DNA of 64,000 nt, taken from positions 24,167-88,166 of the IMG/VR virus record IMGVR_UViG_3300024495_000023; one strand, written 5' to 3'. Positions within the stretch are counted from its first letter, which is position 1. Each line of letters starts with the position of its first letter. The DNA is from a virus. Shown in pieces: positions 1-64,000 of this stretch. The notes beneath the pieces were generated by a model. The model saw only the letters and a program-made list of their open reading frames with translations, was not told the DNA's origin and made no database searches. The position numbers and the translations under genes are program-made.

Positions 1-550
1 CTGGTATCAAGTCTGTGTTTACTTCAGCAGTTATGCTAACAGTATCTGTAGTCTGATTACCAAAAAATATCTGTCCGTCGATTAATATATCTCCGGTACT
101 ATGTAGATTTCCATCTACCATTACATCGGAATCGAATATAGTTTCTCCAATACCGTGTGGTTTTAATTCTATGTTATCATTGCTGTTTAAAGAACTGATA
201 GTATTGTTAGAAAAACGTAAATTATCGGTCCTTAATTGAGGTACTATCGTTTGATTAGACGCTGGAGAAATATAGATAGGACCATTAACACTGGATAATA
301 TGCTGTTAGCACCATCGAAATTAAATCCAGAAAGATTTAGATTATTGTCTATTATGAGATCCGAAGTCTTGATAGCTGTGAGTACAGTTAGATCTCTAGT
401 AGGAGCATCTGTATTGATGCCGATCCTGTTAGTTTCTACATCTATATAGAGTAGACTATCGCTTAGGGAATTTTGAAAGACCAGATTCTCGCCACCTCGC
501 AAGAGGTTTTCTTTGAGCATCGATCCGGAGATTCTACCTAGGTCAGACAT
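1..550 (-). CDS. Fibre-like virion protein, N-terminal part (runs off left edge)
   Basis: Reading leftward from ATG at 550 the frame stays open for 183 codons to the window edge, so the C-terminus is missing. The translation begins MSDLGRISGSMLKENLLRGG and contains a RIGINTDAPT segment, a type of repeat often found in phage tail-fibre shafts, then short beta-rich repeats (LIIDNNLNLSGFNF, GDILIDGQIFFGNQ). It is the last visible gene of the leftward virion run, 40 bases after the stop of the preceding gene, and resembles in style the 512-residue protein at 1817-3355. I infer a fibre or whisker component; the exact role is unknown. Confidence 0.75.
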   Translation of the reverse strand, partial: MSDLGRISGSMLKENLLRGGENLVFQNSLSDSLLYIDVETNRIGINTDAPTRDLTVLTAIKTSDLIIDNNLNLSGFNFDGANSILSSVNGPIYISPASNQTIVPQLRTDNLRFSNNTISSLNSNDNIELKPHGIGETIFDSDVMVDGNLHSTGDILIDGQIFFGNQTTDTVSITAEVNTDLIP

Positions 551-590
551 AGTTAATCCTTTTAACTATTTACCGCAGGTAGATTTTGGA

Positions 591-1457
591 TTACTGGTCG
601 AAACCGTATAAAACTGTTACTGGTTTTGTGTCAGGTACGGCTGTATAGAATCTGATAAACCATCCAGCTTTAGCAATATAAGCTAGATATGTGCCGCCTG
701 CTCCTCCTGCTATCGATACAGAAGGAATAGTAGTATAATTAGTTCCGCCTGATGTTATACTGATAGATTCTATATTACCACTGCTGTCAGTAGTAGCTGT
801 ACCTGTCGCAGTAGTGCCACCGCCGCTAGGAGCAGCTACAGTTATAGGAACTGTGCTGTTAGGTGTATAACCGGTACCTGGTGATACTACTTCTACTCCC
901 ACTACTTGTCCTGCGCTTTGGACTAGTTCATAGTTTGTATTGGCAATTTGAAACACATTTTCTACTAACACGATCATGTTGTTAACATAATCTTGTGGAT
1001 CATATCCTTGTGCTAGTCCTGGCACATAGGGCAATGGATTGCCATCGCTAGGAAACCATCTGCTGATATCGCTGTTAGGTTGGGTGATTATATTATAAGT
1101 ACCTGCTCCTAGGATCTCTTGTATCACTCTAGCAGGACCTTGTGTTCTTATCTGTGTCCAAGATCCTGATTGATATACTTCTAGACCTGTATCGTTTTCA
1201 GGAAAATATCTAACAACTTCTCCTGCTGGATTAGAAACAGCAGCCGAAGTGTTATATCTCAAAGAACCATTAGCATCAGTGGGCTGTCTAACTCCAGTCG
1301 TTTTTGGTCTATTGCTGGTCGTGCCTTTAGGCAACATGACTGATCCAGTAGCATTAAACACTACTCTGTTGCCTGTACCGACGTCGTTAGGATATACTAT
1401 GACTGCTCGATCATTAGAACTAAACTTAGAAAGTGTTTTTGTTTTTAAAAACTTCAT
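591..1457 (-). CDS. Virion structural protein with Gly-rich beta repeats
   Basis: 288 residues. The N-terminal half has a pattern common at the start of phage fibre proteins: LPKGTTSNRPKTTGVRQPTDANG, followed by LRYNT and LEVYQSGSWTQI. Residues about 185-260 carry two Gly-rich repeats of the form VxSPGTGYTP..STVPI and ITSGGTNYTTIPSVSIAGG, a module also present in the proteins at 1817-3355 and 32944-47769. No enzyme motif was seen. The start overlaps the stop of the upstream gene by four bases (ATGA, 1454-1457), which suggests translational coupling. Probable tail-fibre or capsid-surface protein; function inferred from composition and context only. Confidence 0.75.
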   Translation of the reverse strand: MKFLKTKTLSKFSSNDRAVIVYPNDVGTGNRVVFNATGSVMLPKGTTSNRPKTTGVRQPTDANGSLRYNTSAAVSNPAGEVVRYFPENDTGLEVYQSGSWTQIRTQGPARVIQEILGAGTYNIITQPNSDISRWFPSDGNPLPYVPGLAQGYDPQDYVNNMIVLVENVFQIANTNYELVQSAGQVVGVEVVSPGTGYTPNSTVPITVAAPSGGGTTATGTATTDSSGNIESISITSGGTNYTTIPSVSIAGGAGGTYLAYIAKAGWFIRFYTAVPDTKPVTVLYGFDQ

Positions 1458-1807
1458 ACTGGTAACACGCTCACGGTTGCGACAACTGCGCTGTTTTGAC
1501 TACATGAAGCTTGTATAGAATCGCCGGCAGCTAACACGATTCTTTCTGTATCAAAAAATAAAGTTTCACCAGCCGGTATAGTCAAGCTAGAGATGATTTT
1601 ATTAGTCAATGTAACTGGTGAAGCTCCATATGCTACAGCAAATACATCAATAGTTACAGCATTTACTGTTTCGTCTGAGGCATTAGGTGCGAGTGTATTA
1701 CAAAAGATCATTGTAGTGATAGCACTCTGCGTGTTCATATCACCCGGAGTACCCGGTGCTGTAAAAAGTGATGCTGTGCTAGTTGTTAGTTGTGTGTTTA
1801 CTATCAT
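1454..1807 (-). CDS. Small beta-rich virion protein, unknown
   Basis: 117 residues, with alternating hydrophobic and polar residues typical of a beta sandwich (TIDVFAVAYGASPVT, LTIPAGETLFFDTERIVLAAGD, SIQASCSQNS). Similar short proteins with a PAGET..F...ERIVL core are common among phage structural hypotheticals, but I do not recognise a named family. It lies 10 bases after the 512-residue fibre-like gene and overlaps the next gene by four bases, so it is part of the same late virion transcript. A decoration or fibre-accessory role is a guess. Confidence 0.7.
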   Translation of the reverse strand: MIVNTQLTTSTASLFTAPGTPGDMNTQSAITTMIFCNTLAPNASDETVNAVTIDVFAVAYGASPVTLTNKIISSLTIPAGETLFFDTERIVLAAGDSIQASCSQNSAVVATVSVLPV

Positions 1808-1816
1808 CTTCGATCC

Positions 1817-3355
1817 TTAAAATATCATGCTCATAGCCAGTGCTTTTTGTTTACTTATTAATTCATTCTTGACAGGATACAGTGACAGATTGCTAAGATT
1901 ATATTCTACAGGATGTGGATGATTAGTCATGTAACTCTGCCAATACAAAGTCTGCGTCCTGTTGTTATAATACAAAGCTGTACCACCAGGACTGAATGTA
2001 TTAGACGAATCACCAGCATCGAAAGAATATAATACAGAAGAAGCATTGACATAAGATGGCACTACATCTATATCATTGATCTGTAACGGTGTTTGAAATT
2101 CAGTTTTACCTGTACCTTGTGGTCTAAAAATTATGTTAGTATTGCTGTTGTTATTAGAAATAATATTATTTGATATTTCTAATGCGCCTAACTCTATCCT
2201 ATTTTTGTAGAAAGTAGTTGAGATAACATTGTCAACTACTACTTGTGCTAAACTTTCTGTCAGTGCTGTATTAAGTCCTGCGGAAAATGTAACTGTAGGC
2301 ACTGTATAATATGTGCCCCTATCGCCGGGTAATATAGTGACTGCTGTTATTTGTCCTGCTGTCGGTGACGATGGGTTTGTATCCACTGTCACTGTACCTG
2401 TAGCGGTACTACCTGGTCCTAGAGCTCCTGTGCTTATAGTGACTGTAGCAGATGCATAATCACTACCGCCACTGATAATATCAACAGCTATCACTTCCCA
2501 TCTTAAATCTAGAGTAGCACCTGCTCCGTTGAGACTATTTGTGATAGTGGCTACGTTGTTATTTGATGGTGGTAAAACTGTGTATCTTCCTGGAACAGTA
2601 AGATTGAATGATGTTATCTTGCCAGTACCATCAACTCCTGTGACTGTTGCATTGGCTGTTAATTGAGCAGTACCGCCTACTATAGAAATAACATCTCCGA
2701 CAACATAGTTAAGACCTTGATTGTTGATTATGGCATTAGAGATGCCCATAACAGCTATACCAACTGCGCCACCGGCAGTATCTTTTACGATAACGTAAGT
2801 ATTGTCTCTCTTGATTTCGTTGTCAGGTTCTCTGTTTCTGATAGCTAGATCTACGAATCTTTTATTTGGTATGTGATCGTCTGCGGTTACTCTTGATTCA
2901 TAGTTAGAAATACCTGTAACTTTAACAACACCTGTTCCTGATCCTATCAGTGTTAGATCTCCACCGTCAGTGCCAGGATCTGTCACGACCTTTCTTACTT
3001 TTATTTTACTATTGACATAGCTTTTAGCTATGCCACCAAAACTTTCAATGATTTCCCAATCGTTGTTAGTTTCATTATATAGGAATGAAGGTAGAGGGTT
3101 TGCTACTCCTGGAGATACAAACCCCCTATCTATTTCAAGTCCAGACACTATCTTGGTAACACCATTACCGGTTTCACCTTTGTTCAATCGTATGATATTA
3201 TCTTGGATCGAAAGATTAGCGACATCTACAGATACAGTATTACCCGTTACTACAAGATTCCCTACTACGTTTACTTCTGAGGTAACGAATGTGATCTTGT
3301 TAGCATTGGGCGTCTTGATCTTGTAGTCGCCGTTAGTCTGGATTACCTGACTCAT
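1817..3355 (-). CDS. Fibre-like virion protein with Gly-rich repeats
   Basis: 512 residues. The N-terminal region reads like a phage fibre shaft (ITFVTSEVNVVGNLVVTGNT, then LSIQDNIIRLNKGETGNGV and a YNETNNDWEII segment). Residues about 200-370 hold at least three Gly-rich units ending in Y-x-V-P or similar (NNQGLNYVVGDVISIVGG, IISGGSDYASATVTIS, RGTYYTVPTVTFSAG). The C-terminal part has FRPQGTGKTEFQTPLQI, again typical of tail-fibre repeats. No signal peptide or membrane segment. It starts 13 bases after the 131-residue gene. The family resemblance to fibres is clear, the precise attachment site on the virion is not. Confidence 0.75.
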   Translation of the reverse strand: MSQVIQTNGDYKIKTPNANKITFVTSEVNVVGNLVVTGNTVSVDVANLSIQDNIIRLNKGETGNGVTKIVSGLEIDRGFVSPGVANPLPSFLYNETNNDWEIIESFGGIAKSYVNSKIKVRKVVTDPGTDGGDLTLIGSGTGVVKVTGISNYESRVTADDHIPNKRFVDLAIRNREPDNEIKRDNTYVIVKDTAGGAVGIAVMGISNAIINNQGLNYVVGDVISIVGGTAQLTANATVTGVDGTGKITSFNLTVPGRYTVLPPSNNNVATITNSLNGAGATLDLRWEVIAVDIISGGSDYASATVTISTGALGPGSTATGTVTVDTNPSSPTAGQITAVTILPGDRGTYYTVPTVTFSAGLNTALTESLAQVVVDNVISTTFYKNRIELGALEISNNIISNNNSNTNIIFRPQGTGKTEFQTPLQINDIDVVPSYVNASSVLYSFDAGDSSNTFSPGGTALYYNNRTQTLYWQSYMTNHPHPVEYNLSNLSLYPVKNELISKQKALAMSMIF

Positions 3356-3368
3356 TATTGATTCCTAA

Positions 3369-3764
3369 TTATACGTAGTCGGTTGTACCGTTAGCCTTGA
3401 CATACAATTGGATGTAGTCAGATGATGAATCATTTACTAGTGCCCATCTGTAGCGTGTGCCATCAAAACCTGTCATGATGCGAGCTGTTAGTTTCTTTAT
3501 AGTAACTCTTGTAGCATCATTACCCGGATCTCTGTAACCTACCATGACTGCTGTTCCTGCTGTGTCGGCAGCAAAACTTGTACCTTCTGCTAGTGTTACA
3601 CGGAATGTACCGTCTGTAGCATTGTATACATCGTATTTGTTTGAACCACGTTGTGCTACGATGTAGCTAGTACGAGCTGTGCTAGTTTTCATAGCAGATA
3701 CCAAAATACCTGAATCTGATCCTGCCGCTGTACCAAAATTAATCTTTTTTACTGGACGTCCCAT
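3369..3764 (-). CDS. Conserved small virion protein, possible decoration protein
   Basis: 131 residues starting MGRPVKKINFGTAAGSD, with a basic first segment and a compact beta-rich remainder (TSYIVAQRGSNKYDVYNATD, TVMVGYRDPGND-type turns, TARIMTGFDGTRYRWALV). A purine-rich site (AGGAGAA, minus strand, near 3771) lies just before the ATG, and a late-promoter-like octamer lies 68 bases upstream. Having its own promoter and strong ribosome site directly after the capsid block suggests an abundant virion component. No named family is recognised; the decoration role is inference. Confidence 0.7.
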   Translation of the reverse strand: MGRPVKKINFGTAAGSDSGILVSAMKTSTARTSYIVAQRGSNKYDVYNATDGTFRVTLAEGTSFAADTAGTAVMVGYRDPGNDATRVTIKKLTARIMTGFDGTRYRWALVNDSSSDYIQLYVKANGTTDYV

Positions 3765-3831
3765 TTGTTTTCTCCTTATGTTGACGTTCTAGGTCTACGC
3801 GGTGGGTGCCGCATAATAAACTTAGATACTT

Positions 3832-3839
3832 TATTTATC
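3832..3839 (-). promoter_or_regulatory. T4-type late promoter candidate
   Basis: The minus strand reads GATAAATA, 7 of 8 matches to T4 TATAAATA. It lies 68 bases upstream of the 131-residue gene and overlaps the stop of the 91-residue gene. Predicted start of transcription is near 3826. Confidence 0.45.
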
Positions 3840-4110
3840 TACGGGCTAACAATGCTATCAACTGTACTTTTTCCACAGTATTAATCACTCTGTCTATCTC
3901 ATCTATGTGATTTTGTGCTTGTTCTAGATATTTTTTCTGCTTGGTCTGTCTATAATAGACTAACGCTGTGCTGTATTCTTGTATATGATTTTCTACTATT
4001 CGTTCTATCCGTTTAACATCATGGTTAAACATAGGAAAGCGTCTGCGCCAGTCGTTTATACGATCTCTTATTTCTTTAAAATCTCTTGGTTGATCAAGCG
4101 CCGTCGTCAT
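3835..4110 (-). CDS. Small helical protein, unknown
   Basis: 91 residues from ATG at 4110 (a GTG at 4119 would add three residues). Charged and predicted helical throughout: RDFKEIRDRINDWRRRFP, then VKRIERIVENHIQEYSTALV and AQNHIDEIDRVINTVEKVQ, which looks like a short helical hairpin or coiled coil. It overlaps the upstream gene by 17 bases, so the two are probably translated together. No family recognised. A fibre or capsid accessory protein is possible from position, but there is no direct evidence. Confidence 0.65.
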   Translation of the reverse strand: MTTALDQPRDFKEIRDRINDWRRRFPMFNHDVKRIERIVENHIQEYSTALVYYRQTKQKKYLEQAQNHIDEIDRVINTVEKVQLIALLARR

Positions 4111-4648
4111 AGTAAACACGCATTCTCAGTTGGTCGACATAAGCTGTGTCTCTATGAGGAAAATGCGGATGGCTTCTAAATTGTAGCATGATTCCAAATA
4201 ATGGATCATTAATTTTAGCTGCTGTAAGATTGCTAAGATGATTTTGATCCTGCCAAAGATCAGTAGGGCCACCATAGGAAAAATAATTTTCATTTATATC
4301 TGATAACTGCTTCATGTTTTGACCTATGCGTTCATTTAGGTGTAACTGTACGATCTGATCAGTAACTCTAGAATAACGCTGACCTTTTATTTCTAATTCT
4401 ATTCCTAGTATATTACCTGTGACAGAAAAATTAAAACCAGTAAAAACCAATTTGTTTGTTTCCATTATAGTCATGCCATCTCTATTAAACGTAGTATTAG
4501 AAATGCCCTGTAACGGTTCGTGTGTTTTAATCTGTTTAAAATCTAGTTTGTCGAGATTATTAAAAGCAGATAGATCCCAAGATATTCCGTCGTCAACGAC
4601 TATCTCTTGTACAGCTATCGGAGTTTTCCAGGTAGTAATTTGTTCCAT
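4094..4648 (-). CDS. Putative virion protein, beta-rich, unknown
   Basis: 184 residues. Segments such as WDLSAFNNLDKLDFKQIK, LVFTGFNFSVTGNILGIELE and DQLRMRVYYDDGA suggest a beta-sandwich fold like those seen in phage surface or fibre proteins. No catalytic motif was found. It begins 16 bases downstream of the capsid terminator, so it is either transcribed by read-through or from a promoter I cannot identify with confidence. No good Shine-Dalgarno sequence is visible before the ATG at 4648. Confidence 0.65.
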   Translation of the reverse strand: MEQITTWKTPIAVQEIVVDDGISWDLSAFNNLDKLDFKQIKTHEPLQGISNTTFNRDGMTIMETNKLVFTGFNFSVTGNILGIELEIKGQRYSRVTDQIVQLHLNERIGQNMKQLSDINENYFSYGGPTDLWQDQNHLSNLTAAKINDPLFGIMLQFRSHPHFPHRDTAYVDQLRMRVYYDDGA

Positions 4649-4663
4649 ATCAATATTTAAGTC

Positions 4664-4690
4664 AAAAAGAAAGGCCCCGTAGGGCCTTTC
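4664..4690 (-). terminator. Rho-independent terminator after gp23
   Basis: A perfect 9-bp stem GAAAGGCCC/GGGCCTTTC (4669-4677 with 4682-4690) closes a TACG loop on the minus strand, a C(UACG)G tetraloop of the very stable UNCG class, and is followed by a run of five T. It lies 23 bases past the gp23 stop and separates the highly expressed capsid gene from the smaller virion genes downstream. Confidence 0.9.
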
Positions 4691-4712
4691 GAACAGACGA
4701 ATCTGTTTTTGA

Positions 4713-5891
4713 TTACTTGAAGCTTACGCTTGTGTCTGTGATTTCAACACGAGCCAAGTAGTCAGCAGCATTACCAAGAGATGATGCTGTGTTGCTTAGT
4801 TCAACATAGCCATATCTTGTCATGAAGCTCACGACTGGTTCGAAAGTTGTTGGATCAAGCACAACACCACTTGACATCAATGGGATGTATGGGCAGTAGA
4901 ATGCTGGAGCATCACTTTCACTTGAGCCCTTGTAGCCAACTAGCACAGGTGCGTTGTTAGCAGCATAGGCGTCTACGTACACTTTCATTGCGCTGTTCAA
5001 AGTACCAACGAACTTGGTGTTTGTTGGAGCTTCGAATGTGCCTTCTGTAGTGCGAGCAAAAGCAGAAGTTGTTGCGCTCTGTAGGATTGTTAGTGCGAAT
5101 GGTGAAACTACAGCGTAGTTACCAGCACCACGACGTGTACGCTGAGCGATTAGGTTTGCTTGACGATTGATTAGAACAGCTAGGGCAGCATGTTCGTCAC
5201 CAACGAATGTAGCAGTACCTGACACAGCGGTCTGGTCGTATGTTTCTGATCCTGTACCAGCTAGGTTACGTAGTGAACCTAGAACTTCTTGGTCGATTTC
5301 AGCAGTGATTTCTTGAGCCAAAGCAGCCATGATTTCTGCTTCGATGTCAATGCCTTGTTGGGCTTGTGCATCTTGAGCAGCTTCAAAAGTCCAACGAGCT
5401 GATAGCTTGCGGGTCTTTGCTTCTACTGTTTGCTTCAAGATTTGGATGCTCATCTTCTTACCAGCAACGCCTTCTAGTGCTGCTGTTGTAGCACCTGCGG
5501 CGGCTGTTGATGAAGAACCAGCAGCATTACCAGAATATGAAGCAGCGATCTTGAATGGGCTCAATGCTTCTTCACCAGCTGTTACACCACCTGCGCTGTC
5601 CGCATAGCGAACACGTAGGGTGTGGATTTGACCAACTGGACCAGTCATTGGTTGTACACCAACTAGTTCATTTGCGATGACAGTTGGCATTACACGTCTG
5701 ATCACTGGAAGGATCACACGATTTAGGGTTGCGACGTTACCGGCAGAAGTAGCACCAGCGGTGGCTGACTCCGACAAATACTTGCGGGTATTTTCCAGAG
5801 TTGTTGCCATCACCGTACGACGAGTTCCTTGAAGGCCTTCAAGTAGTGCCTCTTTGGTTTCCTGCCAGCGTGACTCTAATAGTTCTGACAT
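4713..5891 (-). CDS. 23: Major capsid protein gp23
   Basis: 392 residues, T4 gp23 family, forms the hexameric capsid lattice. Recognisable parts are the N-terminal TLENTRKYLSES, NRVILPVIRRVMPTVIANELVGVQPMTGPVGQI, and the C-terminal VLDPTTFEPVVSFMTRYGYVEL. It is much shorter than T4 gp23 (521 residues), as in some distant T4-like phages. T4 gp23 loses an N-terminal propeptide to the gp21 protease at an (L/I)xE site; here LLE occurs at residues 4-6 and 16-18, so any propeptide would be very short. A strong AAGGAG ribosome site precedes the ATG. It follows gp22 by 11 bases, in the T4 order 20-21-22-23. Confidence 0.95.
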   Translation of the reverse strand: MSELLESRWQETKEALLEGLQGTRRTVMATTLENTRKYLSESATAGATSAGNVATLNRVILPVIRRVMPTVIANELVGVQPMTGPVGQIHTLRVRYADSAGGVTAGEEALSPFKIAASYSGNAAGSSSTAAAGATTAALEGVAGKKMSIQILKQTVEAKTRKLSARWTFEAAQDAQAQQGIDIEAEIMAALAQEITAEIDQEVLGSLRNLAGTGSETYDQTAVSGTATFVGDEHAALAVLINRQANLIAQRTRRGAGNYAVVSPFALTILQSATTSAFARTTEGTFEAPTNTKFVGTLNSAMKVYVDAYAANNAPVLVGYKGSSESDAPAFYCPYIPLMSSGVVLDPTTFEPVVSFMTRYGYVELSNTASSLGNAADYLARVEITDTSVSFK

Positions 5892-5902
5892 TATTGTTCT
5901 CC

Positions 5903-6994
5903 TTAAACTTTAAGTCCCGCGAGCTTGCGGATGGTAAAAATCTCAGCGGTCTTTTCTTCTCCGCTGACTGTAGTAGCCTGCTTGTTGCCTGTAACTTCAA
6001 TGCCTTCTGTAATTGCCTTCTTTTTAGGAGCCTCGCCGGCCATAACGGCTGGGAGATACTTGTCAAATGCACCACGGAGTTTTTCTGTTTGAACGGATTC
6101 AAGCAGTTCGCTCATCACCGTTTTCTTCTCTCCGGCGAGTGGGCTTAACAGTTCGCTCATAATTTCTCTACGTTGTACCGTATCTTTCATGATACGAATT
6201 TCGCGGTCCTTGCTTTCGACAACGGACTGCTTATCATCAATGGCTTTCTTAGCCTCTGCTAGAGCAGCTTCTTTCTCCCTAACTACACGAAGTAGTTTTG
6301 AAGTTTCAGACTTCTCATTTAAGTGGCTAGAAGCATATTCGCTAGCATAAGCTTCGAAGATTCTGCGACCGAAATCATTCTTGCGAGCGACTTCGATGTC
6401 TTCTTTCAGTTGGCTCATCTCTGAAGCTAGCTTGTTGGTAACAGTAGCTTCAACGACTTTGGTAGCCTTCTTAACGAAATCAGACTTGACTTGTTCAAAT
6501 TTTGCTTTGGCTTCACGGACTAGTTTGACTTTTGTTTCTGCTAGGTCTTTCTTGTCAGTGTGGAATTCAGCAATTTCTTTAGCTAGAGCGTTAACAATGA
6601 ACGTTTCTAGTTTAGCAAAATTTTCTGCTACAGACTTGCGATCTTCGTGTAGTTCTGAAAGTTCGCCAGCGAGTCTAGAAAGCACAAAGCTCTCCATCTT
6701 CTTAGCATCATCTTTCATTTTCTTAGCGTACTTGGCTTTGGCTTCGACTAATTGATTTCTGTCTTCAGCAAGCTCTTCGAGCTCACCTTGTAGACGATCA
6801 CTGATCATTTTGTCAATAGCTTCAACCATCACGCCCTTATCGTGTTCGTACTTTTGTGCGAACTCTTCACGAAGTGTAGCTGTAACTTCATCGCGATTTT
6901 CTTGAATCTTTGTTTGCCAAGCGGATTCAATTTCCGACTTGATCTCTTCGGAAATCACATTGTTTTCGAATAATTGTTTTACTATATCTAGCAT
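5903..6994 (-). CDS. 22: Prohead scaffold protein gp22
   Basis: 363 residues, almost entirely charged helix and coiled coil (for example KAKYAKKMKDDAKKMESFVL, KIRLVREAKAKFEQVKSDF-like segments), as expected of the core scaffold around which the prohead assembles before being destroyed by gp21. The C-terminal third has IMSELLSPLAGEKKTVMSEL and EKLRGAFDKYLPAVMAG, the region conserved among T4-like gp22 proteins. A perfect AGGAGAA site lies before ATG 6994. It sits between gp21 and gp23 as in T4. Three internal repeats of the form EDRKSVAE / EDRNQLVE / DKKDLAET suggest heptad duplications in the core. Confidence 0.92.
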   Translation of the reverse strand: MLDIVKQLFENNVISEEIKSEIESAWQTKIQENRDEVTATLREEFAQKYEHDKGVMVEAIDKMISDRLQGELEELAEDRNQLVEAKAKYAKKMKDDAKKMESFVLSRLAGELSELHEDRKSVAENFAKLETFIVNALAKEIAEFHTDKKDLAETKVKLVREAKAKFEQVKSDFVKKATKVVEATVTNKLASEMSQLKEDIEVARKNDFGRRIFEAYASEYASSHLNEKSETSKLLRVVREKEAALAEAKKAIDDKQSVVESKDREIRIMKDTVQRREIMSELLSPLAGEKKTVMSELLESVQTEKLRGAFDKYLPAVMAGEAPKKKAITEGIEVTGNKQATTVSGEEKTAEIFTIRKLAGLKV

Positions 6995-7010
6995 GTGATT
7001 CTCCTACAAA

Positions 7011-7643
7011 TTATTTGAGGGTCTTGATGATTCTCATCAAGCTCTCTGCTACGTATTTCTGTGCCTTAGGATCGCCTTGGACTTCCCTTGCTATATTCAA
7101 TGCCTTATAACCGCCTGTTGTGTTCATTAATGCTTCGTAAACTGGTGTGGGATACGCTCCCGGGGCGCTTGGTTGTGCGACAATGTCAACGGTAATGATT
7201 TCAAAATCAGAAACCTTACCGCTGCCATCTTCTGAAACGTTACCGGAACCCCTGCTTGATACGCCTAGTTTCACTCCGTTCTCCAACATGGTTTGAATTA
7301 ATTGTCCCATAGGAGTTGGAAGTATTTTTATCTTACCGTAACCATTTGGGCCGTCCATCCACATCTTAGTGATCATGTGACTAACACGGTCCAAATTTAT
7401 GCGTAGATCAGCAGGATGATCCACTTCCCCTAGAACTGAATATCCACCCGCAATCTGTTCGTTGATAGTTTTGACAGCCCGAGCAATTTCAGTAGAGGGA
7501 TAAACACGCTGATTCTGGTTTCTGATATCACCTTGGATACAGATACCGTGGAGATGCAGGGTCTTTCTATCCCCTTCCTCGGAACTTTCAAGAACCAATT
7601 GCGCTTGGTCGAAACTCAGATTTTCTCTAAGGTAGTTTTTCAC
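7011..7643 (-). CDS. 21: Prohead core protease gp21
   Basis: 210 residues from a GTG start at 7643. Family of herpesvirus-like serine proteases that cleave scaffold and capsid during maturation. The expected catalytic regions are visible: GEVDHP with His76, LGVSSRGSG with Ser129/Ser130, and TVDIVAQPSAPGA with Asp153. The N-terminal HGICIQGDIRNQNQRVYP is also typical. T4 gp21 is of similar length (212). It lies between the acidic core protein and gp22. The GTG start with a modest ribosome site fits low, catalytic expression next to abundant structural genes. Confidence 0.93.
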   Translation of the reverse strand: MKNYLRENLSFDQAQLVLESSEEGDRKTLHLHGICIQGDIRNQNQRVYPSTEIARAVKTINEQIAGGYSVLGEVDHPADLRINLDRVSHMITKMWMDGPNGYGKIKILPTPMGQLIQTMLENGVKLGVSSRGSGNVSEDGSGKVSDFEIITVDIVAQPSAPGAYPTPVYEALMNTTGGYKALNIAREVQGDPKAQKYVAESLMRIIKTLK

Positions 7644-7657
7644 CTAAAGGGCTCCGA

Positions 7658-8554
7658 TTACTTCTTACCGCGGAAAAGACTTGCTGTGTTATCAGCTGAT
7701 TCGCCTGAACCTTTCTTTTCTGCGCCATGTCCTGGTTCTTTCTTAGAAAAAGCACTGCCTGCTTTTCCACCAGGAACATTGATGTTACCTGTGTTCATGT
7801 CTTGTGGCTTGTTCTTGCTTAGACCTGTTTCTGAACCACCGCCTTCGCCGCCTTTTGCGATGTTAGCAGTTGTTCCGCCCATGTCATTCTTGCCAGCTAC
7901 TGTGCTCTTGGTATTTGTAGCACCTGTTACTGAACCAGACTGTGCGCCTACGGCCTTGCCTTCGCCTTTCTGATTGTTTTTGTCCCAATCGTTACCAACT
8001 TTTTCTACGTATTCACGTACTGTGTCTAGGTCTTCGACTGTTTCAAATTCTTCTGAACCATCTAGTGCGTCAGCAGCAGCGTCCATGTGTCCTGCGTGGT
8101 CACCTGGTTCGCCTGTTTCTTCTTCATGCTGTTCGCCTTGTAGGAATTGGTCAAAAGCTGCTTGTAGTTCGTCGATAGCAGAAGCTAGGTCTTTGATATC
8201 GCCCTTGGTTGCTTCAGCATCTTCGTCATGGCCTTCTTCGCCTTCTTCGTCACCGAATGGGTTTTCTTCGCCTTCTTCACCGCCTTCATCATCGCCTTCC
8301 ATATCGTCGATCATGTCGTCAGTTTCATCATCAGCTTCGCCCATTTCGACGTCTTCAAATGACTCATCCATGTCATCATTTTCTTCGTCGTCTTCTTCGC
8401 CTAGATCTTCTTCTTCTAATTCGCTTTCGATTAGATTTTCGTAAATTTCACGGGATTTTTCCACTACGTAGTTGTGGAAGATTTCTTCTGCTTTAGCGGT
8501 ATCGTTGTTTACGATATGCTCTAGCATTTCTGCGATTTTATTCTTGTCTGCCAT
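7658..8554 (-). CDS. Acidic prohead core protein (gp68-like)
   Basis: 298 residues. The N-terminus MADKNKIAEMLEHIVNNDTA and AEEIFHNYVVEKSREIYENL resembles prohead core proteins of marine T4-like phages. Residues about 45-115 are extremely acidic, with long Glu/Asp runs, followed by a helical segment (DIKDLASAIDELQAAFDQFL) and a Gly/Lys/Ser-rich low-complexity tail. T4 has two small core proteins, gp67 and gp68, at this place between portal and protease. It has a strong AGGAGG site before the ATG. The acidic composition fits an internal, proteolysed head component; the gp68 link is by position and N-terminal similarity. Confidence 0.75.
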   Translation of the reverse strand: MADKNKIAEMLEHIVNNDTAKAEEIFHNYVVEKSREIYENLIESELEEEDLGEEDDEENDDMDESFEDVEMGEADDETDDMIDDMEGDDEGGEEGEENPFGDEEGEEGHDEDAEATKGDIKDLASAIDELQAAFDQFLQGEQHEEETGEPGDHAGHMDAAADALDGSEEFETVEDLDTVREYVEKVGNDWDKNNQKGEGKAVGAQSGSVTGATNTKSTVAGKNDMGGTTANIAKGGEGGGSETGLSKNKPQDMNTGNINVPGGKAGSAFSKKEPGHGAEKKGSGESADNTASLFRGKK

Positions 8555-8647
8555 GTTAATTCCTCCTGAATATTGTGGGGCTGTCGAATATATTTAATGC
8601 TAAGATAATATTTGGGTATTAAATGATGCTTTTTTGATCAATTTTGA

Positions 8648-9277
8648 TTATTTAAATACGCAACCAGGAAAATCCTCTTCGAACTGTTCAAAATTGATAT
8701 GTCGGAGATTGCCTGTTATATCAGACAGATTCTTAGGGCAGAAAGCATCTTTTTCTGCTACCCTTGTAAATATTACTTTTTGATTTTCCTTGATCACACG
8801 TTCAGTTTGATTGCTCCAGTTGCCAAAATAGGTAGCAGGTTCGCTGCTACACTTGTAATTTGGAGTGTCTGCGTATACATTATTGAATTTTTGATCTATT
8901 CCTTGATAGTCAAAACCCAGAATATAGATGTTGGTTATGCCGTGGCTAGCAGCTAACCAAAGTGCTGTAGGACCTGAGCTCCAACCTTTATGAGGGTTAA
9001 AAAAGTTTATACCCTGCTCATTTAACACTTCTTTATTAGGATTAGTCCATACAGGACGCTTGTATTGATAGCCCGCGGCTACTATTTCTTTGATCATTTT
9101 GACATCTACTGCCACTAGAAAGTCTGGATCAAATTCTCGATATAGTGCGTTACAGCCGTAGATCTTGCCCCATTTTTTCATCTCAGCAAGATTTACACGC
9201 AGTCTACTGCGTCCGTTACCGAGTACAAATGCTGTGTTATTAGGCTGCGGGCTGTTCTGCTTCAGGTTTCTGTCCAT
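8648..9277 (-). CDS. DUF115/glycosyltransferase-like protein in head cluster
   Basis: 209 residues. It has a nucleotide-sugar-like start AFVLGNGRSR (residues about 16-25), then NALYREFDPDFLVAVD, a GPTALWLAASHGITNIYILG segment and GFDYQG. This order (GNGxSR, D-P-D-F..D, SG.TAL..A..G...I.LLGFD) resembles DUF115 and sialyltransferase-related proteins, which handle sugar modification. It overlaps the small gene upstream by 38 bases, with no alternative in-frame Met nearby. T4 has nothing like it between portal and protease. The role, perhaps modification of a virion component or host glycans, is inference. Confidence 0.6.
   Translation of the reverse strand: MDRNLKQNSPQPNNTAFVLGNGRSRLRVNLAEMKKWGKIYGCNALYREFDPDFLVAVDVKMIKEIVAAGYQYKRPVWTNPNKEVLNEQGINFFNPHKGWSSGPTALWLAASHGITNIYILGFDYQGIDQKFNNVYADTPNYKCSSEPATYFGNWSNQTERVIKENQKVIFTRVAEKDAFCPKNLSDITGNLRHINFEQFEEDFPGCVFK
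8649..8656 (-). promoter_or_regulatory. Possible late promoter before core protein gene
   Basis: The minus strand reads TTTAAATA, 7 of 8 to TATAAATA, ending at the stop codon of the 209-residue gene and 95 bases before the acidic core gene. A weaker match (ATTAAATA, 6 of 8) lies at 8591-8598. Either could serve the gp68-21-22-23 block, but TTTAAATAA is also just a Phe-Lys-stop coding end. Confidence 0.3.
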
Positions 9278-9488
9278 ACATCTGCTGTATAAATTCTAGC
9301 TCAGCAGCCTGTTCGAACTGATGGGCTTCGCTTTGCTTGCGAAGCTGATTGATTTGTCGAAGAGTCAATGAAATCTTACGTGTGTCGTCTTTTCTTAAGA
9401 CACTGGTATCAGCACGATTTTCGTAGCGTTTGTCGTCTACGTACTCGTTTTGTTGGTCGTTGAAATAGAAGAATTCGTAAAGTTTCAT
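9240..9488 (-). CDS. Small protein at the gp67 position
   Basis: 82 residues, MKLYEFFYFNDQQNEYVDDK at the N-terminus and a charged helix ISLTLRQINQLRKQSEAHQF then FEQAAELEFIQQMYG. It directly follows the portal gene, where T4 has the prohead core gene 67, and is similar in size to T4 gp67 (80 residues), but I see no clear sequence match. No Shine-Dalgarno sequence precedes ATG 9488, and a late-promoter octamer ends five bases before it, so the message could be nearly leaderless. Core-protein function is inferred from synteny only. Confidence 0.6.
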   Translation of the reverse strand: MKLYEFFYFNDQQNEYVDDKRYENRADTSVLRKDDTRKISLTLRQINQLRKQSEAHQFEQAAELEFIQQMYGQKPEAEQPAA

Positions 9489-9492
9489 CTTG

Positions 9493-9500
9493 TATTTATT
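9493..9500 (-). promoter_or_regulatory. Late promoter octamer abutting a start codon
   Basis: The minus strand reads AATAAATA, the same octamer found upstream of several other units here. With T4 spacing the transcript would begin inside the ATG of the 82-residue gene, giving a leaderless message, or it may serve the genes further down. Confidence 0.4.
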
Positions 9501-11232
9501 AGATAGTCTGCTGAGTCGGTGGTGCTGGCGGTGCTGCTGTAGCTGCTGCTGTTTCTGGTGCTTCTGAGGTTCCTGGTTCAGCAGCCGCTGCCATATCTTC
9601 TGGTGCTTCTGCTGTTTGATCGCCTAGATCGCCTGAAATACCGTCCGGTGTAACTCCTACTCCACGCAATTCTGCTGCTGCGTTTAGAGCTGCTGCTACA
9701 GTAGAACCATTTTCTTCTTTCCACATACGTTCGTTTTCTACGATCTCTTCTTGGCTCAATCCTAAGAAACGTTTCATAGAGAAACGCTTGCTGAGGTAAG
9801 GCACTTCTTGTAAAGCAGCAAACGTCTGTACTCTAGCGTTGTCCAGTTCGCTCTGACGATAAGCTGCGAAGTTTTGTGGAGGATTAAATTTAAGTTCAAA
9901 CAGAGAATTGTCAATATTGATGCCTTGATCTATCAACCATCTCTTGTATTCTAGATCAAACTCTCCGATCATCAGGCTCTGTAGACGTTCGCAATATTTG
10001 TTAAAACGCAGTTCTTGAATGTAGGCTGTGCCTACTTTGCCATCCACATGCTGTGCTTGACTGTCGTCAGGCATGGTTGGCAAGTAGCTGCTAGGTATGC
10101 GCAAAGCACGGAATAGTTTATTAGTAAAGTAGCGTAGATCGTCGATTTCGCCTAGATTAGTACCACCTGGTAGAACATCTACTTTTGATCCTCGACCTTC
10201 TGCGGTCTGGGGAAAGAAGTAGTCTTCAGAGATGCTCAACGGATTATAGCTAGCATCTATGATGTTCTGTCCGCCGCCTGCTTGGCTAGGTATACGACGT
10301 TGATTGATTTCATTTTTCACACGCTCAACAAAGCTCATGGCCATGTGTGCGGGCATGTTACCAACGTCTACATAAAACACACGACGTTCCGGAGCACGTT
10401 GTATACGATAGATAACGATAGCATCTTCAAGCAATTCTTTTTGCTTGTAGACTTTGAATACAGATTCTAACAGGCTGTTGCCAAATGGATAGTTGTTATC
10501 TAGTCCTTCTGATAAGCTGATGTGTATAACATGTTCAGCATCTATAGCGATTTCGTTTTGATTTACGCTGAATCTGCTGCCAGTCTGTGTAGGTGCTGCT
10601 CCTACCATGCCTCTTCCTAGTGCGCCACCGCTGATATAGTTGGCTGTGCCTGCGGGTGTGTTGCTAGTGTTAGGGCTTATGTTTGTAGCTACGAGATGCT
10701 TAAAGTTGAGATTAAAATCTCTAACAACATACTGTTCTGGTTTTTTGCCTTCGCTTTCGTTGACGATGATCTTGGTAACTTTACCTGGATCTACATAAAA
10801 CCATTTTTTAGTTTCTGGATCACGTACAAAGAACGCATCACCGTATTTGAATATATTTCTAATGATCCTAAACAGTCTAGTATCGAACTGATTCTGTTTG
10901 TGCCATTTTTGTAAACTGTCTTTTAATATCTTGACTTCAGTGGCTGTAGGTGTGCCTTTAAACTGGAATTGGAATCCTGTATAGTTGTCTCTGTTGTCCT
11001 GCGTACAAAACTCTGCTAGAATATCTAACGCTGCGTTGACTTCTGAATCCATGTCCATAGTGTCATATTGCATATAACGTTCTGTACGATTAGGTGTACC
11101 TGCGTAGACGTCGGGCAGGTAAGAACTATAATTTACTTTGGCTGGACCCGGACGAGAACCATTGCCCAGTGGGCTGAATGTCCCTGTTTGCGCTCCAACT
11201 GTAACGGGTGTAAAATATTTTTTCCAGCTCAC
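9499..11232 (-). CDS. 20: Portal vertex protein gp20
   Basis: 577 residues, T4 gp20 family: the dodecameric portal through which DNA is packaged and to which the neck attaches. Recognised by MDMDSEVNAALDILAEFCTQ, NIFKYGDAFFVRDPETKKWF, RIQRAPERRVFYVDVGNMP, and LPGGTNLGEIDDLRYFTNKL, all core portal segments. T4 gp20 is 524 residues; the extra length is an Ala/Pro/Glu-rich tail. I choose GTG at 11232 because a GGAG site sits 7 bases upstream; a TTG at 11244 would place the start upstream of that site. The upstream gene stops at 11245. It begins the T4-like 20-(core)-21-22-23 order. Confidence 0.94.
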   Translation of the reverse strand: MSWKKYFTPVTVGAQTGTFSPLGNGSRPGPAKVNYSSYLPDVYAGTPNRTERYMQYDTMDMDSEVNAALDILAEFCTQDNRDNYTGFQFQFKGTPTATEVKILKDSLQKWHKQNQFDTRLFRIIRNIFKYGDAFFVRDPETKKWFYVDPGKVTKIIVNESEGKKPEQYVVRDFNLNFKHLVATNISPNTSNTPAGTANYISGGALGRGMVGAAPTQTGSRFSVNQNEIAIDAEHVIHISLSEGLDNNYPFGNSLLESVFKVYKQKELLEDAIVIYRIQRAPERRVFYVDVGNMPAHMAMSFVERVKNEINQRRIPSQAGGGQNIIDASYNPLSISEDYFFPQTAEGRGSKVDVLPGGTNLGEIDDLRYFTNKLFRALRIPSSYLPTMPDDSQAQHVDGKVGTAYIQELRFNKYCERLQSLMIGEFDLEYKRWLIDQGINIDNSLFELKFNPPQNFAAYRQSELDNARVQTFAALQEVPYLSKRFSMKRFLGLSQEEIVENERMWKEENGSTVAAALNAAAELRGVGVTPDGISGDLGDQTAEAPEDMAAAAEPGTSEAPETAAATAAPPAPPTQQTI

Positions 11233-11244
11233 TGTATTCTCCAA

Positions 11245-13926
11245 TTATGCCATGTAAGGCATTTTAACTCCTTTTTGAACATGTGCTTTGTTTTGATCTA
11301 TATATAGTTCTTGTCTGGCTATTTCTAGAAGATTGGCCATATTAGTATTTAAACTAGAAATGAATTGTACCATCTCGATTTGATCTTTGCTATTAACTAT
11401 TCCTTCCAGCTGTTGAGGTGTAACTACAGCTTCTCTGCCATGTAGAATCGCTTTTGTACCTGCTCCAAATTCTTCAAACAGCTTGCCTGTAGCACCTAGA
11501 GATCCATACGCACGAGAAGCGGGCGGTGCTCCCGGAGCTGCTCGAGTCGATGCTGCTGGATTATTTGCTTTTGGTCCTTCACCTGGAAAAAATATTCTAG
11601 GATCAAACGTCCTTTCATTTTCTGGTTTTCCTCTAAATCCTTGTACTTGTACAGTATTAGGTGTTAGATAACTAAACCAAGACCCTGTTAACAGGTTGTT
11701 TGGTCCTATACCTATAGTCTGTCCAGCAGTTACTGGTTTTCCTCGTATAGCATCAAAAATAGCTTTACTTTTTTCTTTATCAAATCCCGAAATCCTTAGA
11801 GTTATACCTTCTCCGGAATTAGCTTTTTCATCCCATAATTCTACAATTTGTTTTTCGATGTCAGCTACAGTGATCAAACCATTAAATGGAGCACCAAATG
11901 GTTCATGACCTTTAGCGAATTCCCATCTTCTTGTGGAATTTTCTAATGGAACCGTAGCAGATCCAAACTCAGAAGCGCCGGGCACCACCAGTTCTCTAGT
12001 TTGATCTTGTGTAAGATATGTACCGGTCATCTTGCCACCAGCAGACGGAGCGACAAATTGTTGAGTATTAACACCAATAGTGTTAGCTATTGTCATAGTT
12101 TCTGATTCAGTTGATGCGTCTGGTGCTATCACAGAACCAGCATCTCTTTGTATTGTTGTAGCTCCTCCAGAAGAAGTCATGCCGCCTCCGGCTGCTGCTC
12201 TTCCTAACGCATTTTTCATTTGAGCTCTTCGTAAATTATCGTCATATTTTCCTAAAAATAAACTTACGACACTGTCTGGAGCTCCTTGGGCTACAAGAAA
12301 ATCAGATATAAGCCTTTTTATTTCTACATACATCAATCTTGCCCAGCCTTCGAGATGTACAAATATCTTGTTCCTGCCTTCTTCGCTAAACATATTATCA
12401 TATACAGCAGTCATAGCGGGCATAGCAACATCTTTGATCCATTTAGAAAGATCTTCACCTGCTTGTTTTAATAAAGCAGGTAGAGGTTTTAATGCTTCTC
12501 CCATACCTTTTAATACAGGTATCAATGTGTCAAAAAAGTTTTTCCTAGCATCTTTGAATGCTAAACTAAATGTATCTAGGATTTTTGTTATACCTTCGTA
12601 TTTGTTTTTTTTATTTCTACTGTCTTCTATAGCTTTCCTAAGTTCAGCATCAGTCATCTTGCTGATATCACCAAAACTAAGAAGATCTTGTAACATTTTA
12701 GTCATGCCAGGGCCTAATTGTCGTTGACCTTCAGCTGTGGCCAGTGTGGCCATAAAGAACGACCTGTTGTTTTTAAAATGCTGTAATCCTACTCGATACA
12801 ATTTAAAAGTTCTTTCAGATTCACCTTTGTTGTATTCTTCTTCGGTTACATTATGATCTCTAGCCTGTCTTAGATCTTCTTCTAGAACCTGTCTCATACC
12901 CTGTGCTAATCCCAATATTTGGAAAGCACCTTGCGTGACTGGTGTAGTGTTTGCCGCCTGTGCTTTGTGTAAGTCGGCACCTTGGTCTCCAAACAGAGCT
13001 ATCATCCTAGTCAGTCTAGTTCTCATCTTGCCTTGTTCTTGTGGATCTAATTTTGCCAATGATCTTTGATAGATCACATCTTGTTCAACTGCTGCTACTT
13101 TTTGAGCTAGAGATTTTCTGTCAACTCCTGACATAGATGCTAGCGCATCTAGGTTTTCTATATAACCAACAAACGCTTTGTTAAGATTAGCTGTCCTCTG
13201 TGTATTTTCTTGATTGCCCTGATTGGTCATTATCAACCATTTAGCAAACATATCTCCAGATTCTTCTTGATTTATTCCCAGCTGTAACAGTCTTTCTCTA
13301 GCACCACTAGTTCCATTATATAGATTTTCAAAACTCATAGATAGGCGTTCAGCGCCTGATCTAACATCTCCAGATAATAGAGATAACCCTTGAGCATTAG
13401 AAACTACCAGATTAGCAAATTCATCTAAATCCATCCTGGCATTAGCAGCAGCATGACGTAGAGCCAACGCACTATTACCAAAGTTAGCACCAACAGCAGA
13501 AGTCTTTTTAAGAGTCGAGTTCCAACCTTCTACTACCGCTGTGGTCATCACAAATATATCAAGGAAACCTCCAACTAGCCCGCCAACTAACGGAACTTTC
13601 TTGATAAAAGTATCGTTCATTACTCTGGCAAAATCACTAAAAGTATTAGTGTTTCTGTCCATAGCACCTTTGAACATGTCTACGCTTTTTTTGATAGCAT
13701 TAGCAGCTTTGCTGTCTAATTTTGATATAGAATCCGCTATTTCGCTTGAGCTTTTTTCGTAAGCTGCGGCAGCACCGGCAGTGCTTCCTCTGTTAGTTTC
13801 TCCACCTGAATTTTTGTCAAGTTTCTGTATAGCTTTAAGAAGTTCTTGTAAGCTGGCTTCAGAAACTGCGTTGTCTATAACGCCTCTGGTTCCTGATATG
13901 ATTATTTCTACATTGCTATTAGGCAT
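11245..13926 (-). CDS. Tape-measure-like virion protein with degenerate M23-like domain
   Basis: 893 residues. The N-terminus (VEIIISGTRGVIDNAVSEAS, LQELLKAIQKLDKN) and the C-terminus (GKLFEEFGAGTKAILHGREA, VVTPQQLEGIV) both match the next upstream gene, so the two are paralogues. The middle is long helix with hydrophobic stretches (VGGLVGGFLDIFVMTTAVVE), like tail tape-measure proteins. Residues about 670-750 (GHEPFGAPFNGLITV, KPVTAGQTIGIGPNN) follow the M23 endopeptidase pattern, but the catalytic HxH is replaced by a SWFSYL segment, so it is probably inactive. It overlaps its upstream partner by 8 bases. T4 gp29 is the functional analogue I would suggest. Confidence 0.7.
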   Translation of the reverse strand: MPNSNVEIIISGTRGVIDNAVSEASLQELLKAIQKLDKNSGGETNRGSTAGAAAAYEKSSSEIADSISKLDSKAANAIKKSVDMFKGAMDRNTNTFSDFARVMNDTFIKKVPLVGGLVGGFLDIFVMTTAVVEGWNSTLKKTSAVGANFGNSALALRHAAANARMDLDEFANLVVSNAQGLSLLSGDVRSGAERLSMSFENLYNGTSGARERLLQLGINQEESGDMFAKWLIMTNQGNQENTQRTANLNKAFVGYIENLDALASMSGVDRKSLAQKVAAVEQDVIYQRSLAKLDPQEQGKMRTRLTRMIALFGDQGADLHKAQAANTTPVTQGAFQILGLAQGMRQVLEEDLRQARDHNVTEEEYNKGESERTFKLYRVGLQHFKNNRSFFMATLATAEGQRQLGPGMTKMLQDLLSFGDISKMTDAELRKAIEDSRNKKNKYEGITKILDTFSLAFKDARKNFFDTLIPVLKGMGEALKPLPALLKQAGEDLSKWIKDVAMPAMTAVYDNMFSEEGRNKIFVHLEGWARLMYVEIKRLISDFLVAQGAPDSVVSLFLGKYDDNLRRAQMKNALGRAAAGGGMTSSGGATTIQRDAGSVIAPDASTESETMTIANTIGVNTQQFVAPSAGGKMTGTYLTQDQTRELVVPGASEFGSATVPLENSTRRWEFAKGHEPFGAPFNGLITVADIEKQIVELWDEKANSGEGITLRISGFDKEKSKAIFDAIRGKPVTAGQTIGIGPNNLLTGSWFSYLTPNTVQVQGFRGKPENERTFDPRIFFPGEGPKANNPAASTRAAPGAPPASRAYGSLGATGKLFEEFGAGTKAILHGREAVVTPQQLEGIVNSKDQIEMVQFISSLNTNMANLLEIARQELYIDQNKAHVQKGVKMPYMA

Positions 13927-16429
13927 AGATCATATTACCTGATTGATGTCTTAAAGTTTCTAGGTGAGATTTATTAATGTCTATTTTTTCTTTATAGATG
14001 CTGATAAGAGTGTTCATCTTAGAATTTAGATCATTGATCATTTCTCCTACATTAACCTTGCCGCCTGTTGAGATTATATCTTCCATCTGGCTAGGTGTGA
14101 TAACAGCTTCTCGTCCGTGTAGTTCGACAGGAGTTCCTGCTCCAAACTCTCCAAACAATTTTCCCATAGTACCTAAGGTACCAGTACTCATTCCTTTAAA
14201 TTGCCAATGCCATGGTTCGTATGGTTGTTGTAAAGGCCCTTCCCATCCAAATCTAGTAGCATTCCTTTTTAGCCAATCAAAAACTTTAGGATCACGTACA
14301 TTGATATCTGTTGCTAATCCCCAACCATGTTTAGAAAATCCTGGTCGAGCAGCCAGTGTGGGTTTTCTATTTTTAACGTCTACTTGTTCTGCGAATGTTC
14401 TATATGAATCAGTTACATTTAGATTGATACCTTCTCGACGAGCAGCATCAGCCATGGCTATAAAAGCTCTAGCCGCGCTTGGTTGTAATCTATGACGTCC
14501 TTGTCCTATGCTAGCTAATGCGCTGTCTGGTAGTCGACCGTTGCTGCCGTCGGTCATGTTTTCCTGAGGACCATAAGTATAACCTTGTGGAGCAGGTCCA
14601 GGTCCTCCGGGAATAGGAGCACCGCCGCCAGCGGCTGCTTCACGTGCTTCTCTTCTTTGTGTTTCTAATGCCGCAGCATAACCACGTCTTGCTGCGTCAG
14701 CTATCGGTGTTGCTGGTTTAGGAATAGCTGCTAGATCACGTTCTTTCTGTTTGAGTACTTCTTCTAATTCTTGTTTTAGTTGATTATCTGCTTCAGGACT
14801 TTCAAAGGCTTTCCTTATAGCATATCTTAGATAAGCAGTTATAGTGCTAAACCATGATTCGATCTTGACATTCCATCTTTTCCACCCATTAGCATCTGTA
14901 AGTTCTTCAAAAAATCCTACAGCATCGGGTAGATACTCACCTACCCATCGGCCTAGTGTCGTGCCCATTTCTTTCATCTTGTCAGCTACACCAGCTTTGA
15001 TCAATTCGCTACCTATACCTTCTAATATCGGCAATAGCACATCTATCACTTTTGTCTGGAAGTCGTGTGCGCTGAGTCCAAACGCATTTAATATCCTAGT
15101 TAATGGATCACCTTCTTTATTTTGATTTTCAAGCTGTAACAAGAATCCTTCTATCTCATCTACAGATTTCATGTTCGCAATTTTTAGAGTAGTCCTGTTT
15201 AATGCTTCCGTGGACTGCCCTATTTCTTTCATGCCAGGCGCACCACTGGCTATCATAGAATAAAGTGCGTCATTGGCTTTACCTAGTCTAGCAGATTGGA
15301 ATAGACTTTCGGCTCTGCTTCTTCTCATACGCTTGCCGTATTCTTCTTCATCTAGTCCTGATTTAGCTAGAGCTTGTCCTCGTCTTGCTTCTGCTACCAG
15401 TTGAGGATTTAGTGTCATTAACAATTGAGCAGCATCAGTCTGTGGTGCTACTCCTAGATACAGTGCTCTAAACAGTTCAGCTCCAGTTTCGCCATACATG
15501 CTTTGGAAATAGGTCATCTGTTGCATGATACGGTTTCTAGCTTCAGGAGCCAAGCTGTTTAATTTTAATTGGAAAGCTGCGTTTTGACTTTCTTTTTCAG
15601 CTTTTGCCTGTAGATCCTCTACGCTTTCTCCAGTCATCCTAGAAATCAACATGATGTTTTTCATGTAACTTTCAAAGGCTTGGGCTGCTGCTGGTCCTTG
15701 TATCCTATTGTCTCTCACACCTCGGTTGACCATGGTATACCAAGAGGTCATGTTGTCTGCTAGTTGGTCAACAGTTCTGCCCAAGTTAAGCATCCTTTCA
15801 CCAACACCGCCTGAACCTTTATAAACTTCTCGAGAAAAATCTGAAACTTCTCTCGCACCTTCAGTGACTCCTCGTCCTAGCATAGCAAAATCTTTGCTGC
15901 GTTTAGCTATTAATTGACTAAGTCCGTCCATGTCTAGGTAAAGACCGGCTGCTACTGATCTCATTTCCATGATGCTGTTGTTAAAATTAGCACCATATGA
16001 CGATGATTTTTTAAGATTATCGTTCCAACCTTCTAGTACTTTAACACCTTGGACAAACACATCTCCTAGAGCACCAAGTGTTTCTCCAACGAAAGGCAAA
16101 TTCTTGATCAGTCCATTATTCAGCGCCGCTGAATATTCACTCATCTTGTCGCTGCCGCTGGCTATCATGCCAGCGAGATTAGTAGTAGTTCCTGCTAAAG
16201 CACCTATGCCTTTAGCTAGTTTTTTACCCCATTCAGATTTGGCTTTATCAGTATTGTCTGCTCTGTTAGCAGCACCACCGCCTCCACCGCCACCAGAACT
16301 GCCGCCCATGGATTTGTTGATAGAATTGACCGATTTGATAATTTCCTGTAAGGTAGCTTCGCTGGCAGCGTTTTCAATAACGACACCGTCTAGTTCACCA
16401 CCCAGGATTTGTACTTTTTGTATGGCCAT
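13919..16429 (-). CDS. Tape-measure-like virion protein with M15 peptidase domain
   Basis: 836 residues from ATG 16429, which has an AGGAAAG site before it; a TTG at 16441 is less likely. The N-terminus (VQILGGELDGVVIENAASEA) and C-terminus (GKLFGEFGAGTPVELHGREA) match the 893-residue paralogue downstream. The central region is helical with a hydrophobic patch (NLPFVGETLGALGDVFVQGV). Residues about 640-745 form an M15 D-Ala-D-Ala carboxypeptidase/L,D-type peptidase domain: zinc ligands in SKHGWGLATD (His701, Asp708) and EPWHWQF (His741), with catalytic Glu738. This would open the cell wall during injection, a job done in T4 by the gp5 lysozyme. Tape-measure role is inferred; the peptidase motif is clear. 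Confidence 0.75.
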   Translation of the reverse strand: MAIQKVQILGGELDGVVIENAASEATLQEIIKSVNSINKSMGGSSGGGGGGGAANRADNTDKAKSEWGKKLAKGIGALAGTTTNLAGMIASGSDKMSEYSAALNNGLIKNLPFVGETLGALGDVFVQGVKVLEGWNDNLKKSSSYGANFNNSIMEMRSVAAGLYLDMDGLSQLIAKRSKDFAMLGRGVTEGAREVSDFSREVYKGSGGVGERMLNLGRTVDQLADNMTSWYTMVNRGVRDNRIQGPAAAQAFESYMKNIMLISRMTGESVEDLQAKAEKESQNAAFQLKLNSLAPEARNRIMQQMTYFQSMYGETGAELFRALYLGVAPQTDAAQLLMTLNPQLVAEARRGQALAKSGLDEEEYGKRMRRSRAESLFQSARLGKANDALYSMIASGAPGMKEIGQSTEALNRTTLKIANMKSVDEIEGFLLQLENQNKEGDPLTRILNAFGLSAHDFQTKVIDVLLPILEGIGSELIKAGVADKMKEMGTTLGRWVGEYLPDAVGFFEELTDANGWKRWNVKIESWFSTITAYLRYAIRKAFESPEADNQLKQELEEVLKQKERDLAAIPKPATPIADAARRGYAAALETQRREAREAAAGGGAPIPGGPGPAPQGYTYGPQENMTDGSNGRLPDSALASIGQGRHRLQPSAARAFIAMADAARREGINLNVTDSYRTFAEQVDVKNRKPTLAARPGFSKHGWGLATDINVRDPKVFDWLKRNATRFGWEGPLQQPYEPWHWQFKGMSTGTLGTMGKLFGEFGAGTPVELHGREAVITPSQMEDIISTGGKVNVGEMINDLNSKMNTLISIYKEKIDINKSHLETLRHQSGNMIYA

Positions 16430-16467
16430 CTTTCCTACCAATTATGAAAATGCCAGAAATCTACGCA

Positions 16468-16475
16468 TATAAATA
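16468..16475 (+). promoter_or_regulatory. Late promoter for gp26 (consensus TATAAATA)
   Basis: Exact TATAAATA on the plus strand, 33 bases before the gp26 ATG, predicted start near 16481. It faces the minus-strand octamer at 16490-16497. Confidence 0.75.
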
Positions 16476-16489
16476 TCTGAACACTATTA

Positions 16490-16497
16490 TATTTATA
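16490..16497 (-). promoter_or_regulatory. Late promoter for tape-measure/portal operon
   Basis: Exact TATAAATA on the minus strand, predicted start near 16484, leading into the 836-residue tape-measure-like gene (ATG 16429) and on to the portal and head genes. It lies downstream of, and faces, the plus-strand promoter at 16468-16475. Confidence 0.75.
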
Positions 16498-16507
16498 GGT
16501 ATAGAAA

Positions 16508-17413
16508 ATGGCAGAATTTATCAACAACTTAAACCCAACATCTGCGCAGCCAGCACCTGCTGTGAAAACAGATAAAAATCCTCTAGCAGCATTTTTTCGA
16601 CAGCCCAAAATTTGGATTTCGCTGCCTAGCAAAGGAGAGTTTTACCCAGAAGGTGCTTTAGAAAAAACTATCAACAACGAGTATCCTGTGTTTGCTATGA
16701 CAGCTCGAGATGAACTGTTGTTTAAAACACCAGATGCGCTGATGAACGGTGCTGCTACTGTAGAAGTTATACGTAGCTGTGTACCTAACATCAAAGATGG
16801 TTGGGCAGTGCCTAGCTTAGATGTTGATGCTATCTTAGTAGCTATCCGTATCGCTACCTACGGCGAAGAAATGGATGTCACCGCAGGTTGTCCTAAATGC
16901 GAAACTGTAAATGATCTAGCTGTTGATCTAAGGAATGTGTTAGATAGTCTTAACAAAGTAAATTTCAATAAAACTGTCGAGATAGGCGATAGTATGTTGG
17001 TTCATCTACGTCCTATGGACTACAATCAATTGACCAAAGTCAGCTTAAAAGCATTTGAACACCAGCGTATATTTTCTATCATCAATGATGATCGTATCGA
17101 GGAACAGGAAAAAGTTAGGATGTTCCAAGAAAGTTTTGTCAAGCTCACTGATTTGACTATCGATTCTGCTGTTAATTGTATTAGTAAGATCGAAAGTACA
17201 GAAGGTAGCACAGATAATCCAGAGTTTATCAGAGAATTTTTAACCAACGCTGATAAATCTATATTCCAATCTATCACTGATGCTGTAAACAAAAGCAAAG
17301 AAAGCGGAACTATGAGCTCATTTAAAGCCAAATGTTCCAAATGCGAGCACGAATGGTCCGTAGATCTTAACATGGACAGCTCGGATTTTTTCGGTTCAGG
17401 CTTTCGTCGTTAA
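16508..17413 (+). CDS. 26: Baseplate hub / tail-assembly protein gp26-like
   Basis: 301 residues, T4 gp26 (T4 baseplate) family. The core KIWISLPSKGEFYPEGAL near residue 35 and FAMTARDELLFKTPDALMNG are typical, as is IRSCVPNIKDGW. Two Cys pairs, C128xxC131 (CPKC) and C276xxC279 (CSKC), probably form one zinc ribbon. T4 gp26 is shorter (208). An AGG site lies 8 bases before the ATG and a consensus late promoter 33 bases before. Sixteen residues after the last Cys the gene passes over a slippery heptamer and then stops, while the -1 frame stays open (see 17386-17471), so a longer fusion product is likely. Confidence 0.85.
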   Translation: MAEFINNLNPTSAQPAPAVKTDKNPLAAFFRQPKIWISLPSKGEFYPEGALEKTINNEYPVFAMTARDELLFKTPDALMNGAATVEVIRSCVPNIKDGWAVPSLDVDAILVAIRIATYGEEMDVTAGCPKCETVNDLAVDLRNVLDSLNKVNFNKTVEIGDSMLVHLRPMDYNQLTKVSLKAFEHQRIFSIINDDRIEEQEKVRMFQESFVKLTDLTIDSAVNCISKIESTEGSTDNPEFIREFLTNADKSIFQSITDAVNKSKESGTMSSFKAKCSKCEHEWSVDLNMDSSDFFGSGFRR

Positions 17414-17471
17414 CGATTGATGAAATCCTGGCTGAGACGAAAGCCCTTGACGAACAGGCCAAAGACGTTAA
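17386..17471 (+). promoter_or_regulatory. Programmed -1 ribosomal frameshift signal
   Basis: In the gp26 frame (GAT TTT TTC) the heptamer T TTT TTC at 17386-17392 fits the X XXY YYZ rule. After a 6-base spacer comes a perfect 10-bp stem GGCTTTCGTC/GACGAAAGCC (17399-17408 with 17436-17445) with a 27-base loop. Loop bases TTAACG (17410-17415) can pair with CGTTAA (17466-17471), giving a possible pseudoknot. The gp26 stop (17411) lies inside the loop. Slippage gives a fusion of 295 + 76 = 371 residues. Confidence 0.75.
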
Positions 17472-17622
17472 ACTTGAAGCTTTTAGATGTATATGGTACC
17501 TGCGTGGAGGAATGTCTTATACCGAAGCCATGAACCTCAGCTATGAGGAAAGAGAAATAATACAGAAGTTAGTAAAAGAAAATATAGAAATCGCTAAGAC
17601 TTCTGGACTGCCTTTCTTTTAA
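17392..17622 (+). CDS. -1 frame extension of gp26 (gp51-like / chaperone T-like)
   Basis: 76 codons after the slip, opening CGG and ending TAA at 17620-17622. The product has LTIDEILAETKALDEQAKDV, then CIWYLRGGMSYTEAMNLSYE and ends KTSGLPFF, the look of a real helical protein (the W-x-L-R-G-G-M-S-Y..A..L stretch resembles tail-assembly-chaperone C-terminal parts). There is no in-frame ATG, GTG or TTG before the internal ATG at mid-gene, and an in-frame TAA lies at 17368-17370, so normal initiation is not available short of ATT or CTG. Its stop overlaps the stop of the convergent gene. In T4 the separate gene 51 has a related baseplate-hub assembly role; that equivalence is inference. Confidence 0.7.
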   Translation, partial: RFRLSSLTIDEILAETKALDEQAKDVKLEAFRCIWYLRGGMSYTEAMNLSYEEREIIQKLVKENIEIAKTSGLPFF

Positions 17623-18872
17623 GCCTGTATTCGTTTTAACAGCGTGAATGCTTTTTGTGTAGTAGCAGGATCAGCTTTCATCAGATCGATCATAGCAGAT
17701 GCTAGCACTGCTTGATGTGTCCTACTTAACTGTCCACCGCTCTTGACCGTGCTCACAGCCATTTTTAATTGAGCTGGATTGACATTAGGCAATAGCTGTG
17801 TTAACGCATTGACGTTTAGCGAACCTTGTATACCGCTTTGTCCGCCACCAGAAGCATCGCCTGCTTGCTGTCCAGTTAGACCTCCAGCGACACCTTGTTT
17901 AAAACTGTCCCAAGCACTGCCACCGCCCTGGGCAGCACCTTGATTGCCTCCACCCATAGGACCTTGTGCGGCACCACCTTGGTCAACGATATTACCTGTG
18001 TTTGGATCTAGTCCATAGCCCATCTTGGCAGCATCATGAGCAGCTTGCATGAATGCTTTGTCTAGTGTAGCTTGTGGAAGAGCTTCTTCAGTGTACATGC
18101 TCATGTTTAGACCTTTAGAACGGATTTTAGCTGCTCCTGACTTAAAAGATCCGGCAGCATTAGCATTAACACCTTTTGCGGCCTGTATTCTTATCTTATC
18201 ATCAGCGGTCCGTGCCCATCCAGGTTTGTTCTGAGCGTCAGCTGCAGCCTGCTGTGTAGCCATAGCAGCTTTACCTGCGGCTTTACGTGCTTTTTTATCA
18301 ATTTTATTAGTGTTCTGTTGCGCTGGCGTTTGTGTTTGTGATGCGCTAGGTTTTGTTGTTGGTTGTGCTGCTGCTGTTGGTTGTGCTGTTGCTGTTGGTT
18401 GTGCTGTTGGTTGTGCTTGTGATGCGCTAGGTTGAGCTGTAGCTGTCGCATCGTCGTCTCCTGTTGGCTCAATCCTGTCTTGTGGCTGTTCAGGATTAGC
18501 TTTTAGCCTGTTGCCTAAAGAGCCAGCAGCGCCTTTCATCTTGCCCATGATGCCACCGCCCATAGGACCTTTCGGAGCTCTGTTACCAGTAGCAGAGTTA
18601 GCTTCTTTGTCTAAAACCATCTTAGCGCCATCAGATGGATAACCTTTGCTTTGTAGGAAACGTAGTACAGCATCAGCATCAGGTTCTAGCTTAGTAGCAC
18701 CAAGGAATCTGTTAAAATCTCTCATTAGAGCATTAGCGATAGCACCAGTATCTAGTTTACCAGCAGCTTTATCACTGCCAAATTTACTCATTATACCAAG
18801 TCCAGCTCGTTTGAGCATGCCTTGTGGTGCTTCTTTGACCTGTGATTCGATTAAGATATCATTGATTCTCAT
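17619..18872 (-). CDS. Ala/Gln/Pro/Thr-rich protein, unknown, late-expressed
   Basis: 417 residues. The N-terminus MRINDILIESQVKEAPQGML continues into a small folded region (AIANALMRDFNRFLGATKLE, DAVLRFLQSKGYPSDGAKMV). Residues about 140-215 are low-complexity Ala/Gln/Pro/Thr (AQPTATAQPTAAAQPTTK), then a basic Lys/Ala patch (KIDKKARKAAGKAAM). The end (LNVNALTQLLPNVNPAQLKM to MIDLMKADPATTQKAFTLL) looks like a compact helical domain. A late promoter octamer lies 28 bases upstream and an AGGA site before the ATG, so it is probably a virion or packaging-stage protein. No family recognised. Confidence 0.65.
   Translation of the reverse strand: MRINDILIESQVKEAPQGMLKRAGLGIMSKFGSDKAAGKLDTGAIANALMRDFNRFLGATKLEPDADAVLRFLQSKGYPSDGAKMVLDKEANSATGNRAPKGPMGGGIMGKMKGAAGSLGNRLKANPEQPQDRIEPTGDDDATATAQPSASQAQPTAQPTATAQPTAAAQPTTKPSASQTQTPAQQNTNKIDKKARKAAGKAAMATQQAAADAQNKPGWARTADDKIRIQAAKGVNANAAGSFKSGAAKIRSKGLNMSMYTEEALPQATLDKAFMQAAHDAAKMGYGLDPNTGNIVDQGGAAQGPMGGGNQGAAQGGGSAWDSFKQGVAGGLTGQQAGDASGGGQSGIQGSLNVNALTQLLPNVNPAQLKMAVSTVKSGGQLSRTHQAVLASAMIDLMKADPATTQKAFTLLKRIQA
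18336..18433 (-). repeat. Tandem low-complexity repeat with 17-base direct flanks
   Basis: A perfect 17-base direct repeat (18336-18352 and 18417-18433, 81 bases apart) brackets repeated GTTGGTTGTGCTG-type units. In protein this is PSASQ...PSASQ around AQPTA repeats, an in-frame 27-residue period. Slippage-type expansion is the likely cause. Confidence 0.75.
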
Positions 18873-18899
18873 AGTGAACGTTTCCTAAATTCTATTTTA

Positions 18900-18907
18900 T
18901 ATTTATT
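18900..18907 (-). promoter_or_regulatory. Late promoter for the 417-residue gene
   Basis: The minus strand reads AATAAATA, 28 bases before the ATG at 18872, matching the phage-wide octamer. It is followed by an AGGA ribosome site. Confidence 0.65.
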
Positions 18908-19007
18908 CTTTTTGAAGTGAGCTACGCTCACTTGTGTCTATCGCTTTCGCTCAGCCACATTTTATTTCTTCTGATAGTATTTAATCTTAGATGCGAAGCA
19001 TTTAAGT

Positions 19008-19089
19008 ATTATCTAGATAGTATGGTCACACTTAGCCCGTCGCCGGGCTAAAAATAAAACTGAGCATTATCTGAGTAGCACAGTCACAC
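19008..19089. repeat. Imperfect 24-base direct repeat
   Basis: Copies at 19008-19031 and 19066-19089 agree at 18 of 24 positions (both start ATTATCT and end GTCACAC), with period 58. The TTAGCCCG hairpin lies between them. Confidence 0.5.
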
Positions 19090-19231
19090 AGCAGTAGAGC
19101 ATTACAGAGGCGGTCATCCGGTACCTCGAGCTCCGTCTTATCATGACGGCGGCATACGCTAATCTGCTATCACTAGCGTATACGTGGGGTTTTTCTCCCC
19201 TCATTTAGCCTATATTGACTCCGTTCAAACA

Positions 19232-19253
19232 GCAAAACCGCAGGCTTTTTTGC
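19232..19253 (+). terminator. Terminator-like hairpin, plus strand
   Basis: GCAAAACC pairs with GG..TTTTGC around a GCA loop and contains a six-T run, the form of a short rho-independent terminator on the plus strand. No plus-strand gene precedes it. Confidence 0.35.
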
Positions 19254-19338
19254 GATCGACGTCCTGTAAAGGATAGTTGCTGAGTACCTCTTCGCCAAGG
19301 TAGAGTTCCTTACCGCCACACATCAGAGCGGATTTTGG

Positions 19339-19370
19339 GCACCATAACAGTCACCGGTGCGGGTTTTTTT
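19339..19370 (+). terminator. Terminator-like hairpin, plus strand
   Basis: GCACC (19339-19343) pairs with GGTGC (19356-19360), then GGG and seven T. It ends six bases before the stop of the convergent GIY-YIG gene, a usual place for a terminator of a rightward transcript. Confidence 0.45.
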
Positions 19371-19375
19371 GGCGA

Positions 19376-19810
19376 TTATTTTGCCTTTTCGTGCTCTAAA
19401 AGACGCTGCCTAAGTATGTTTGAGCCGCCTACTCTGACGTTTATAATGCCATTATAATAGTCATCTGTTTCTAAAACTCGGCGTTCAAACTGCTCTCTTG
19501 CCTCTAAATAGCCCATTTCTGCCTTGCTTTTACAGTAATAAAGTATTTCTCTGGTGAAGTTTTCCGGACCTAATGCTTGGACGTCTGCGTTTAACCTGTC
19601 GCTAGAACCCCAGTAATCGCGCCAATCGCTTTCTACTGTGCTTCTGCGCTTGAGTTTTTTGCCTTTGAGAGGAGGTTTAGTACGTTTAAATTGTGCTAGT
19701 TTCTTGCCTATGTACTTCTGGCCGGTAGTAAGATTCGTGATGAGATAAACAAAGCCAATATAGCCTTCGGGTATTTCTTCTACGATTTGATTTTGATATG
19801 TCCAAAGCAC
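19376..19810 (-). CDS. GIY-YIG nuclease-family protein (Seg-like)
   Basis: 144 residues. GFVYLIT at 19-25 and KYIGKK at 32-37 make the GIY-YIG core, followed by a basic patch (KPPLKGKKLKRRSTVESDW), DWRDYWGSS and a Glu-rich helix YLEAREQFERRV holding the likely metal-binding Glu. This single-domain type is widespread in T4-like phages, often labelled Seg-like or hypothetical; no DNA-binding module typical of homing enzymes follows, so it may be a DNA-processing enzyme rather than a mobile element. Its ATG abuts the 76-residue gene (one base gap), downstream of gp46. Confidence 0.75.
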   Translation of the reverse strand: MLWTYQNQIVEEIPEGYIGFVYLITNLTTGQKYIGKKLAQFKRTKPPLKGKKLKRRSTVESDWRDYWGSSDRLNADVQALGPENFTREILYYCKSKAEMGYLEAREQFERRVLETDDYYNGIINVRVGGSNILRQRLLEHEKAK

Positions 19811-20041
19811 TCACTTAGTTATTTTCGGTGGCCTTCCTAGCTTGCCTTTTCTGGATTCCTTACGGTTTTGCCTTTTGTTTTGTATTTCTACTCGCCTTAC
19901 ACTTGCCTCATTGCGTATTTCTGATAACCAATATCGTGCCTTTATACCAGCAGCATCGCTTGTGCCGTACTCAAACTTGTCCTGCCATTTAAAATATTCC
20001 TGGAAGGCTTTGATCAAGCGATCATGCGTATCTGTGCTCAT
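19811..20041 (-). CDS. Small basic protein with AT-hook-like tail
   Basis: 76 residues. The first two thirds are a charged helix (RLIKAFQEYFKWQDKFEYG, ARYWLSEIRNEASVRRVEI) and the end is very basic (NKRQNRKESRKGKLGRPPK), with GRPPK resembling an AT-hook. Small proteins of this type follow gp46 in several T4-like phages. The start overlaps the gp46 stop by four bases (ATGA), so it is coupled to gp46. A DNA-binding helper of the recombination nuclease is a reasonable guess; not established. Confidence 0.65.
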   Translation of the reverse strand: MSTDTHDRLIKAFQEYFKWQDKFEYGTSDAAGIKARYWLSEIRNEASVRRVEIQNKRQNRKESRKGKLGRPPKITK

Positions 20042-21816
20042 TGTAGTATTTCTACATCGTTAGAATATGAAGTGAAACCGTTTTCCTTGATGACCTTGAG
20101 CACCTGATTAACCCTGCTGGTTAGATCGTCTCTATGGCTGATCAAAAACACATTCTTCTCGCGTTCACGTGTCATCTTCTTTAGGATAGCTATGCTGGAT
20201 TCTACACCACTAGCATCCATGCCTGAATCGATCATTTCGTCGATAAACAGTAAATTGATGCTTTGATATAGGTTTTCCCACACATCACGGAACGCCCAGC
20301 TCAAGCTCAAGATCAATCTATTGCGTTCTCCTCGGCTTAGATTGTCAAAATCTAGATCTTGTCCTAGTTGTGTGATAAGCACAGTAAGATCGCTTTGGAA
20401 TTCCACAGTATGTGGCAATCCTATCTTATCCAGATAATAAGTTAGACGTGTGTTTAGATAGTTTAAATTCTGATCAATGATTTTTTTACGTACAAAACTA
20501 TCTTTGTTAGTCAGTAATTTGTACAAAAACTCCTGATGATCTTTGACTTTGGTTAGATCATTGACCTTGCTCCAGTCTATTTCCTGTACCGCTGTGTTTC
20601 TAAGTTCATCGATTTGTTCTTGATACGGATCTTGTTCAGCTTGTTTGGCTGCTAGATCTTTTTCTAGACCGCTAAGAGTAGTCTTGTGATTATAAGCATC
20701 GTCGATATTGTCGTAATTAACCAGAGGTGCTGCTCCTAGCTCGCCTATTTCTGCGATAGCGTCTAGTAGTTCTGCTATTTGTTTTTCTGATTCAGCAACG
20801 GCAGCTTGGCTTTCTTCTACTTGCTGTGCTTTTTTCTCGACCATAACCATGTGTTTCTCGTCATGAATGTCTTGTCCACAGCTATGACATTTGTGTTCAG
20901 CTAAAGTCAGCAGTTCGCTTTCTAGTTTATCTAGATTTTTCTGTTCTCTATCTTTGGTCGCAGACTGTCTAGACATCTGCGAATTGAGACTGTCTAGATC
21001 TTTTTTGTTCTTGCTCCATTCTGCCAGTGCTTTTTGATTTTCAATCTCTTGATCGATGTCTATCAAACCAAGTTTCTTGATAGCTTTTTCTAGATCATTG
21101 ATAGAATTATCTTTGTTAGTTTGCCATAGTTTGAGTTTTCTTTCTAATGCTTCGATACTTTGCTGTATGCGCTCATTAGATACCTTGATAGTTTCTATCT
21201 TGGTATTTTCGGCAGCGATCATGTCTTTAGAAATGCGTATGCCTTCTTTTAACAGTTCGGCTTTTTCGCTCAAGATAGTGATTCCTAACAACTGTTCGAT
21301 AATAGCACGTTGGTCGTTGGGTTTCATGCTAAGGAAAGGCTCGGTATAGGTATTCAAAGCCACGATGTGTTTGAACATGTCGTGGCTCATACCTATTACT
21401 TTTTCGATTTCTTTCTGTGTTTCTCTAGAATCGCCTTGACTTTCGTCTTTATCGTCTGGGTTTTGTTCTTGACCGTTAATGCTAAACTTCAGTAGATTGG
21501 GTTTACGTCCGCGCTCAATATGATATTCTTGCCCATCCTTGTCAAACGTGATAGTAACTAGCATGTTTTTGCTATTGATCTTGTTGATAAGATTATCACG
21601 TTTGATATTTGTCAGTGCTTGTCCATAGATAGCATAACTTAAACCATTGATGATAGTAGTTTTACCTGTGCCGTTGCGGGCTCCTATATCATCGCCGCCG
21701 AGATCTAGATTTTCACCTAGCACCAAAGTTAGCAGACCCTTGTCAAAATCCACAGCTTGGGTTTGATTACCCACACTCATAAAGTTTTTAACAGTTAAAT
21801 TCTTGATCTTTATCAT
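20038..21816 (-). CDS. 46: Recombination endonuclease subunit gp46 (Rad50-like)
   Basis: 592 residues (T4 gp46 is 560). An SMC/Rad50-type ATPase that works with gp47 to resect DNA ends and supports recombination-dependent replication and host DNA breakdown. Walker A GARNGTGKT is at 45-53; a long coiled coil leads to a zinc hook CHSCGQ near 310 and back; the ABC signature LSRGERN is near 497; Walker B NLLFIDEMIDSG near 527 and the H-loop VFLISHRDD follow. It overlaps gp47 by four bases, so both subunits are translated together. Confidence 0.96.
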   Translation of the reverse strand: MIKIKNLTVKNFMSVGNQTQAVDFDKGLLTLVLGENLDLGGDDIGARNGTGKTTIINGLSYAIYGQALTNIKRDNLINKINSKNMLVTITFDKDGQEYHIERGRKPNLLKFSINGQEQNPDDKDESQGDSRETQKEIEKVIGMSHDMFKHIVALNTYTEPFLSMKPNDQRAIIEQLLGITILSEKAELLKEGIRISKDMIAAENTKIETIKVSNERIQQSIEALERKLKLWQTNKDNSINDLEKAIKKLGLIDIDQEIENQKALAEWSKNKKDLDSLNSQMSRQSATKDREQKNLDKLESELLTLAEHKCHSCGQDIHDEKHMVMVEKKAQQVEESQAAVAESEKQIAELLDAIAEIGELGAAPLVNYDNIDDAYNHKTTLSGLEKDLAAKQAEQDPYQEQIDELRNTAVQEIDWSKVNDLTKVKDHQEFLYKLLTNKDSFVRKKIIDQNLNYLNTRLTYYLDKIGLPHTVEFQSDLTVLITQLGQDLDFDNLSRGERNRLILSLSWAFRDVWENLYQSINLLFIDEMIDSGMDASGVESSIAILKKMTREREKNVFLISHRDDLTSRVNQVLKVIKENGFTSYSNDVEILQ

Positions 21817-22826
21817 AGGTTATTGTAGATCTCCAACAGCAGCTTCTTGTCATATGTTTCGGAATCTATACTGGTTATCTGATTCATCACGATAGTGTCT
21901 ACACTTTCAAACTGTAGATCCACAGGAACAGCATTACTAGATTCGATTTCTGTTTTTTCCGGTATCAACATCAGCTCTCGAAGATCATATTGCTTTATAA
22001 AAGTTTCTTTGATAAAGTTAGCTTCTTCGAAAGTGATAGGAACGTCTATGGTAACACGACAGTGCATCTTAGACTTTAACAGTGTATCTGGAGAATCTAT
22101 GATGCGGCTGAGTTTGTAGTGTCTGTAAACAGGCTGTTGTTGCCAAGTTCGATATTCCGGCGCACCTCCCCACTCTAACAACATCATACCTCGATCATCA
22201 TCGCCGGCATCTGCGTAGTTGTGTGGAAAAGCATTACCAATATAAGTAATATTGCCTTGTGTTTGACGTTTGTGAAAATGTCCGCTAAACACATATTCTT
22301 GGTTAACGAAATGGTTGCTTTGTAATTGACCGTGATCAGGCATCTGTACCATAGCGTTCATATAGAATAATGGCAATTCAAAGTGTCCAAAAATGTAACG
22401 ACTTTTGATATCTGGCACAGTACGCCATTCATCGCCTACTAACCATGGTAAAAAAGTCACACCGTCTAATGTTAGCGGATCCTTGATAGGCACAACGTTT
22501 GGAAACAGGCGCATGAATTCAATAGAATTAATTTCTCGCTTGTCTTTGTAGAATAGATCGTGATTGCCTAAAATGAAATAGACTTTTTCAAAGTTAGCAT
22601 TCAGTCTTTCGATGTTGCTAACTGTATAGTTCATGGTGCTGACATCAGTAGTTGACCTGTTATGATGCCAGTCACCTAAGAAGATACAAGTTTCAGCTCC
22701 TGCTTTTTTAGCTTCTTCACAGAACCATATGACAAAATCTTCACAATCTATGTTGTGGATCCTGCTACCTGATTTAAGGCCAAAATGGATATCTGTGAAA
22801 CAAGCGACTTTGTTGAATAATCCCAT
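21813..22826 (-). CDS. 47: Recombination endonuclease subunit gp47 (Mre11-like)
   Basis: 337 residues (T4 gp47 is 339). Calcineurin-like metallophosphoesterase. All metal motifs are present: D12xH14 in TDIHFG, GDWHHN at 51-56, GNHD at 87-90, GHFE at 147-150 and GHFH at 182-185. An AGGAG site lies nine bases before ATG 22826. It is preceded by gp55 with a 44-base gap and followed directly by gp46. Nuclease partner of gp46. Confidence 0.96.
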   Translation of the reverse strand: MGLFNKVACFTDIHFGLKSGSRIHNIDCEDFVIWFCEEAKKAGAETCIFLGDWHHNRSTTDVSTMNYTVSNIERLNANFEKVYFILGNHDLFYKDKREINSIEFMRLFPNVVPIKDPLTLDGVTFLPWLVGDEWRTVPDIKSRYIFGHFELPLFYMNAMVQMPDHGQLQSNHFVNQEYVFSGHFHKRQTQGNITYIGNAFPHNYADAGDDDRGMMLLEWGGAPEYRTWQQQPVYRHYKLSRIIDSPDTLLKSKMHCRVTIDVPITFEEANFIKETFIKQYDLRELMLIPEKTEIESSNAVPVDLQFESVDTIVMNQITSIDSETYDKKLLLEIYNNL

Positions 22827-22870
22827 CGACGAAACTCCTAATTAAATTGTAGACGGCAACGTTGACAAAG

Positions 22871-23734
22871 TCAATCGTCGCTGCCCCAATCCATGTTAAA
22901 ATTTGCGTCGCTCACTACAGGACTAACAGGCCCTGCGCTAGTTGATTTACCGCTGTTCTGTCTGGTCCAACTGGGATTCATACCATTCATTTCAAGGATG
23001 TCATCTCTAATATTTTGATTACGCTTTTCAATGTTAATGATCCGTACAAAACTGTTAGTAACGGCAGCAGTATAGTAAGCGAAAGGGTTATTAGACTTGC
23101 TTTCATCGAACTGAAGGCCAATTTGAGTAAGCTGTAAGATCGCTTGTCCTCGCATTTCATCGTTGTAGGTATATCCTCTGACATTACCTCTGGTAGCGTA
23201 ACGCTCGCAGAGTTTGATAAACATCCTAGCAAGATTATCAGTCATGCGTCCGTGTTCTTTGCTAAAGTGTCCGTTTTCCATACCACCGATCCAGTGGCTT
23301 TTGCCTACGCAGATTAGGTTATCATTGTCATCAAACTTCCAATGTTGGAATGGAGGAAAGTTGATTTTTTCGTGACTGTCTGCGGTATTTTTAACAGTCT
23401 TTTTCCGACCAGGTGCCAATGGAATATGTTCCCACGACACGATCCTAAAAACAACATCGGTCTTTAGTATCTTTTTATAATCGATTTCAAAGTTTTTAGC
23501 AGAAGCTTTTTTATCTGTTAGAGCTGCTTTTTCATATGCTTGTTTGGATAGACGTGCTGCCCTTACTCGTTTAGCTTCGGCAATAGTACGAATATTGATT
23601 TTTTCCAAGCTGGGCAGTATTAAATCATAGTCCGAAAATTCAGGTGCTACATATGAACAGTATGTATTTTTGCTTCGGTGTATTTCTTTGAGTAGGTCCT
23701 TGTTAGTTAAGTATTTTATTTTAGTTGTGGTCAT
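22871..23734 (-). CDS. 55: Late-transcription sigma factor gp55
   Basis: 287 residues, longer than T4 gp55 (185). The conserved sigma region lies at about 170-245: MFIKLCERYATRGNVRGYTY, DEMRGQAILQLTQIGLQFDE and NPFAYYTAAVTNSFVRIINI. It directs host RNA polymerase to TATAAATA-type late promoters. The N-terminal 150 residues, including an aromatic HWKFDDNDNLICVGKSHW stretch, have no counterpart I know in T4. The C-terminus ends FNMDWGSDD, hydrophobic and acidic, similar in character to the T4 gp55 tail that binds the sliding clamp; that is inference. Its own promoter region has no late octamer, consistent with expression before late genes. Confidence 0.88.
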   Translation of the reverse strand: MTTTKIKYLTNKDLLKEIHRSKNTYCSYVAPEFSDYDLILPSLEKINIRTIAEAKRVRAARLSKQAYEKAALTDKKASAKNFEIDYKKILKTDVVFRIVSWEHIPLAPGRKKTVKNTADSHEKINFPPFQHWKFDDNDNLICVGKSHWIGGMENGHFSKEHGRMTDNLARMFIKLCERYATRGNVRGYTYNDEMRGQAILQLTQIGLQFDESKSNNPFAYYTAAVTNSFVRIINIEKRNQNIRDDILEMNGMNPSWTRQNSGKSTSAGPVSPVVSDANFNMDWGSDD

Positions 23735-23758
23735 TCAATGGTCCTCAGAATTACTTAT

Positions 23759-23767
23759 ATAATAGCA
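23759..23767 (-). promoter_or_regulatory. Possible host-type extended -10 promoter for gp55 cluster
   Basis: The minus strand reads TGCTATTAT, a TGn extended -10 with TATTAT, 25 bases before the gp55 ATG. There is no good -35 box. It would express gp55, gp47 and gp46 with the unmodified host polymerase. Confidence 0.35.
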
Positions 23768-23779
23768 CATTTTTAAGGA

Positions 23780-23787
23780 AATAAATA
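23780..23787 (+). promoter_or_regulatory. Late promoter for the baseplate operon
   Basis: AATAAATA on the plus strand, 21 bases before the gp48 ATG, followed by an AAGGA ribosome site. It heads a run of genes without a terminator until 60434. Confidence 0.65.
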
Positions 23788-23808
23788 GAGTAAAGGATAC
23801 CAAAAGAC

Positions 23809-24867
23809 ATGGCTTTACCTACAACAACGCAATCGACAGCAGGAACCACAACTAAACCGACGATCTATGCGGCTACAGATAAAGGTTATACTGGCTTCTT
23901 GACTGGTTACAGTGCTCCTAAGGAGTATTTGTACTCTAGCAATATAAACTATGCTAATCAGCTAGGTGGCCTGGCTGGCAGTTCACTTAATGGTGGTGGC
24001 AGCGGCAGCGGCGGTGGCGGCGGACTAAGATTGCCTAGTCTGAATCTAACTGGTCTAGACAAAGCTCTCGGAGTACTAGGAGCTGCGGCAGCATTGATGC
24101 AGCTACCTCAAGCTATCGGTAACGCGGTAACAGGTCTAGCACAGACCGCAGCAGGTATTGCCAAAGCAGGTTTTGATTTGGTAGAATCTATCAGAAATAT
24201 AAGATTCAGCTTGCCAGATTTTTCTAACATATTCGATGGGGCTACTACAGCATTTTCTACGATAGCAAGTCCTGCCAATCCTAACGATTGGCGTGTGAGA
24301 TTGAATACTAATTTTGCCTTATTAGGCAATGGTGCCACACCTGACATATTAGAGCCGTTGAAAAAAACCAATGGTATGATTTTTCCTTTTACACCGTCTG
24401 TTATGGTCACACATAAAGCAAACTATAACACGACAGAGCCGATGCATAATAACTTTGCTGTACAATCTTATAAAAACAGCAACGTAGAAGATATAACAAT
24501 CACTGGAGATTTCGCAGTACAAAATGATGACGATGCCAAATATTTTGTAGCAGTGGTAGCATTTTTAAGAGGTGCTACTAAGATGTTTTATGGAAAAAGT
24601 ACACCAGCTGGAAATCCACCTATTGTTTGTACTTTATCCGGATACGGTACATATTTCTTTAACAATGTTCCTGTAGTGATTAAAAGTTTTAGTACAGAAA
24701 TGCCTAAAGATGCCAACTATAAAAAGATTGTCGTGGGAGGAACCCCACATTGGGTACCAATGACTAATTCGATTACTGTTATAGTATCGCCTGTTTATAA
24801 CAGAGCTCAACTGCGAGAATTTTCTATAGCAGATTATGTTAGCGGAACCGCTCAAGGAATTCTATAA
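23809..24867 (+). CDS. 48: Baseplate tail-tube-associated protein gp48
   Basis: 352 residues, T4 gp48-like protein at the top of the baseplate where the tail tube starts. The diagnostic stretch is the C-terminal half: PFTPSVMVTHKANYNTTEPM, HNNFAVQSYKNSNVEDITIT, then FLRGATKMFYG and a GYGTYFFNNVPVVIKSFSTE segment. The N-terminal part has a Gly/Ser linker (residues about 61-72) and a hydrophobic Ala-rich stretch (KALGVLGAAAALMQLPQAIG). Its stop overlaps the gp53 start (TAATG). Confidence 0.85.
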   Translation: MALPTTTQSTAGTTTKPTIYAATDKGYTGFLTGYSAPKEYLYSSNINYANQLGGLAGSSLNGGGSGSGGGGGLRLPSLNLTGLDKALGVLGAAAALMQLPQAIGNAVTGLAQTAAGIAKAGFDLVESIRNIRFSLPDFSNIFDGATTAFSTIASPANPNDWRVRLNTNFALLGNGATPDILEPLKKTNGMIFPFTPSVMVTHKANYNTTEPMHNNFAVQSYKNSNVEDITITGDFAVQNDDDAKYFVAVVAFLRGATKMFYGKSTPAGNPPIVCTLSGYGTYFFNNVPVVIKSFSTEMPKDANYKKIVVGGTPHWVPMTNSITVIVSPVYNRAQLREFSIADYVSGTAQGIL

Positions 24868-25169
24868 TGACTGCTACCTACACTAGAACTTCACCTTGGT
24901 ATACGACCAAGATAGTAAACAATTATCTTGATACATTGACTATCAGGCAGATACCGGCAGCTGATTCGGATGTTAAGTATTCTATCGGTAGTCAATATGA
25001 TCATAGACCGGATCTACTAGCTTATGATCTATATGGTGACGCTGCTTTATGGTGGGTGTTTGCTCAGAGAAATATGGATGTCCTAAAAGATCCTGTTTAC
25101 GATTTTGAAACTGGAACAGTGATTTCTATACCAAAAAAAACTGACCTGTTAAGATATTTAGGATTATAA
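24867..25169 (+). CDS. 53: Baseplate wedge protein gp53
   Basis: 100 residues. The core SQYDHRPDLLAYDLYGDAAL, then WWVFAQRNMDVLKDPVYDFE, is the signature of T4-like gp53, which in T4 joins baseplate wedges into the ring. The end (TVISIPKKTDLLRYL) resembles a LysM-like strand-helix. T4 gp53 is about twice as long, so this is the reduced form usual in marine T4-like phages. It is coupled to gp48 by a one-base overlap and followed by the hub candidate one base after its stop. Confidence 0.9.
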   Translation: MTATYTRTSPWYTTKIVNNYLDTLTIRQIPAADSDVKYSIGSQYDHRPDLLAYDLYGDAALWWVFAQRNMDVLKDPVYDFETGTVISIPKKTDLLRYLGL

Positions 25170-25170
25170 T

Positions 25171-27297
25171 ATGGCAGAAGGCTCAACTCTACCTCAGACA
25201 TTTGTTTCGTCTTCTAATGTAGTACGAGTTACAGCGACGTCTAACGCAGCGACAGTTGCTGTCACGCCTAGCAGTTCTACAAACCCCGATAGTCTGTTTC
25301 CTAATCTAATACCTAATCCTTTAAAAAAATATGCCAGTTATACATATCTGTTCAGCATAGCTTGTTTAACTCCTGCTCAATTAAACGATCCTACAAGTTA
25401 TAGAAAAGAGGGCGGATCGTTAACTTATATCATGTTGTCAGAAGGTGGTAGAGACAACAACAAGAGAGTAGGAAACTATTATGGCAAAACAGAATTCTTC
25501 ATTAACAATGTTGAATTTATGCAGATAACAAATTCTAGCGGTATCGAACCTGTAGCTAATTTTAAATTTGACATTTATGAACCTTATAGTATGGGTTTGT
25601 TTTTACAAACTTTACAGGTAGCATCGTTAAAAGCAGGATGGGGAAATTATACTACAGATGCTAGATATGTTTTAAAACTAGAATATGTTGGCTGGACAGC
25701 GGAAGGAAACAGTGCTAAGATACCAGCAGCTACTAGATATTTGCCGTTTAGTTTTACGGAAATAAGTTTTACATATACAGATAGCGGTACAATCTATAAA
25801 GTCAAAGGAATGCCGGCCGGCCAAGAAGCTTTTAATAATGTAAACAATTCATTAAAAAATACAGTAGCACCTTTTGGTAAAACTGTAGAAGAAGCATTAG
25901 GGGGTGAGGATCCTATCGAAGGTTCTCTTTCAAAATTACTAGATGACATTTTTATAGAATTAAAAGAAAAAGGAGTTATAGGCCAGACAGATAATTTTGT
26001 TATAAAATGTGTAGATGGTGAATTTAATGATGGAAATCATGAAAGTCTTCCGCGTTGGGCTGCGATGGCCGATTCTGCTTTTGCTTTTTCAGAAAATACA
26101 GGCAGCAGACCATTTGCCAGTGACGCAACGAGAGTAAGTCAACAAGATAGAGATGCTGCTAGTTCTAGAGACGCAGTAAATTCTGGAGACAAGAAACAAA
26201 AAAGTTTTACATTTACAGTAGGTACTGCTGATGAAAGCTCAGGTTTAAGAACCATCACAGCCTGTGTGAGAGAGATAGTATTAAACAGCGAGTTTTGTGC
26301 TAAAGCCTTTGAAAAAGTAGAAAATGGTTTCATCAATTGGTTCACTATTAGAGCTGTTGTGAAACCAAAACCTGAATTAGGTCCGGATGCTAAACGTGGC
26401 GGACAATTAGGTAAGACCTTTTATTATTATGTCATGCCTTATAGAGTAAATGCTGCTATGGTAAAAAATCCTGCTGTACCAGCCGAAGGATTAGATCCGA
26501 CTCTAGTAAGAAAGAAATACGATTTTCTCTATACAGGACAAAACGATGATATCATCAGTTGGAATATAACTCTAGATAACACCTATTACCAAACTATATT
26601 CACAGGGGTTCCAGAATATGCTTCTGGATCAAACCCATCCGCAGCTAACGCATCTACACCTGTTACTGTTATAAGACAAGATAGTTCAGGAGTCAGTGGA
26701 GCAGTGACAACAAGTGCTACTAGCTCAGCACCAGCAAATTTAGATCCTTCGGCAGTGCCGGCACCAAATTCAGGCGCAGCAGCCGATAGTCCTGAAGTAT
26801 TAGTAGCAAGACAGATGCAGAAAAATTTAATAGACACTTATGATCAACTGACTGCTGATCTCGAAATATATGGAGATCCGTATTATTTTAGTGATGAAGG
26901 ATACGGTGGTTATTTTCCTGCGAAACAAGGAGACGGCATCAATTCAGATGGAGCAGCAGCTTATAATTCTCAAGAAGTTAGGATTTATATAAGATTTAAA
27001 ACACCAAACGATGCTCCTCGTAGAGGACAAGCGACTTATCCTTTCCCCAACAGCGGAGCATCGGATAGTCCTTTCAGCGGATTTTTTAGAATAACAAAGA
27101 GTTATGCTATTTTCAAAGACGGTATGTATACAAACAAATTAAGATTAATGAGAGATAAAGGCCAAGTTAGCGATGCTATTAATGCTACAAGAACAGATGC
27201 TTCTTTAGCACCGGGTGCCGGTCTACCTAAGAAACAGGGAGAAGATCCGCAAGGTGATACAGTACCAGAAGGTCCAACAGCAAGTGGAGGCAATTAA
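25171..27297 (+). CDS. Baseplate hub candidate (gp27-position)
   Basis: 708 residues. N-terminal region has YLFSIACLTPAQLNDPTSYR, YGKTEFFINNVEFMQI, FDIYEPYSMGLFLQTLQVAS and a YVLKLEYVGW strand, a pattern shared with large conserved baseplate proteins of marine T4-like phages. Residues about 290-345 and 470-545 are Ser/Ala-rich linkers. The C-terminal part (SGFFRITKSYAIFKDGMYTN) is again structured. It sits between gp53 and gp5 where a gp27-like hub would be expected to pair with the gp5 spike. I did not find a direct T4 gp27 motif, so the hub call rests on context. Confidence 0.65.
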   Translation: MAEGSTLPQTFVSSSNVVRVTATSNAATVAVTPSSSTNPDSLFPNLIPNPLKKYASYTYLFSIACLTPAQLNDPTSYRKEGGSLTYIMLSEGGRDNNKRVGNYYGKTEFFINNVEFMQITNSSGIEPVANFKFDIYEPYSMGLFLQTLQVASLKAGWGNYTTDARYVLKLEYVGWTAEGNSAKIPAATRYLPFSFTEISFTYTDSGTIYKVKGMPAGQEAFNNVNNSLKNTVAPFGKTVEEALGGEDPIEGSLSKLLDDIFIELKEKGVIGQTDNFVIKCVDGEFNDGNHESLPRWAAMADSAFAFSENTGSRPFASDATRVSQQDRDAASSRDAVNSGDKKQKSFTFTVGTADESSGLRTITACVREIVLNSEFCAKAFEKVENGFINWFTIRAVVKPKPELGPDAKRGGQLGKTFYYYVMPYRVNAAMVKNPAVPAEGLDPTLVRKKYDFLYTGQNDDIISWNITLDNTYYQTIFTGVPEYASGSNPSAANASTPVTVIRQDSSGVSGAVTTSATSSAPANLDPSAVPAPNSGAAADSPEVLVARQMQKNLIDTYDQLTADLEIYGDPYYFSDEGYGGYFPAKQGDGINSDGAAAYNSQEVRIYIRFKTPNDAPRRGQATYPFPNSGASDSPFSGFFRITKSYAIFKDGMYTNKLRLMRDKGQVSDAINATRTDASLAPGAGLPKKQGEDPQGDTVPEGPTASGGN

Positions 27298-27299
27298 TA

Positions 27300-28934
27300 A
27301 TGCCAAGAGTCTATCAGACCAATCCTAACGTAGCCACAGCAGGCAAACTTTCTGGCCCTAGGTTAGCAAAAGTAGTAGGTCATGCTGATACTACATTTAT
27401 GGGAGGACTACTAGTCAGCCTCATAGGACAAAACAGTTCTAGTTATGGTAAGACTGGGCAAAATATTATCGTAAAATATTGTCCACCTTTCTTTGGCGCA
27501 ACTAATGTGGGCTTCACTGGCAGTAATTCTGGAAACGCAGCAGCTTTCCAAGATACACAAAAAAGTTATGGAATGAGCTTTGTCCCGCCAGATGTTGGAG
27601 TCACTGTTCTCTGTATATTTGTTGAAGAAACAGGAGAAGGTTATTGGTTAGGATGTGTACCTGATACATATGTCAATCATATGGTCCCGGGTATCGCAGC
27701 TTCTTCGGCAACTGATATGAGTCCTGAAGATAAAGCCAAATATGGTTCTGGACTAGCGTTGCCTACAGGCGAAATGAACAGATCGACAAACAAAGATAGA
27801 ACTAGCACAGATGTAGATAAAGTAGCTAAACCAGTACATCCGATGGCAGGTGTTTTTCTAAACCAAGGTTTAATCAAAGATTATTTCCGCGGTCCTACTA
27901 CATCTACTATGCGTAGAAGTGCGCCATCTAATGTTTATGGGATATCTACACCGGGTCCTTTAGATAAAAGATCTGGAGCTAAAAAAGCTAGAATAGGTGA
28001 AAGCGAAGATATTTCTCAGCCAACATATGTGAGTAGAGTTGGAGGATTTCAGTTCGTCATGGATGACGGCGACGAACGATATGTTAGAAAGAAACCAGCA
28101 GGCGAAGGCCCGCCGGAGTATGTTCCTGCTAATGAAGGCGGAGATGTTAGGATTCCTATCAGCGAATACTTCCGTGTGCGTACTAGGACAGGACACCAGA
28201 TACTGTTACACAATTCCGAAGACTTGATCTACATTGGTCACGGATCGGGCACATCGTGGATAGAAATGAGCAGCAATGGTAAGATAGATATCTATGCCGG
28301 AGATAGTGTCAGCATTCATTCTGAAAACGATTTTAATTTCTGTGCGGATAGAGATATCAATATTGAAGCAGGACGCAATATCAATATCAAAGCTGCCGAA
28401 AAAATGCAAACAGAAACAGGTAAAGAAAACACATTAATAGTGGGCACAGACAACAAGATCTATATCAAAGGAAATAGTGAAACTACAGTAGACGGTGCTA
28501 GTAAATTTGGATATAAAGATTATGAAATAAACGCATCTGGTGCTATGAAACTGAATGCCAAGGGTGTCAATATGACCAGTAGCGATAATATGTTTTTGAC
28601 CACTAGCGGAGGTAATCTCAACCTATTGACCACAGGCAATCATATTGAAACAGCTGACAAGATCTACATGAATTCTATTCCTGCTATTCCTGCTACACCG
28701 GCAGGCTCTATAGAATCGAAGCCCGAAACATTGCCTACTTTTGATAATCCTTCTACTAACCCAAGGCAGGATTTTAAAGCTACACAATATCAAAACGTAG
28801 AGCCGAAGAAAAGTATCATGCGCAGGATACCGATGCATGAACCCTGGGGCGGCCACGAAAACGTCGATCCTACTAAAGCAACACCGGAAAAGACCGATAG
28901 AGAACAAAAAGATACAGGAACTCAAACAGCATGA
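27300..28934 (+). CDS. 5: Baseplate spike protein gp5 (no lysozyme domain)
   Basis: 544 residues. An OB-fold lies at about 20-125 (KVVGHADTTFMGGLLVSLIG to GYWLGCVPDTYVNHMVPG). The C-terminal half, about 325-460, is a VgrG-like beta-helix of short repeats (GKIDIYAGDSVSIHSENDFN, DINIEAGRNINIKAAEKM, AMKLNAKGVNMTSSDN), the needle that pierces the outer membrane. T4 gp5 carries a lysozyme between these parts; here the gap (about 130-300) has no such motif. The C-terminus RRIPMHEPWGGHENVDP is a tail seen in marine T4-like gp5 proteins. Its stop overlaps the gp25 start by four bases. Confidence 0.87.
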   Translation: MPRVYQTNPNVATAGKLSGPRLAKVVGHADTTFMGGLLVSLIGQNSSSYGKTGQNIIVKYCPPFFGATNVGFTGSNSGNAAAFQDTQKSYGMSFVPPDVGVTVLCIFVEETGEGYWLGCVPDTYVNHMVPGIAASSATDMSPEDKAKYGSGLALPTGEMNRSTNKDRTSTDVDKVAKPVHPMAGVFLNQGLIKDYFRGPTTSTMRRSAPSNVYGISTPGPLDKRSGAKKARIGESEDISQPTYVSRVGGFQFVMDDGDERYVRKKPAGEGPPEYVPANEGGDVRIPISEYFRVRTRTGHQILLHNSEDLIYIGHGSGTSWIEMSSNGKIDIYAGDSVSIHSENDFNFCADRDINIEAGRNINIKAAEKMQTETGKENTLIVGTDNKIYIKGNSETTVDGASKFGYKDYEINASGAMKLNAKGVNMTSSDNMFLTTSGGNLNLLTTGNHIETADKIYMNSIPAIPATPAGSIESKPETLPTFDNPSTNPRQDFKATQYQNVEPKKSIMRRIPMHEPWGGHENVDPTKATPEKTDREQKDTGTQTA

Positions 28935-29380
28935 CAGTCAGAATATACAACGTAACACAGGTAGCCACTGCTCAGGCACAGGCTGGCAATCTAGATCAAG
29001 ATATTTTTGCCTACAAGGGCTTTAATTCGTATAGTGTAGCCACTGGCTGGAAACAGCACGATATGGACTTGGTTAAACAGGATCTGCTCAATCATTTCAA
29101 TATTAGGAAAGGCGAAAAACTGATGAATCCGGATTTTGGAACTATTATCTGGAACATGATCTACGAACCTTTGACAGGTGTGAATATACAAGCTATCAGC
29201 GACGATGTGACAGAGATAGTCAACAGAGATCCCAGAGTTAATGTACAGAATGTGACTGTAGATACTACACAATATGGTATACGAGTCATGGTTGATCTCT
29301 TTTATGTTGAATTTAACCTATCGGAAAAAATAGCTATTGATTTTGATAATAGGAAAGAAAGTAAAACTACTGCTCAATGA
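28931..29380 (+). CDS. 25: Baseplate wedge protein gp25
   Basis: 149 residues, gp25/GpW family shared with type VI secretion and contractile tails, the sheath-initiating wedge. Key segments: DLVKQDLLNHFNIRKGEKLM, NPDFGTIIWNMIYEPLTG with the EP..G turn, and INRDPRV-like VNRDPRVNVQNVTV. T4 gp25 is 132 residues. It is coupled to gp5 by ATGA overlap and followed, after a late promoter, by gp6. Confidence 0.93.
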   Translation: MTVRIYNVTQVATAQAQAGNLDQDIFAYKGFNSYSVATGWKQHDMDLVKQDLLNHFNIRKGEKLMNPDFGTIIWNMIYEPLTGVNIQAISDDVTEIVNRDPRVNVQNVTVDTTQYGIRVMVDLFYVEFNLSEKIAIDFDNRKESKTTAQ

Positions 29381-29404
29381 TAATATGCGCAGTTTTTAAA
29401 ACCA

Positions 29405-29412
29405 AATAAATA
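29405..29412 (+). promoter_or_regulatory. Late promoter before gp6
   Basis: AATAAATA, 19 bases before the gp6 ATG, in the 51-base gap after gp25. An AGGA site follows, so the transcript would have a short leader. Confidence 0.6.
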
Positions 29413-29431
29413 TAAGATAGGATGCTAATTC

Positions 29432-32400
29432 ATGACAACCACAGCTAGACAAAATAATTTAATATTGGCAGAAGATTGGAAGAGGATTTACCAAACTTTC
29501 AAAAATGCTGATTTTACCAGTTACGATTTTGAAAATCTCAGAAGGGTAATGACCGCTTATCTGAGAGAAAACTATGCTGAAGATTTTAACGATTATATTG
29601 AGTCTAGCGAATATGTCGCCTTAATTGATCTTATCGCCTTCTTGGGACAAAATCTTGCGTTCCGTATTGATTTAGCATCTAGAGAAAATTTCATAGAATT
29701 AGCCAGCAGAAAAGACAGCGTGTTAAGGTTGGCACGTATGTTATCTTATAATGCCAAGAGAAATAAAGCTGCCCAGGGGCTACTAAAATTTGACACGGTT
29801 TCTACTACAGAAACACTTACAGATGCCAACGGTATCAATCTTGCTAAACAGACCGTGATATGGAATGATCCTACAAATACCAATTGGTATCAACAGTTTA
29901 TCGCTGTTTTAAATGCTGCTATGCCGTCTACTACTGAATTTGGCAAGAGTCAAGGCACTGCTTCTATCGACGGTATCACTACCGATCAGTACAGATTTAA
30001 TGCTTCAAATACCGGGGTTCCTATCTATACTTTTAGTAAGGTAGCAGGCGGCCGTTCTATGAATTTTGAATTGGTTAGTACTAGCATAATCGGAAAAGAT
30101 TATATCTATGAAGAAGATCCTATTCCGGGCAATAAGTTAGGTTTTGTCTACAGACAAGACGGAAAAGGTAATGCTAGCAGCAATACTGGATTTTTCTTAC
30201 TGTTCAAGCAAGGTAGCATGACTACGGCTGATTTTACGATCACACAGCCGACAGTTAACGAAATAATCAATATCACTACCAATGGTATTAACAATGATGA
30301 CCTTTGGCTATATGCTGTCGATGCCGCAGGAAATCAAGGAGAAAAATGGACACAGGTTTCTTCTTTGACAGGCAACAATATTGTTTATAATAGTGTTAGC
30401 AACGGCGTCAAGAATATCTATTCTGCTATTACAAAAAATAATGATCAGGTAGATCTTTTATTTGCTGACGGTGTGTATGGCAATTTGCCTAGAGGTTCTT
30501 TTAAGATTTATTATAGAGTCAGCAATGGTTTAAGATATATTATTTCTCCTAACGAATTACGAGGAGTAACTTTATCAATTCCTTATACTAGTTCTAGAGG
30601 TACTGCTGAAACCTTGACAGTGACCTGTAGCCTCTATTACAGCGTGGATAACAGCGCCGCATCTGAAGACATGGACACTATCCGTGCTAATGCTCCTGCT
30701 GTCTATTATACACAGAATAGAATGATCACAGGAGAAGATTATAATCTAGCTCCGCTATCTAGCAGCCAAGATATTCTCAAGGTAAAATCGATCAACAGAA
30801 GTAGCAGCGGTATAAGCAGGAATTTTGATATCATTGATGCTAGCGGAAAGTACAGTGGTGTAAATGTATTTGCCGACGACGGAATCATCTATCGATATGA
30901 CAACGAAAGAACTTTTAGTTTTACACTTTCTAATAAAACTATTTTGTTGAATTATATCAAGGATGTCATAGAACCAGCAGTAGCTGATTTTCAAACTTAT
31001 AATTTTTATCTTACTAACTTTGATAAAATTTTCCTTTCAGACGTTAACGTTAAATGGTTACAGAGCACAGCAGATACTGGATCAAGTACGGGTTATTTTG
31101 GCAACGCATTTGACAGTTTTCCTATACGTGTAGGATCTTATACTACCAGTAACTTAAAATATCTAACAGTAAATGCTCTAATTAAATTTGTACCACCTAG
31201 CAGCACGAAAGCATTTTACAAAGGCAAAGTCGTTGATTATGATCCCATGAATACTGATCATAAGACATATATCTGGGCCAAAGTTGTACAGGTTGTAGGT
31301 GATGGCACAAACGCAGGTAAAGGTAATTTATCAACAGGCAGAGGCCCGATTACAGTCAGCTCGGTTATTCCTACAGGTGCTGTACCATCGCAGGTAGTTC
31401 CTAAATTTGATAATAAATTTACCAGCGATATAGAATCAGAAATAATCAACCTCTGTTTCCTAAATCAAACTTTTGGTATAAGATATGTAAGAACAACCAA
31501 TTCTTGGGCGATAGTAACAGCTAGTAACATAGATCAAACTAGTAATTTTAATCTAGGTCAAGCAGGCGATTCTACCAACAAGAGCCTAGATGCTTCTTGG
31601 TTGATAGCATTTATTTTTGATGGTGAAACTTACAAAGTAAGACTGAGAGGAACAGATTATGTTTTCACCAGTGTTGAACAAAATAGATTTTATTTTGATA
31701 AGAATCAAAAAATCTATGATAGCAAAACAAGAACAGTTATCAAAGATGCTGTCAAGGTATTATCAGTAAACACAGCACCGGTGGCATTGAATGTAGGATC
31801 ATTAGAAGTGGCTAATGCTATCCTAGCTTTAAAGACTAATAAACCTCAGTTTACTCTTGCTGATGTATTATCTATAGTTGATTCTAAACAGACTATCAAA
31901 GAAGACGTTTCATTTACTGTTTCGGATAGTGTGCGCTATGATGATGGATATCAAGCCAATGACTCGATCAAGATCAGTTTTATTGATTCTAACGATGACG
32001 GAGTCATAGATAATCCTGATGCTTTTGATGAAATAGTGGGAACCAATAATACTACCAAATATGTATTCTTTAAAGAGGATGTTGATGAATTTGGTGCTAA
32101 AACTTACGTGTTTGTGCCAAACAAGAACGATTACATATTGGTACGAGACAAAGAAGCTAATACAGCAGTAAATGATTATGCTCACAATCAATTGATATAT
32201 TTTTATGATCAGTTAGAAAATTTTGTCAAGCGAGTAGATTTGGTAACCAATACCTTTATTTTAGAACCTTCGTATGTGGGATATGTAGGACGCAGCGATT
32301 TAAAGTTCCAGTATATTCACACTTCTGGTGAAGGAAGAAGAATAGATCCTTCTGTGACCAATATCATTGATGTTTATCTATTGACAAGAAATTACGACAA

Positions 32401-32941
32401 CAACTATAGACTTTGGTTGAAAGGTGCTATCGCTACAGAGCCACAAGCACCGACCGCAGAAGCTTTAAGAGTAGAATTTGGTAATAATCTAGCTCCTATC
32501 AAGGCTATCAGTGACGAAATAGTATATCATCCTGTGAGCTATTTTCCGTTATTTGGATCTAAGGCAAGAGCAGAATTCCAAGCAAGGATTAAGGTTGTAA
32601 AAAATCCTAACAGAAGTATCAACGATAATGATCTTAAAGTTAGAATTGTCAATGCTATTTCTGATTTCTTTGATGTACAGAATTTTGATTTTGGTGATAG
32701 ATTCCACGCAAGTGAGTTAATCACATATGTGGTTAAAGAAAATTCACCAGACATCAGCAACATGGTAATAGTTCCTGTACAAACAACGCAGGCATTTGGC
32801 AGTCTTTTAGAAATACAAAGTAAACCCGATGAACTGTTAGTCAGTGCTGTAACTGTGGATACCATTGATATACTAACTAATATAACAGCTTCAGATCTTA
32901 AACTTACAACGTCGTCGATCGTAACTAGCACGAGCATTTAA
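29432..32941 (+). CDS. 6: Baseplate wedge protein gp6, expanded
   Basis: 1169 residues against 660 in T4. The N-terminus (WKRIYQTFKNADFTSYDFEN, ALIDLIAFLGQNLAFRIDLA, LRLARMLSYNAKRNKAAQG) is the conserved gp6/baseplate J-like start, and PIKAISDEIVYHPVSYFPLF and the C-terminal INDNDLKVRIVNAISDFFDV keep the J-like end. The additional length lies in the middle (about 500-970), where there are acidic segments such as DSNDDGVIDNPDAFDEIVG. gp6 forms the wedge dimers that hold the baseplate ring. The stop is followed two bases later by the gp7-like gene. Confidence 0.9.
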   Translation: MTTTARQNNLILAEDWKRIYQTFKNADFTSYDFENLRRVMTAYLRENYAEDFNDYIESSEYVALIDLIAFLGQNLAFRIDLASRENFIELASRKDSVLRLARMLSYNAKRNKAAQGLLKFDTVSTTETLTDANGINLAKQTVIWNDPTNTNWYQQFIAVLNAAMPSTTEFGKSQGTASIDGITTDQYRFNASNTGVPIYTFSKVAGGRSMNFELVSTSIIGKDYIYEEDPIPGNKLGFVYRQDGKGNASSNTGFFLLFKQGSMTTADFTITQPTVNEIINITTNGINNDDLWLYAVDAAGNQGEKWTQVSSLTGNNIVYNSVSNGVKNIYSAITKNNDQVDLLFADGVYGNLPRGSFKIYYRVSNGLRYIISPNELRGVTLSIPYTSSRGTAETLTVTCSLYYSVDNSAASEDMDTIRANAPAVYYTQNRMITGEDYNLAPLSSSQDILKVKSINRSSSGISRNFDIIDASGKYSGVNVFADDGIIYRYDNERTFSFTLSNKTILLNYIKDVIEPAVADFQTYNFYLTNFDKIFLSDVNVKWLQSTADTGSSTGYFGNAFDSFPIRVGSYTTSNLKYLTVNALIKFVPPSSTKAFYKGKVVDYDPMNTDHKTYIWAKVVQVVGDGTNAGKGNLSTGRGPITVSSVIPTGAVPSQVVPKFDNKFTSDIESEIINLCFLNQTFGIRYVRTTNSWAIVTASNIDQTSNFNLGQAGDSTNKSLDASWLIAFIFDGETYKVRLRGTDYVFTSVEQNRFYFDKNQKIYDSKTRTVIKDAVKVLSVNTAPVALNVGSLEVANAILALKTNKPQFTLADVLSIVDSKQTIKEDVSFTVSDSVRYDDGYQANDSIKISFIDSNDDGVIDNPDAFDEIVGTNNTTKYVFFKEDVDEFGAKTYVFVPNKNDYILVRDKEANTAVNDYAHNQLIYFYDQLENFVKRVDLVTNTFILEPSYVGYVGRSDLKFQYIHTSGEGRRIDPSVTNIIDVYLLTRNYDNNYRLWLKGAIATEPQAPTAEALRVEFGNNLAPIKAISDEIVYHPVSYFPLFGSKARAEFQARIKVVKNPNRSINDNDLKVRIVNAISDFFDVQNFDFGDRFHASELITYVVKENSPDISNMVIVPVQTTQAFGSLLEIQSKPDELLVSAVTVDTIDILTNITASDLKLTTSSIVTSTSI

Positions 32942-32943
32942 TA

Positions 32944-35900
32944 ATGGATAAAAAAGTTTTTAAACAAAGTGGTTTACCTCTAAGGAGGACCGTAGAACTA
33001 TTACCTGAAATTTTTAGGTCTTCGTCTAATGACAAATTTTTGTCAGCTACTTTAGATCCTTTAATACAGCCAGGTACCTTAGATAGATTAAACGGTTACA
33101 TTGGGCGCAATTATGGTCGCACATATAATACTAGTGACGTTTACTTAGATGTCGCTCAAAGCCTAAGACACGCTTATCAATTTGAACCCGGCGTAGTGAT
33201 CTACGATGAAAATAAAAAACCTAAAAATCTTTTTGATTATGTAGATCTAAAAAATCAATTAAAATTTTTTAATAACAAAAATGAAAGAGATGATCTAACT
33301 ACAGGTCAGCAGCACTATACATGGACTCCACCTCTCGACCTAGACAAGTTTGTTAATTATAGAGAATACTATTGGCTTCCTGCCGGACCAGATCCTGTAC
33401 AGGTATTAGGACAAGAACAATCAGTAGTATCTTCATACAAAGTAGTAACCGAAGGACAGAATGAATGGTTATTTTTTCCTGACGGATTAAAAAGAAATCC
33501 TGCGATAACTTTGTATCGAGGGCAGACATATGAATTTAATGTTAATTGTCCAGGCGACGGTTTCCATATTAGAACTTCAGACACGATCGATTATCTTACA
33601 ACACTGCTAGGAACACCATCAGATTACAACAAGGGTGTTACTAATAACGGCATTGAAGTTGGCAAAATCACATTTAAAGTTCCTAATGATGCACCAGACA
33701 TGCTCTACTATCAAAGTGGAACTAATATCAACCGTATAGGTTCTTTTAGGATAGCTAACGTATTAGATAATACATATCTCGATGTAGAAAAAGATATTAT
33801 CGGTAAGCTCAATTATCAAAGCAGCAACGGTGTAAAATTTACCAATGGACTACGAGTAGAATTTGTAGGCAAAACTTCTCCGGAAATCTACAGAAAAGGT
33901 TATTGGATAGTAGAAGGAGTAGGCACAGGTATCAAACTGATTAATTTGTCAGATTTAGAGTTACCTCCCATACCAAATCCTTACGGAGCATTGGTGTTTG
34001 ACGATCAGCCTTTTGACACAGAACCATTCGATGATGCTTCTACCTATCCGTCTAAAAAAGATTATATAACCATCAATCGTGCCAGCTTGGATAAGAATCC
34101 ATGGAGTCGTTACAATCGTTGGTTCCATAGAAGTGTCATAGAATATTCTGCCCAATTAAATGGCACCACGGCGGGATTAGCTGAAGACAGCAGAGCTAAA
34201 CGTCCTATCATAGAATTCCAAACTAATCTACAGCTTTTCAACCATGGTTCTAAAGCCAAGAACAGCGTAGATCTAATCGATGATTTTACCACTGATGTGT
34301 TTTCTACTATAGAAGGCACTGCTGGATATAATATCGACAATGTGCCGTTGTTTGAAGGAGCTAGAGTTCTGTTTACAGCAGACAACGACAATATGGTCAA
34401 TAACAAGATCTATGTTGTTAAATTTGTCACGATCCAGACTAGCACTAACACAGTTAACAGAAAACAAATAAATCTAGTAGAAGCAGATGACAGTGAAACA
34501 CTAGCTGGAGAATGTCTTATCGTTACTAAAGGCAAAACAAATGCCGGCAAGATGTATCATTTTGATGGAACAGTATGGAAGAAGAGCCAGGAAAAACTAG
34601 CAGTCAACCAAGCACCATTATTCGATATATTTGATAGCGATAATGTCAGCCTTTCAGATACACAAAAATATGTAACATCTAGTTTCCAAGGAACTAGATT
34701 GATAAGTTACAAAGTTGATCCTGCGGGAGTAGTGGACAAAGAATTAGGATTCGCAGTCAGTTACCTTAATATCAATAATACTGGCGATATACTTTTTGAT
34801 TTTGATTTTGAAACACAGAACTTTACCTATCAGTCCGGACCAACAGTCGTAACAAGAAATATAAATTTTGGTTATTACAGACTGTTAAAAGAGCTAGGCA
34901 GTTGGGTACATAAGAATTCTTGGTCATTGTTTGATGAAGATTATTGTCAGGCAGTAATACAGACTCATACCTTTACTGAAGTTACAAACACAGTGGAGTT
35001 TGATGCTGTTTTTTGGGATCAAGTTACTAGAGAAAAAATTCTCTTCTATCTCAACGGAGATTTAATCAAAGATTCGTACACAGATACTGTCATCAACGAT
35101 AAAAGAACTTTTACATTTATCAGAGAGTTTGCTGTAAATGATGTACTGATGATTAAAGTTTATTCTGATGCTGAACCTAATTTAGGTTTTTATGAATTTC
35201 CGTTGCCATTAGAAAGAAATCCACTTAATGAAGATGTAGCACAATTCACTTTAGGCCAGGTTAATGATCATCTAAGATCTATGGTAGAATTATCTAGAGA
35301 TTTTTCTGGACAATTTCCTGGTATAAGCAATCTTAGAGATATAGATGATTACCTCTATTACGGTAGAAGATTTATAAAACATTCTGGAGTACCTTCTATA
35401 TCATTACCTTTGGTCTGTGATAGACAGATTAATGTAATCAAGGCTATTTCTTATGCTGCTTTAGAATATGACAAATATAAATCAGAATTTTTAAATTTAG
35501 CTGTAGAATTACCGTTTGAACTAGATACAGTAAAATTTGTTGATCAGATCATCGATCATATTAGCAAATCAAAAAATAGTAATTCGCCTTTTGCTAATTC
35601 AGACATGATTGGTAGCGGTGCGTATAATTCTATCGATTATACTGTAGAAGACGAAGGTATAAAAGTTTTTGCTCTTTCTCAGAAATTTGACTTATCTACT
35701 GAATCATTAAAAGCTGTTTATGTTTATCGCAACAACGTACAGCTTTTAGTTGGTAGAGATTATGAATTTGATTCTACATTTGGGTTTGTTCGTTTACTGA
35801 TAGACTTAGTAGAAAATGATCAGATACAGATAAAAGAATATTATACAACGGCATTTAATTTTATGCCGATGACTCCTACTAAATTAGGATTATATAAAAA

Positions 35901-38900
35901 ATTTACACCTGAGATTTATCTCGACGACACATATCTAGAACCTACTAGAGTGATAAGAGGGCATGACGGTAGTATTATAGTAGCTTATGATGATTTCAGA
36001 GATGAACTACTTTTAGAATTAGAAAAAAGAATTTATAACAATATCAAGATTCAATACAATCCTGATTTCTTAGATCTTGATAATCTTTTGGGCGGTTATG
36101 GAAAGACTGGTGAATTCACTAAAGCACAATTAGACAGTGTATTAAATCAAGAATTTTTAAGATGGGCTAATCCATTAGGAATAGATCCTTATGCTAATAA
36201 CTATTTTGAAAGCGAAAATCAGTACACCTATAGCTTTTCTAAAGCCACAGATATAACTCGAACTGAAAAAATGCCAGCATACTGGCGAGGCATTTATATC
36301 TATCTATATGATACTGATGCTCCTCATACTCGACCATGGGAAATGCTAGGTTTTAGTGAAAAACCAACATGGTGGGAAGAAGAGTATGGTCCAGCACCGT
36401 ACACTAGTGGAAACTTATTGTTGTGGGAAGATATAAGAGACGGTGTAATTAGACAAGGTAATAGAGCAGGTACTCATATTAGATTCAAGAGACCAAACTT
36501 GCTTTCTTATCTTCCAGTTGACGATGAGGGTAGATTATTAGATCCTGTGTCATCTGGATCGATTATAAATTATGCTATCATACAGCCTGCCGAAGCATTT
36601 GTATTTGGCGACATAGGTCCGGCTGAATCTGCTTGGAGAAAAAGTGGCAGATATCCTTTCGCTCTATTACAAGCAATTATTTTATTACGACCATTACAGA
36701 CTGTATCATTGAATTTTGACAGAACGCTGTTGACTAAAAATGATATGGATCAAATGGTGTCTACGTCTACAGGAAAATTCCTTAGTTTAGATGAAGTTTA
36801 TCAATCAACACTAGATGTTACAAAACCAAAAGGTCTCGTAAATTATGTCGTTGATTATCTAAAATCTAATTCTGTAGCATCTGTAGAATTAGCTTCAAAA
36901 TTTAATTCTGATAATTTTAAAGTAAAATTATCTAACAAGATAGGTGGGTTCGTAGATAAAAATCAACAGAAGTATTTGTTAGATAGCAAGAGTCCTCAAT
37001 CTAAAACTTCAGGAATTTTTGTTCCTTCTGAAGATTATGAGATATTTTTTAATGTTAGCACACCAGTAGAAACTGTTTCTTATTCGGCTGTAATTATCGA
37101 AAAAACATCTTCGGGTTGGAAACTCACAGGCTATGACACATTAGTTTCTGCTTTTACATATTATCATCCATTGACTACAGCTAGTGATCCTGTATTTTCT
37201 GTAGGCGGTGTTAGCGAAACTTTTGTAGAGTGGACTGCTAATCAATACTATCCATCAGGAACATTGATTAGATATCAAAGTAAATTTTACAGATCTAGAC
37301 AGGCTCATACTAGCTCAGAAAATTTTGAAAGTTCTCTTTGGGTATCTATACTGTCGGTTCCCATAGTTGGATCGATTACAGCTATTAACAGAAGTAAATT
37401 TTCTAAGTATCAGCCGGCTGTGCTGCCATATAATACTGTATTCGCTGATTTACAGTCTGTAGTAGATTTCCTTCTTGGTTATGGAGAATATCTCAAAGAC
37501 CAGGGAATGGTATTTGAATCTTTTAATACAGATTTACAAGTACCCAATGATTGGGAAACTAGTTGCAAAGAATTCATGTTCTGGACTACTCATAATTGGG
37601 CCAATGGTTCTATCATTTCACTAAGCCCGTCTGCGTCTGCGATCACTATAGAAAAAGTTGGTCGAGTCGCTGATAATCTACTTGATAATTTTTATGATTA
37701 TAATATACAAAGAAGTGACGGGACAAAAATACAACCTAAGGACATACAGGTTTATAGGACATTTAACAAGTTTATACTAACACCTCTTGATAGCACAGAC
37801 GGAATTTATTTTGCTAAAATCAATTATGTGACCAAAGAACACGTAGTTGTATTCAATGATAGAACTGTGTTTGGTGATGTTATATTTGATAAGGCACCAG
37901 GATATCGACAAGAAAGAATCAAAGTCGCAGGTTTCCGTACCACCGACTGGGATGGTGACTACACAAGTCCGGGATTCATCTATGACGATGTTAATATAGA
38001 AACTTGGAAACCGTTTACTGATTATAGATTAGGAGATATAGTACAATACAAACAGTTTTACTATACCAGCTTGAAGTTTCAAAAAGGTTCCGTTGAATTT
38101 AATTCTAATAATTGGGAAAGATTAGATAATCTTCCTCAGAAAGGTCTAGTATCTAATTTTGATTATAAAATCAATCAAATAGAAGATTATTTCGAACTAG
38201 ACTATATCGGTATCGATAACGAACAGAAAAAGTTAGCACAACACTCTATTGGGTATCAACAAAGAGAATACCTACAGGATATAGCAGAAGATGAAGTAAC
38301 TCAATTTAGATTATACCAAGGCTTCATAAGAGAAAAAGGTACAGCAAATTCTATCACTAAGATATTTGACAAGGTGAGTGCTATCGAAGCAGATGCTGTC
38401 GTTCTTGATGAAGAATGGGCATTTCTTGTAGGTAGACTAGGTGGTATTGATCAGTCTAATGAAATAGAAGTTTCGATCAAAAAAGAAAATATCAATATCA
38501 ATCCGCAACCTGTGTTATTAGATACAACAGGAATAGATATTAAGCAGTATCAAACATCTGTATTGGTAAAAGACTCTGATTATAAGATAGGATCTAGGAA
38601 ATTTAAATTTCCTACAAAATACTATCCTATAAACAATATGTCTGCGGGGTATGTAAATCCTGCCGACGTCGATTTTACAGTTACTACACTTGACGAATTA
38701 TACAGTCTTGATATAACAATATTTAAAGAAGGTTCGTTAGTATGGTTGACCTCCCTACCAACAGGCTGGGATGTATATAGATATACTATAACATCAATCT
38801 TAGTAGGTAAAGCAGTAGCAGTCGAAACAGGATTTGTTTCGTTAATCACTAATATTGTACACAATTTTAAAGTAGGCGATATTATTGGATTGACTAACAT

Positions 38901-41900
38901 AGAAAACCTAACAGGTTTTTATCAGGTAGCCGGAGTTAATCCTAAGACGATTATCATAGCTGTAGCAGGTACTACTAAAGAACCTGTTATAGATCAAAGT
39001 AGTTTCTGTTATATCTCTACATTTGAAACAGTAAGGATTGATGATCAATCTTATCTTACATCTAAGAAAATTGCTTTATTACCGGTAGGATCTAAGATAT
39101 GGTTAGATGATAGTGGAGATGGATATTGGCAAGTATTGAATAGACAGAAACAATATAATCCTACACAGATATCCGAATACGGTATCGCTTTCCCGACAGG
39201 TACAGGAGCCAGTGTGATCTATCTAGCCAGCAGAGGAAACACTATTGTTGGTAACCCTGGCGCAGTTGTTACTTCTGGTGATGTTACTAGAGAGTCGGCA
39301 GTTATAGTATATTCTCAGGGCCAGGGTGGCTTGATACCGTTACAGGTATTAGTACCTAATTCTGGTCTTCAAAGCACATATCTGGGTTCTTATGCTACAG
39401 TAATGACAACTAGCGAAGATGGTCGCTGGTTGATGATAGGCTCACCTAACGTTTCTTATGTGCCTAGTAATTATAGAGAAACATTTGATCCAAATGCTAC
39501 CTATCAGCAAGACGACACTGTTCTTTATGCTGGCAAACTATGGAGAGCGGTTAGATCTATTTACGGTGATGGTAGTACGATAAATCTTAATTCTCAAGAT
39601 TGGGAACCAGCTGTAATTCATAAAGCCAACCCATTAGGCAAATCTATCTATGATATAAATCAAGGTTATAGAAATCAAGGTGCTATCGATATCTTTGAAT
39701 ATTCCGAAGGACAATATGTTTTACGAGATACCATTATAAGTCCTCGCCCGGGACACGGTGAATACTTTGCTTCTGGTATATCTATAGCTAAAGTAGCTGG
39801 AATTGAAGGAACTAGTGGTGATGTTACATTGACGGTCACAACTGTAGATGCCGAAGGAGGAATCCTCGGAGTAACAGCATCGGGAGTCAGTGGTCTTAAT
39901 AATGCTATATTTGAAAACATCAGTGGTATAGATGTCAGCGAACCCGGTTCTAATGCTTCGTTTGACATCAACAGAGCATTGAATAGATATGTTGTAACAG
40001 TTAGAAACGGTGGCACAAGATACGCGGTCGGTGACAGGATCAAGATAGTTGGTAGTCGCCTTGGTGGAGTAACACCTACAAATGATCTTATTGTAACAGT
40101 CAACGCAGTAAATTCTTTAGGTGAAATTTTAGGATCGGAAACATATAATAATGTGACCGGTATAGAATCAAATCTCGTATCTGAACAAGCGGTATTTCAA
40201 ATTTCAAAACTTAGGGATTTGTATGTTGATGTTAATTTGACAAACAGTGGTCAGGGATATACAGCAAGAAGCATTGTTAGTTATAACGGTAGATACTATG
40301 CCTGTATTAGAGATACTAGAATTGAACGAGGTGCCTGGGATATCAACACTACATATTATCCAGGTGATATAGTTTATTATCAATATAATCCAGTACTACC
40401 TGTAGGCTATTTTAAAGTGACTGCTATAGTTACTGGGATAGCACCACCTGATGAACAGTATTACGAAACACATAATCCTATCTTACCTACAGATACTGAT
40501 TTCTGGGAACCAGTTACTGGATCTAATTTTGCTTCAAATGCTCTGCCTTGGAGAGATAGAGCAATTACTACAGGGTTGCGAGTTACTTATACTCCAGGTA
40601 CAATAATAACTATTCCCGGAACTGAACTAGGCGGATATTCACCAGCTAATGATTTAACTATAAGAGTCGATGCTGTAACATCAGCTACAGATACTTCTAT
40701 ATCTGATTTTAGTTTCTTTGGTACAGCGGTACCAGGAATTTCTTGGAGTGGCATAGCATCTTCCGGCGAAGCACAATATAACGATGTTGTTGGTGAAGAT
40801 ATCAGCGAGCCGGGTAATGGTGCTATCTTTACATTGACGAGGGCAGAAGGTTCATATTCAGCTACCGTTGGTGTTAAAGGTTTACGCTATAATGTAGGAG
40901 ATCAAATTAGGATTTTAGGAACTTCGATTGGTGCTGTTCCTGAAACTTATTATATGGCAGTTGGTGCTCCGGGATCTCTAGACGATACTGGTAGAGTATA
41001 TCTTTATAAATTTAACGGAATCGAATGGACGCATTTCCAAGATGAAGGTTTTGTTGGAATATTTGACAGCACCAAATTCTATCCGGCAGGTACAGTTGTT
41101 TGGCACACAAACAATTATTACAAAGCTCTATCAGATATATCACCTAACACAGAAACTCCCGGAGTTATTACTGGTGATTCTACAGTCTATTGGGAAGCTA
41201 TTGATTCATTGAATACAGGTATGCTGCCAGTAACAGCAGCTACCCCAGATGACGGATCTACTATACAAACTGGTATCAAACCGACTGATGATGTAGAAAA
41301 TATTAAAATAGGTTCATCGTATGGATATTCATTAAGTTTTAATGCCGATGGCAGCAAGTTAATAATTGGAGCACCTAACGCAGATAGCCTGACATTTGAT
41401 TCGTATAAAGGTGTCTGGAAATCCTATCAAATATATCTCAAAGGAGATACTGTTAGGAGAAACGACAGCTACTATACATTGGCAGCAGATTCTGATAAAG
41501 GAACTATACCGGAAGGTAATCCTTCGATTTGGTCTATAGAATATCCTGAAGAGCAGCCAAGGACTGGTGCGGTGTTTATCTATGATAGAGATAGCAATAA
41601 CACATATAAACTTTCTCAACATATAGATTCTGTTAATGTTAATTCTTATCTTACTGACAGTACAGAAATCTCCGCAGGCGATCAATTTGGTTACAAGATT
41701 CTATTAAGTTCTGAATCCACAAATATGTTTGTTACTGCTCCTGCTTCTAACTTCAAAGGAGTAGACCAGGGAGCTACATTCGTATTTGAAAACAAAAACG
41801 GAACATATAAACTGATACAAAAACTAGATAGCGGTCAACTAGATCCTAACGAAAGATTCGGTTCAAATATCTGTATCACTCCTGATAATCAAACTATAGC

Positions 41901-44900
41901 TATTTCAGCTGAAGGTGCTGAAAGTTATAAAACTACAACATTTGATGCTAATGATACTAGATTTGATCGTTTTGTTACCAACTTCAAAGATTCACAAGGA
42001 AAAACTGGTAAAGTCTATGTGTTTGACAAGTATGTAGGTAAGTTTGTTCTTTCAGAAATATTTGATGAAGGCCTTAACACCAATGAAGACTTTGGTAAGT
42101 CTCTTTCAGCATCCAATGATTCGATCATTGTTGGATCACCAAAATATCTATCATTAGATCCTGCTTTTGCTACTACTAGGATTGGTAGGATACAAAAATT
42201 TACTAAGAAAGCAGGAGTAAAACCTTGGACAGTGATTAGGCAGCAAACAAACGGCATAGATATAGACAAATTAAAAAATCTAGCCATATACGATGCTGTT
42301 AATAATCGCAAGATTGCTGACCTTGATATAATAGATCCATTTAAAGGAAAGATACTTTCTATAGCTGATCAAGATATAGATTATAAAACATCTTATGATC
42401 CTGCTGTTTATTCTACTGGTACTGTTGATAATGCTATCGACGCCGGCCAAGCATGGATGGATGATAATGTTGGTAAGATATGGTGGAGAACATCTACCGC
42501 AAAGTATCTTGATTATGAACAAAATGATTTTGTTTATAAGACAGCTAATTGGGGTTCACTAGCATATGGTGCTAGCATCGATGTTTACGAATGGGTAGAA
42601 ACCATTTATAGGCCTAGCGAGTGGGCAGCTATGACTGGCACTACTGCTGGTTTTGAAGAAGGTATCAGCGGGACACCATTGTATCCTGATGATTCAAACT
42701 ATTCTTACAAGCAAAAACTAGACTCAATAACCGGCGAAGTATTATATAATGTTTACTATTATTGGGTAAGAAGCAAAAATACTCTGCCTAATAATTCTAC
42801 TAAAACAAATAGCGCAGGAGTTATAGCAAATTACATTGCTAATCCAACGACAGCAGGAATTCCGTTTGCTGCTATAACTGATGTTGATAAAATTTCTTTG
42901 TATAACTTACAAGGTTCTATCAATACTGATGAATTTTTATTGAATATACAATTCTATAAAACTGATAAAAACATAAATCTAGTCCACAACGAATATACTC
43001 TGTTGACAGAAGGTTCTGATGAATATCCTGTTGAAGATATAGAAAGAAAGTGGATCGACAGTCTTGTTGGTGAAGATATTCTAGGTAGATCAGTTCCTGA
43101 TAAAGATCTTCCAGAAAAATCAAAATACGGAATAGCCAATAGACCTAGACAGTCTATGTTTATTAACAGAAATAAAGCGGTACAGATAACAGTAGATTAT
43201 ATTAACAATATACTTTCTCGTTATCCATTGGCAGATTCTATTTCTTATGAATATTTAAATTTAACAGCACCATTACCTAAATCTAATTTAAATCTGTATG
43301 ATCAATCTTTTGCCAGCTATAAAGAATTATCTACTATAGCTACTGCTAAAATAAAACCGGCTTTGTTGTCAGCTAATATAGCTAACGGAAAAATAACTTC
43401 TGTTGATGTTATAGATGGTGGTCGAGGATATAGAGTACCACCTTATGTCGAAATAGATGGGTCAGGCACCGGCGCAAAGATTAAAACAGTTATTAATAAA
43501 TTAGGCGTGGTGACTGGTGTCATCATTGAAAATAGCGGCACCAAGTATATCAATGCTAGACTAAATGTTAGACCGTTTTCTGTATTGATCGAAAGCGATG
43601 TGAACTCAAACGGCTATTGGGCTATCTATAGTTGGGATGATAAAACAGAAACATTTTATAAGACAGCAACACAAGCATATGATACCACTAAATTCTGGAT
43701 TCCTGTCGACTATTGGAAGTCGGGATTTAGCAATACTTCTAGAATCAAATATACTATTCCTGGACTTTATAGAGAATCAGGTCTGACTGTAGAGATAGGA
43801 GATCTAGTAAGAGTGGATGAATATGGTTCTGGCGGTTGGGCAGTTTTTGAAACAGTCGATCCGATAGCTACTGATTTACAAAACAAATATCGTTTAGTTG
43901 GTCGTAAAAATGGAACTATCCAGATAGTTAATAAGTTCTACAATACTGCTGCGGAATCTACAGGATACGATTTAACTCAAAGCTATGATAGTAACAAATA
44001 TGATACTTCGTTCTCTATCGAGTTTAGAAATATTCTAAAAGCGGTAAAAGAAAATATATTCATCGATGAACTTAGTAACGAATGGAACAAGTTGTTCTTT
44101 GTTTCTATACATTACATATTCAGCGAACAACTTTATGTCGATTGGGCATTCAAGACCAGTTTCTTGAACGCAACACACAACGTTGGTTATTTTAGCAATA
44201 GGATCAACTATAAGAGCGATAATCTTTCTAGCTATCAGAAATATATCGAAGAAGTTAAACCTTATAGAACCAAAATTAGAAAATATACCAGTAGGTACTT
44301 AGGGCAAGAGCTAGCATCTTCACCGATTAGTGATTTTGATTTACCTCCAGTCTTTGATATTAATTCACAAAGCATAGTTCCTGTTGATTCTACAAGATTG
44401 GAAATCGATCAGTACCCTTGGAAATTCTGGAAAGACAATCATGCTTTTGTAGTCAAAGACATCGTATTGACATACAGCGGAAAGAACTATACCAGCGTAC
44501 CTAAGGTAGTCATCGAAGGCGGTGGTGGTAATGGAGCAGAAGCACAAGCATTTGTTTCTAGCGGCGTAGTAACACATATAAGAATGATCAAGCATGGATC
44601 AGGATATACTTCTGCTCCTACAGTAACATTAGTTGGCGGTGTTGGTACAGTGATAGAAAATTCTGCTAAAGCTGTAGCCATCATAGGACAATCTAAAGCT
44701 CGTACATTTGATATGTCTATCAAGTTTGATAGATATTCAAAGACTCCGAAGTTTAAAAATCTAGGAAACAATTTCTTAGAAACAGAATCATTTGTATGTC
44801 CTGGTACTAAAAATACTTTCACACTAAAGTATCCACCCACTACAGACAAATCTAAGATTGCTGTATTTTTAAAACATCCTAATACAGCAGCAGGCACAGA

Positions 44901-47769
44901 CGGTGCCAAGTTGTTAAACAGCCAATATTTGATCAAGATTTTCAAGACAAATATTTCTGGAACGGAAGTTCTTACTGGTCAATTATTATTGAACGCAGCT
45001 CCGCCACAGGGTGCTACAGTTACAGTTCATTACGAAAAGAATGACGAAATACTTGATGCTCTTAATAGGATAGACAAGTATTATCAACCAACATCTGGTA
45101 TGTTAGGTGTAGAAAAGAACACAATAGATGGCGAAATAATCAGCGATTATTCACAGCTAGTCACCGGCATAGACTTTGGCGGAGTTATAGTACAAGGATC
45201 AATGTTTGATGTAGGTGCTGGTTGGGATGCTGTGCCATGGGGATTAGAAGGATGGGACAGCTCCGGCGACATGAACACTGATTTTTATGTAGCAGCTGAT
45301 GGTGTTAATAGAACATTCTATCTACCTGAACCGCCACCTCTAGGTAAAGAAATAACAATCTATCTAAGAAAGAAATTAGAATACAATTCTGTCAGATTAG
45401 ACGATCCTTTCTTTGACTATTATGATGGAAGCACGATACAGATAAACGGCTTGAAAGAAGCTCCCGAACATGCTGTGATGCAGACATTTGTTGGTGATGG
45501 ATCTACTATAGCTGTAACGATTCCTCCGGGAGTACAAATCGATAAAGATGATACACTGATATTCAGACCGATCGAAAGTGATGGTACTGTAGCACTAGTA
45601 GGTAGAAATATCGATACGGCTATATCTGGCGGGGATCTAACAAATATAGGTGGAGCATACTCTACAGCGACAGGTAAAACTGCTTCTGAGATAGTATTAG
45701 ACGGACAAAAATTTATCAGTCCAGAACAAGTACCTGCTCCAGAGGAAAATGTTCCGGGACAGGTTTTAGATACACTTAGTATCAAAGTGTTCCATACTGA
45801 TAGAGCAGGAGCTCCTGCGCTATTAACTAGAATTTATTTTGGAGACGGTCAGACAGATCTCTATGAAATAGGTCAGAAAGTAACTGAGAGAAAATCTGTT
45901 ACAGTTTATGTCGATAAAGTCAAAAAAGATAACGGCCTAGATTATACAATATCTTTTGAAACTAATCAAGTTAGATTCGTCGGAGTTTTACCACCTGCTG
46001 GTTCTACAATAGAAGTTGTATCCATGGCGTTAGGTGGTACAGAAATTCTTGACTATAAAGAATTTATAGCAGACGGACTAACAAGATATTATCTAACAGG
46101 AGCATCATATTTTGAAACTGGATCTATCTATGCTACTGTTGATGGACAGATCGTTGATGCCGGATTCGTTAACAGCAAAGGACAGGTAAATGATCTAGAT
46201 CAAACTCTAGTAGAGTTTGGTAATCCTCCGGAAGTTAACAGAAAGATTTCTATCGTTGTTCTATCTGCTGAATCGGGATCATATTCTCCTTTGATCAAAG
46301 TCAATGATCAAACTATAACAGTAACTGATATCGTACAAAGAATATATCCTTTAGAATCATTTATCAATCTAGGAGGATCACCTACAAGTAACGTTCTTGT
46401 AGAAAGAAACGGTAACTTACTAACCACTGTTGATACTGTTATAGAAATCTATTCAGGTAACGATTCTATAAAGATAGGTTTAGATCCTTTTAGAAACCCA
46501 GGAGATATTATCGATAGCCAAGTTAAAGTTTTTGTAAATGACAATTTATTGATATTTGGTATCGATTATGGGTTCACAGCTGAAGACAACACAGTGACTC
46601 TGTTTGGAAAATATGACATAGGAGATATTATTAGGATAGAAGATTATTCTAATAGCAACTATGAAATCAAAAATAACAATATTGTTTTTAGGACAGATTT
46701 AAATCTACAATTAGGTGATGTTTTAAACGTCAAGTGGTTTGAACAGTATACTACGATGGATCTAACCAGAGACATCTTTAAAGGTGGCGAATTAGCTTAT
46801 TCTCTAGAAAAACCTGTTTTAGGAGTTTCTTATGTATGGGTATATGTAAATGGTGAAAGAGCTACACAGGATATAGATTACTATCTATCAAGAAATAGAA
46901 ACGAAATTATATTCAATCCTTCATTTATTACAACCTCTACTGATGTAGTGGAAATAATCAGCGGATCTGATATGATTTATCGTGAACCGGTATCGTTTGA
47001 AATATTTAAAGATGTGTTGAACAAAAATTATTACAGCAGATACTCATTGTCTAACATCAAATTGGTAGAAAATTTAAATTACTATGACGAATCTATGACA
47101 CTGACAGATGCTACAGCACTTCCTGTACCCAAATTTGATCAGCCGGGTATAGTGACTATAGGCGGAGAAAAAATACAATATCTAGCTATAGATGGTAATC
47201 GTCTAACGGGATTAAGAAGAGGTATGTTTGGTACTTCTGTAACGCCATTGTTTAGTGCGGGAACTGAAGTAGTAATCACAGGTTATACAGAAGCTATTCC
47301 TTACAAGGATTCTCAAGAAAAAGAAGATTTTGTATCAGACGGAACTTCTTTGCTTATTGGGCCATTAACTTTTATTCCTGCTAAATCTGCTGTAGATGGA
47401 ACAGGATACAGGAAAGAATGGCCGGTAGACAGTATACCTGAAGAGTACGGACCATGCGATACTATCGAAGTATTTGTGGCTGGACGCAGATTGAACAAAG
47501 ATCCTGTCTACGTATACGATCAAACTGTAGGTTCACATAGCCCTGCGGGCGATGTGCTAGTAGAAGCTGAATTTTCTGTAGATGGATCAACGCCATATAT
47601 AAGATTAACTTCGGCTGTAGAAGCAGCAACTAGGATCACAGTGGTTAAGAGAACCGGCAAGCTATGGTATGATGTTGGTAACAGTTCAGCTACTACCGGA
47701 GAAGGATTAAGCAATAGCAAAACTTCGATAGTGACGTTCCTACAGCAGAAGACTACAAATTTGCCATAA
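32944..47769 (+). CDS. 7: Giant gp7-like baseplate wedge protein (4941 residues)
   Basis: One open frame of 14.8 kb. The N-terminal about 1100 residues resemble cyanophage-type gp7 (KFVNYREYYWLPAGPDPV near 138, DDYLYYGRRFIKHSGVPSIS near 795), the wedge protein beside gp6. Inside are six modules of the form W...Y..GD.V.Y...Y..........W at about 1430, 1690, 2180, 2465, 2705 and 2825, like carbohydrate-binding CBM5/12 units. Residues about 2790-3060 have FG-start repeats (FGYKILLSS, FGSNICITPD, FGKSLSAS) like an FG-GAP beta-propeller. Two Gly-rich GGRGY/GSGY units lie near 3495 and 3845. The C-terminal 1000 residues are repeated beta modules. T4 gp7 is 1032 residues. Modules and roles beyond gp7 are inference. 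Confidence 0.8.
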   Translation: MDKKVFKQSGLPLRRTVELLPEIFRSSSNDKFLSATLDPLIQPGTLDRLNGYIGRNYGRTYNTSDVYLDVAQSLRHAYQFEPGVVIYDENKKPKNLFDYVDLKNQLKFFNNKNERDDLTTGQQHYTWTPPLDLDKFVNYREYYWLPAGPDPVQVLGQEQSVVSSYKVVTEGQNEWLFFPDGLKRNPAITLYRGQTYEFNVNCPGDGFHIRTSDTIDYLTTLLGTPSDYNKGVTNNGIEVGKITFKVPNDAPDMLYYQSGTNINRIGSFRIANVLDNTYLDVEKDIIGKLNYQSSNGVKFTNGLRVEFVGKTSPEIYRKGYWIVEGVGTGIKLINLSDLELPPIPNPYGALVFDDQPFDTEPFDDASTYPSKKDYITINRASLDKNPWSRYNRWFHRSVIEYSAQLNGTTAGLAEDSRAKRPIIEFQTNLQLFNHGSKAKNSVDLIDDFTTDVFSTIEGTAGYNIDNVPLFEGARVLFTADNDNMVNNKIYVVKFVTIQTSTNTVNRKQINLVEADDSETLAGECLIVTKGKTNAGKMYHFDGTVWKKSQEKLAVNQAPLFDIFDSDNVSLSDTQKYVTSSFQGTRLISYKVDPAGVVDKELGFAVSYLNINNTGDILFDFDFETQNFTYQSGPTVVTRNINFGYYRLLKELGSWVHKNSWSLFDEDYCQAVIQTHTFTEVTNTVEFDAVFWDQVTREKILFYLNGDLIKDSYTDTVINDKRTFTFIREFAVNDVLMIKVYSDAEPNLGFYEFPLPLERNPLNEDVAQFTLGQVNDHLRSMVELSRDFSGQFPGISNLRDIDDYLYYGRRFIKHSGVPSISLPLVCDRQINVIKAISYAALEYDKYKSEFLNLAVELPFELDTVKFVDQIIDHISKSKNSNSPFANSDMIGSGAYNSIDYTVEDEGIKVFALSQKFDLSTESLKAVYVYRNNVQLLVGRDYEFDSTFGFVRLLIDLVENDQIQIKEYYTTAFNFMPMTPTKLGLYKKFTPEIYLDDTYLEPTRVIRGHDGSIIVAYDDFRDELLLELEKRIYNNIKIQYNPDFLDLDNLLGGYGKTGEFTKAQLDSVLNQEFLRWANPLGIDPYANNYFESENQYTYSFSKATDITRTEKMPAYWRGIYIYLYDTDAPHTRPWEMLGFSEKPTWWEEEYGPAPYTSGNLLLWEDIRDGVIRQGNRAGTHIRFKRPNLLSYLPVDDEGRLLDPVSSGSIINYAIIQPAEAFVFGDIGPAESAWRKSGRYPFALLQAIILLRPLQTVSLNFDRTLLTKNDMDQMVSTSTGKFLSLDEVYQSTLDVTKPKGLVNYVVDYLKSNSVASVELASKFNSDNFKVKLSNKIGGFVDKNQQKYLLDSKSPQSKTSGIFVPSEDYEIFFNVSTPVETVSYSAVIIEKTSSGWKLTGYDTLVSAFTYYHPLTTASDPVFSVGGVSETFVEWTANQYYPSGTLIRYQSKFYRSRQAHTSSENFESSLWVSILSVPIVGSITAINRSKFSKYQPAVLPYNTVFADLQSVVDFLLGYGEYLKDQGMVFESFNTDLQVPNDWETSCKEFMFWTTHNWANGSIISLSPSASAITIEKVGRVADNLLDNFYDYNIQRSDGTKIQPKDIQVYRTFNKFILTPLDSTDGIYFAKINYVTKEHVVVFNDRTVFGDVIFDKAPGYRQERIKVAGFRTTDWDGDYTSPGFIYDDVNIETWKPFTDYRLGDIVQYKQFYYTSLKFQKGSVEFNSNNWERLDNLPQKGLVSNFDYKINQIEDYFELDYIGIDNEQKKLAQHSIGYQQREYLQDIAEDEVTQFRLYQGFIREKGTANSITKIFDKVSAIEADAVVLDEEWAFLVGRLGGIDQSNEIEVSIKKENININPQPVLLDTTGIDIKQYQTSVLVKDSDYKIGSRKFKFPTKYYPINNMSAGYVNPADVDFTVTTLDELYSLDITIFKEGSLVWLTSLPTGWDVYRYTITSILVGKAVAVETGFVSLITNIVHNFKVGDIIGLTNIENLTGFYQVAGVNPKTIIIAVAGTTKEPVIDQSSFCYISTFETVRIDDQSYLTSKKIALLPVGSKIWLDDSGDGYWQVLNRQKQYNPTQISEYGIAFPTGTGASVIYLASRGNTIVGNPGAVVTSGDVTRESAVIVYSQGQGGLIPLQVLVPNSGLQSTYLGSYATVMTTSEDGRWLMIGSPNVSYVPSNYRETFDPNATYQQDDTVLYAGKLWRAVRSIYGDGSTINLNSQDWEPAVIHKANPLGKSIYDINQGYRNQGAIDIFEYSEGQYVLRDTIISPRPGHGEYFASGISIAKVAGIEGTSGDVTLTVTTVDAEGGILGVTASGVSGLNNAIFENISGIDVSEPGSNASFDINRALNRYVVTVRNGGTRYAVGDRIKIVGSRLGGVTPTNDLIVTVNAVNSLGEILGSETYNNVTGIESNLVSEQAVFQISKLRDLYVDVNLTNSGQGYTARSIVSYNGRYYACIRDTRIERGAWDINTTYYPGDIVYYQYNPVLPVGYFKVTAIVTGIAPPDEQYYETHNPILPTDTDFWEPVTGSNFASNALPWRDRAITTGLRVTYTPGTIITIPGTELGGYSPANDLTIRVDAVTSATDTSISDFSFFGTAVPGISWSGIASSGEAQYNDVVGEDISEPGNGAIFTLTRAEGSYSATVGVKGLRYNVGDQIRILGTSIGAVPETYYMAVGAPGSLDDTGRVYLYKFNGIEWTHFQDEGFVGIFDSTKFYPAGTVVWHTNNYYKALSDISPNTETPGVITGDSTVYWEAIDSLNTGMLPVTAATPDDGSTIQTGIKPTDDVENIKIGSSYGYSLSFNADGSKLIIGAPNADSLTFDSYKGVWKSYQIYLKGDTVRRNDSYYTLAADSDKGTIPEGNPSIWSIEYPEEQPRTGAVFIYDRDSNNTYKLSQHIDSVNVNSYLTDSTEISAGDQFGYKILLSSESTNMFVTAPASNFKGVDQGATFVFENKNGTYKLIQKLDSGQLDPNERFGSNICITPDNQTIAISAEGAESYKTTTFDANDTRFDRFVTNFKDSQGKTGKVYVFDKYVGKFVLSEIFDEGLNTNEDFGKSLSASNDSIIVGSPKYLSLDPAFATTRIGRIQKFTKKAGVKPWTVIRQQTNGIDIDKLKNLAIYDAVNNRKIADLDIIDPFKGKILSIADQDIDYKTSYDPAVYSTGTVDNAIDAGQAWMDDNVGKIWWRTSTAKYLDYEQNDFVYKTANWGSLAYGASIDVYEWVETIYRPSEWAAMTGTTAGFEEGISGTPLYPDDSNYSYKQKLDSITGEVLYNVYYYWVRSKNTLPNNSTKTNSAGVIANYIANPTTAGIPFAAITDVDKISLYNLQGSINTDEFLLNIQFYKTDKNINLVHNEYTLLTEGSDEYPVEDIERKWIDSLVGEDILGRSVPDKDLPEKSKYGIANRPRQSMFINRNKAVQITVDYINNILSRYPLADSISYEYLNLTAPLPKSNLNLYDQSFASYKELSTIATAKIKPALLSANIANGKITSVDVIDGGRGYRVPPYVEIDGSGTGAKIKTVINKLGVVTGVIIENSGTKYINARLNVRPFSVLIESDVNSNGYWAIYSWDDKTETFYKTATQAYDTTKFWIPVDYWKSGFSNTSRIKYTIPGLYRESGLTVEIGDLVRVDEYGSGGWAVFETVDPIATDLQNKYRLVGRKNGTIQIVNKFYNTAAESTGYDLTQSYDSNKYDTSFSIEFRNILKAVKENIFIDELSNEWNKLFFVSIHYIFSEQLYVDWAFKTSFLNATHNVGYFSNRINYKSDNLSSYQKYIEEVKPYRTKIRKYTSRYLGQELASSPISDFDLPPVFDINSQSIVPVDSTRLEIDQYPWKFWKDNHAFVVKDIVLTYSGKNYTSVPKVVIEGGGGNGAEAQAFVSSGVVTHIRMIKHGSGYTSAPTVTLVGGVGTVIENSAKAVAIIGQSKARTFDMSIKFDRYSKTPKFKNLGNNFLETESFVCPGTKNTFTLKYPPTTDKSKIAVFLKHPNTAAGTDGAKLLNSQYLIKIFKTNISGTEVLTGQLLLNAAPPQGATVTVHYEKNDEILDALNRIDKYYQPTSGMLGVEKNTIDGEIISDYSQLVTGIDFGGVIVQGSMFDVGAGWDAVPWGLEGWDSSGDMNTDFYVAADGVNRTFYLPEPPPLGKEITIYLRKKLEYNSVRLDDPFFDYYDGSTIQINGLKEAPEHAVMQTFVGDGSTIAVTIPPGVQIDKDDTLIFRPIESDGTVALVGRNIDTAISGGDLTNIGGAYSTATGKTASEIVLDGQKFISPEQVPAPEENVPGQVLDTLSIKVFHTDRAGAPALLTRIYFGDGQTDLYEIGQKVTERKSVTVYVDKVKKDNGLDYTISFETNQVRFVGVLPPAGSTIEVVSMALGGTEILDYKEFIADGLTRYYLTGASYFETGSIYATVDGQIVDAGFVNSKGQVNDLDQTLVEFGNPPEVNRKISIVVLSAESGSYSPLIKVNDQTITVTDIVQRIYPLESFINLGGSPTSNVLVERNGNLLTTVDTVIEIYSGNDSIKIGLDPFRNPGDIIDSQVKVFVNDNLLIFGIDYGFTAEDNTVTLFGKYDIGDIIRIEDYSNSNYEIKNNNIVFRTDLNLQLGDVLNVKWFEQYTTMDLTRDIFKGGELAYSLEKPVLGVSYVWVYVNGERATQDIDYYLSRNRNEIIFNPSFITTSTDVVEIISGSDMIYREPVSFEIFKDVLNKNYYSRYSLSNIKLVENLNYYDESMTLTDATALPVPKFDQPGIVTIGGEKIQYLAIDGNRLTGLRRGMFGTSVTPLFSAGTEVVITGYTEAIPYKDSQEKEDFVSDGTSLLIGPLTFIPAKSAVDGTGYRKEWPVDSIPEEYGPCDTIEVFVAGRRLNKDPVYVYDQTVGSHSPAGDVLVEAEFSVDGSTPYIRLTSAVEAATRITVVKRTGKLWYDVGNSSATTGEGLSNSKTSIVTFLQQKTTNLP

Positions 47770-47775
47770 TAAATA
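47768..47775 (+). promoter_or_regulatory. Late promoter octamer abutting start codon
   Basis: AATAAATA overlapping the end of the gp7-like gene. With T4 spacing transcription starts near 47781, inside the first ATG (47780), which favours the ATG at 47801 as the used start on this transcript. Confidence 0.45.
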
Positions 47776-47779
47776 ACAT

Positions 47780-48427
47780 ATGAACACGGAATCGGAAAAA
47801 ATGCCTGAAAATAAAACAGATCAAAATCATAAAAAACCCAACGAAATTTGCGGTTTTGACATCAGAGGACATATAAAAATTTGGGATCCTAGCACTGGAG
47901 AAGTGTTCAGGGATAAGCCAAACGCTATCCATTACGAAAATATGAGTGTTGCTCTTGCTAACAGTCTATCAAATCAGGGTCAAGGCTGGATTTCCGAAAT
48001 GGTTTTTGGTAACGGTGGCACAGTAGTTGACAGCACAGGGCTGATAACTTATCTAACACCAAACACAAATGGTATCAATTCCAGCTTGTATTATCAGACA
48101 TACAACAAAGTAGTAGATCAAAATTCTCCTTTGAACACTGATACAGCAAGAAATTATATGGAAATTAACCATGTCAGTGGAGCAACATATACAGATATTG
48201 TTATCAAATGTTTGCTAGATTACGGAGAGCCTAGTGGACAAGAAGCATTTGACAATTCTGTAGACATGAACGGTGATTATGTCTTTGATGAACTAGGATT
48301 AAAATCTTCTACCGGAAAACTGTTAACACACGTGGTCTTCCATCCTGTTCAGAAATCTTTAAACAGATTGATCCAGATCGATTACACGATAAGGATACAG
48401 AGCTTGACTGGGTTTACTGGAGTTTGA
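47780..48427 (+). CDS. Baseplate-region structural protein, unknown (gp8 position)
   Basis: 215 residues from ATG 47780, or 208 from ATG 47801, which has a weak GGAA site and fits the late promoter better. Content: charged tail (KMPENKTDQNHKKPNEI), then CGFDIRGHIKIWDPSTGEVF and IHYENMSVALANSLSN, a beta/alpha mix without enzyme motif. In T4 the wedge gene 8 follows 7; this protein is shorter than T4 gp8 (334) and I see no direct match, so the gp8 role is positional only. It is followed three bases later by the first fibre gene. Confidence 0.65.
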   Translation: MNTESEKMPENKTDQNHKKPNEICGFDIRGHIKIWDPSTGEVFRDKPNAIHYENMSVALANSLSNQGQGWISEMVFGNGGTVVDSTGLITYLTPNTNGINSSLYYQTYNKVVDQNSPLNTDTARNYMEINHVSGATYTDIVIKCLLDYGEPSGQEAFDNSVDMNGDYVFDELGLKSSTGKLLTHVVFHPVQKSLNRLIQIDYTIRIQSLTGFTGV

Positions 48428-48430
48428 TAA

Positions 48431-50623
48431 ATGTCATATAACGTAAATTTCACAAATTCCACGCTACATCCTGAGCCATTGGTAGTACAAGATAATACTA
48501 CTAATCAAGATACTAGCTTGTCTTTTCCTGGTAGGAACCAAGTCGGGTACGCCAAGATTATTTCAGAAGACCTATTACACTTATTAGAAAATTTTGCTAG
48601 CGATAGTGCTCCAGATGTAGCTAAAGCTGTTACAGGACAGCTTTGGTATGATTCCGGTAACAATAAATTATTTGTATTTGATGGTATTAGCTGGAAATCA
48701 ACTAGTAACATCCAGACAGCAGTCAATGAACCATCCGGTGCTACTATTGGTGATCTATGGGTAAACGCCAGTACACAACAATTATATCTGTGGGCAGGTA
48801 CATCCTGGGTTTTGGTGGGACCTCAATACAGTTCAGGAACTAAAACTGGACCGCAAGTTGAAAGTTTATTTGATATTGACAACAATCCTAGATCAGTTGT
48901 GGTCATGTATACAGACGATATTCCTGTTGCTATCATCAGTAAAGATACCTTTACACCTAAAGTTACCATACAGGGCTTTACCAGTATACAAACTGGTGTC
49001 AATCTAACAACTAGAACTGATATATCTAGTACTACTGTGTCTCCTAGATTCGTTGGTACAGCTACTAGCGCCGATAGTCTTTTATACGGAACCACTATAG
49101 TTCCGGCTACAAGTTTTGTTAGAACAGATACTATTCAAACTGTACAAGCACAGTTTAACGTTAGAGATGATGCGGGTATATACGTTGGTGCTAATGGTAA
49201 TTTAAACATCAGTGTAACATCGGCTAATGCTGTAATCTATAATGCTACACCCGGTGCCAGCATAGACATACAGCCTAGTAGAACAGGATCTTTTGGTGTT
49301 GGAACACCTATTGTACGTGTGGTAGAAAATAGAGTAGGTATTAATAATCTTAATCCTACAAAGCAATTAGATCTTGTAGGAGATTTTAATCTAGTAGGCA
49401 CTATCACTAACGGTTCTGAAATAGATGCTACTAATCTTGACAGTGGATCTATACAGACACTGGGTGGTATGGCAGTTAAGAAAAACATTTGGGTAGGTGG
49501 TGATGTTGAAATACAAAACGGTACACTTAGAACAAAATCCATCAAACCACGTACAGCATCAGAAACAATAGGTGAAGCGACTAATAGATATGCTACCATT
49601 TATGCTAGAAATGTAGTAGCTGATACAATTACAGGTACAGTTAGTGGTAATATCGATGGAAACTCAAATTCAGCTACCAGCTTAAGATCGGCTACTAATT
49701 TTAAATTGGAAGGTGACGTGTCTAGTAACGTTGTGGCATTTAACGGTACAGGTAACCTTAATAAAGTCTTTACAACTACACTAACATCTGACATTATTTC
49801 TAATAAGGCATCTGTAGGAAATTATCAAGTCAACGACGAAATGTTGATTTATAGAGCAGGTCAAGGTCTAAGAAAAATCACTAGAGACACATTCTTAGGA
49901 GATGCTAACGTGCCTATTGGAACAATATTAGCATTTGCTGGACCAGTTTGTCCAACAGGTTATTTGTTCTGCGACGGATCAGAAGTAGAAGAATATAGAT
50001 ATAGAGATTTAGCTGCTGTAGTAGGAACCATATACAACGGTACTACTCCGCTGCTAGGATCGCCAAAAGGAAATACTTTTAGATTGCCGGATCTTCGTGG
50101 AAGATTAGTGTTAGGTAAGCAGGATATGTATAATGCGCTGACTGTACCTTATCCGGGCGGTACTAGCAGCCCTAGTGCTGGTGGCGGTGCTTTGGTTACT
50201 CCTCTAGTCAACGATTCTAAAGCTAGTGTTCTAGGAGGCACTAGTGGTAAAGATCAGTATGTCATAGAACCATATAATATTCCAGATCATGACCATGATT
50301 TAAAAGGAAGAAGAGCAGACAACCAAACTTCGGGATCGCAATTTTATGTTATTAACGAAAACACATCGGTTCCGACAGATTTTGGACCAACTACATTAAT
50401 TGGTGGTTCGGGACAAGCAAACTCAAGGATCAAAGCAGGCACAGTTATTGGCGGCGGCCAAGCTATGGCATCTACTGGACTAGTAAGAATTGCTAATGAA
50501 GATAAACGTGTTTCTGGTTTGGTTGATTCACAAATAGGTAGACCATTTAACGTAATGAATCCATTCATGACTATGAATTATATTATTAGATCTGGTAGAC
50601 CAAGTAACGATGGAACTCAATAA
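48431..50623 (+). CDS. Tail fibre with collar domain, paralogue 1
   Basis: 730 residues. The N-terminal module (LHLLENFASDSAPDVAKAVT, GQLWYDSGNNKLFVFDGISW, GDLWVNASTQQLYLWAGTSW, VLVGP) is shared with four further fibres downstream. The middle has shaft repeats including ENRVGINNLNPTKQLDLVGD. A phage tail collar domain is at about 494-560 (PIGTILAFAGPVCPTGYLFC, then NTFRLPDLRGRLVLG), the end domain of T4-type short tail fibres gp12. The C-terminus has HDHDLKGRR with possible metal-binding His. Likely receptor-binding fibre held to the baseplate by its N-terminus. Confidence 0.82.
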   Translation: MSYNVNFTNSTLHPEPLVVQDNTTNQDTSLSFPGRNQVGYAKIISEDLLHLLENFASDSAPDVAKAVTGQLWYDSGNNKLFVFDGISWKSTSNIQTAVNEPSGATIGDLWVNASTQQLYLWAGTSWVLVGPQYSSGTKTGPQVESLFDIDNNPRSVVVMYTDDIPVAIISKDTFTPKVTIQGFTSIQTGVNLTTRTDISSTTVSPRFVGTATSADSLLYGTTIVPATSFVRTDTIQTVQAQFNVRDDAGIYVGANGNLNISVTSANAVIYNATPGASIDIQPSRTGSFGVGTPIVRVVENRVGINNLNPTKQLDLVGDFNLVGTITNGSEIDATNLDSGSIQTLGGMAVKKNIWVGGDVEIQNGTLRTKSIKPRTASETIGEATNRYATIYARNVVADTITGTVSGNIDGNSNSATSLRSATNFKLEGDVSSNVVAFNGTGNLNKVFTTTLTSDIISNKASVGNYQVNDEMLIYRAGQGLRKITRDTFLGDANVPIGTILAFAGPVCPTGYLFCDGSEVEEYRYRDLAAVVGTIYNGTTPLLGSPKGNTFRLPDLRGRLVLGKQDMYNALTVPYPGGTSSPSAGGGALVTPLVNDSKASVLGGTSGKDQYVIEPYNIPDHDHDLKGRRADNQTSGSQFYVINENTSVPTDFGPTTLIGGSGQANSRIKAGTVIGGGQAMASTGLVRIANEDKRVSGLVDSQIGRPFNVMNPFMTMNYIIRSGRPSNDGTQ

Positions 50624-50625
50624 TA

Positions 50626-52602
50626 ATGTCATACATCTTAACTAAAACAGACGGAACGACGATAGCAACAGTAGCTGACGGGCAGATAGATACTGCGTCA
50701 ACTTCTATTACATTGGTAGGAAAAAATTTCAGCGGCTTTGGTCAGTACATCAACGAAAATTTTGTACAAATTTTAGAAAATTTTGCCAGCGCAGGATCTT
50801 CGCCTGCATCACCGTTGATAGGGCAGTTATGGTATGACACTACTGAAAATAGAATAAAAGTTTACTCAGGAACTCAATGGCGTTCAGTAGGTAGCACAGC
50901 ACTTTCTGCGGCAAGGCCGTTAGATGTTGGTACAGGTGACTTTTGGTACAACACTAGTGACAATCAACTATATTTCTTTACCGGATTGGCCGATGTTTTG
51001 ATAGGCCCAGCTTATAGCACCGCTCAGAGTTTAAGTGGTGTAAAAATAGAAACTATTGAAGATTCGTCTAGAAGAAACAGAACTATAGCTGCTGTATATG
51101 TTTCAAATTCATTACAGGGATTTTTCAGTAGTACAGAATTTACTACTAGAAATCAAATTCCCAATTTTAAAGATAGCACCGGTGCTAATCAAACATCAGT
51201 TAAGATTGGTTTCAACCCGATTAACTCGGATGTAAAATGGCATGGAACCGCTTCTAATTCTGATTCTCTTGGTAATATCAATTCTATCTATTTTGCTAGA
51301 AAAGATCAAGGTAATATTTTTACAGAAGTATTAACAGTCAGTAATAATGGCGGAATAAGATGGGGTGATGGTCCGCAAGGTCAATTAGGAGTTGACGGCT
51401 TCGGTGATATCTATATTAGAAACATTGCCAATAATAAAAAGTTTTCTGTAAAATTAAACAAGAACAATAGTAACATTTCTTTTATAGAAATACAACCATA
51501 CAATACTTTTGTATCTGGCAACGTAGATACTTTAGAGTTAATGCCAGGTAACCCATCGAGTATTACCACTATAGGTGGTAATGTTACCATAGTTGGAAAT
51601 CTTGATGTACAAGGTACAACTACCACAGTTGAAAGTACAACATTAAAAGTAGATGATAGGAATATAGAATTAGCTAATGTGTCTGGAGGAGTATCCACAG
51701 ATGCTTATGCCGATGGCGGTGGTCTAATTTTAAAAGGTACAACAAACCATACAATACTATGGGATAATCTTACTGATACTTGGAATTTTAGTGAAAATAT
51801 TAGTGTAAATGGTTCTAATAGAACTATTAGTATCAACGGCATTCCGATTATTGAAGATACAGGCGCCGGCATAACACTAACTTCTGCTGTTATTAATGCT
51901 CCTGGTCTATCTAATTTTGGTGCTCAGATACAGGCTGTAATAGACAATATCACTTTAAACAATAATAGGATAGCCAATAACGGAAGAACAGGATTATACT
52001 CAAATAACGATCCGGCTGTTCCAACTAATCTAGAAATAGAACCGTTAGGTGATATCAACGTTATTGGTTCTAATGTGAAGATAGTGGGCATACATAACAC
52101 TAATGAAGATAGTGTAGGTACTAGACAGACAACAGAATCTTCTTCATTGCTAAGTTCGACAGAACTGTCAGAAGCCACAAATAAAAAATACGTTAATAAT
52201 CTTGTAAGAACAAGAAACATACCATTGTCGATGGATATAACTGATATTTTTGGAGGCTATCCAACACCTGAAACTGTGATAACACAGACCAAGATGGCTA
52301 GTATTTTAGCACAGATAGCACCTCCGGCAGAGTATGATCCGGGTACTATAGCTAGAATAGCCACTTATAGATACTACTTAGAAAATGTTTCATCGGTACC
52401 GGTGACGCTTGGAGTATCAGGCAGTTCAGCATCTGGTACTGTTCCAGAAAATAAACAACCACCAAGAATGTACATTGTAAGAGGTTACTGGGAGTTCCAA
52501 CTTTCGGCTCCGGGCGGATCACTTACTTGGACTCAGTTAACTCCTCTAGTTGAAGAACCTAATCCTTACGATTTAGCTATCTCAACTTTTGATAGGACTT
52601 AA
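50626..52602 (+). CDS. Tail fibre, paralogue 2 (no collar domain)
   Basis: 658 residues starting two bases after the previous stop. N-terminal module: LVGKNFSGFGQYINENFVQI, then GQLWYDTTENRIKVYSG and GDFWYNTSDNQLYFFTG. The shaft has repeats like TIGGNVTIVGNLDVQGTTTT and VDDRNIELANVSGG, the latter also found in the 512-residue protein at the left end (LSIQDNIIRLN). No collar signature; the C-terminus ends in a beta segment (YWEFQLSAPGGSLTWTQL). Probably a fibre segment or partner in a composite fibre. Function inferred from shared modules. Confidence 0.78.
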   Translation: MSYILTKTDGTTIATVADGQIDTASTSITLVGKNFSGFGQYINENFVQILENFASAGSSPASPLIGQLWYDTTENRIKVYSGTQWRSVGSTALSAARPLDVGTGDFWYNTSDNQLYFFTGLADVLIGPAYSTAQSLSGVKIETIEDSSRRNRTIAAVYVSNSLQGFFSSTEFTTRNQIPNFKDSTGANQTSVKIGFNPINSDVKWHGTASNSDSLGNINSIYFARKDQGNIFTEVLTVSNNGGIRWGDGPQGQLGVDGFGDIYIRNIANNKKFSVKLNKNNSNISFIEIQPYNTFVSGNVDTLELMPGNPSSITTIGGNVTIVGNLDVQGTTTTVESTTLKVDDRNIELANVSGGVSTDAYADGGGLILKGTTNHTILWDNLTDTWNFSENISVNGSNRTISINGIPIIEDTGAGITLTSAVINAPGLSNFGAQIQAVIDNITLNNNRIANNGRTGLYSNNDPAVPTNLEIEPLGDINVIGSNVKIVGIHNTNEDSVGTRQTTESSSLLSSTELSEATNKKYVNNLVRTRNIPLSMDITDIFGGYPTPETVITQTKMASILAQIAPPAEYDPGTIARIATYRYYLENVSSVPVTLGVSGSSASGTVPENKQPPRMYIVRGYWEFQLSAPGGSLTWTQLTPLVEEPNPYDLAISTFDRT

Positions 52603-52622
52603 AATAAAAACGGGCGAACGAA

Positions 52623-54443
52623 ATGGCATATCAGATTAACAAATACAACGGAGATAAACTAGTCCAACTAGATGATGGTACATTAGATCGAAGTACCAGC
52701 ATTGGCCTTATAGGTAAAAACTTTGCCGGGTATGGAGAAATACAAAATGAAAATTTTGTATTCCTGTTAGAAAACTTCGCAGGAAATAATGCTCCACCAA
52801 AGGCACTAGTAGGACAAATTTGGTACGATGCATCGACTAAGAGACTGAGGGTAAACACAGGTCCTACTTGGACTATAGTTGGTAATACCGTTATCAGCGC
52901 AACAGAACCAACAGAAGCTGCGCCCGGCGATGGATGGTTAGATACAACAGACAATAAATTTTATGTCTATGACGGAACTCAATTTGTTTTTGTTGGAGCA
53001 GAAAGTGTCGCAGGTTACGGAAAAACAAGAAATATATCTACAAAATTAAGAGATACTACTGGATCATATCATCCAGTTATTTTGTCTACATTAAATGATA
53101 CAGTGGTAGCGATAACAGCAGAAAGAGATTTTACCATCAACGCATTAGATGCTGTACCTGGATTCGATCAGTTGAGTAAGGGTATAACAGTCAGTTCTTC
53201 AAGTAAATTGCGCGGCGACGTTGTCGGTAATGCTGATACCGCTACTAAATTAGCAGCACCTAAAAATATTAATGGTGTAGCATTTGATGGCACCGCAAAC
53301 ATAACGATCAAAGCTCTAACACCATACGGTATCAACGCTAGTCAATTTATACAGGGTTCTAGATTTGATGGTAGTTCAGAAATTACTTGGTCTATCAATG
53401 CCACAGCAAACAATGTAGATGACACGATAGTGTCTAGAGATTCTCTAGGTAATTTTTCTGCTAGCAGGATAACCGCAGATCTAACAGGTAATACCACAGG
53501 TACACATTATGGACCAGTACAAGGTGCTGTAACCGGTACTAGTGTATCTGCTAGTCTTGGATTTACTGGTGATCTACAAGGAGATGTACAAGGTAATCTA
53601 ACAGGTAATACTACAGGTCAGCACAACGGTGTGGTGGGAAATATAACTCCTAGTACAGCAACATTTACTTCTATAACGATAAGCGACCAATTAGTAACTA
53701 ATGGATCAGCAGGCACGATAGGATATATTTTAAAATCCCAAGGAGCTAATCAACCTCCAGTGTGGGGCACACCTGTCATAGACCTTAGCAATCAAGTTAC
53801 AAATATACTATCAGTACCCCATGGCGGAACTGGAAGAAGTTCATTAACTACAGGCAATGTTTTACTAGGCGCAGGGGCCGGTAATGTTAATTTTGTAGCC
53901 CCAGGGACACAGGGAAATGTTTTAACTTCTACAGGCGGCACTTGGATCAGCGCACCTAATGGTACTACTGGTCAAGTGGCATATTTTGCTATGGCAGTTC
54001 CGCCAACTGGGTGGTTGATCTGTGATGGTACCGCAGTATCTAGGACCGATTATCCTAATTTATTCGCAGCTATTAGTACCATATGGGGATCGGGCGACGG
54101 TGTAAACACCTTTAACCTTCCAGATCTACGTGGTGAGTTTATTAGAGGGTTAGACATAGGACGTGGAGTAGACACTGGTCGAGTGTTAGGTACAAGACAG
54201 TCCGCAGATGTGGGACCACATACACACGATTTCAAAGATGTATATGGGTTTGAAGATGATGGAGCATCAGATTGGACAGATAGAAATGGTAATAAAAACT
54301 ATCCTTATCCAGATGATCAGTATTTCATGTATGACGAAGACGCAGATTACGGAGCTCGTTATGCCTTAGGCAGGACTGAGCCGGGTGGCAACACAGAAAC
54401 AAGACCAAGAAACGTAGCATTGCTACCATGTATTAAGACATAA
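52623..54443 (+). CDS. Tail fibre with collar domain, paralogue 3
   Basis: 606 residues. N-terminal module LIGKNFAGYGEIQNENFVFL, GQIWYDASTKRLRVNTGPTW. Shaft repeats of the GNTTG / GDLQGDVQGNLTG type at about 275-345. Collar domain at about 452-510 (QVAYFAMAVPPTGWLICDGT, then NTFNLPDLRGEFIRGLDIGR), and the closing ETRPRNVALLPCIKT is the usual end of collar-type receptor-binding fibres. It therefore looks like a complete fibre from baseplate anchor to tip. A 20-base gap separates it from paralogue 2. Confidence 0.83.
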   Translation: MAYQINKYNGDKLVQLDDGTLDRSTSIGLIGKNFAGYGEIQNENFVFLLENFAGNNAPPKALVGQIWYDASTKRLRVNTGPTWTIVGNTVISATEPTEAAPGDGWLDTTDNKFYVYDGTQFVFVGAESVAGYGKTRNISTKLRDTTGSYHPVILSTLNDTVVAITAERDFTINALDAVPGFDQLSKGITVSSSSKLRGDVVGNADTATKLAAPKNINGVAFDGTANITIKALTPYGINASQFIQGSRFDGSSEITWSINATANNVDDTIVSRDSLGNFSASRITADLTGNTTGTHYGPVQGAVTGTSVSASLGFTGDLQGDVQGNLTGNTTGQHNGVVGNITPSTATFTSITISDQLVTNGSAGTIGYILKSQGANQPPVWGTPVIDLSNQVTNILSVPHGGTGRSSLTTGNVLLGAGAGNVNFVAPGTQGNVLTSTGGTWISAPNGTTGQVAYFAMAVPPTGWLICDGTAVSRTDYPNLFAAISTIWGSGDGVNTFNLPDLRGEFIRGLDIGRGVDTGRVLGTRQSADVGPHTHDFKDVYGFEDDGASDWTDRNGNKNYPYPDDQYFMYDEDADYGARYALGRTEPGGNTETRPRNVALLPCIKT

Positions 54444-54454
54444 CGGAGCGACAG

Positions 54455-56236
54455 ATGGCATATCAAGTTTATAGATATAACGGAACATTTTTTGTAGAAG
54501 TAAAAGATCAATCTGTCGATAGTTCTTCTAGTGATATTAAATTTATTGGAAAGAACTATGCTGGATATGGTACGATAGAAAATGAAAACTTTCTACATCT
54601 ACTAGAAAATTTTAGAGGTACAACACAACCAAGGCGTCCGGTTATTGGACAGATCTGGTATGACGAATCCACAAACAAGATAAAATTTTATGATTCTAGC
54701 GCAGCGTGGAGAACGATGCCTATTTCGAACAGCAGCACTACTGCACCTTTAGGGCTAACAGCAGTAGATAAAGGTGCTTTGTGGTTTGATGAAACTAACA
54801 AACAGATGAATGTTTGGGATGGTGCTAATTATGTCCTTATTGGTCCGGATCAAGCACCCGGTTTTGGTGAAACTAGACTGAGATCTGATGTTATTAGAGA
54901 CAATGGAAATACAGCGCATCCTGTTATTAAAATTATATCAGATAGTAATGTTATAGGTATCATGAGCAATGATACGTTTGATATTGGTAACATTACAGTT
55001 ATTCCGGGATTTTCACGCATAAACCAAGGTATCACGATCAAAGATACACCAATAAGTGGAGTAACTACTTCTAATTTTAGATTTTGGGGTACATCTAGTG
55101 ATTCTATCAAATTAGCAGGACATCCTATCGCTGATTTTGTGTTGAGAACAGGATCAGGATCTACCTTCGATGATGCTGGTTTCACAGTAGGTAATGATGC
55201 TGATTTAAAGGTATTTGTCGAAAATACCAATGTTCCTGTACTACAAAACACACTTGGTAATAATATCAAAGTTCGTATCACAGTTGGTACTGATAATAAT
55301 GATGTTGTTGTATTTTCTGCCGCAGGGTTAACTCCTGGTAGAAACAACGCCTACGATATAGGTACTTCTTTATTCAAATATAGGAATCTATTCGCAGCTA
55401 ACATATATGGTGAAGTAACTGGTAACATCACAGGTAATGTATATGCCAGTGATGCTACATTGATGATAGACAATGTACTTAAACAATTTACAGGTACAAC
55501 AGTAGGAACCCATAAAGGTAATGTAAGAGCTGCTGATAATACACTGATTTTTGATGCAACTACTAACACAGTATCATCATTAAATGCCAATATCACAAAT
55601 ATCAATGCTAATACTCTTACATTAATAGATAAATTGGTAGGTGATGTTAAGGGAGATCTCTACGCCAACGATGATAGCATGGCTTTTAACAATGGTACCA
55701 AACAGTTTTATGGTTCATTAGTCGGAAATGCTGATACAGCATCTAGGTTAATTAACGGAAAATACATCAACGGAGTATTATTCGACGGTACAGCTAATAT
55801 CGATATCATCGATCCGTATGCTTTACCTAAATCCGGTGGTGTGATGACTGGTGCTATCACTTTACCTGGTGCTCCTACTAATAGTTTACACGCAGCTAAC
55901 AAAGGTTATGTTGATGCCCAAGTATCTCAGATACCATTGTTTTTCAGCTTAGATACTAGAGGACTTGATATAACAGGTGTAGCCGCTGGCTCAGTAGTAT
56001 CTGTCCTTAACGAACTATGTCCGCCTACTTCGTTTCCTTCATACAAAGTAGCACATATCGCAAGTACGATACAGAATGTATCATCGACAGTTGCTACTTC
56101 AACATCTAGATGGATTTCTATCAATTATGTTTCAAGTGTTACAGTGACTACAACTATACAAAATCCTACAAGAAACAATCTTTTGATCTATAGAATAAAC
56201 AGTACACAAACGAGTTGGGAATATGTCTCAGGTTAA
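54455..56236 (+). CDS. Tail fibre, paralogue 4
   Basis: 593 residues. N-terminal module FIGKNYAGYGTIENENFLHL, GQIWYDESTNKIKFYDS, LWFDETNKQMNVWDGANY, VLIGPDQAPGFGETRLRSD. Shaft repeats GEVTGNITGNVYASDAT and VGDVKGDLYANDDSM at about 320-415; then LPKSGGVMTGAITLPGAPTN and AANKGYVDAQVSQIP, a classic fibre trimer motif. The C-terminal 100 residues are Ser/Thr-rich beta without collar domain. It overlaps the oxygenase gene by 14 bases. Confidence 0.8.
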   Translation: MAYQVYRYNGTFFVEVKDQSVDSSSSDIKFIGKNYAGYGTIENENFLHLLENFRGTTQPRRPVIGQIWYDESTNKIKFYDSSAAWRTMPISNSSTTAPLGLTAVDKGALWFDETNKQMNVWDGANYVLIGPDQAPGFGETRLRSDVIRDNGNTAHPVIKIISDSNVIGIMSNDTFDIGNITVIPGFSRINQGITIKDTPISGVTTSNFRFWGTSSDSIKLAGHPIADFVLRTGSGSTFDDAGFTVGNDADLKVFVENTNVPVLQNTLGNNIKVRITVGTDNNDVVVFSAAGLTPGRNNAYDIGTSLFKYRNLFAANIYGEVTGNITGNVYASDATLMIDNVLKQFTGTTVGTHKGNVRAADNTLIFDATTNTVSSLNANITNINANTLTLIDKLVGDVKGDLYANDDSMAFNNGTKQFYGSLVGNADTASRLINGKYINGVLFDGTANIDIIDPYALPKSGGVMTGAITLPGAPTNSLHAANKGYVDAQVSQIPLFFSLDTRGLDITGVAAGSVVSVLNELCPPTSFPSYKVAHIASTIQNVSSTVATSTSRWISINYVSSVTVTTTIQNPTRNNLLIYRINSTQTSWEYVSG

Positions 56237-56720
56237 TATGATTAAAAACTATATCACTAATGTTGACGAAATCATAGAACTGGCTGAAAGGCACAGAGAT
56301 CGTTTCTCTGTAAGGGAAAAAGATGAGGCTCATAATTTTGTCACACAATATGGAAATAGCCAGCTAAAGAGTTTGTTCTATTTTAATATGGATAGCGATC
56401 TTAAAGATGCTATATTTAAAACCATACCAGATGATCGACGTTTTGTGACCAGTTACACTATTAATAGATATGATCCCGGTGATTATTTGCTAAGACATAA
56501 AGACAGCGTTGGGGGTTATTGGAAATTTAAATTAGTTTTTTTGAGGAGCGATCGTCCTCATTTCAAATGGTATGATAAAGATGGTAACGGTTTCGTAGTA
56601 GAAGAAGAACCGGGCGCATTGTTAGACATGCCAATACACTTAGAGCACGAAGTGACAACAATTGAACAAGATGAAAGGCCTAAATACAGCCTTGTTCTAG
56701 CATGGGGGAAGGTAGGATAA
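56223..56720 (+). CDS. 2-oxoglutarate/Fe(II)-dependent oxygenase
   Basis: 165 residues. Fe(II) ligands are H92-K-D94 in LLRHKDS and H142 in HLEHEV, with the 2-oxoglutarate-binding Arg152 in ERPKYSLVLAWG; the spacing fits the double-stranded beta-helix hydroxylase fold (prolyl-4-hydroxylase-like). Enzymes of this type occur in many cyanophages, often near tail genes, with unknown substrates. Here the gene overlaps fibre paralogue 4 and lies between two fibre genes, so hydroxylation of a virion protein is an attractive guess, not shown. Confidence 0.82.
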   Translation: MSQVNMIKNYITNVDEIIELAERHRDRFSVREKDEAHNFVTQYGNSQLKSLFYFNMDSDLKDAIFKTIPDDRRFVTSYTINRYDPGDYLLRHKDSVGGYWKFKLVFLRSDRPHFKWYDKDGNGFVVEEEPGALLDMPIHLEHEVTTIEQDERPKYSLVLAWGKVG

Positions 56721-56721
56721 T

Positions 56722-57189
56722 ATGGCAAAAGTAGAAAGAAATTTATTGTTTATAAAAAGTACAGGAACTCTAATAGGAGAAATTCCACAAGATACAGATT
56801 CGTCGCAGTTAAATCTAGATAAGTTTCTTATCAAGACTGTAGAAATAGATGACGAAGCTGGTGATTATTGGTATGGCGATTACAGCACAGGTGAAGTAAG
56901 ATCTCGGTCTGATAAACCAGTCCTTACAGAATCTTATGTAAAATATAACACAAACGTCACTGTTTTGAAAGAATACCCTATACACAAGCAGCTGAATATT
57001 ATTATAGATATGTTAGATAAGAATTCAGCTGTAAAAACAGACGAATTTATAGCTATGAAAGAGTTTATTGATGCTGCTAGAAATCAACACGCAGAACAGG
57101 TACAGGCATATGCGTCAAACCCGGATGCCTATACATGGATAAATGAAGATCAAGAGCAAGCTATCTTAGCTCAAAAGCAAAAACTCTAA
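56722..57189 (+). CDS. Putative fibre-assembly accessory protein
   Basis: 155 residues, one base after the oxygenase stop. An N-terminal beta part (LLFIKSTGTLIGEIPQD, GDYWYGDYSTGEVRSRSD) leads into a helical C-terminal half (KEYPIHKQLNIIIDMLDKNS, EFIAMKEFIDAARNQHAEQV). The EYPIHKQLNII segment resembles the Y-P..QL-D/N motif in small tail-fibre chaperones, and position just before a fibre gene agrees. No firm family assignment. Confidence 0.6.
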   Translation: MAKVERNLLFIKSTGTLIGEIPQDTDSSQLNLDKFLIKTVEIDDEAGDYWYGDYSTGEVRSRSDKPVLTESYVKYNTNVTVLKEYPIHKQLNIIIDMLDKNSAVKTDEFIAMKEFIDAARNQHAEQVQAYASNPDAYTWINEDQEQAILAQKQKL

Positions 57190-57191
57190 CG

Positions 57192-57199
57192 AATAAATA
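57192..57199 (+). promoter_or_regulatory. Late promoter before fibre paralogue 5
   Basis: AATAAATA 18 bases before the ATG at 57218, in a 28-base gap with a GGAGCTAAG ribosome site. It could raise expression of the last fibre and the following protein. Confidence 0.6.
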
Positions 57200-57217
57200 C
57201 AGGGAACTGGAGCTAAG

Positions 57218-59020
57218 ATGACTTACAGAGTAGATAGATATAACGGAACTTTTCTAACTAATGTAGAAGATGGTTCTATTGATACATCTACGGATTTAAA
57301 ATTCGTAGGTAAGAATTATACTGGCTACGGGCAGATACAAAACGAAAATTTCCTATATCTATTGGAAAATTTCGCTAATACTGTACAGCCTAGCAAGCCA
57401 GTAAGCGGTCAGATATGGTATGATTCTAGCTCAAAGAAATTAAAGTTTTATGATGGATCTAAGTTTAAGTCAGCAAGTGGTGCTGAAATAGCCAGCAGTC
57501 CGCCAGCAGGGCTTTCACAAGGAGATCTTTGGTTTGATACTAATACAAATCAGCTGAGCGCATGGAACGGATCTAGCTTTGTGCTTATTGGACCACAGAG
57601 CGCACCAGGTTTTGGTACATCACAGATTGTTACACAGGTAGTTAAAGACGTTAATAATACCAGCCATGTTATATTGAAAGCTGTGGTCGGCGGCCTTACT
57701 ACTGCTGTTTTTAGTAATGATCCCGATTTTACTTTATCTTCTACTAATAGTATCGCAGGTTTTTCAGAAGCTGGTAGGCAGATTAAGAAAGGTGTTACAC
57801 TAAATTCTGTATCAGATACAGGAGTTAGTGACAGTTCGGGTTATAGATTCTGGGGTACCGCTAGTAATTCAGAAAGACTAGGTGGTCATCCAGTAGAAGA
57901 TTTTATTAGAAGCACAGGAGGTACAGCACAACAATTCACTGGTGCCGATCCTGTGTCATTCTCTGGCGCAGGTCTAACTGTTGGTCTTGGTGATCTAACT
58001 GTAAGAAAAGATCTGCGTATCTATATCAATACAGCTAACCAACCAACTATAGAAAATCAAAATAACGGTGTAATACTGTTCCGTATCAGCAATGCTGCTT
58101 CAGTTACTGATAGAGATGACATGATGATTTTCTCTAGGCAGCAGTATGATACTAACGATATTACTACAGCCAAAGCGATATTCCCAGCAAATACCGAAAC
58201 TATCAATCTTGGAGCTTCGTCAAGACATTGGAAAAATATCTATGCTCAGTCTCTTTTTGGTAATCTAACAGGTAATGTTACAGGCAACACTACTGGCACA
58301 CATACCGGAAATATCAATAACGCAGCTGGCACTACCGCGTATAATGCCACTACTAGATCATTTACAGCAGACAATTTCTATGGACAGTTTACAGGATCGT
58401 TAAGTGGTCAAGCAACATCTGCGGTAAATGCTAGCAAGTTAGGAACATATGATCCTTTAGATATTGCTAATCCTGGAGTTATTTCTATTCCAATAAGAAG
58501 CGCCTCGGGAGCGATCAAGGCTGTATTATTTGACGGTCAAGCTAAAGATACACAAACAGTAAATGGCAGACAAGCAGATGTTAACAAGACCGGTGATACG
58601 CTAGTAATAAGAACTGCTTCCGGTGATGTTAACGGTAGGTTTTTCAATGGTACAGCCAGTAGTGCTAACTATGCCGATTTAGCTGAGATATATAAAACTG
58701 ACAAAGAATATGAAGTAGGCACAGTGATGGTTGTAGGAGGAGAATACGAAGTTACTGCTTGCCAAGACGGTGATAGAGCTATAGGAGTTATTTCACAAAA
58801 TCCAGCTTATCTGATGAACAGTGAAGCTGAAGGACAGCCGGTAGCATTAAAAGGAAGAGTACCAGTTAAAGTAGTTGGTCCGATCAAGAAAGGTCAAAGA
58901 TTAGTAGCTGCTGCCGATGGTACAGCTCGAGCAGCTACAGATAGACTAGATAATTTCGCTATAGCATTAGCTTCGGATGATAGAGAAATAATAAAAATAG
59001 TAGAAGCCATAATTTTATAA
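57218..59020 (+). CDS. Tail fibre, paralogue 5, with C-terminal processing-type domain
   Basis: 600 residues. N-terminal module FVGKNYTGYGQIQNENFLYL, GQIWYDSSSKKLKFYDGSKF, VLIGPQSAPGFGTSQIV. Shaft repeats LFGNLTGNVTGNTTGTHTGN near 345. Residues about 486-600 (ADLAEIYKTDKEYEVGTVMV, RAIGVISQNPAYLMNSEAEG, ALKGRVPVKVVGPIKKGQRL) form a domain found at the ends of many marine phage fibres and related to the G2-type chaperone/peptidase region. No collar. It follows its own late promoter. Confidence 0.82.
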   Translation: MTYRVDRYNGTFLTNVEDGSIDTSTDLKFVGKNYTGYGQIQNENFLYLLENFANTVQPSKPVSGQIWYDSSSKKLKFYDGSKFKSASGAEIASSPPAGLSQGDLWFDTNTNQLSAWNGSSFVLIGPQSAPGFGTSQIVTQVVKDVNNTSHVILKAVVGGLTTAVFSNDPDFTLSSTNSIAGFSEAGRQIKKGVTLNSVSDTGVSDSSGYRFWGTASNSERLGGHPVEDFIRSTGGTAQQFTGADPVSFSGAGLTVGLGDLTVRKDLRIYINTANQPTIENQNNGVILFRISNAASVTDRDDMMIFSRQQYDTNDITTAKAIFPANTETINLGASSRHWKNIYAQSLFGNLTGNVTGNTTGTHTGNINNAAGTTAYNATTRSFTADNFYGQFTGSLSGQATSAVNASKLGTYDPLDIANPGVISIPIRSASGAIKAVLFDGQAKDTQTVNGRQADVNKTGDTLVIRTASGDVNGRFFNGTASSANYADLAEIYKTDKEYEVGTVMVVGGEYEVTACQDGDRAIGVISQNPAYLMNSEAEGQPVALKGRVPVKVVGPIKKGQRLVAAADGTARAATDRLDNFAIALASDDREIIKIVEAIIL

Positions 59021-59030
59021 GGTAAGACAG

Positions 59031-60377
59031 ATGCCAGCAAACCAGTATGATCCAGTTAGATATAGTGATTACAATGCTCTTTATAGCACAATAGCCACAT
59101 TGGTTGGGCCTCTTCAGACTTCCGCACCGAATGTGTATATAAAAGGAACTGGATATGGATTACCTTTAAGTAGCCTAGCATCTTTGGCATATCCATTTAA
59201 CAGAACTATAGCTAGCATATCGAATACCAATCCCTGCCAAATTACTACAACTGCTAATCATAACTTAGTAGCAGGTGAACAAATTTACATTGATAATATA
59301 AGCAATGTATCTTGGGGAGCAACTCCTCTGAACGGTAATTATTTTGTAGTCAATCAAATAATTAGTCCTACAGTATTTTCGCTGGTTAATGTGGATAGCA
59401 GAGTATCCAATGGTTATCCTAGTGGATGGGCAGGCGGTACTGGTGCTATATCACAGTTTGTTATTTCTGCTAATCAGTTCAATAATTTAAGGATAGATCT
59501 TAATAAAGCATGGAAGCATGTGACTGGCAGTGATTTAGCTAATGATCCGCAAATAGGTAACGCATGGCCTACGACAGGTGTAACAAGTCATTGTCCTCAA
59601 CCTGTTCGTGGAGATCCTATTTTACATGATATCTATCTTCCATTTTACAACAGAGTAAATGATGTAAACACTTACAAGTTTATCATGCAAGACGCATTTT
59701 ATTTTGGTTGGAACGTTGCTCCTGTTAGAGATGGTGCGACCAATCCTTGGGGTAACGGTCTTATGAGCGTTGAAACGATCATCGACTTTCCGACTAATTA
59801 TGATTTCGTACAGTATTTTAATACTGGGGGATTTTTTAATCTTAACCTAGTAGTAACAAATATTACCAATGGTCCGGCAAGCGCCGCCTCTCAAAACCAA
59901 GATTGGCAAAATTTAGCCAAGTCTTTATTTGGCACAGGAGGTATTAACTATGGTGCCTATAACAAAGCAGGCATGGGCTATACAGCATCAGGAGTAGGAC
60001 CTTACGGCCAGACTGGAGCGTATGGGCAACCGGCAAGCGCACCTTGGACTTCGGCAGGAGCATACAATGCCACCGCAGCTACATATGGTAACCTTGGTTA
60101 TATCAATCAAGTGACATCTACTACAACCAGTTATACTACTAACTATATAGGTATTAAACACAGAGCATATACACAAAAGAAAATTGGTATTTTGATCGAT
60201 CTATACAACGGACACGTGAACCAATTCTCTCCAAACGTGACAGCTAGATTCCAATTGAATTTGACATTATATTACACCGTTGGCAGTATAACACTACAAT
60301 CAGATCCTTACGTAGTACCTTGGACTAATTCGCAAATTAGTTTCAGCAATGGATCCGGTGGCTCAGTATTTTCGTAA
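59031..60377 (+). CDS. Virion structural protein with FCCH-like module
   Basis: 448 residues. Residues about 58-125 (IASISNTNPCQITTTANHNL, EQIYIDNISNVSW, NGNYFVVNQIISPTVFSLV) match the small beta module often annotated in phage structural proteins as similar to the FCCH domain of E1 enzymes. A Gly/Ala/Tyr-rich segment at about 305-350 (YGAYNKAGMGYTASGVGPYG) is flexible. The C-terminal part is beta-rich. It is the last gene of the long operon, directly before the terminator, so a tail-tip or adhesion role is likely but unproven. Confidence 0.7.
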   Translation: MPANQYDPVRYSDYNALYSTIATLVGPLQTSAPNVYIKGTGYGLPLSSLASLAYPFNRTIASISNTNPCQITTTANHNLVAGEQIYIDNISNVSWGATPLNGNYFVVNQIISPTVFSLVNVDSRVSNGYPSGWAGGTGAISQFVISANQFNNLRIDLNKAWKHVTGSDLANDPQIGNAWPTTGVTSHCPQPVRGDPILHDIYLPFYNRVNDVNTYKFIMQDAFYFGWNVAPVRDGATNPWGNGLMSVETIIDFPTNYDFVQYFNTGGFFNLNLVVTNITNGPASAASQNQDWQNLAKSLFGTGGINYGAYNKAGMGYTASGVGPYGQTGAYGQPASAPWTSAGAYNATAATYGNLGYINQVTSTTTSYTTNYIGIKHRAYTQKKIGILIDLYNGHVNQFSPNVTARFQLNLTLYYTVGSITLQSDPYVVPWTNSQISFSNGSGGSVFS

Positions 60378-60396
60378 TCAAGACTTACAGATCAGC

Positions 60397-60434
60397 AAAA
60401 CCCTTAGCATATATACAAAGCTAGGGGTTTTTTT
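60397..60434 (+). terminator. Rho-independent terminator closing the tail operon
   Basis: Stem AAAACCCTTAGC/GCTAGGGGTTTT (60397-60408 with 60420-60431, one G-U pair), 11-base loop, then T to 60434. The right arm also holds the AGGGG ribosome site of the next gene, whose ATG begins at 60435. Confidence 0.85.
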
Positions 60435-60791
60435 ATGAACGAAAATCTACAAAATGCTATAGATTTTTCAAACAAGATGTTGAGCATTAAGACTCAAAAA
60501 AAATATCTTGCTGAAAAATTTTCAGCTGACACTACATTTGGCTATCAAGGAGGTCTGTTCAAGATAGACAGCCATCTTTTAGTTTTTGTAAGGTCTCTAA
60601 TCATTGAAGGAAAAATTCGAGACGTTATCCTTATAGATTCAAATGGAAATCCTATAGTGATACCGGATCTTAAAGATTTTGAAAATCTAATAAAAGACAG
60701 ATATTGGTCTGCTGTGGGGTTTTATCAAGCAGGTTATGAAGATCTAAAAAATCAAAAAAATAATATATTAAGAGTGATGCCTAAAGAATGA
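60435..60791 (+). CDS. Small protein, unknown
   Basis: 118 residues, mixed charge: LQNAIDFSNKMLSIKTQKKY, then FGYQGGLFKIDSHLLVFVRS and IRDVILIDSNGNPIVIPDLK, ending in a helix FENLIKDRYWSAVGFYQAGY. No family recognised. Its ribosome site is buried in the upstream terminator stem. The stop overlaps the next gene by four bases, so it is coupled to the glycosyltransferase-like genes. Confidence 0.65.
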   Translation: MNENLQNAIDFSNKMLSIKTQKKYLAEKFSADTTFGYQGGLFKIDSHLLVFVRSLIIEGKIRDVILIDSNGNPIVIPDLKDFENLIKDRYWSAVGFYQAGYEDLKNQKNNILRVMPKE

Positions 60792-61603
60792 ACAAAGGCA
60801 TATTGATATTTGGACACAATAATCAATCTATAGATTATCTAAAGCTAGCTGAAATATCGGCGAAATTAGCTATGAAAAAATTATCAGTGCCGGTATCTTT
60901 GATCACCGACAAAGAAAGTAGAGAAAATTCTACTTTTGATGATTCTATATTTGATAATATTATAGAAATAGATTCTCCTCAAAAAAATAATTATAGAATA
61001 TATGAAGGAAAGTCTGAGCTTTTCCTAAATGATTCTAGGCAGTTGGCTTTTGAACTTACACCATACGATAGAACTCTATTGATAGATAGTGACCTTTTAA
61101 TATTCGATGATCAGTATTCTCACTATTGGGAGTATGATGAAGATTTTATGATCACTGACAGTATGATAGATTTTATAGGTAATAAATTACACCCGGAAGA
61201 CCTACGTGTATCTGATACTGCTATGCGATTGAGATGGGCTACTGCTATGATGTTTACAAAAAATCAGGCAGCAAAATTAGTGTTCGATACAATGAAGTAC
61301 ATCAAAACAGAATATCGATTTGTTAGTGATATACATAAATTTAATCCTAGGATTTTTAGGAATGATATAGCTTTTACATTAGCCAATCACATTTATAATG
61401 GATTTGTTGAAGGTGCGAATTTATTGCCGTCTATCATATGGATGACAAAAACTGACACATTAATAAATGTTAACGAACACGGATTACATTTTTCTGTAGA
61501 CGCATTTGATAAAACTGCTCTGCTATCGATAAAAAATTCTTCTATTCATATTATGAAAAAACAAGACATTCTAAAGTTTGAAAAGGAGATTCTATCTCTA
61601 TGA
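60788..61603 (+). CDS. Glycosyltransferase-like protein (GT-A, DSD motif) 1
   Basis: 271 residues. N-terminal Rossmann-like start MNKGILIFGHNNQSIDYLKL, a VPVSLITDKESREN strand-turn, and the metal-binding D100-S-D102 in TLLIDSDLLIF fit a GT-A nucleotide-sugar transferase (GT8-like). Later WATAMMFTKNQAAKLVFDTM also suits this fold. No signal peptide. Coupled by four-base overlaps to neighbours on both sides. Substrate unknown; modification of fibres, DNA or host surface are all possible. Confidence 0.65.
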   Translation: MNKGILIFGHNNQSIDYLKLAEISAKLAMKKLSVPVSLITDKESRENSTFDDSIFDNIIEIDSPQKNNYRIYEGKSELFLNDSRQLAFELTPYDRTLLIDSDLLIFDDQYSHYWEYDEDFMITDSMIDFIGNKLHPEDLRVSDTAMRLRWATAMMFTKNQAAKLVFDTMKYIKTEYRFVSDIHKFNPRIFRNDIAFTLANHIYNGFVEGANLLPSIIWMTKTDTLINVNEHGLHFSVDAFDKTALLSIKNSSIHIMKKQDILKFEKEILSL

Positions 61604-62460
61604 AAGATTTTGGATATCTTGTAGTCATTTCTAAATCTAGCACCAATGAATATCTGTCGATGGCCTACTTGTTGGCTTTATCTATAAAAGCCACACAGAA
61701 ACAAGGATACGATAAAGTAGCATTAATAACAGATGATAAGGAAACGATACCAGTCATTAGTTCTAGTCCTGTGTTTAATCAAGTTATATTCTGGGATAAA
61801 AAACAGCACTGGGATGGTAGATCATATATGGATCAGTTAAGCCCTTGGCGATACACAGTCTGTCTTGATGCTGATATGTTGATGGTCAGAGATACTAGTC
61901 ATTGGATTGATTATTTTATAAATTCTAATACAGAAATTTATGTGACTAATAAGGTAAAGACATTTAGAGACGATATTGTTACTGATAATTTTTATAGACA
62001 AACATATGAAAAAAATCAATTGCCTATCCTATATTCGGCGTATACATTTTTTGATAAGACATCATTAATTGTTGAAAAATTTTTCAACATGGGTCGATAT
62101 ATCATAGATTATCCAACTGAATTTAAAAATTATTTCCTTGATAAAGATATACCAGAAGTTGTAGGCACAGATGAAGCATTTTCTTTAGCAGCAAAGATAT
62201 TAGATTTAGAAGATACTATTTCATATGATTTAGAATTTCCTCGATTTGTACATCTAAAACCTAGGATACAAGGGTTCAAAACCAATGTACAAAAAATGGG
62301 CAAAGAAGTTGGTTATTACTTTGACAAGCTGAATCGATTTAAGATAGGTAGTTTTAATCAAACTGATATCATACATTACAGTCAAAAAGATCTGTTCACA
62401 CAGGATATGATAAGTAACTATCATAACATCATGATGGAGAATTTTAAAAATGTTACATAA
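61600..62460 (+). CDS. Glycosyltransferase-like protein (GT-A, DAD motif) 2
   Basis: 286 residues, similar layout to the preceding gene: YLVVISKSSTNEYLSMAYLL, YDKVALITDDKETIP, and D90-A-D92 in YTVCLDADMLMVRD. A tandem paralogue of the upstream protein by motif order and size. C-terminal part ends in FKIGSFNQTDIIHYSQKDLF. Coupled to its neighbours (4-base overlap before, 11-base overlap after). Substrate unknown. Confidence 0.65.
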   Translation: MKDFGYLVVISKSSTNEYLSMAYLLALSIKATQKQGYDKVALITDDKETIPVISSSPVFNQVIFWDKKQHWDGRSYMDQLSPWRYTVCLDADMLMVRDTSHWIDYFINSNTEIYVTNKVKTFRDDIVTDNFYRQTYEKNQLPILYSAYTFFDKTSLIVEKFFNMGRYIIDYPTEFKNYFLDKDIPEVVGTDEAFSLAAKILDLEDTISYDLEFPRFVHLKPRIQGFKTNVQKMGKEVGYYFDKLNRFKIGSFNQTDIIHYSQKDLFTQDMISNYHNIMMENFKNVT

Positions 62461-63034
62461 CATCGTAGTAAGAACTACTACCGGGGATATAGTAGGAGGT
62501 AGTAAATCTGTTATTGTTAAAAGCAATGATCCCACTCTACAGGTAATCACAGTTCCTGACGAATACCAGCCATTGTTTGACGAAATATCTCGAGGTGTTA
62601 AAAATATACACAACTATAAAGTTAATATTGACGGTAATAGTATAAGGATCTATAGCATAGAAGAAACTTTAGACAATGATCCTGATTTTAATCAATTCAT
62701 TCAATTACCGTTTTCCCCAGCTAGGAACAATCAAACTACTGATCTAGTAGTCACTGTTTTTACTAGAGATCATTCACCTCGTATGATCGTAAAATACAAT
62801 GGACCGCCATCTGCTAAAGCAGATCCTTCTAAGAATAGTTTCGATTTACATCTTACCGGCAAGGGAGATATTAACGCACACTATCAGACTTTTAATTGTA
62901 ATTTTGATGAGTTTGATGAAAACAATGAAAAAGAATTTATGATAACAGACATGAATCCTACTAAATTGTTTGCCAATGATTTTAGTCTGTATTATAGAAA
63001 GATTTTTATTTCAGCTTGTTACACTATAAAATGA
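62450..63034 (+). CDS. Unknown protein within the glycosyltransferase-like cluster
   Basis: 194 residues. Beta-rich with strands such as NIVVRTTTGDIVGGSKSVIV, KSNDPTLQVITVPDEYQPL and TDLVVTVFTRDHSPRMIVKY. No DxD or other enzyme motif is evident. It overlaps the genes on both sides (11 and 4 bases). No family recognised; it may be a partner of the neighbouring transferases or a virion protein. Confidence 0.6.
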   Translation: MLHNIVVRTTTGDIVGGSKSVIVKSNDPTLQVITVPDEYQPLFDEISRGVKNIHNYKVNIDGNSIRIYSIEETLDNDPDFNQFIQLPFSPARNNQTTDLVVTVFTRDHSPRMIVKYNGPPSAKADPSKNSFDLHLTGKGDINAHYQTFNCNFDEFDENNEKEFMITDMNPTKLFANDFSLYYRKIFISACYTIK

Positions 63035-63951
63035 AAGTTTCAGATCTAGATATTATTTTTATTTCCTATGATGAGCCTAATGCTGAAATAAATTGGGCTG
63101 ACCTGCTATCTAAGGCACCCTGGGCTCAACGTGTACACGGAGTCAAAGGCAGTGATAATGCTCATAAAGCAGCAGCAAAATTATCTAACACAGAGTGGTT
63201 AGTAACTGTTGATGGTGATAATCAAGTACGACCAGCTTTTTTTGATATTGCCTTTGAGGAACTACCTGCTATAGAAGTGTATAGCTGGTGCGGTCAAAAC
63301 AATATTAATCATCTAAGTTATGGCAACGGTGGTTTAAAAATATGGAAAAAATCTTTCATAGAGCAGATGAAAACGCATGAAGCTGCTGAATCAGAAAACG
63401 CACAAGTTGATTTCTGTTGGGAAAAAGGTTATATGAACTTTCCATCAGTATTCAGCGACACTATAATAAATGCTACTCCTTTACAGGCCTGGCGTGCCGG
63501 CTTCCGCGAAGGAGTAAAGATGTTGACCAAGAACGGTGTAAAAGTACACAAGTCTTTAATCACGAAAGAAATCTACTGGCACAACATACATAGACTTCGT
63601 ATTTGGAGTTCTGTAGGGGCTCACGTTAATAATGGGCTTTATGCTATATATGGTGCGAGATTAGGTACATGGTTAGCCTATTGTACAGATTGGGACTATC
63701 GTGAAGTTAGAGACTTTGACATATTACAGGGAATCTATGGTCAGTATGTGAAACCCTATGTTGATGATAACGACAAGGGTCTTGTAGAAGAAATAAAATC
63801 ACTAGGTGAAAAAATAAAATTAGAACTAGGTTTAAACTGGGCCTATTTTGATAAAGATCAAAGCGAATACATATTAGATCTTTATTCTGAATCTATTTCG
63901 TTAGGACAGACCTATTACAATAAGAGTCCAATATGGAAAAATTTTTCCTAG
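63031..63951 (+). CDS. Glycosyltransferase-like protein (DGD motif) 3
   Basis: 306 residues from ATG 63031, chosen over TTG 63016 because it forms an ATGA overlap with the previous stop. Start VSDLDIIFISYDEPNAEINW, WAQRVHGVKGSDNAHKAAAK, then D61-G-D63 in WLVTVDGDNQVRPAFF, fits a GT2-like donor site. Also GNGGLKIWKKSFIEQM and QAWRAGFREGVKML. The FxxYDEPNAE motif recurs at the start of the next, partial gene, so this family is repeated in tandem. Substrate unknown. Confidence 0.62.
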   Translation: MKVSDLDIIFISYDEPNAEINWADLLSKAPWAQRVHGVKGSDNAHKAAAKLSNTEWLVTVDGDNQVRPAFFDIAFEELPAIEVYSWCGQNNINHLSYGNGGLKIWKKSFIEQMKTHEAAESENAQVDFCWEKGYMNFPSVFSDTIINATPLQAWRAGFREGVKMLTKNGVKVHKSLITKEIYWHNIHRLRIWSSVGAHVNNGLYAIYGARLGTWLAYCTDWDYREVRDFDILQGIYGQYVKPYVDDNDKGLVEEIKSLGEKIKLELGLNWAYFDKDQSEYILDLYSESISLGQTYYNKSPIWKNFS

Positions 63952-64000
63952 CATATGATGAGCCAAACGCAGAAAAAAACTTTCAGCTGGCAAAAGAAAA
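63933..64000 (+). CDS. Start of a paralogue of the preceding gene (runs off right edge)
   Basis: ATG at 63933 lies inside the end of the previous gene (19-base overlap). The 22 full codons read MEKFFLAYDEPNAEKNFQLA and on, with the YDEPNAE motif seen near the start of the previous protein. The rest is outside the window, so only the family resemblance can be stated. Confidence 0.6.
   Translation, partial: MEKFFLAYDEPNAEKNFQLAKE

Follow-up and report, generated by a model that had tools for sequence, protein, structure and literature searches.

The gp26 gene of this virus very probably undergoes programmed -1 frameshifting, and we judge from the sequence, with a probability of about 0.87, that this yields a tail assembly chaperone in a short and a long form. 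The gene lies at 16508-17413 on the + strand of the window, by which we mean the whole stretch of 64,000 nucleotides that was analyzed, and encodes 301 amino acids from ATG to TAA. Its product scores 62.5 bits against PF12322 T4_baseplate (curated cut-off 24.5) and matches the baseplate hub family phrog_150 (E 6e-23). The record holding the window (a virus record of 88,166 bases, possibly a fragment) contains one copy of the family as detected by phrog_150. Base-by-base inspection located a slippery heptamer, U UUU UUC, at 17386-17392, read as GAT TTT TTC in frame 0 and in the X XXY YYZ phase. The 6-nt spacer GGTTCA (17393-17398) separates it from the likely stimulatory stem, in which a 5' arm, GGCTTTCGTC (17399-17408), forms a perfect 10-bp helix with a 3' arm, GACGAAAGCC (17436-17445), across a 27-nt loop (17409-17435). 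The loop contains the frame-0 stop TAA (17411-17413) that ends the short form. The -1 frame is open from 17371, and the extension read in it (17392-17622, + strand) comprises 76 codons (17392-17619) and a TAA at 17620-17622, so that the predicted fusion has 295 + 76 = 371 residues. The extension stop overlaps the stop of a convergent gene for a 417-aa protein (17619-18872, - strand). The initial annotation had listed the heptamer, spacer, stem, loop, codon count, fusion length and overlapping stops, and all of them were borne out.

From this arrangement we infer the slippage itself, a ratio in favor of the short form and the chaperone role. Most ribosomes would end at 17411-17413 and produce the 301-aa short form. 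A minority would pause at the stem-loop 6 nt beyond U UUU UUC, the Phe-tRNAs in the P and A sites would re-pair one base back, from UUU UUC to UUU UUU, and the -1 frame would then be read through 17622 to give the 371-aa long form. If the pair works as lambda G/GT does, the tape measure protein would be coated by many short copies, and a few long copies would recruit the tube subunit via the extension.

The sequence TTTTTTC is common by itself, occurring 13 times on the + strand and 18 times on the - strand of the window. As NNT TTT TTC it is used for one of the 31 Phe-Phe pairs in the 34 window ORFs, and this sole instance is the gp26 site. What decisively places the site beyond chance is its conservation in relatives. 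We aligned related gp26 loci, as the initial annotation had suggested, and found the heptamer and the open -1 frame to be kept in two sets of contigs. The heptamer is in frame, at the same place and followed by a homologous -1 extension in all 19 viral contigs of the window's clade (10 distinct 120-nt sequences), and is in frame at the same place in all 80 cyanophage-like contigs (75 distinct sequences); the latter are the best 80 of at least 598 relatives found with S-RIM8 gp26 as a query, and lean towards that query. The codon before TTT TTC in these 80 loci is AGT (45), TCT (29), GCT (4) or AAT (2). The 90 distinct ORFs of both sets that terminate in such a site hold 95 further Phe-Phe pairs, one of which is encoded by NNT TTT TTC. 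G follows the heptamer in all 10 distinct clade sequences and in 64 of the 75 distinct cyanophage-like sequences, so the extension usually begins with FFR; counted from the first base of the heptamer, the frame-0 stops in these sequences are at a distance of 10, 19 or 25 nt. The extension is also conserved as protein, and homologous extensions from 15 sequences could be aligned.

The arrangement extends to named phages. Among 23 that lack a gp51-type gene, picked by hand from hit lists for diversity and not at random, 14 have TTTTTTC (Phosso, Atu_ph07, PAC2, XaC1, 121Q, B23, S-RIM8, Aeromonas 65.2, SRB7757, phiW-14, Aeh1, Astolliot, OLIVR5 and BUCT608) and one, phiM19, has TTTTTTT, each with a -1 extension. 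Five others (immuto, Mel-JY01, LR756508, RM378 and SagM-GXN1) carry a long extension in the +1 frame, and in three (Cygsa01, PhaxI and Vibrio 1.255.O) the heptamer is missing and the -1 frame holds a second ORF. PF12322 identifies a single copy in 21 of the 23; immuto and Mel-JY01 escape this profile at E 0.01, and their proteins were recovered by phrog_150.

To assess the downstream structure, we scored the best uninterrupted stem starting 3-13 nt past the heptamer against 300 dinucleotide shuffles. The window stem (10 bp) starts 6 nt past the heptamer, within the distance of about 5-9 nt expected of a -1 frameshift signal, and was equaled by none of the 300 shuffles. Of the 15 loci compared from the window's clade, 12 had a stem equaled by at most 6 of 300 shuffles (nine at 0, one at 1 and two at 6), L013 and L015 being near-copies of each other. 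These stems vary in arm sequence and in loop length (11-51 nt), and start 3-6 nt past the heptamer. The nearest distinct relative, L005, has a 27-nt loop like that of the window, and comparison by eye of the two stems revealed one two-sided base-pair change. The remaining three loci of the clade were at chance level (L024, 37/300; L023, 63/300) or had no stem (L007). A positional control at 14 loci, which omitted L015, counted how many of 2000 random positions did as well: 4 for L020, 5 for the window and for L005, 10 for L021, 11 for L018, 12 for L019, 27 for L013, 39 for L022, 50 for L016, 60 for L012, 156 for L006, 321 for L024, 450 for L023 and 2000 for L007. Outside the clade, the stem was equaled by 9 of 300 shuffles in S-RIM8, 63 in SRB7757, 210 in B23 and 300 in Aeromonas 65.2; it is absent or no better than chance in the last three, and hence not universal. 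A fold of the window starting at the heptamer favored a different structure (z -1.32, equaled by 21 of 200 shuffles). When the heptamer was omitted, since the ribosome covers it, the 10-bp stem lay within the minimum-energy fold.

The initial annotation had also drawn a possible 6-bp pseudoknot. It can be drawn but finds no support, as the best pairing of the loop with the 40 nt downstream is another one, equaled by 160 of 500 shuffles in the window and by 427 of 500 in L005. Among the 11 loci compared in this way, L013 (2/500) and L022 (10/500) stood lowest, followed by L018 (43) and L019 (46), and the other seven, including the window and L005, were at 83/500 or more.

Taken together, the conserved heptamer (19/19, 80/80 and 14/23), its rarity elsewhere (1/95) and the stem in 12 of 15 loci make programmed -1 frameshifting very likely, as proposed in the initial annotation. 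The proposed pair of the tail-assembly-chaperone type is likewise supported at the level of sequence, where the 301-aa and 371-aa products correspond to a short form and a C-terminally extended long form.

We considered whether the extension could be a separate small protein with its own start, translationally coupled to gp26 and made either without a fusion or in addition to it. 121Q and cyanophages are annotated with separate second ORFs, a clade with a TAATG overlap and without a heptamer exists (Cygsa01 and Vibrio 1.255.O), and a start-like codon (ATG, GTG or TTG) stands no more than 12 codons from the heptamer at 61 of the 80 cyanophage-like loci, in 6 of the 14 named phages with TTTTTTC and in 4 of the 19 clade contigs. 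The window itself has an ATG at 17512-17514 (36 aa) directly after GGAGG, and a start-codon scan found another at 17530 (30 aa). The initial annotation, which saw no available start, was correct in that none serves the whole extension and overlooked these two internal codons, of which the frameshift model has no need. However, the 1-nt gap between GGAGG and the ATG at 17512 is too close for a usual ribosome site. This first ATG is codon 43 counting from the heptamer (L001-L004), and the codons ahead of it are conserved as protein in the 15-sequence alignment. In the relatives, start-like codons vary in position and kind; 15 of the 19 clade contigs (four of them with the window's own sequence) have none within 12 codons, and in PAC2 and SRB7757 the whole extension lacks ATG, GTG and TTG. 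All 99 contigs retain the exact heptamer, for which reinitiation has no need. A second ORF with its own start, named beforehand as evidence against frameshifting, is present in the split clade described below, and some of the relatives also have an early start-like codon next to the heptamer. The window shows neither. Hence, separate translation is possible in relatives with an early start-like codon but cannot account for the invariant heptamer, and we regard it as an unlikely explanation of the window.

Still less likely is slippage of RNA polymerase on the run of six T at the site, giving mixed mRNAs that encode both forms. Efficient slippage by bacterial polymerases usually requires longer runs. 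In each of the 10 distinct clade and 75 distinct cyanophage-like sequences the run stays at T6, followed by C and in the X XXY YYZ phase, and most of the window's clade has a stem positioned downstream, although transcriptional slippage on base runs is known (passages of PMC5009743). Another source of the same pattern would be a sequencing or assembly error, or a decayed gene, with a base missing and gp26 and its extension really in one frame. Single-base changes in T runs are a common type of error. Yet the four contigs L001-L004 are identical over 245 nt around the site, which argues against a one-base assembly error, and the same arrangement recurs in 10 distinct clade and 75 distinct cyanophage sequences. 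These observations refute the one-frame reading for practical purposes and leave it a negligible probability.

We thus retain programmed -1 frameshifting for the window. For the gp26/PF12322 family at large we lean, with some reserve, towards a single tree in which the long form is obtained by interchangeable routes: a -1 slip at U UUU UUC, which is likely ancestral; a +1 slip in a sister clade, at UUU YUW UGG CCU GA in its immuto-like part; split genes; and duplication in the T4 branch. The +1 route would be taken in a sister clade of gp26 homologues (L119-L198; L028:2980-3943, which is immuto; L029:2890-3970). A longer extension lies in the +1 frame in 79 of 79 readable loci found with immuto gp26 as a query, a set that represents the best 80 of at least 599 loci and leans towards the query; L141, which runs off its contig, was dropped. 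Ahead of CCTGA, which is itself part of the tally pattern, these 79 loci have TTT TTT TGG (40), TTT CTT TGG (34), TTT CTA TGG (4) or TTT CTT TAC (1), the codons at the gp26 end being listed separately. Distant members read TTT TTT TGG CCT AAG (Mel-JY01), TTT TTT TGG AAT (RM378) and TTT CTA TTC CCT (LR756508), and the motif is missing in SagM-GXN1. A +1 slip would re-pair well (UUU U, or UUU C / CUU U), whereas a -2 slip would not for the CUU form. The clade takes in phages of Flavobacterium, Microcystis, Rhodothermus and Streptococcus and many environmental contigs.

In the split clade (L111:2072-2982, L210:1001-1968 and L211:998-1890), which is Ackermannviridae-like, gp26 and a gp51-like piece are encoded by adjacent or TAATG-overlapping ORFs. 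The overlap is found in Cygsa01 and Vibrio 1.255.O, and no slippery heptamer is present in these two or in PhaxI.

We built a maximum-likelihood tree of 45 family proteins, in which gp51-type rows were cut to their first 205 aa and midpoint rooting was used for drawing only; the Klebsiella gp26-type row and RM378 form long branches. Four changes between the five labels suffice, the least possible number. The +1 group makes up one side of a branch (97/95), and so does the split group (95/88), which adjoins phiW-14 with its -1 site. The T4 26/51 proteins fall together (97/92), next to Aeh1 and Aeromonas 65.2, both of which have a -1 site; support for this placement (83/88) is lower than the star level of the tool. 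The T4 gp26-type rows alone do not make one clade. With the midpoint root, the -1 state, being the most widely spread, was likely that of the family's ancestor. If this history is true, the direction of the shift has switched within one homologous chaperone family, the duplication took place just after parting from the still-frameshifting Aeromonas 65.2 and Aeh1, and the essential, unexplained T4 gp51 becomes testable by swap experiments.

T4 itself argues for duplication. T4 gp26 (208 aa) consists of PF12322 alone. In T4 gp51 (249 aa), residues 1-201 match PF12322 (E 4e-52) and residues 147-246 match phrog_634, to which cyanophage gp51 belongs, with the extension in frame. By domain make-up, T4 gp26 is equivalent to the short form and T4 gp51 to the whole long form, which indicates a duplication and not a split. 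The initial annotation had recast T4 gp26/gp51 as a split pair; this is corrected here, since gp51 has its own PF12322 domain as well as the extension. Two PF12322 copies were present in 11 of 11 records searched that have a gp51-type gene (T4, 44RR, 50AhydR13PP, Klebsiella 21068 and seven IMG/VR records, one of which has a copy in two pieces and another a copy cut by the record ends). A single copy was found in the remaining matching records of three batches (12/15, 6/9 and 8/15), and two records of a 15-record batch had no PF12322 match at the cut-off used. The gp51-type copy in two pieces (G011:C1:125062-125666, in a T4-like IMG/VR record) reflects either an error or a broken gene.

How the window extension relates to the C terminus of gp51 is best seen through cyanophages, in which the ORF annotated as gp51 makes up the later portion of gp26's -1 extension. 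The cyanophage extension matches the C terminus of T4-type gp51 with a probability of 95.6% (E 1e-8). For the window extension, hhalign gave a probability of 12% (p 0.0026) against the gp51 C terminus and 3.5% (p 0.012) against the cyanophage extension, both in the expected register, and a window-type gp26 profile gave 56% against gp51-type proteins, both of which reach PF12322. No phrogs profile matched the window extension. Among 15 records searched, phrog_634 matched five (T4 and four cyanophage-type records) and none of the jumbo records, so the window extension cannot be assigned to phrog_634 by profile. The equivalence of the two regions, which the initial annotation expressed as "gp51-like", therefore rests mainly on position and on the cyanophage intermediates, the direct sequence likeness being weak (12%, p 0.0026).

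A BFVD search with an AlphaFold model of gp26 (pLDDT 78) gave 52 matches at E ≤0.001, among them T4-like baseplate hub assembly proteins (best E 1e-23). Searches of solved structures returned no fold match at E 0.001 for the models of the short form and of T4-type gp51 (the long form); in the latter model (pLDDT 83), the extension region ends in helices. We also observed matches of the gp26 model to uncharacterized proteins of ∼500-550 aa in Ralstonia phages RSF1 and RP12, Erwinia phage Special G and Aeromonas phage PS1 (BFVD, E 2e-7 to 7e-5). On the modeled fold, these may hold a gp26-like chaperone domain within a larger protein.

The divergent neighbor of gp26 (13919-16441, - strand, 840 aa) carries an M15/VanY D,D-peptidase domain near its C terminus (PF02557, E 5e-15). 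It also matches phrog_16823, tail length tape measure (E 2e-17), across the peptidase part only; on this peptidase-domain match it looks like a tape measure protein and a possible client of the chaperones. The immuto record lists, in order, sheath, tail completion protein, gp26 baseplate hub subunit, a small ORF inside the extension and tape measure. On the other side of the window's gp26, the convergent 417-aa protein has a repetitive middle rich in Q, T and A and a weak match to phrog_15511 (E 3e-4). A SegE-type GIY-YIG endonuclease is encoded at 19379-19810 on the - strand (PF19835, E 2e-35); phrog_447 labels this product NAD synthetase, a PHROG label that looks wrong.

The core idea is not new. 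In a 2022 study in Virology, Vladimirov, Gautam and Davidson reportedly identified genes 26 and 51 as the chaperones of T4-like phages and are said to have found frameshifting kept in several T4-like groups. According to passages of two later papers citing that study, some T4-like phages do without frameshifting and have a short chaperone gene and a longer, fused one (PRFect, PMC10885494), and short-form genes of T4-like phages contain a poly-T slippery site (PMC12846349). The initial annotation was not aware of a description for T4-type gp26, and one already existed for T4-like phages; its wider claim was right in direction, published in outline before and wrong in one detail, the pair being duplicated and not split. 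Passages of PMC3004832 list gp26 and gp51 as hub assembly chaperones and describe T4 gp51 as essential, of unknown function, needed for assembly and absent from the particle. Our searches of open-licence PMC literature met no mention of the stem-bearing site of the jumbo clade, the +1 clade or the split clade. Our analysis adds these three elements and the four-change tree, and carries the published idea to jumbo phages on strong sequence evidence, namely the invariant heptamer and the positioned stem. It also bears on annotation, as 121Q, Atu_ph07 and Phosso are annotated with the extension as a separate or shortened ORF. Aeh1 and Aeromonas 65.2 are the phages nearest T4 that still have a slippery site, and thus allow direct comparisons.

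The heptamer of lambda gpG/gpGT differs from U UUU UUC. In lambda-type systems the tape measure gene is the next one downstream, whereas in the window the likely tape measure gene is the divergent neighbor. The likeness of the window pair to gpG/gpGT is to the general class of frameshifted tail chaperones as outlined in passages of PMC5009743. As described in parts of the literature, the Vandenendeviridae and Andersonviridae resemble the window in that the -1 frame is open in every genome compared and an invariant poly-T motif ends the short form; they are another phage group, and their motif is GTTTTT, unlike the TTTTTTC of the window. The T4-like chaperones of Vladimirov et al. (2022), as cited in passages of later papers, and the window pair are alike in having a short and a long form.
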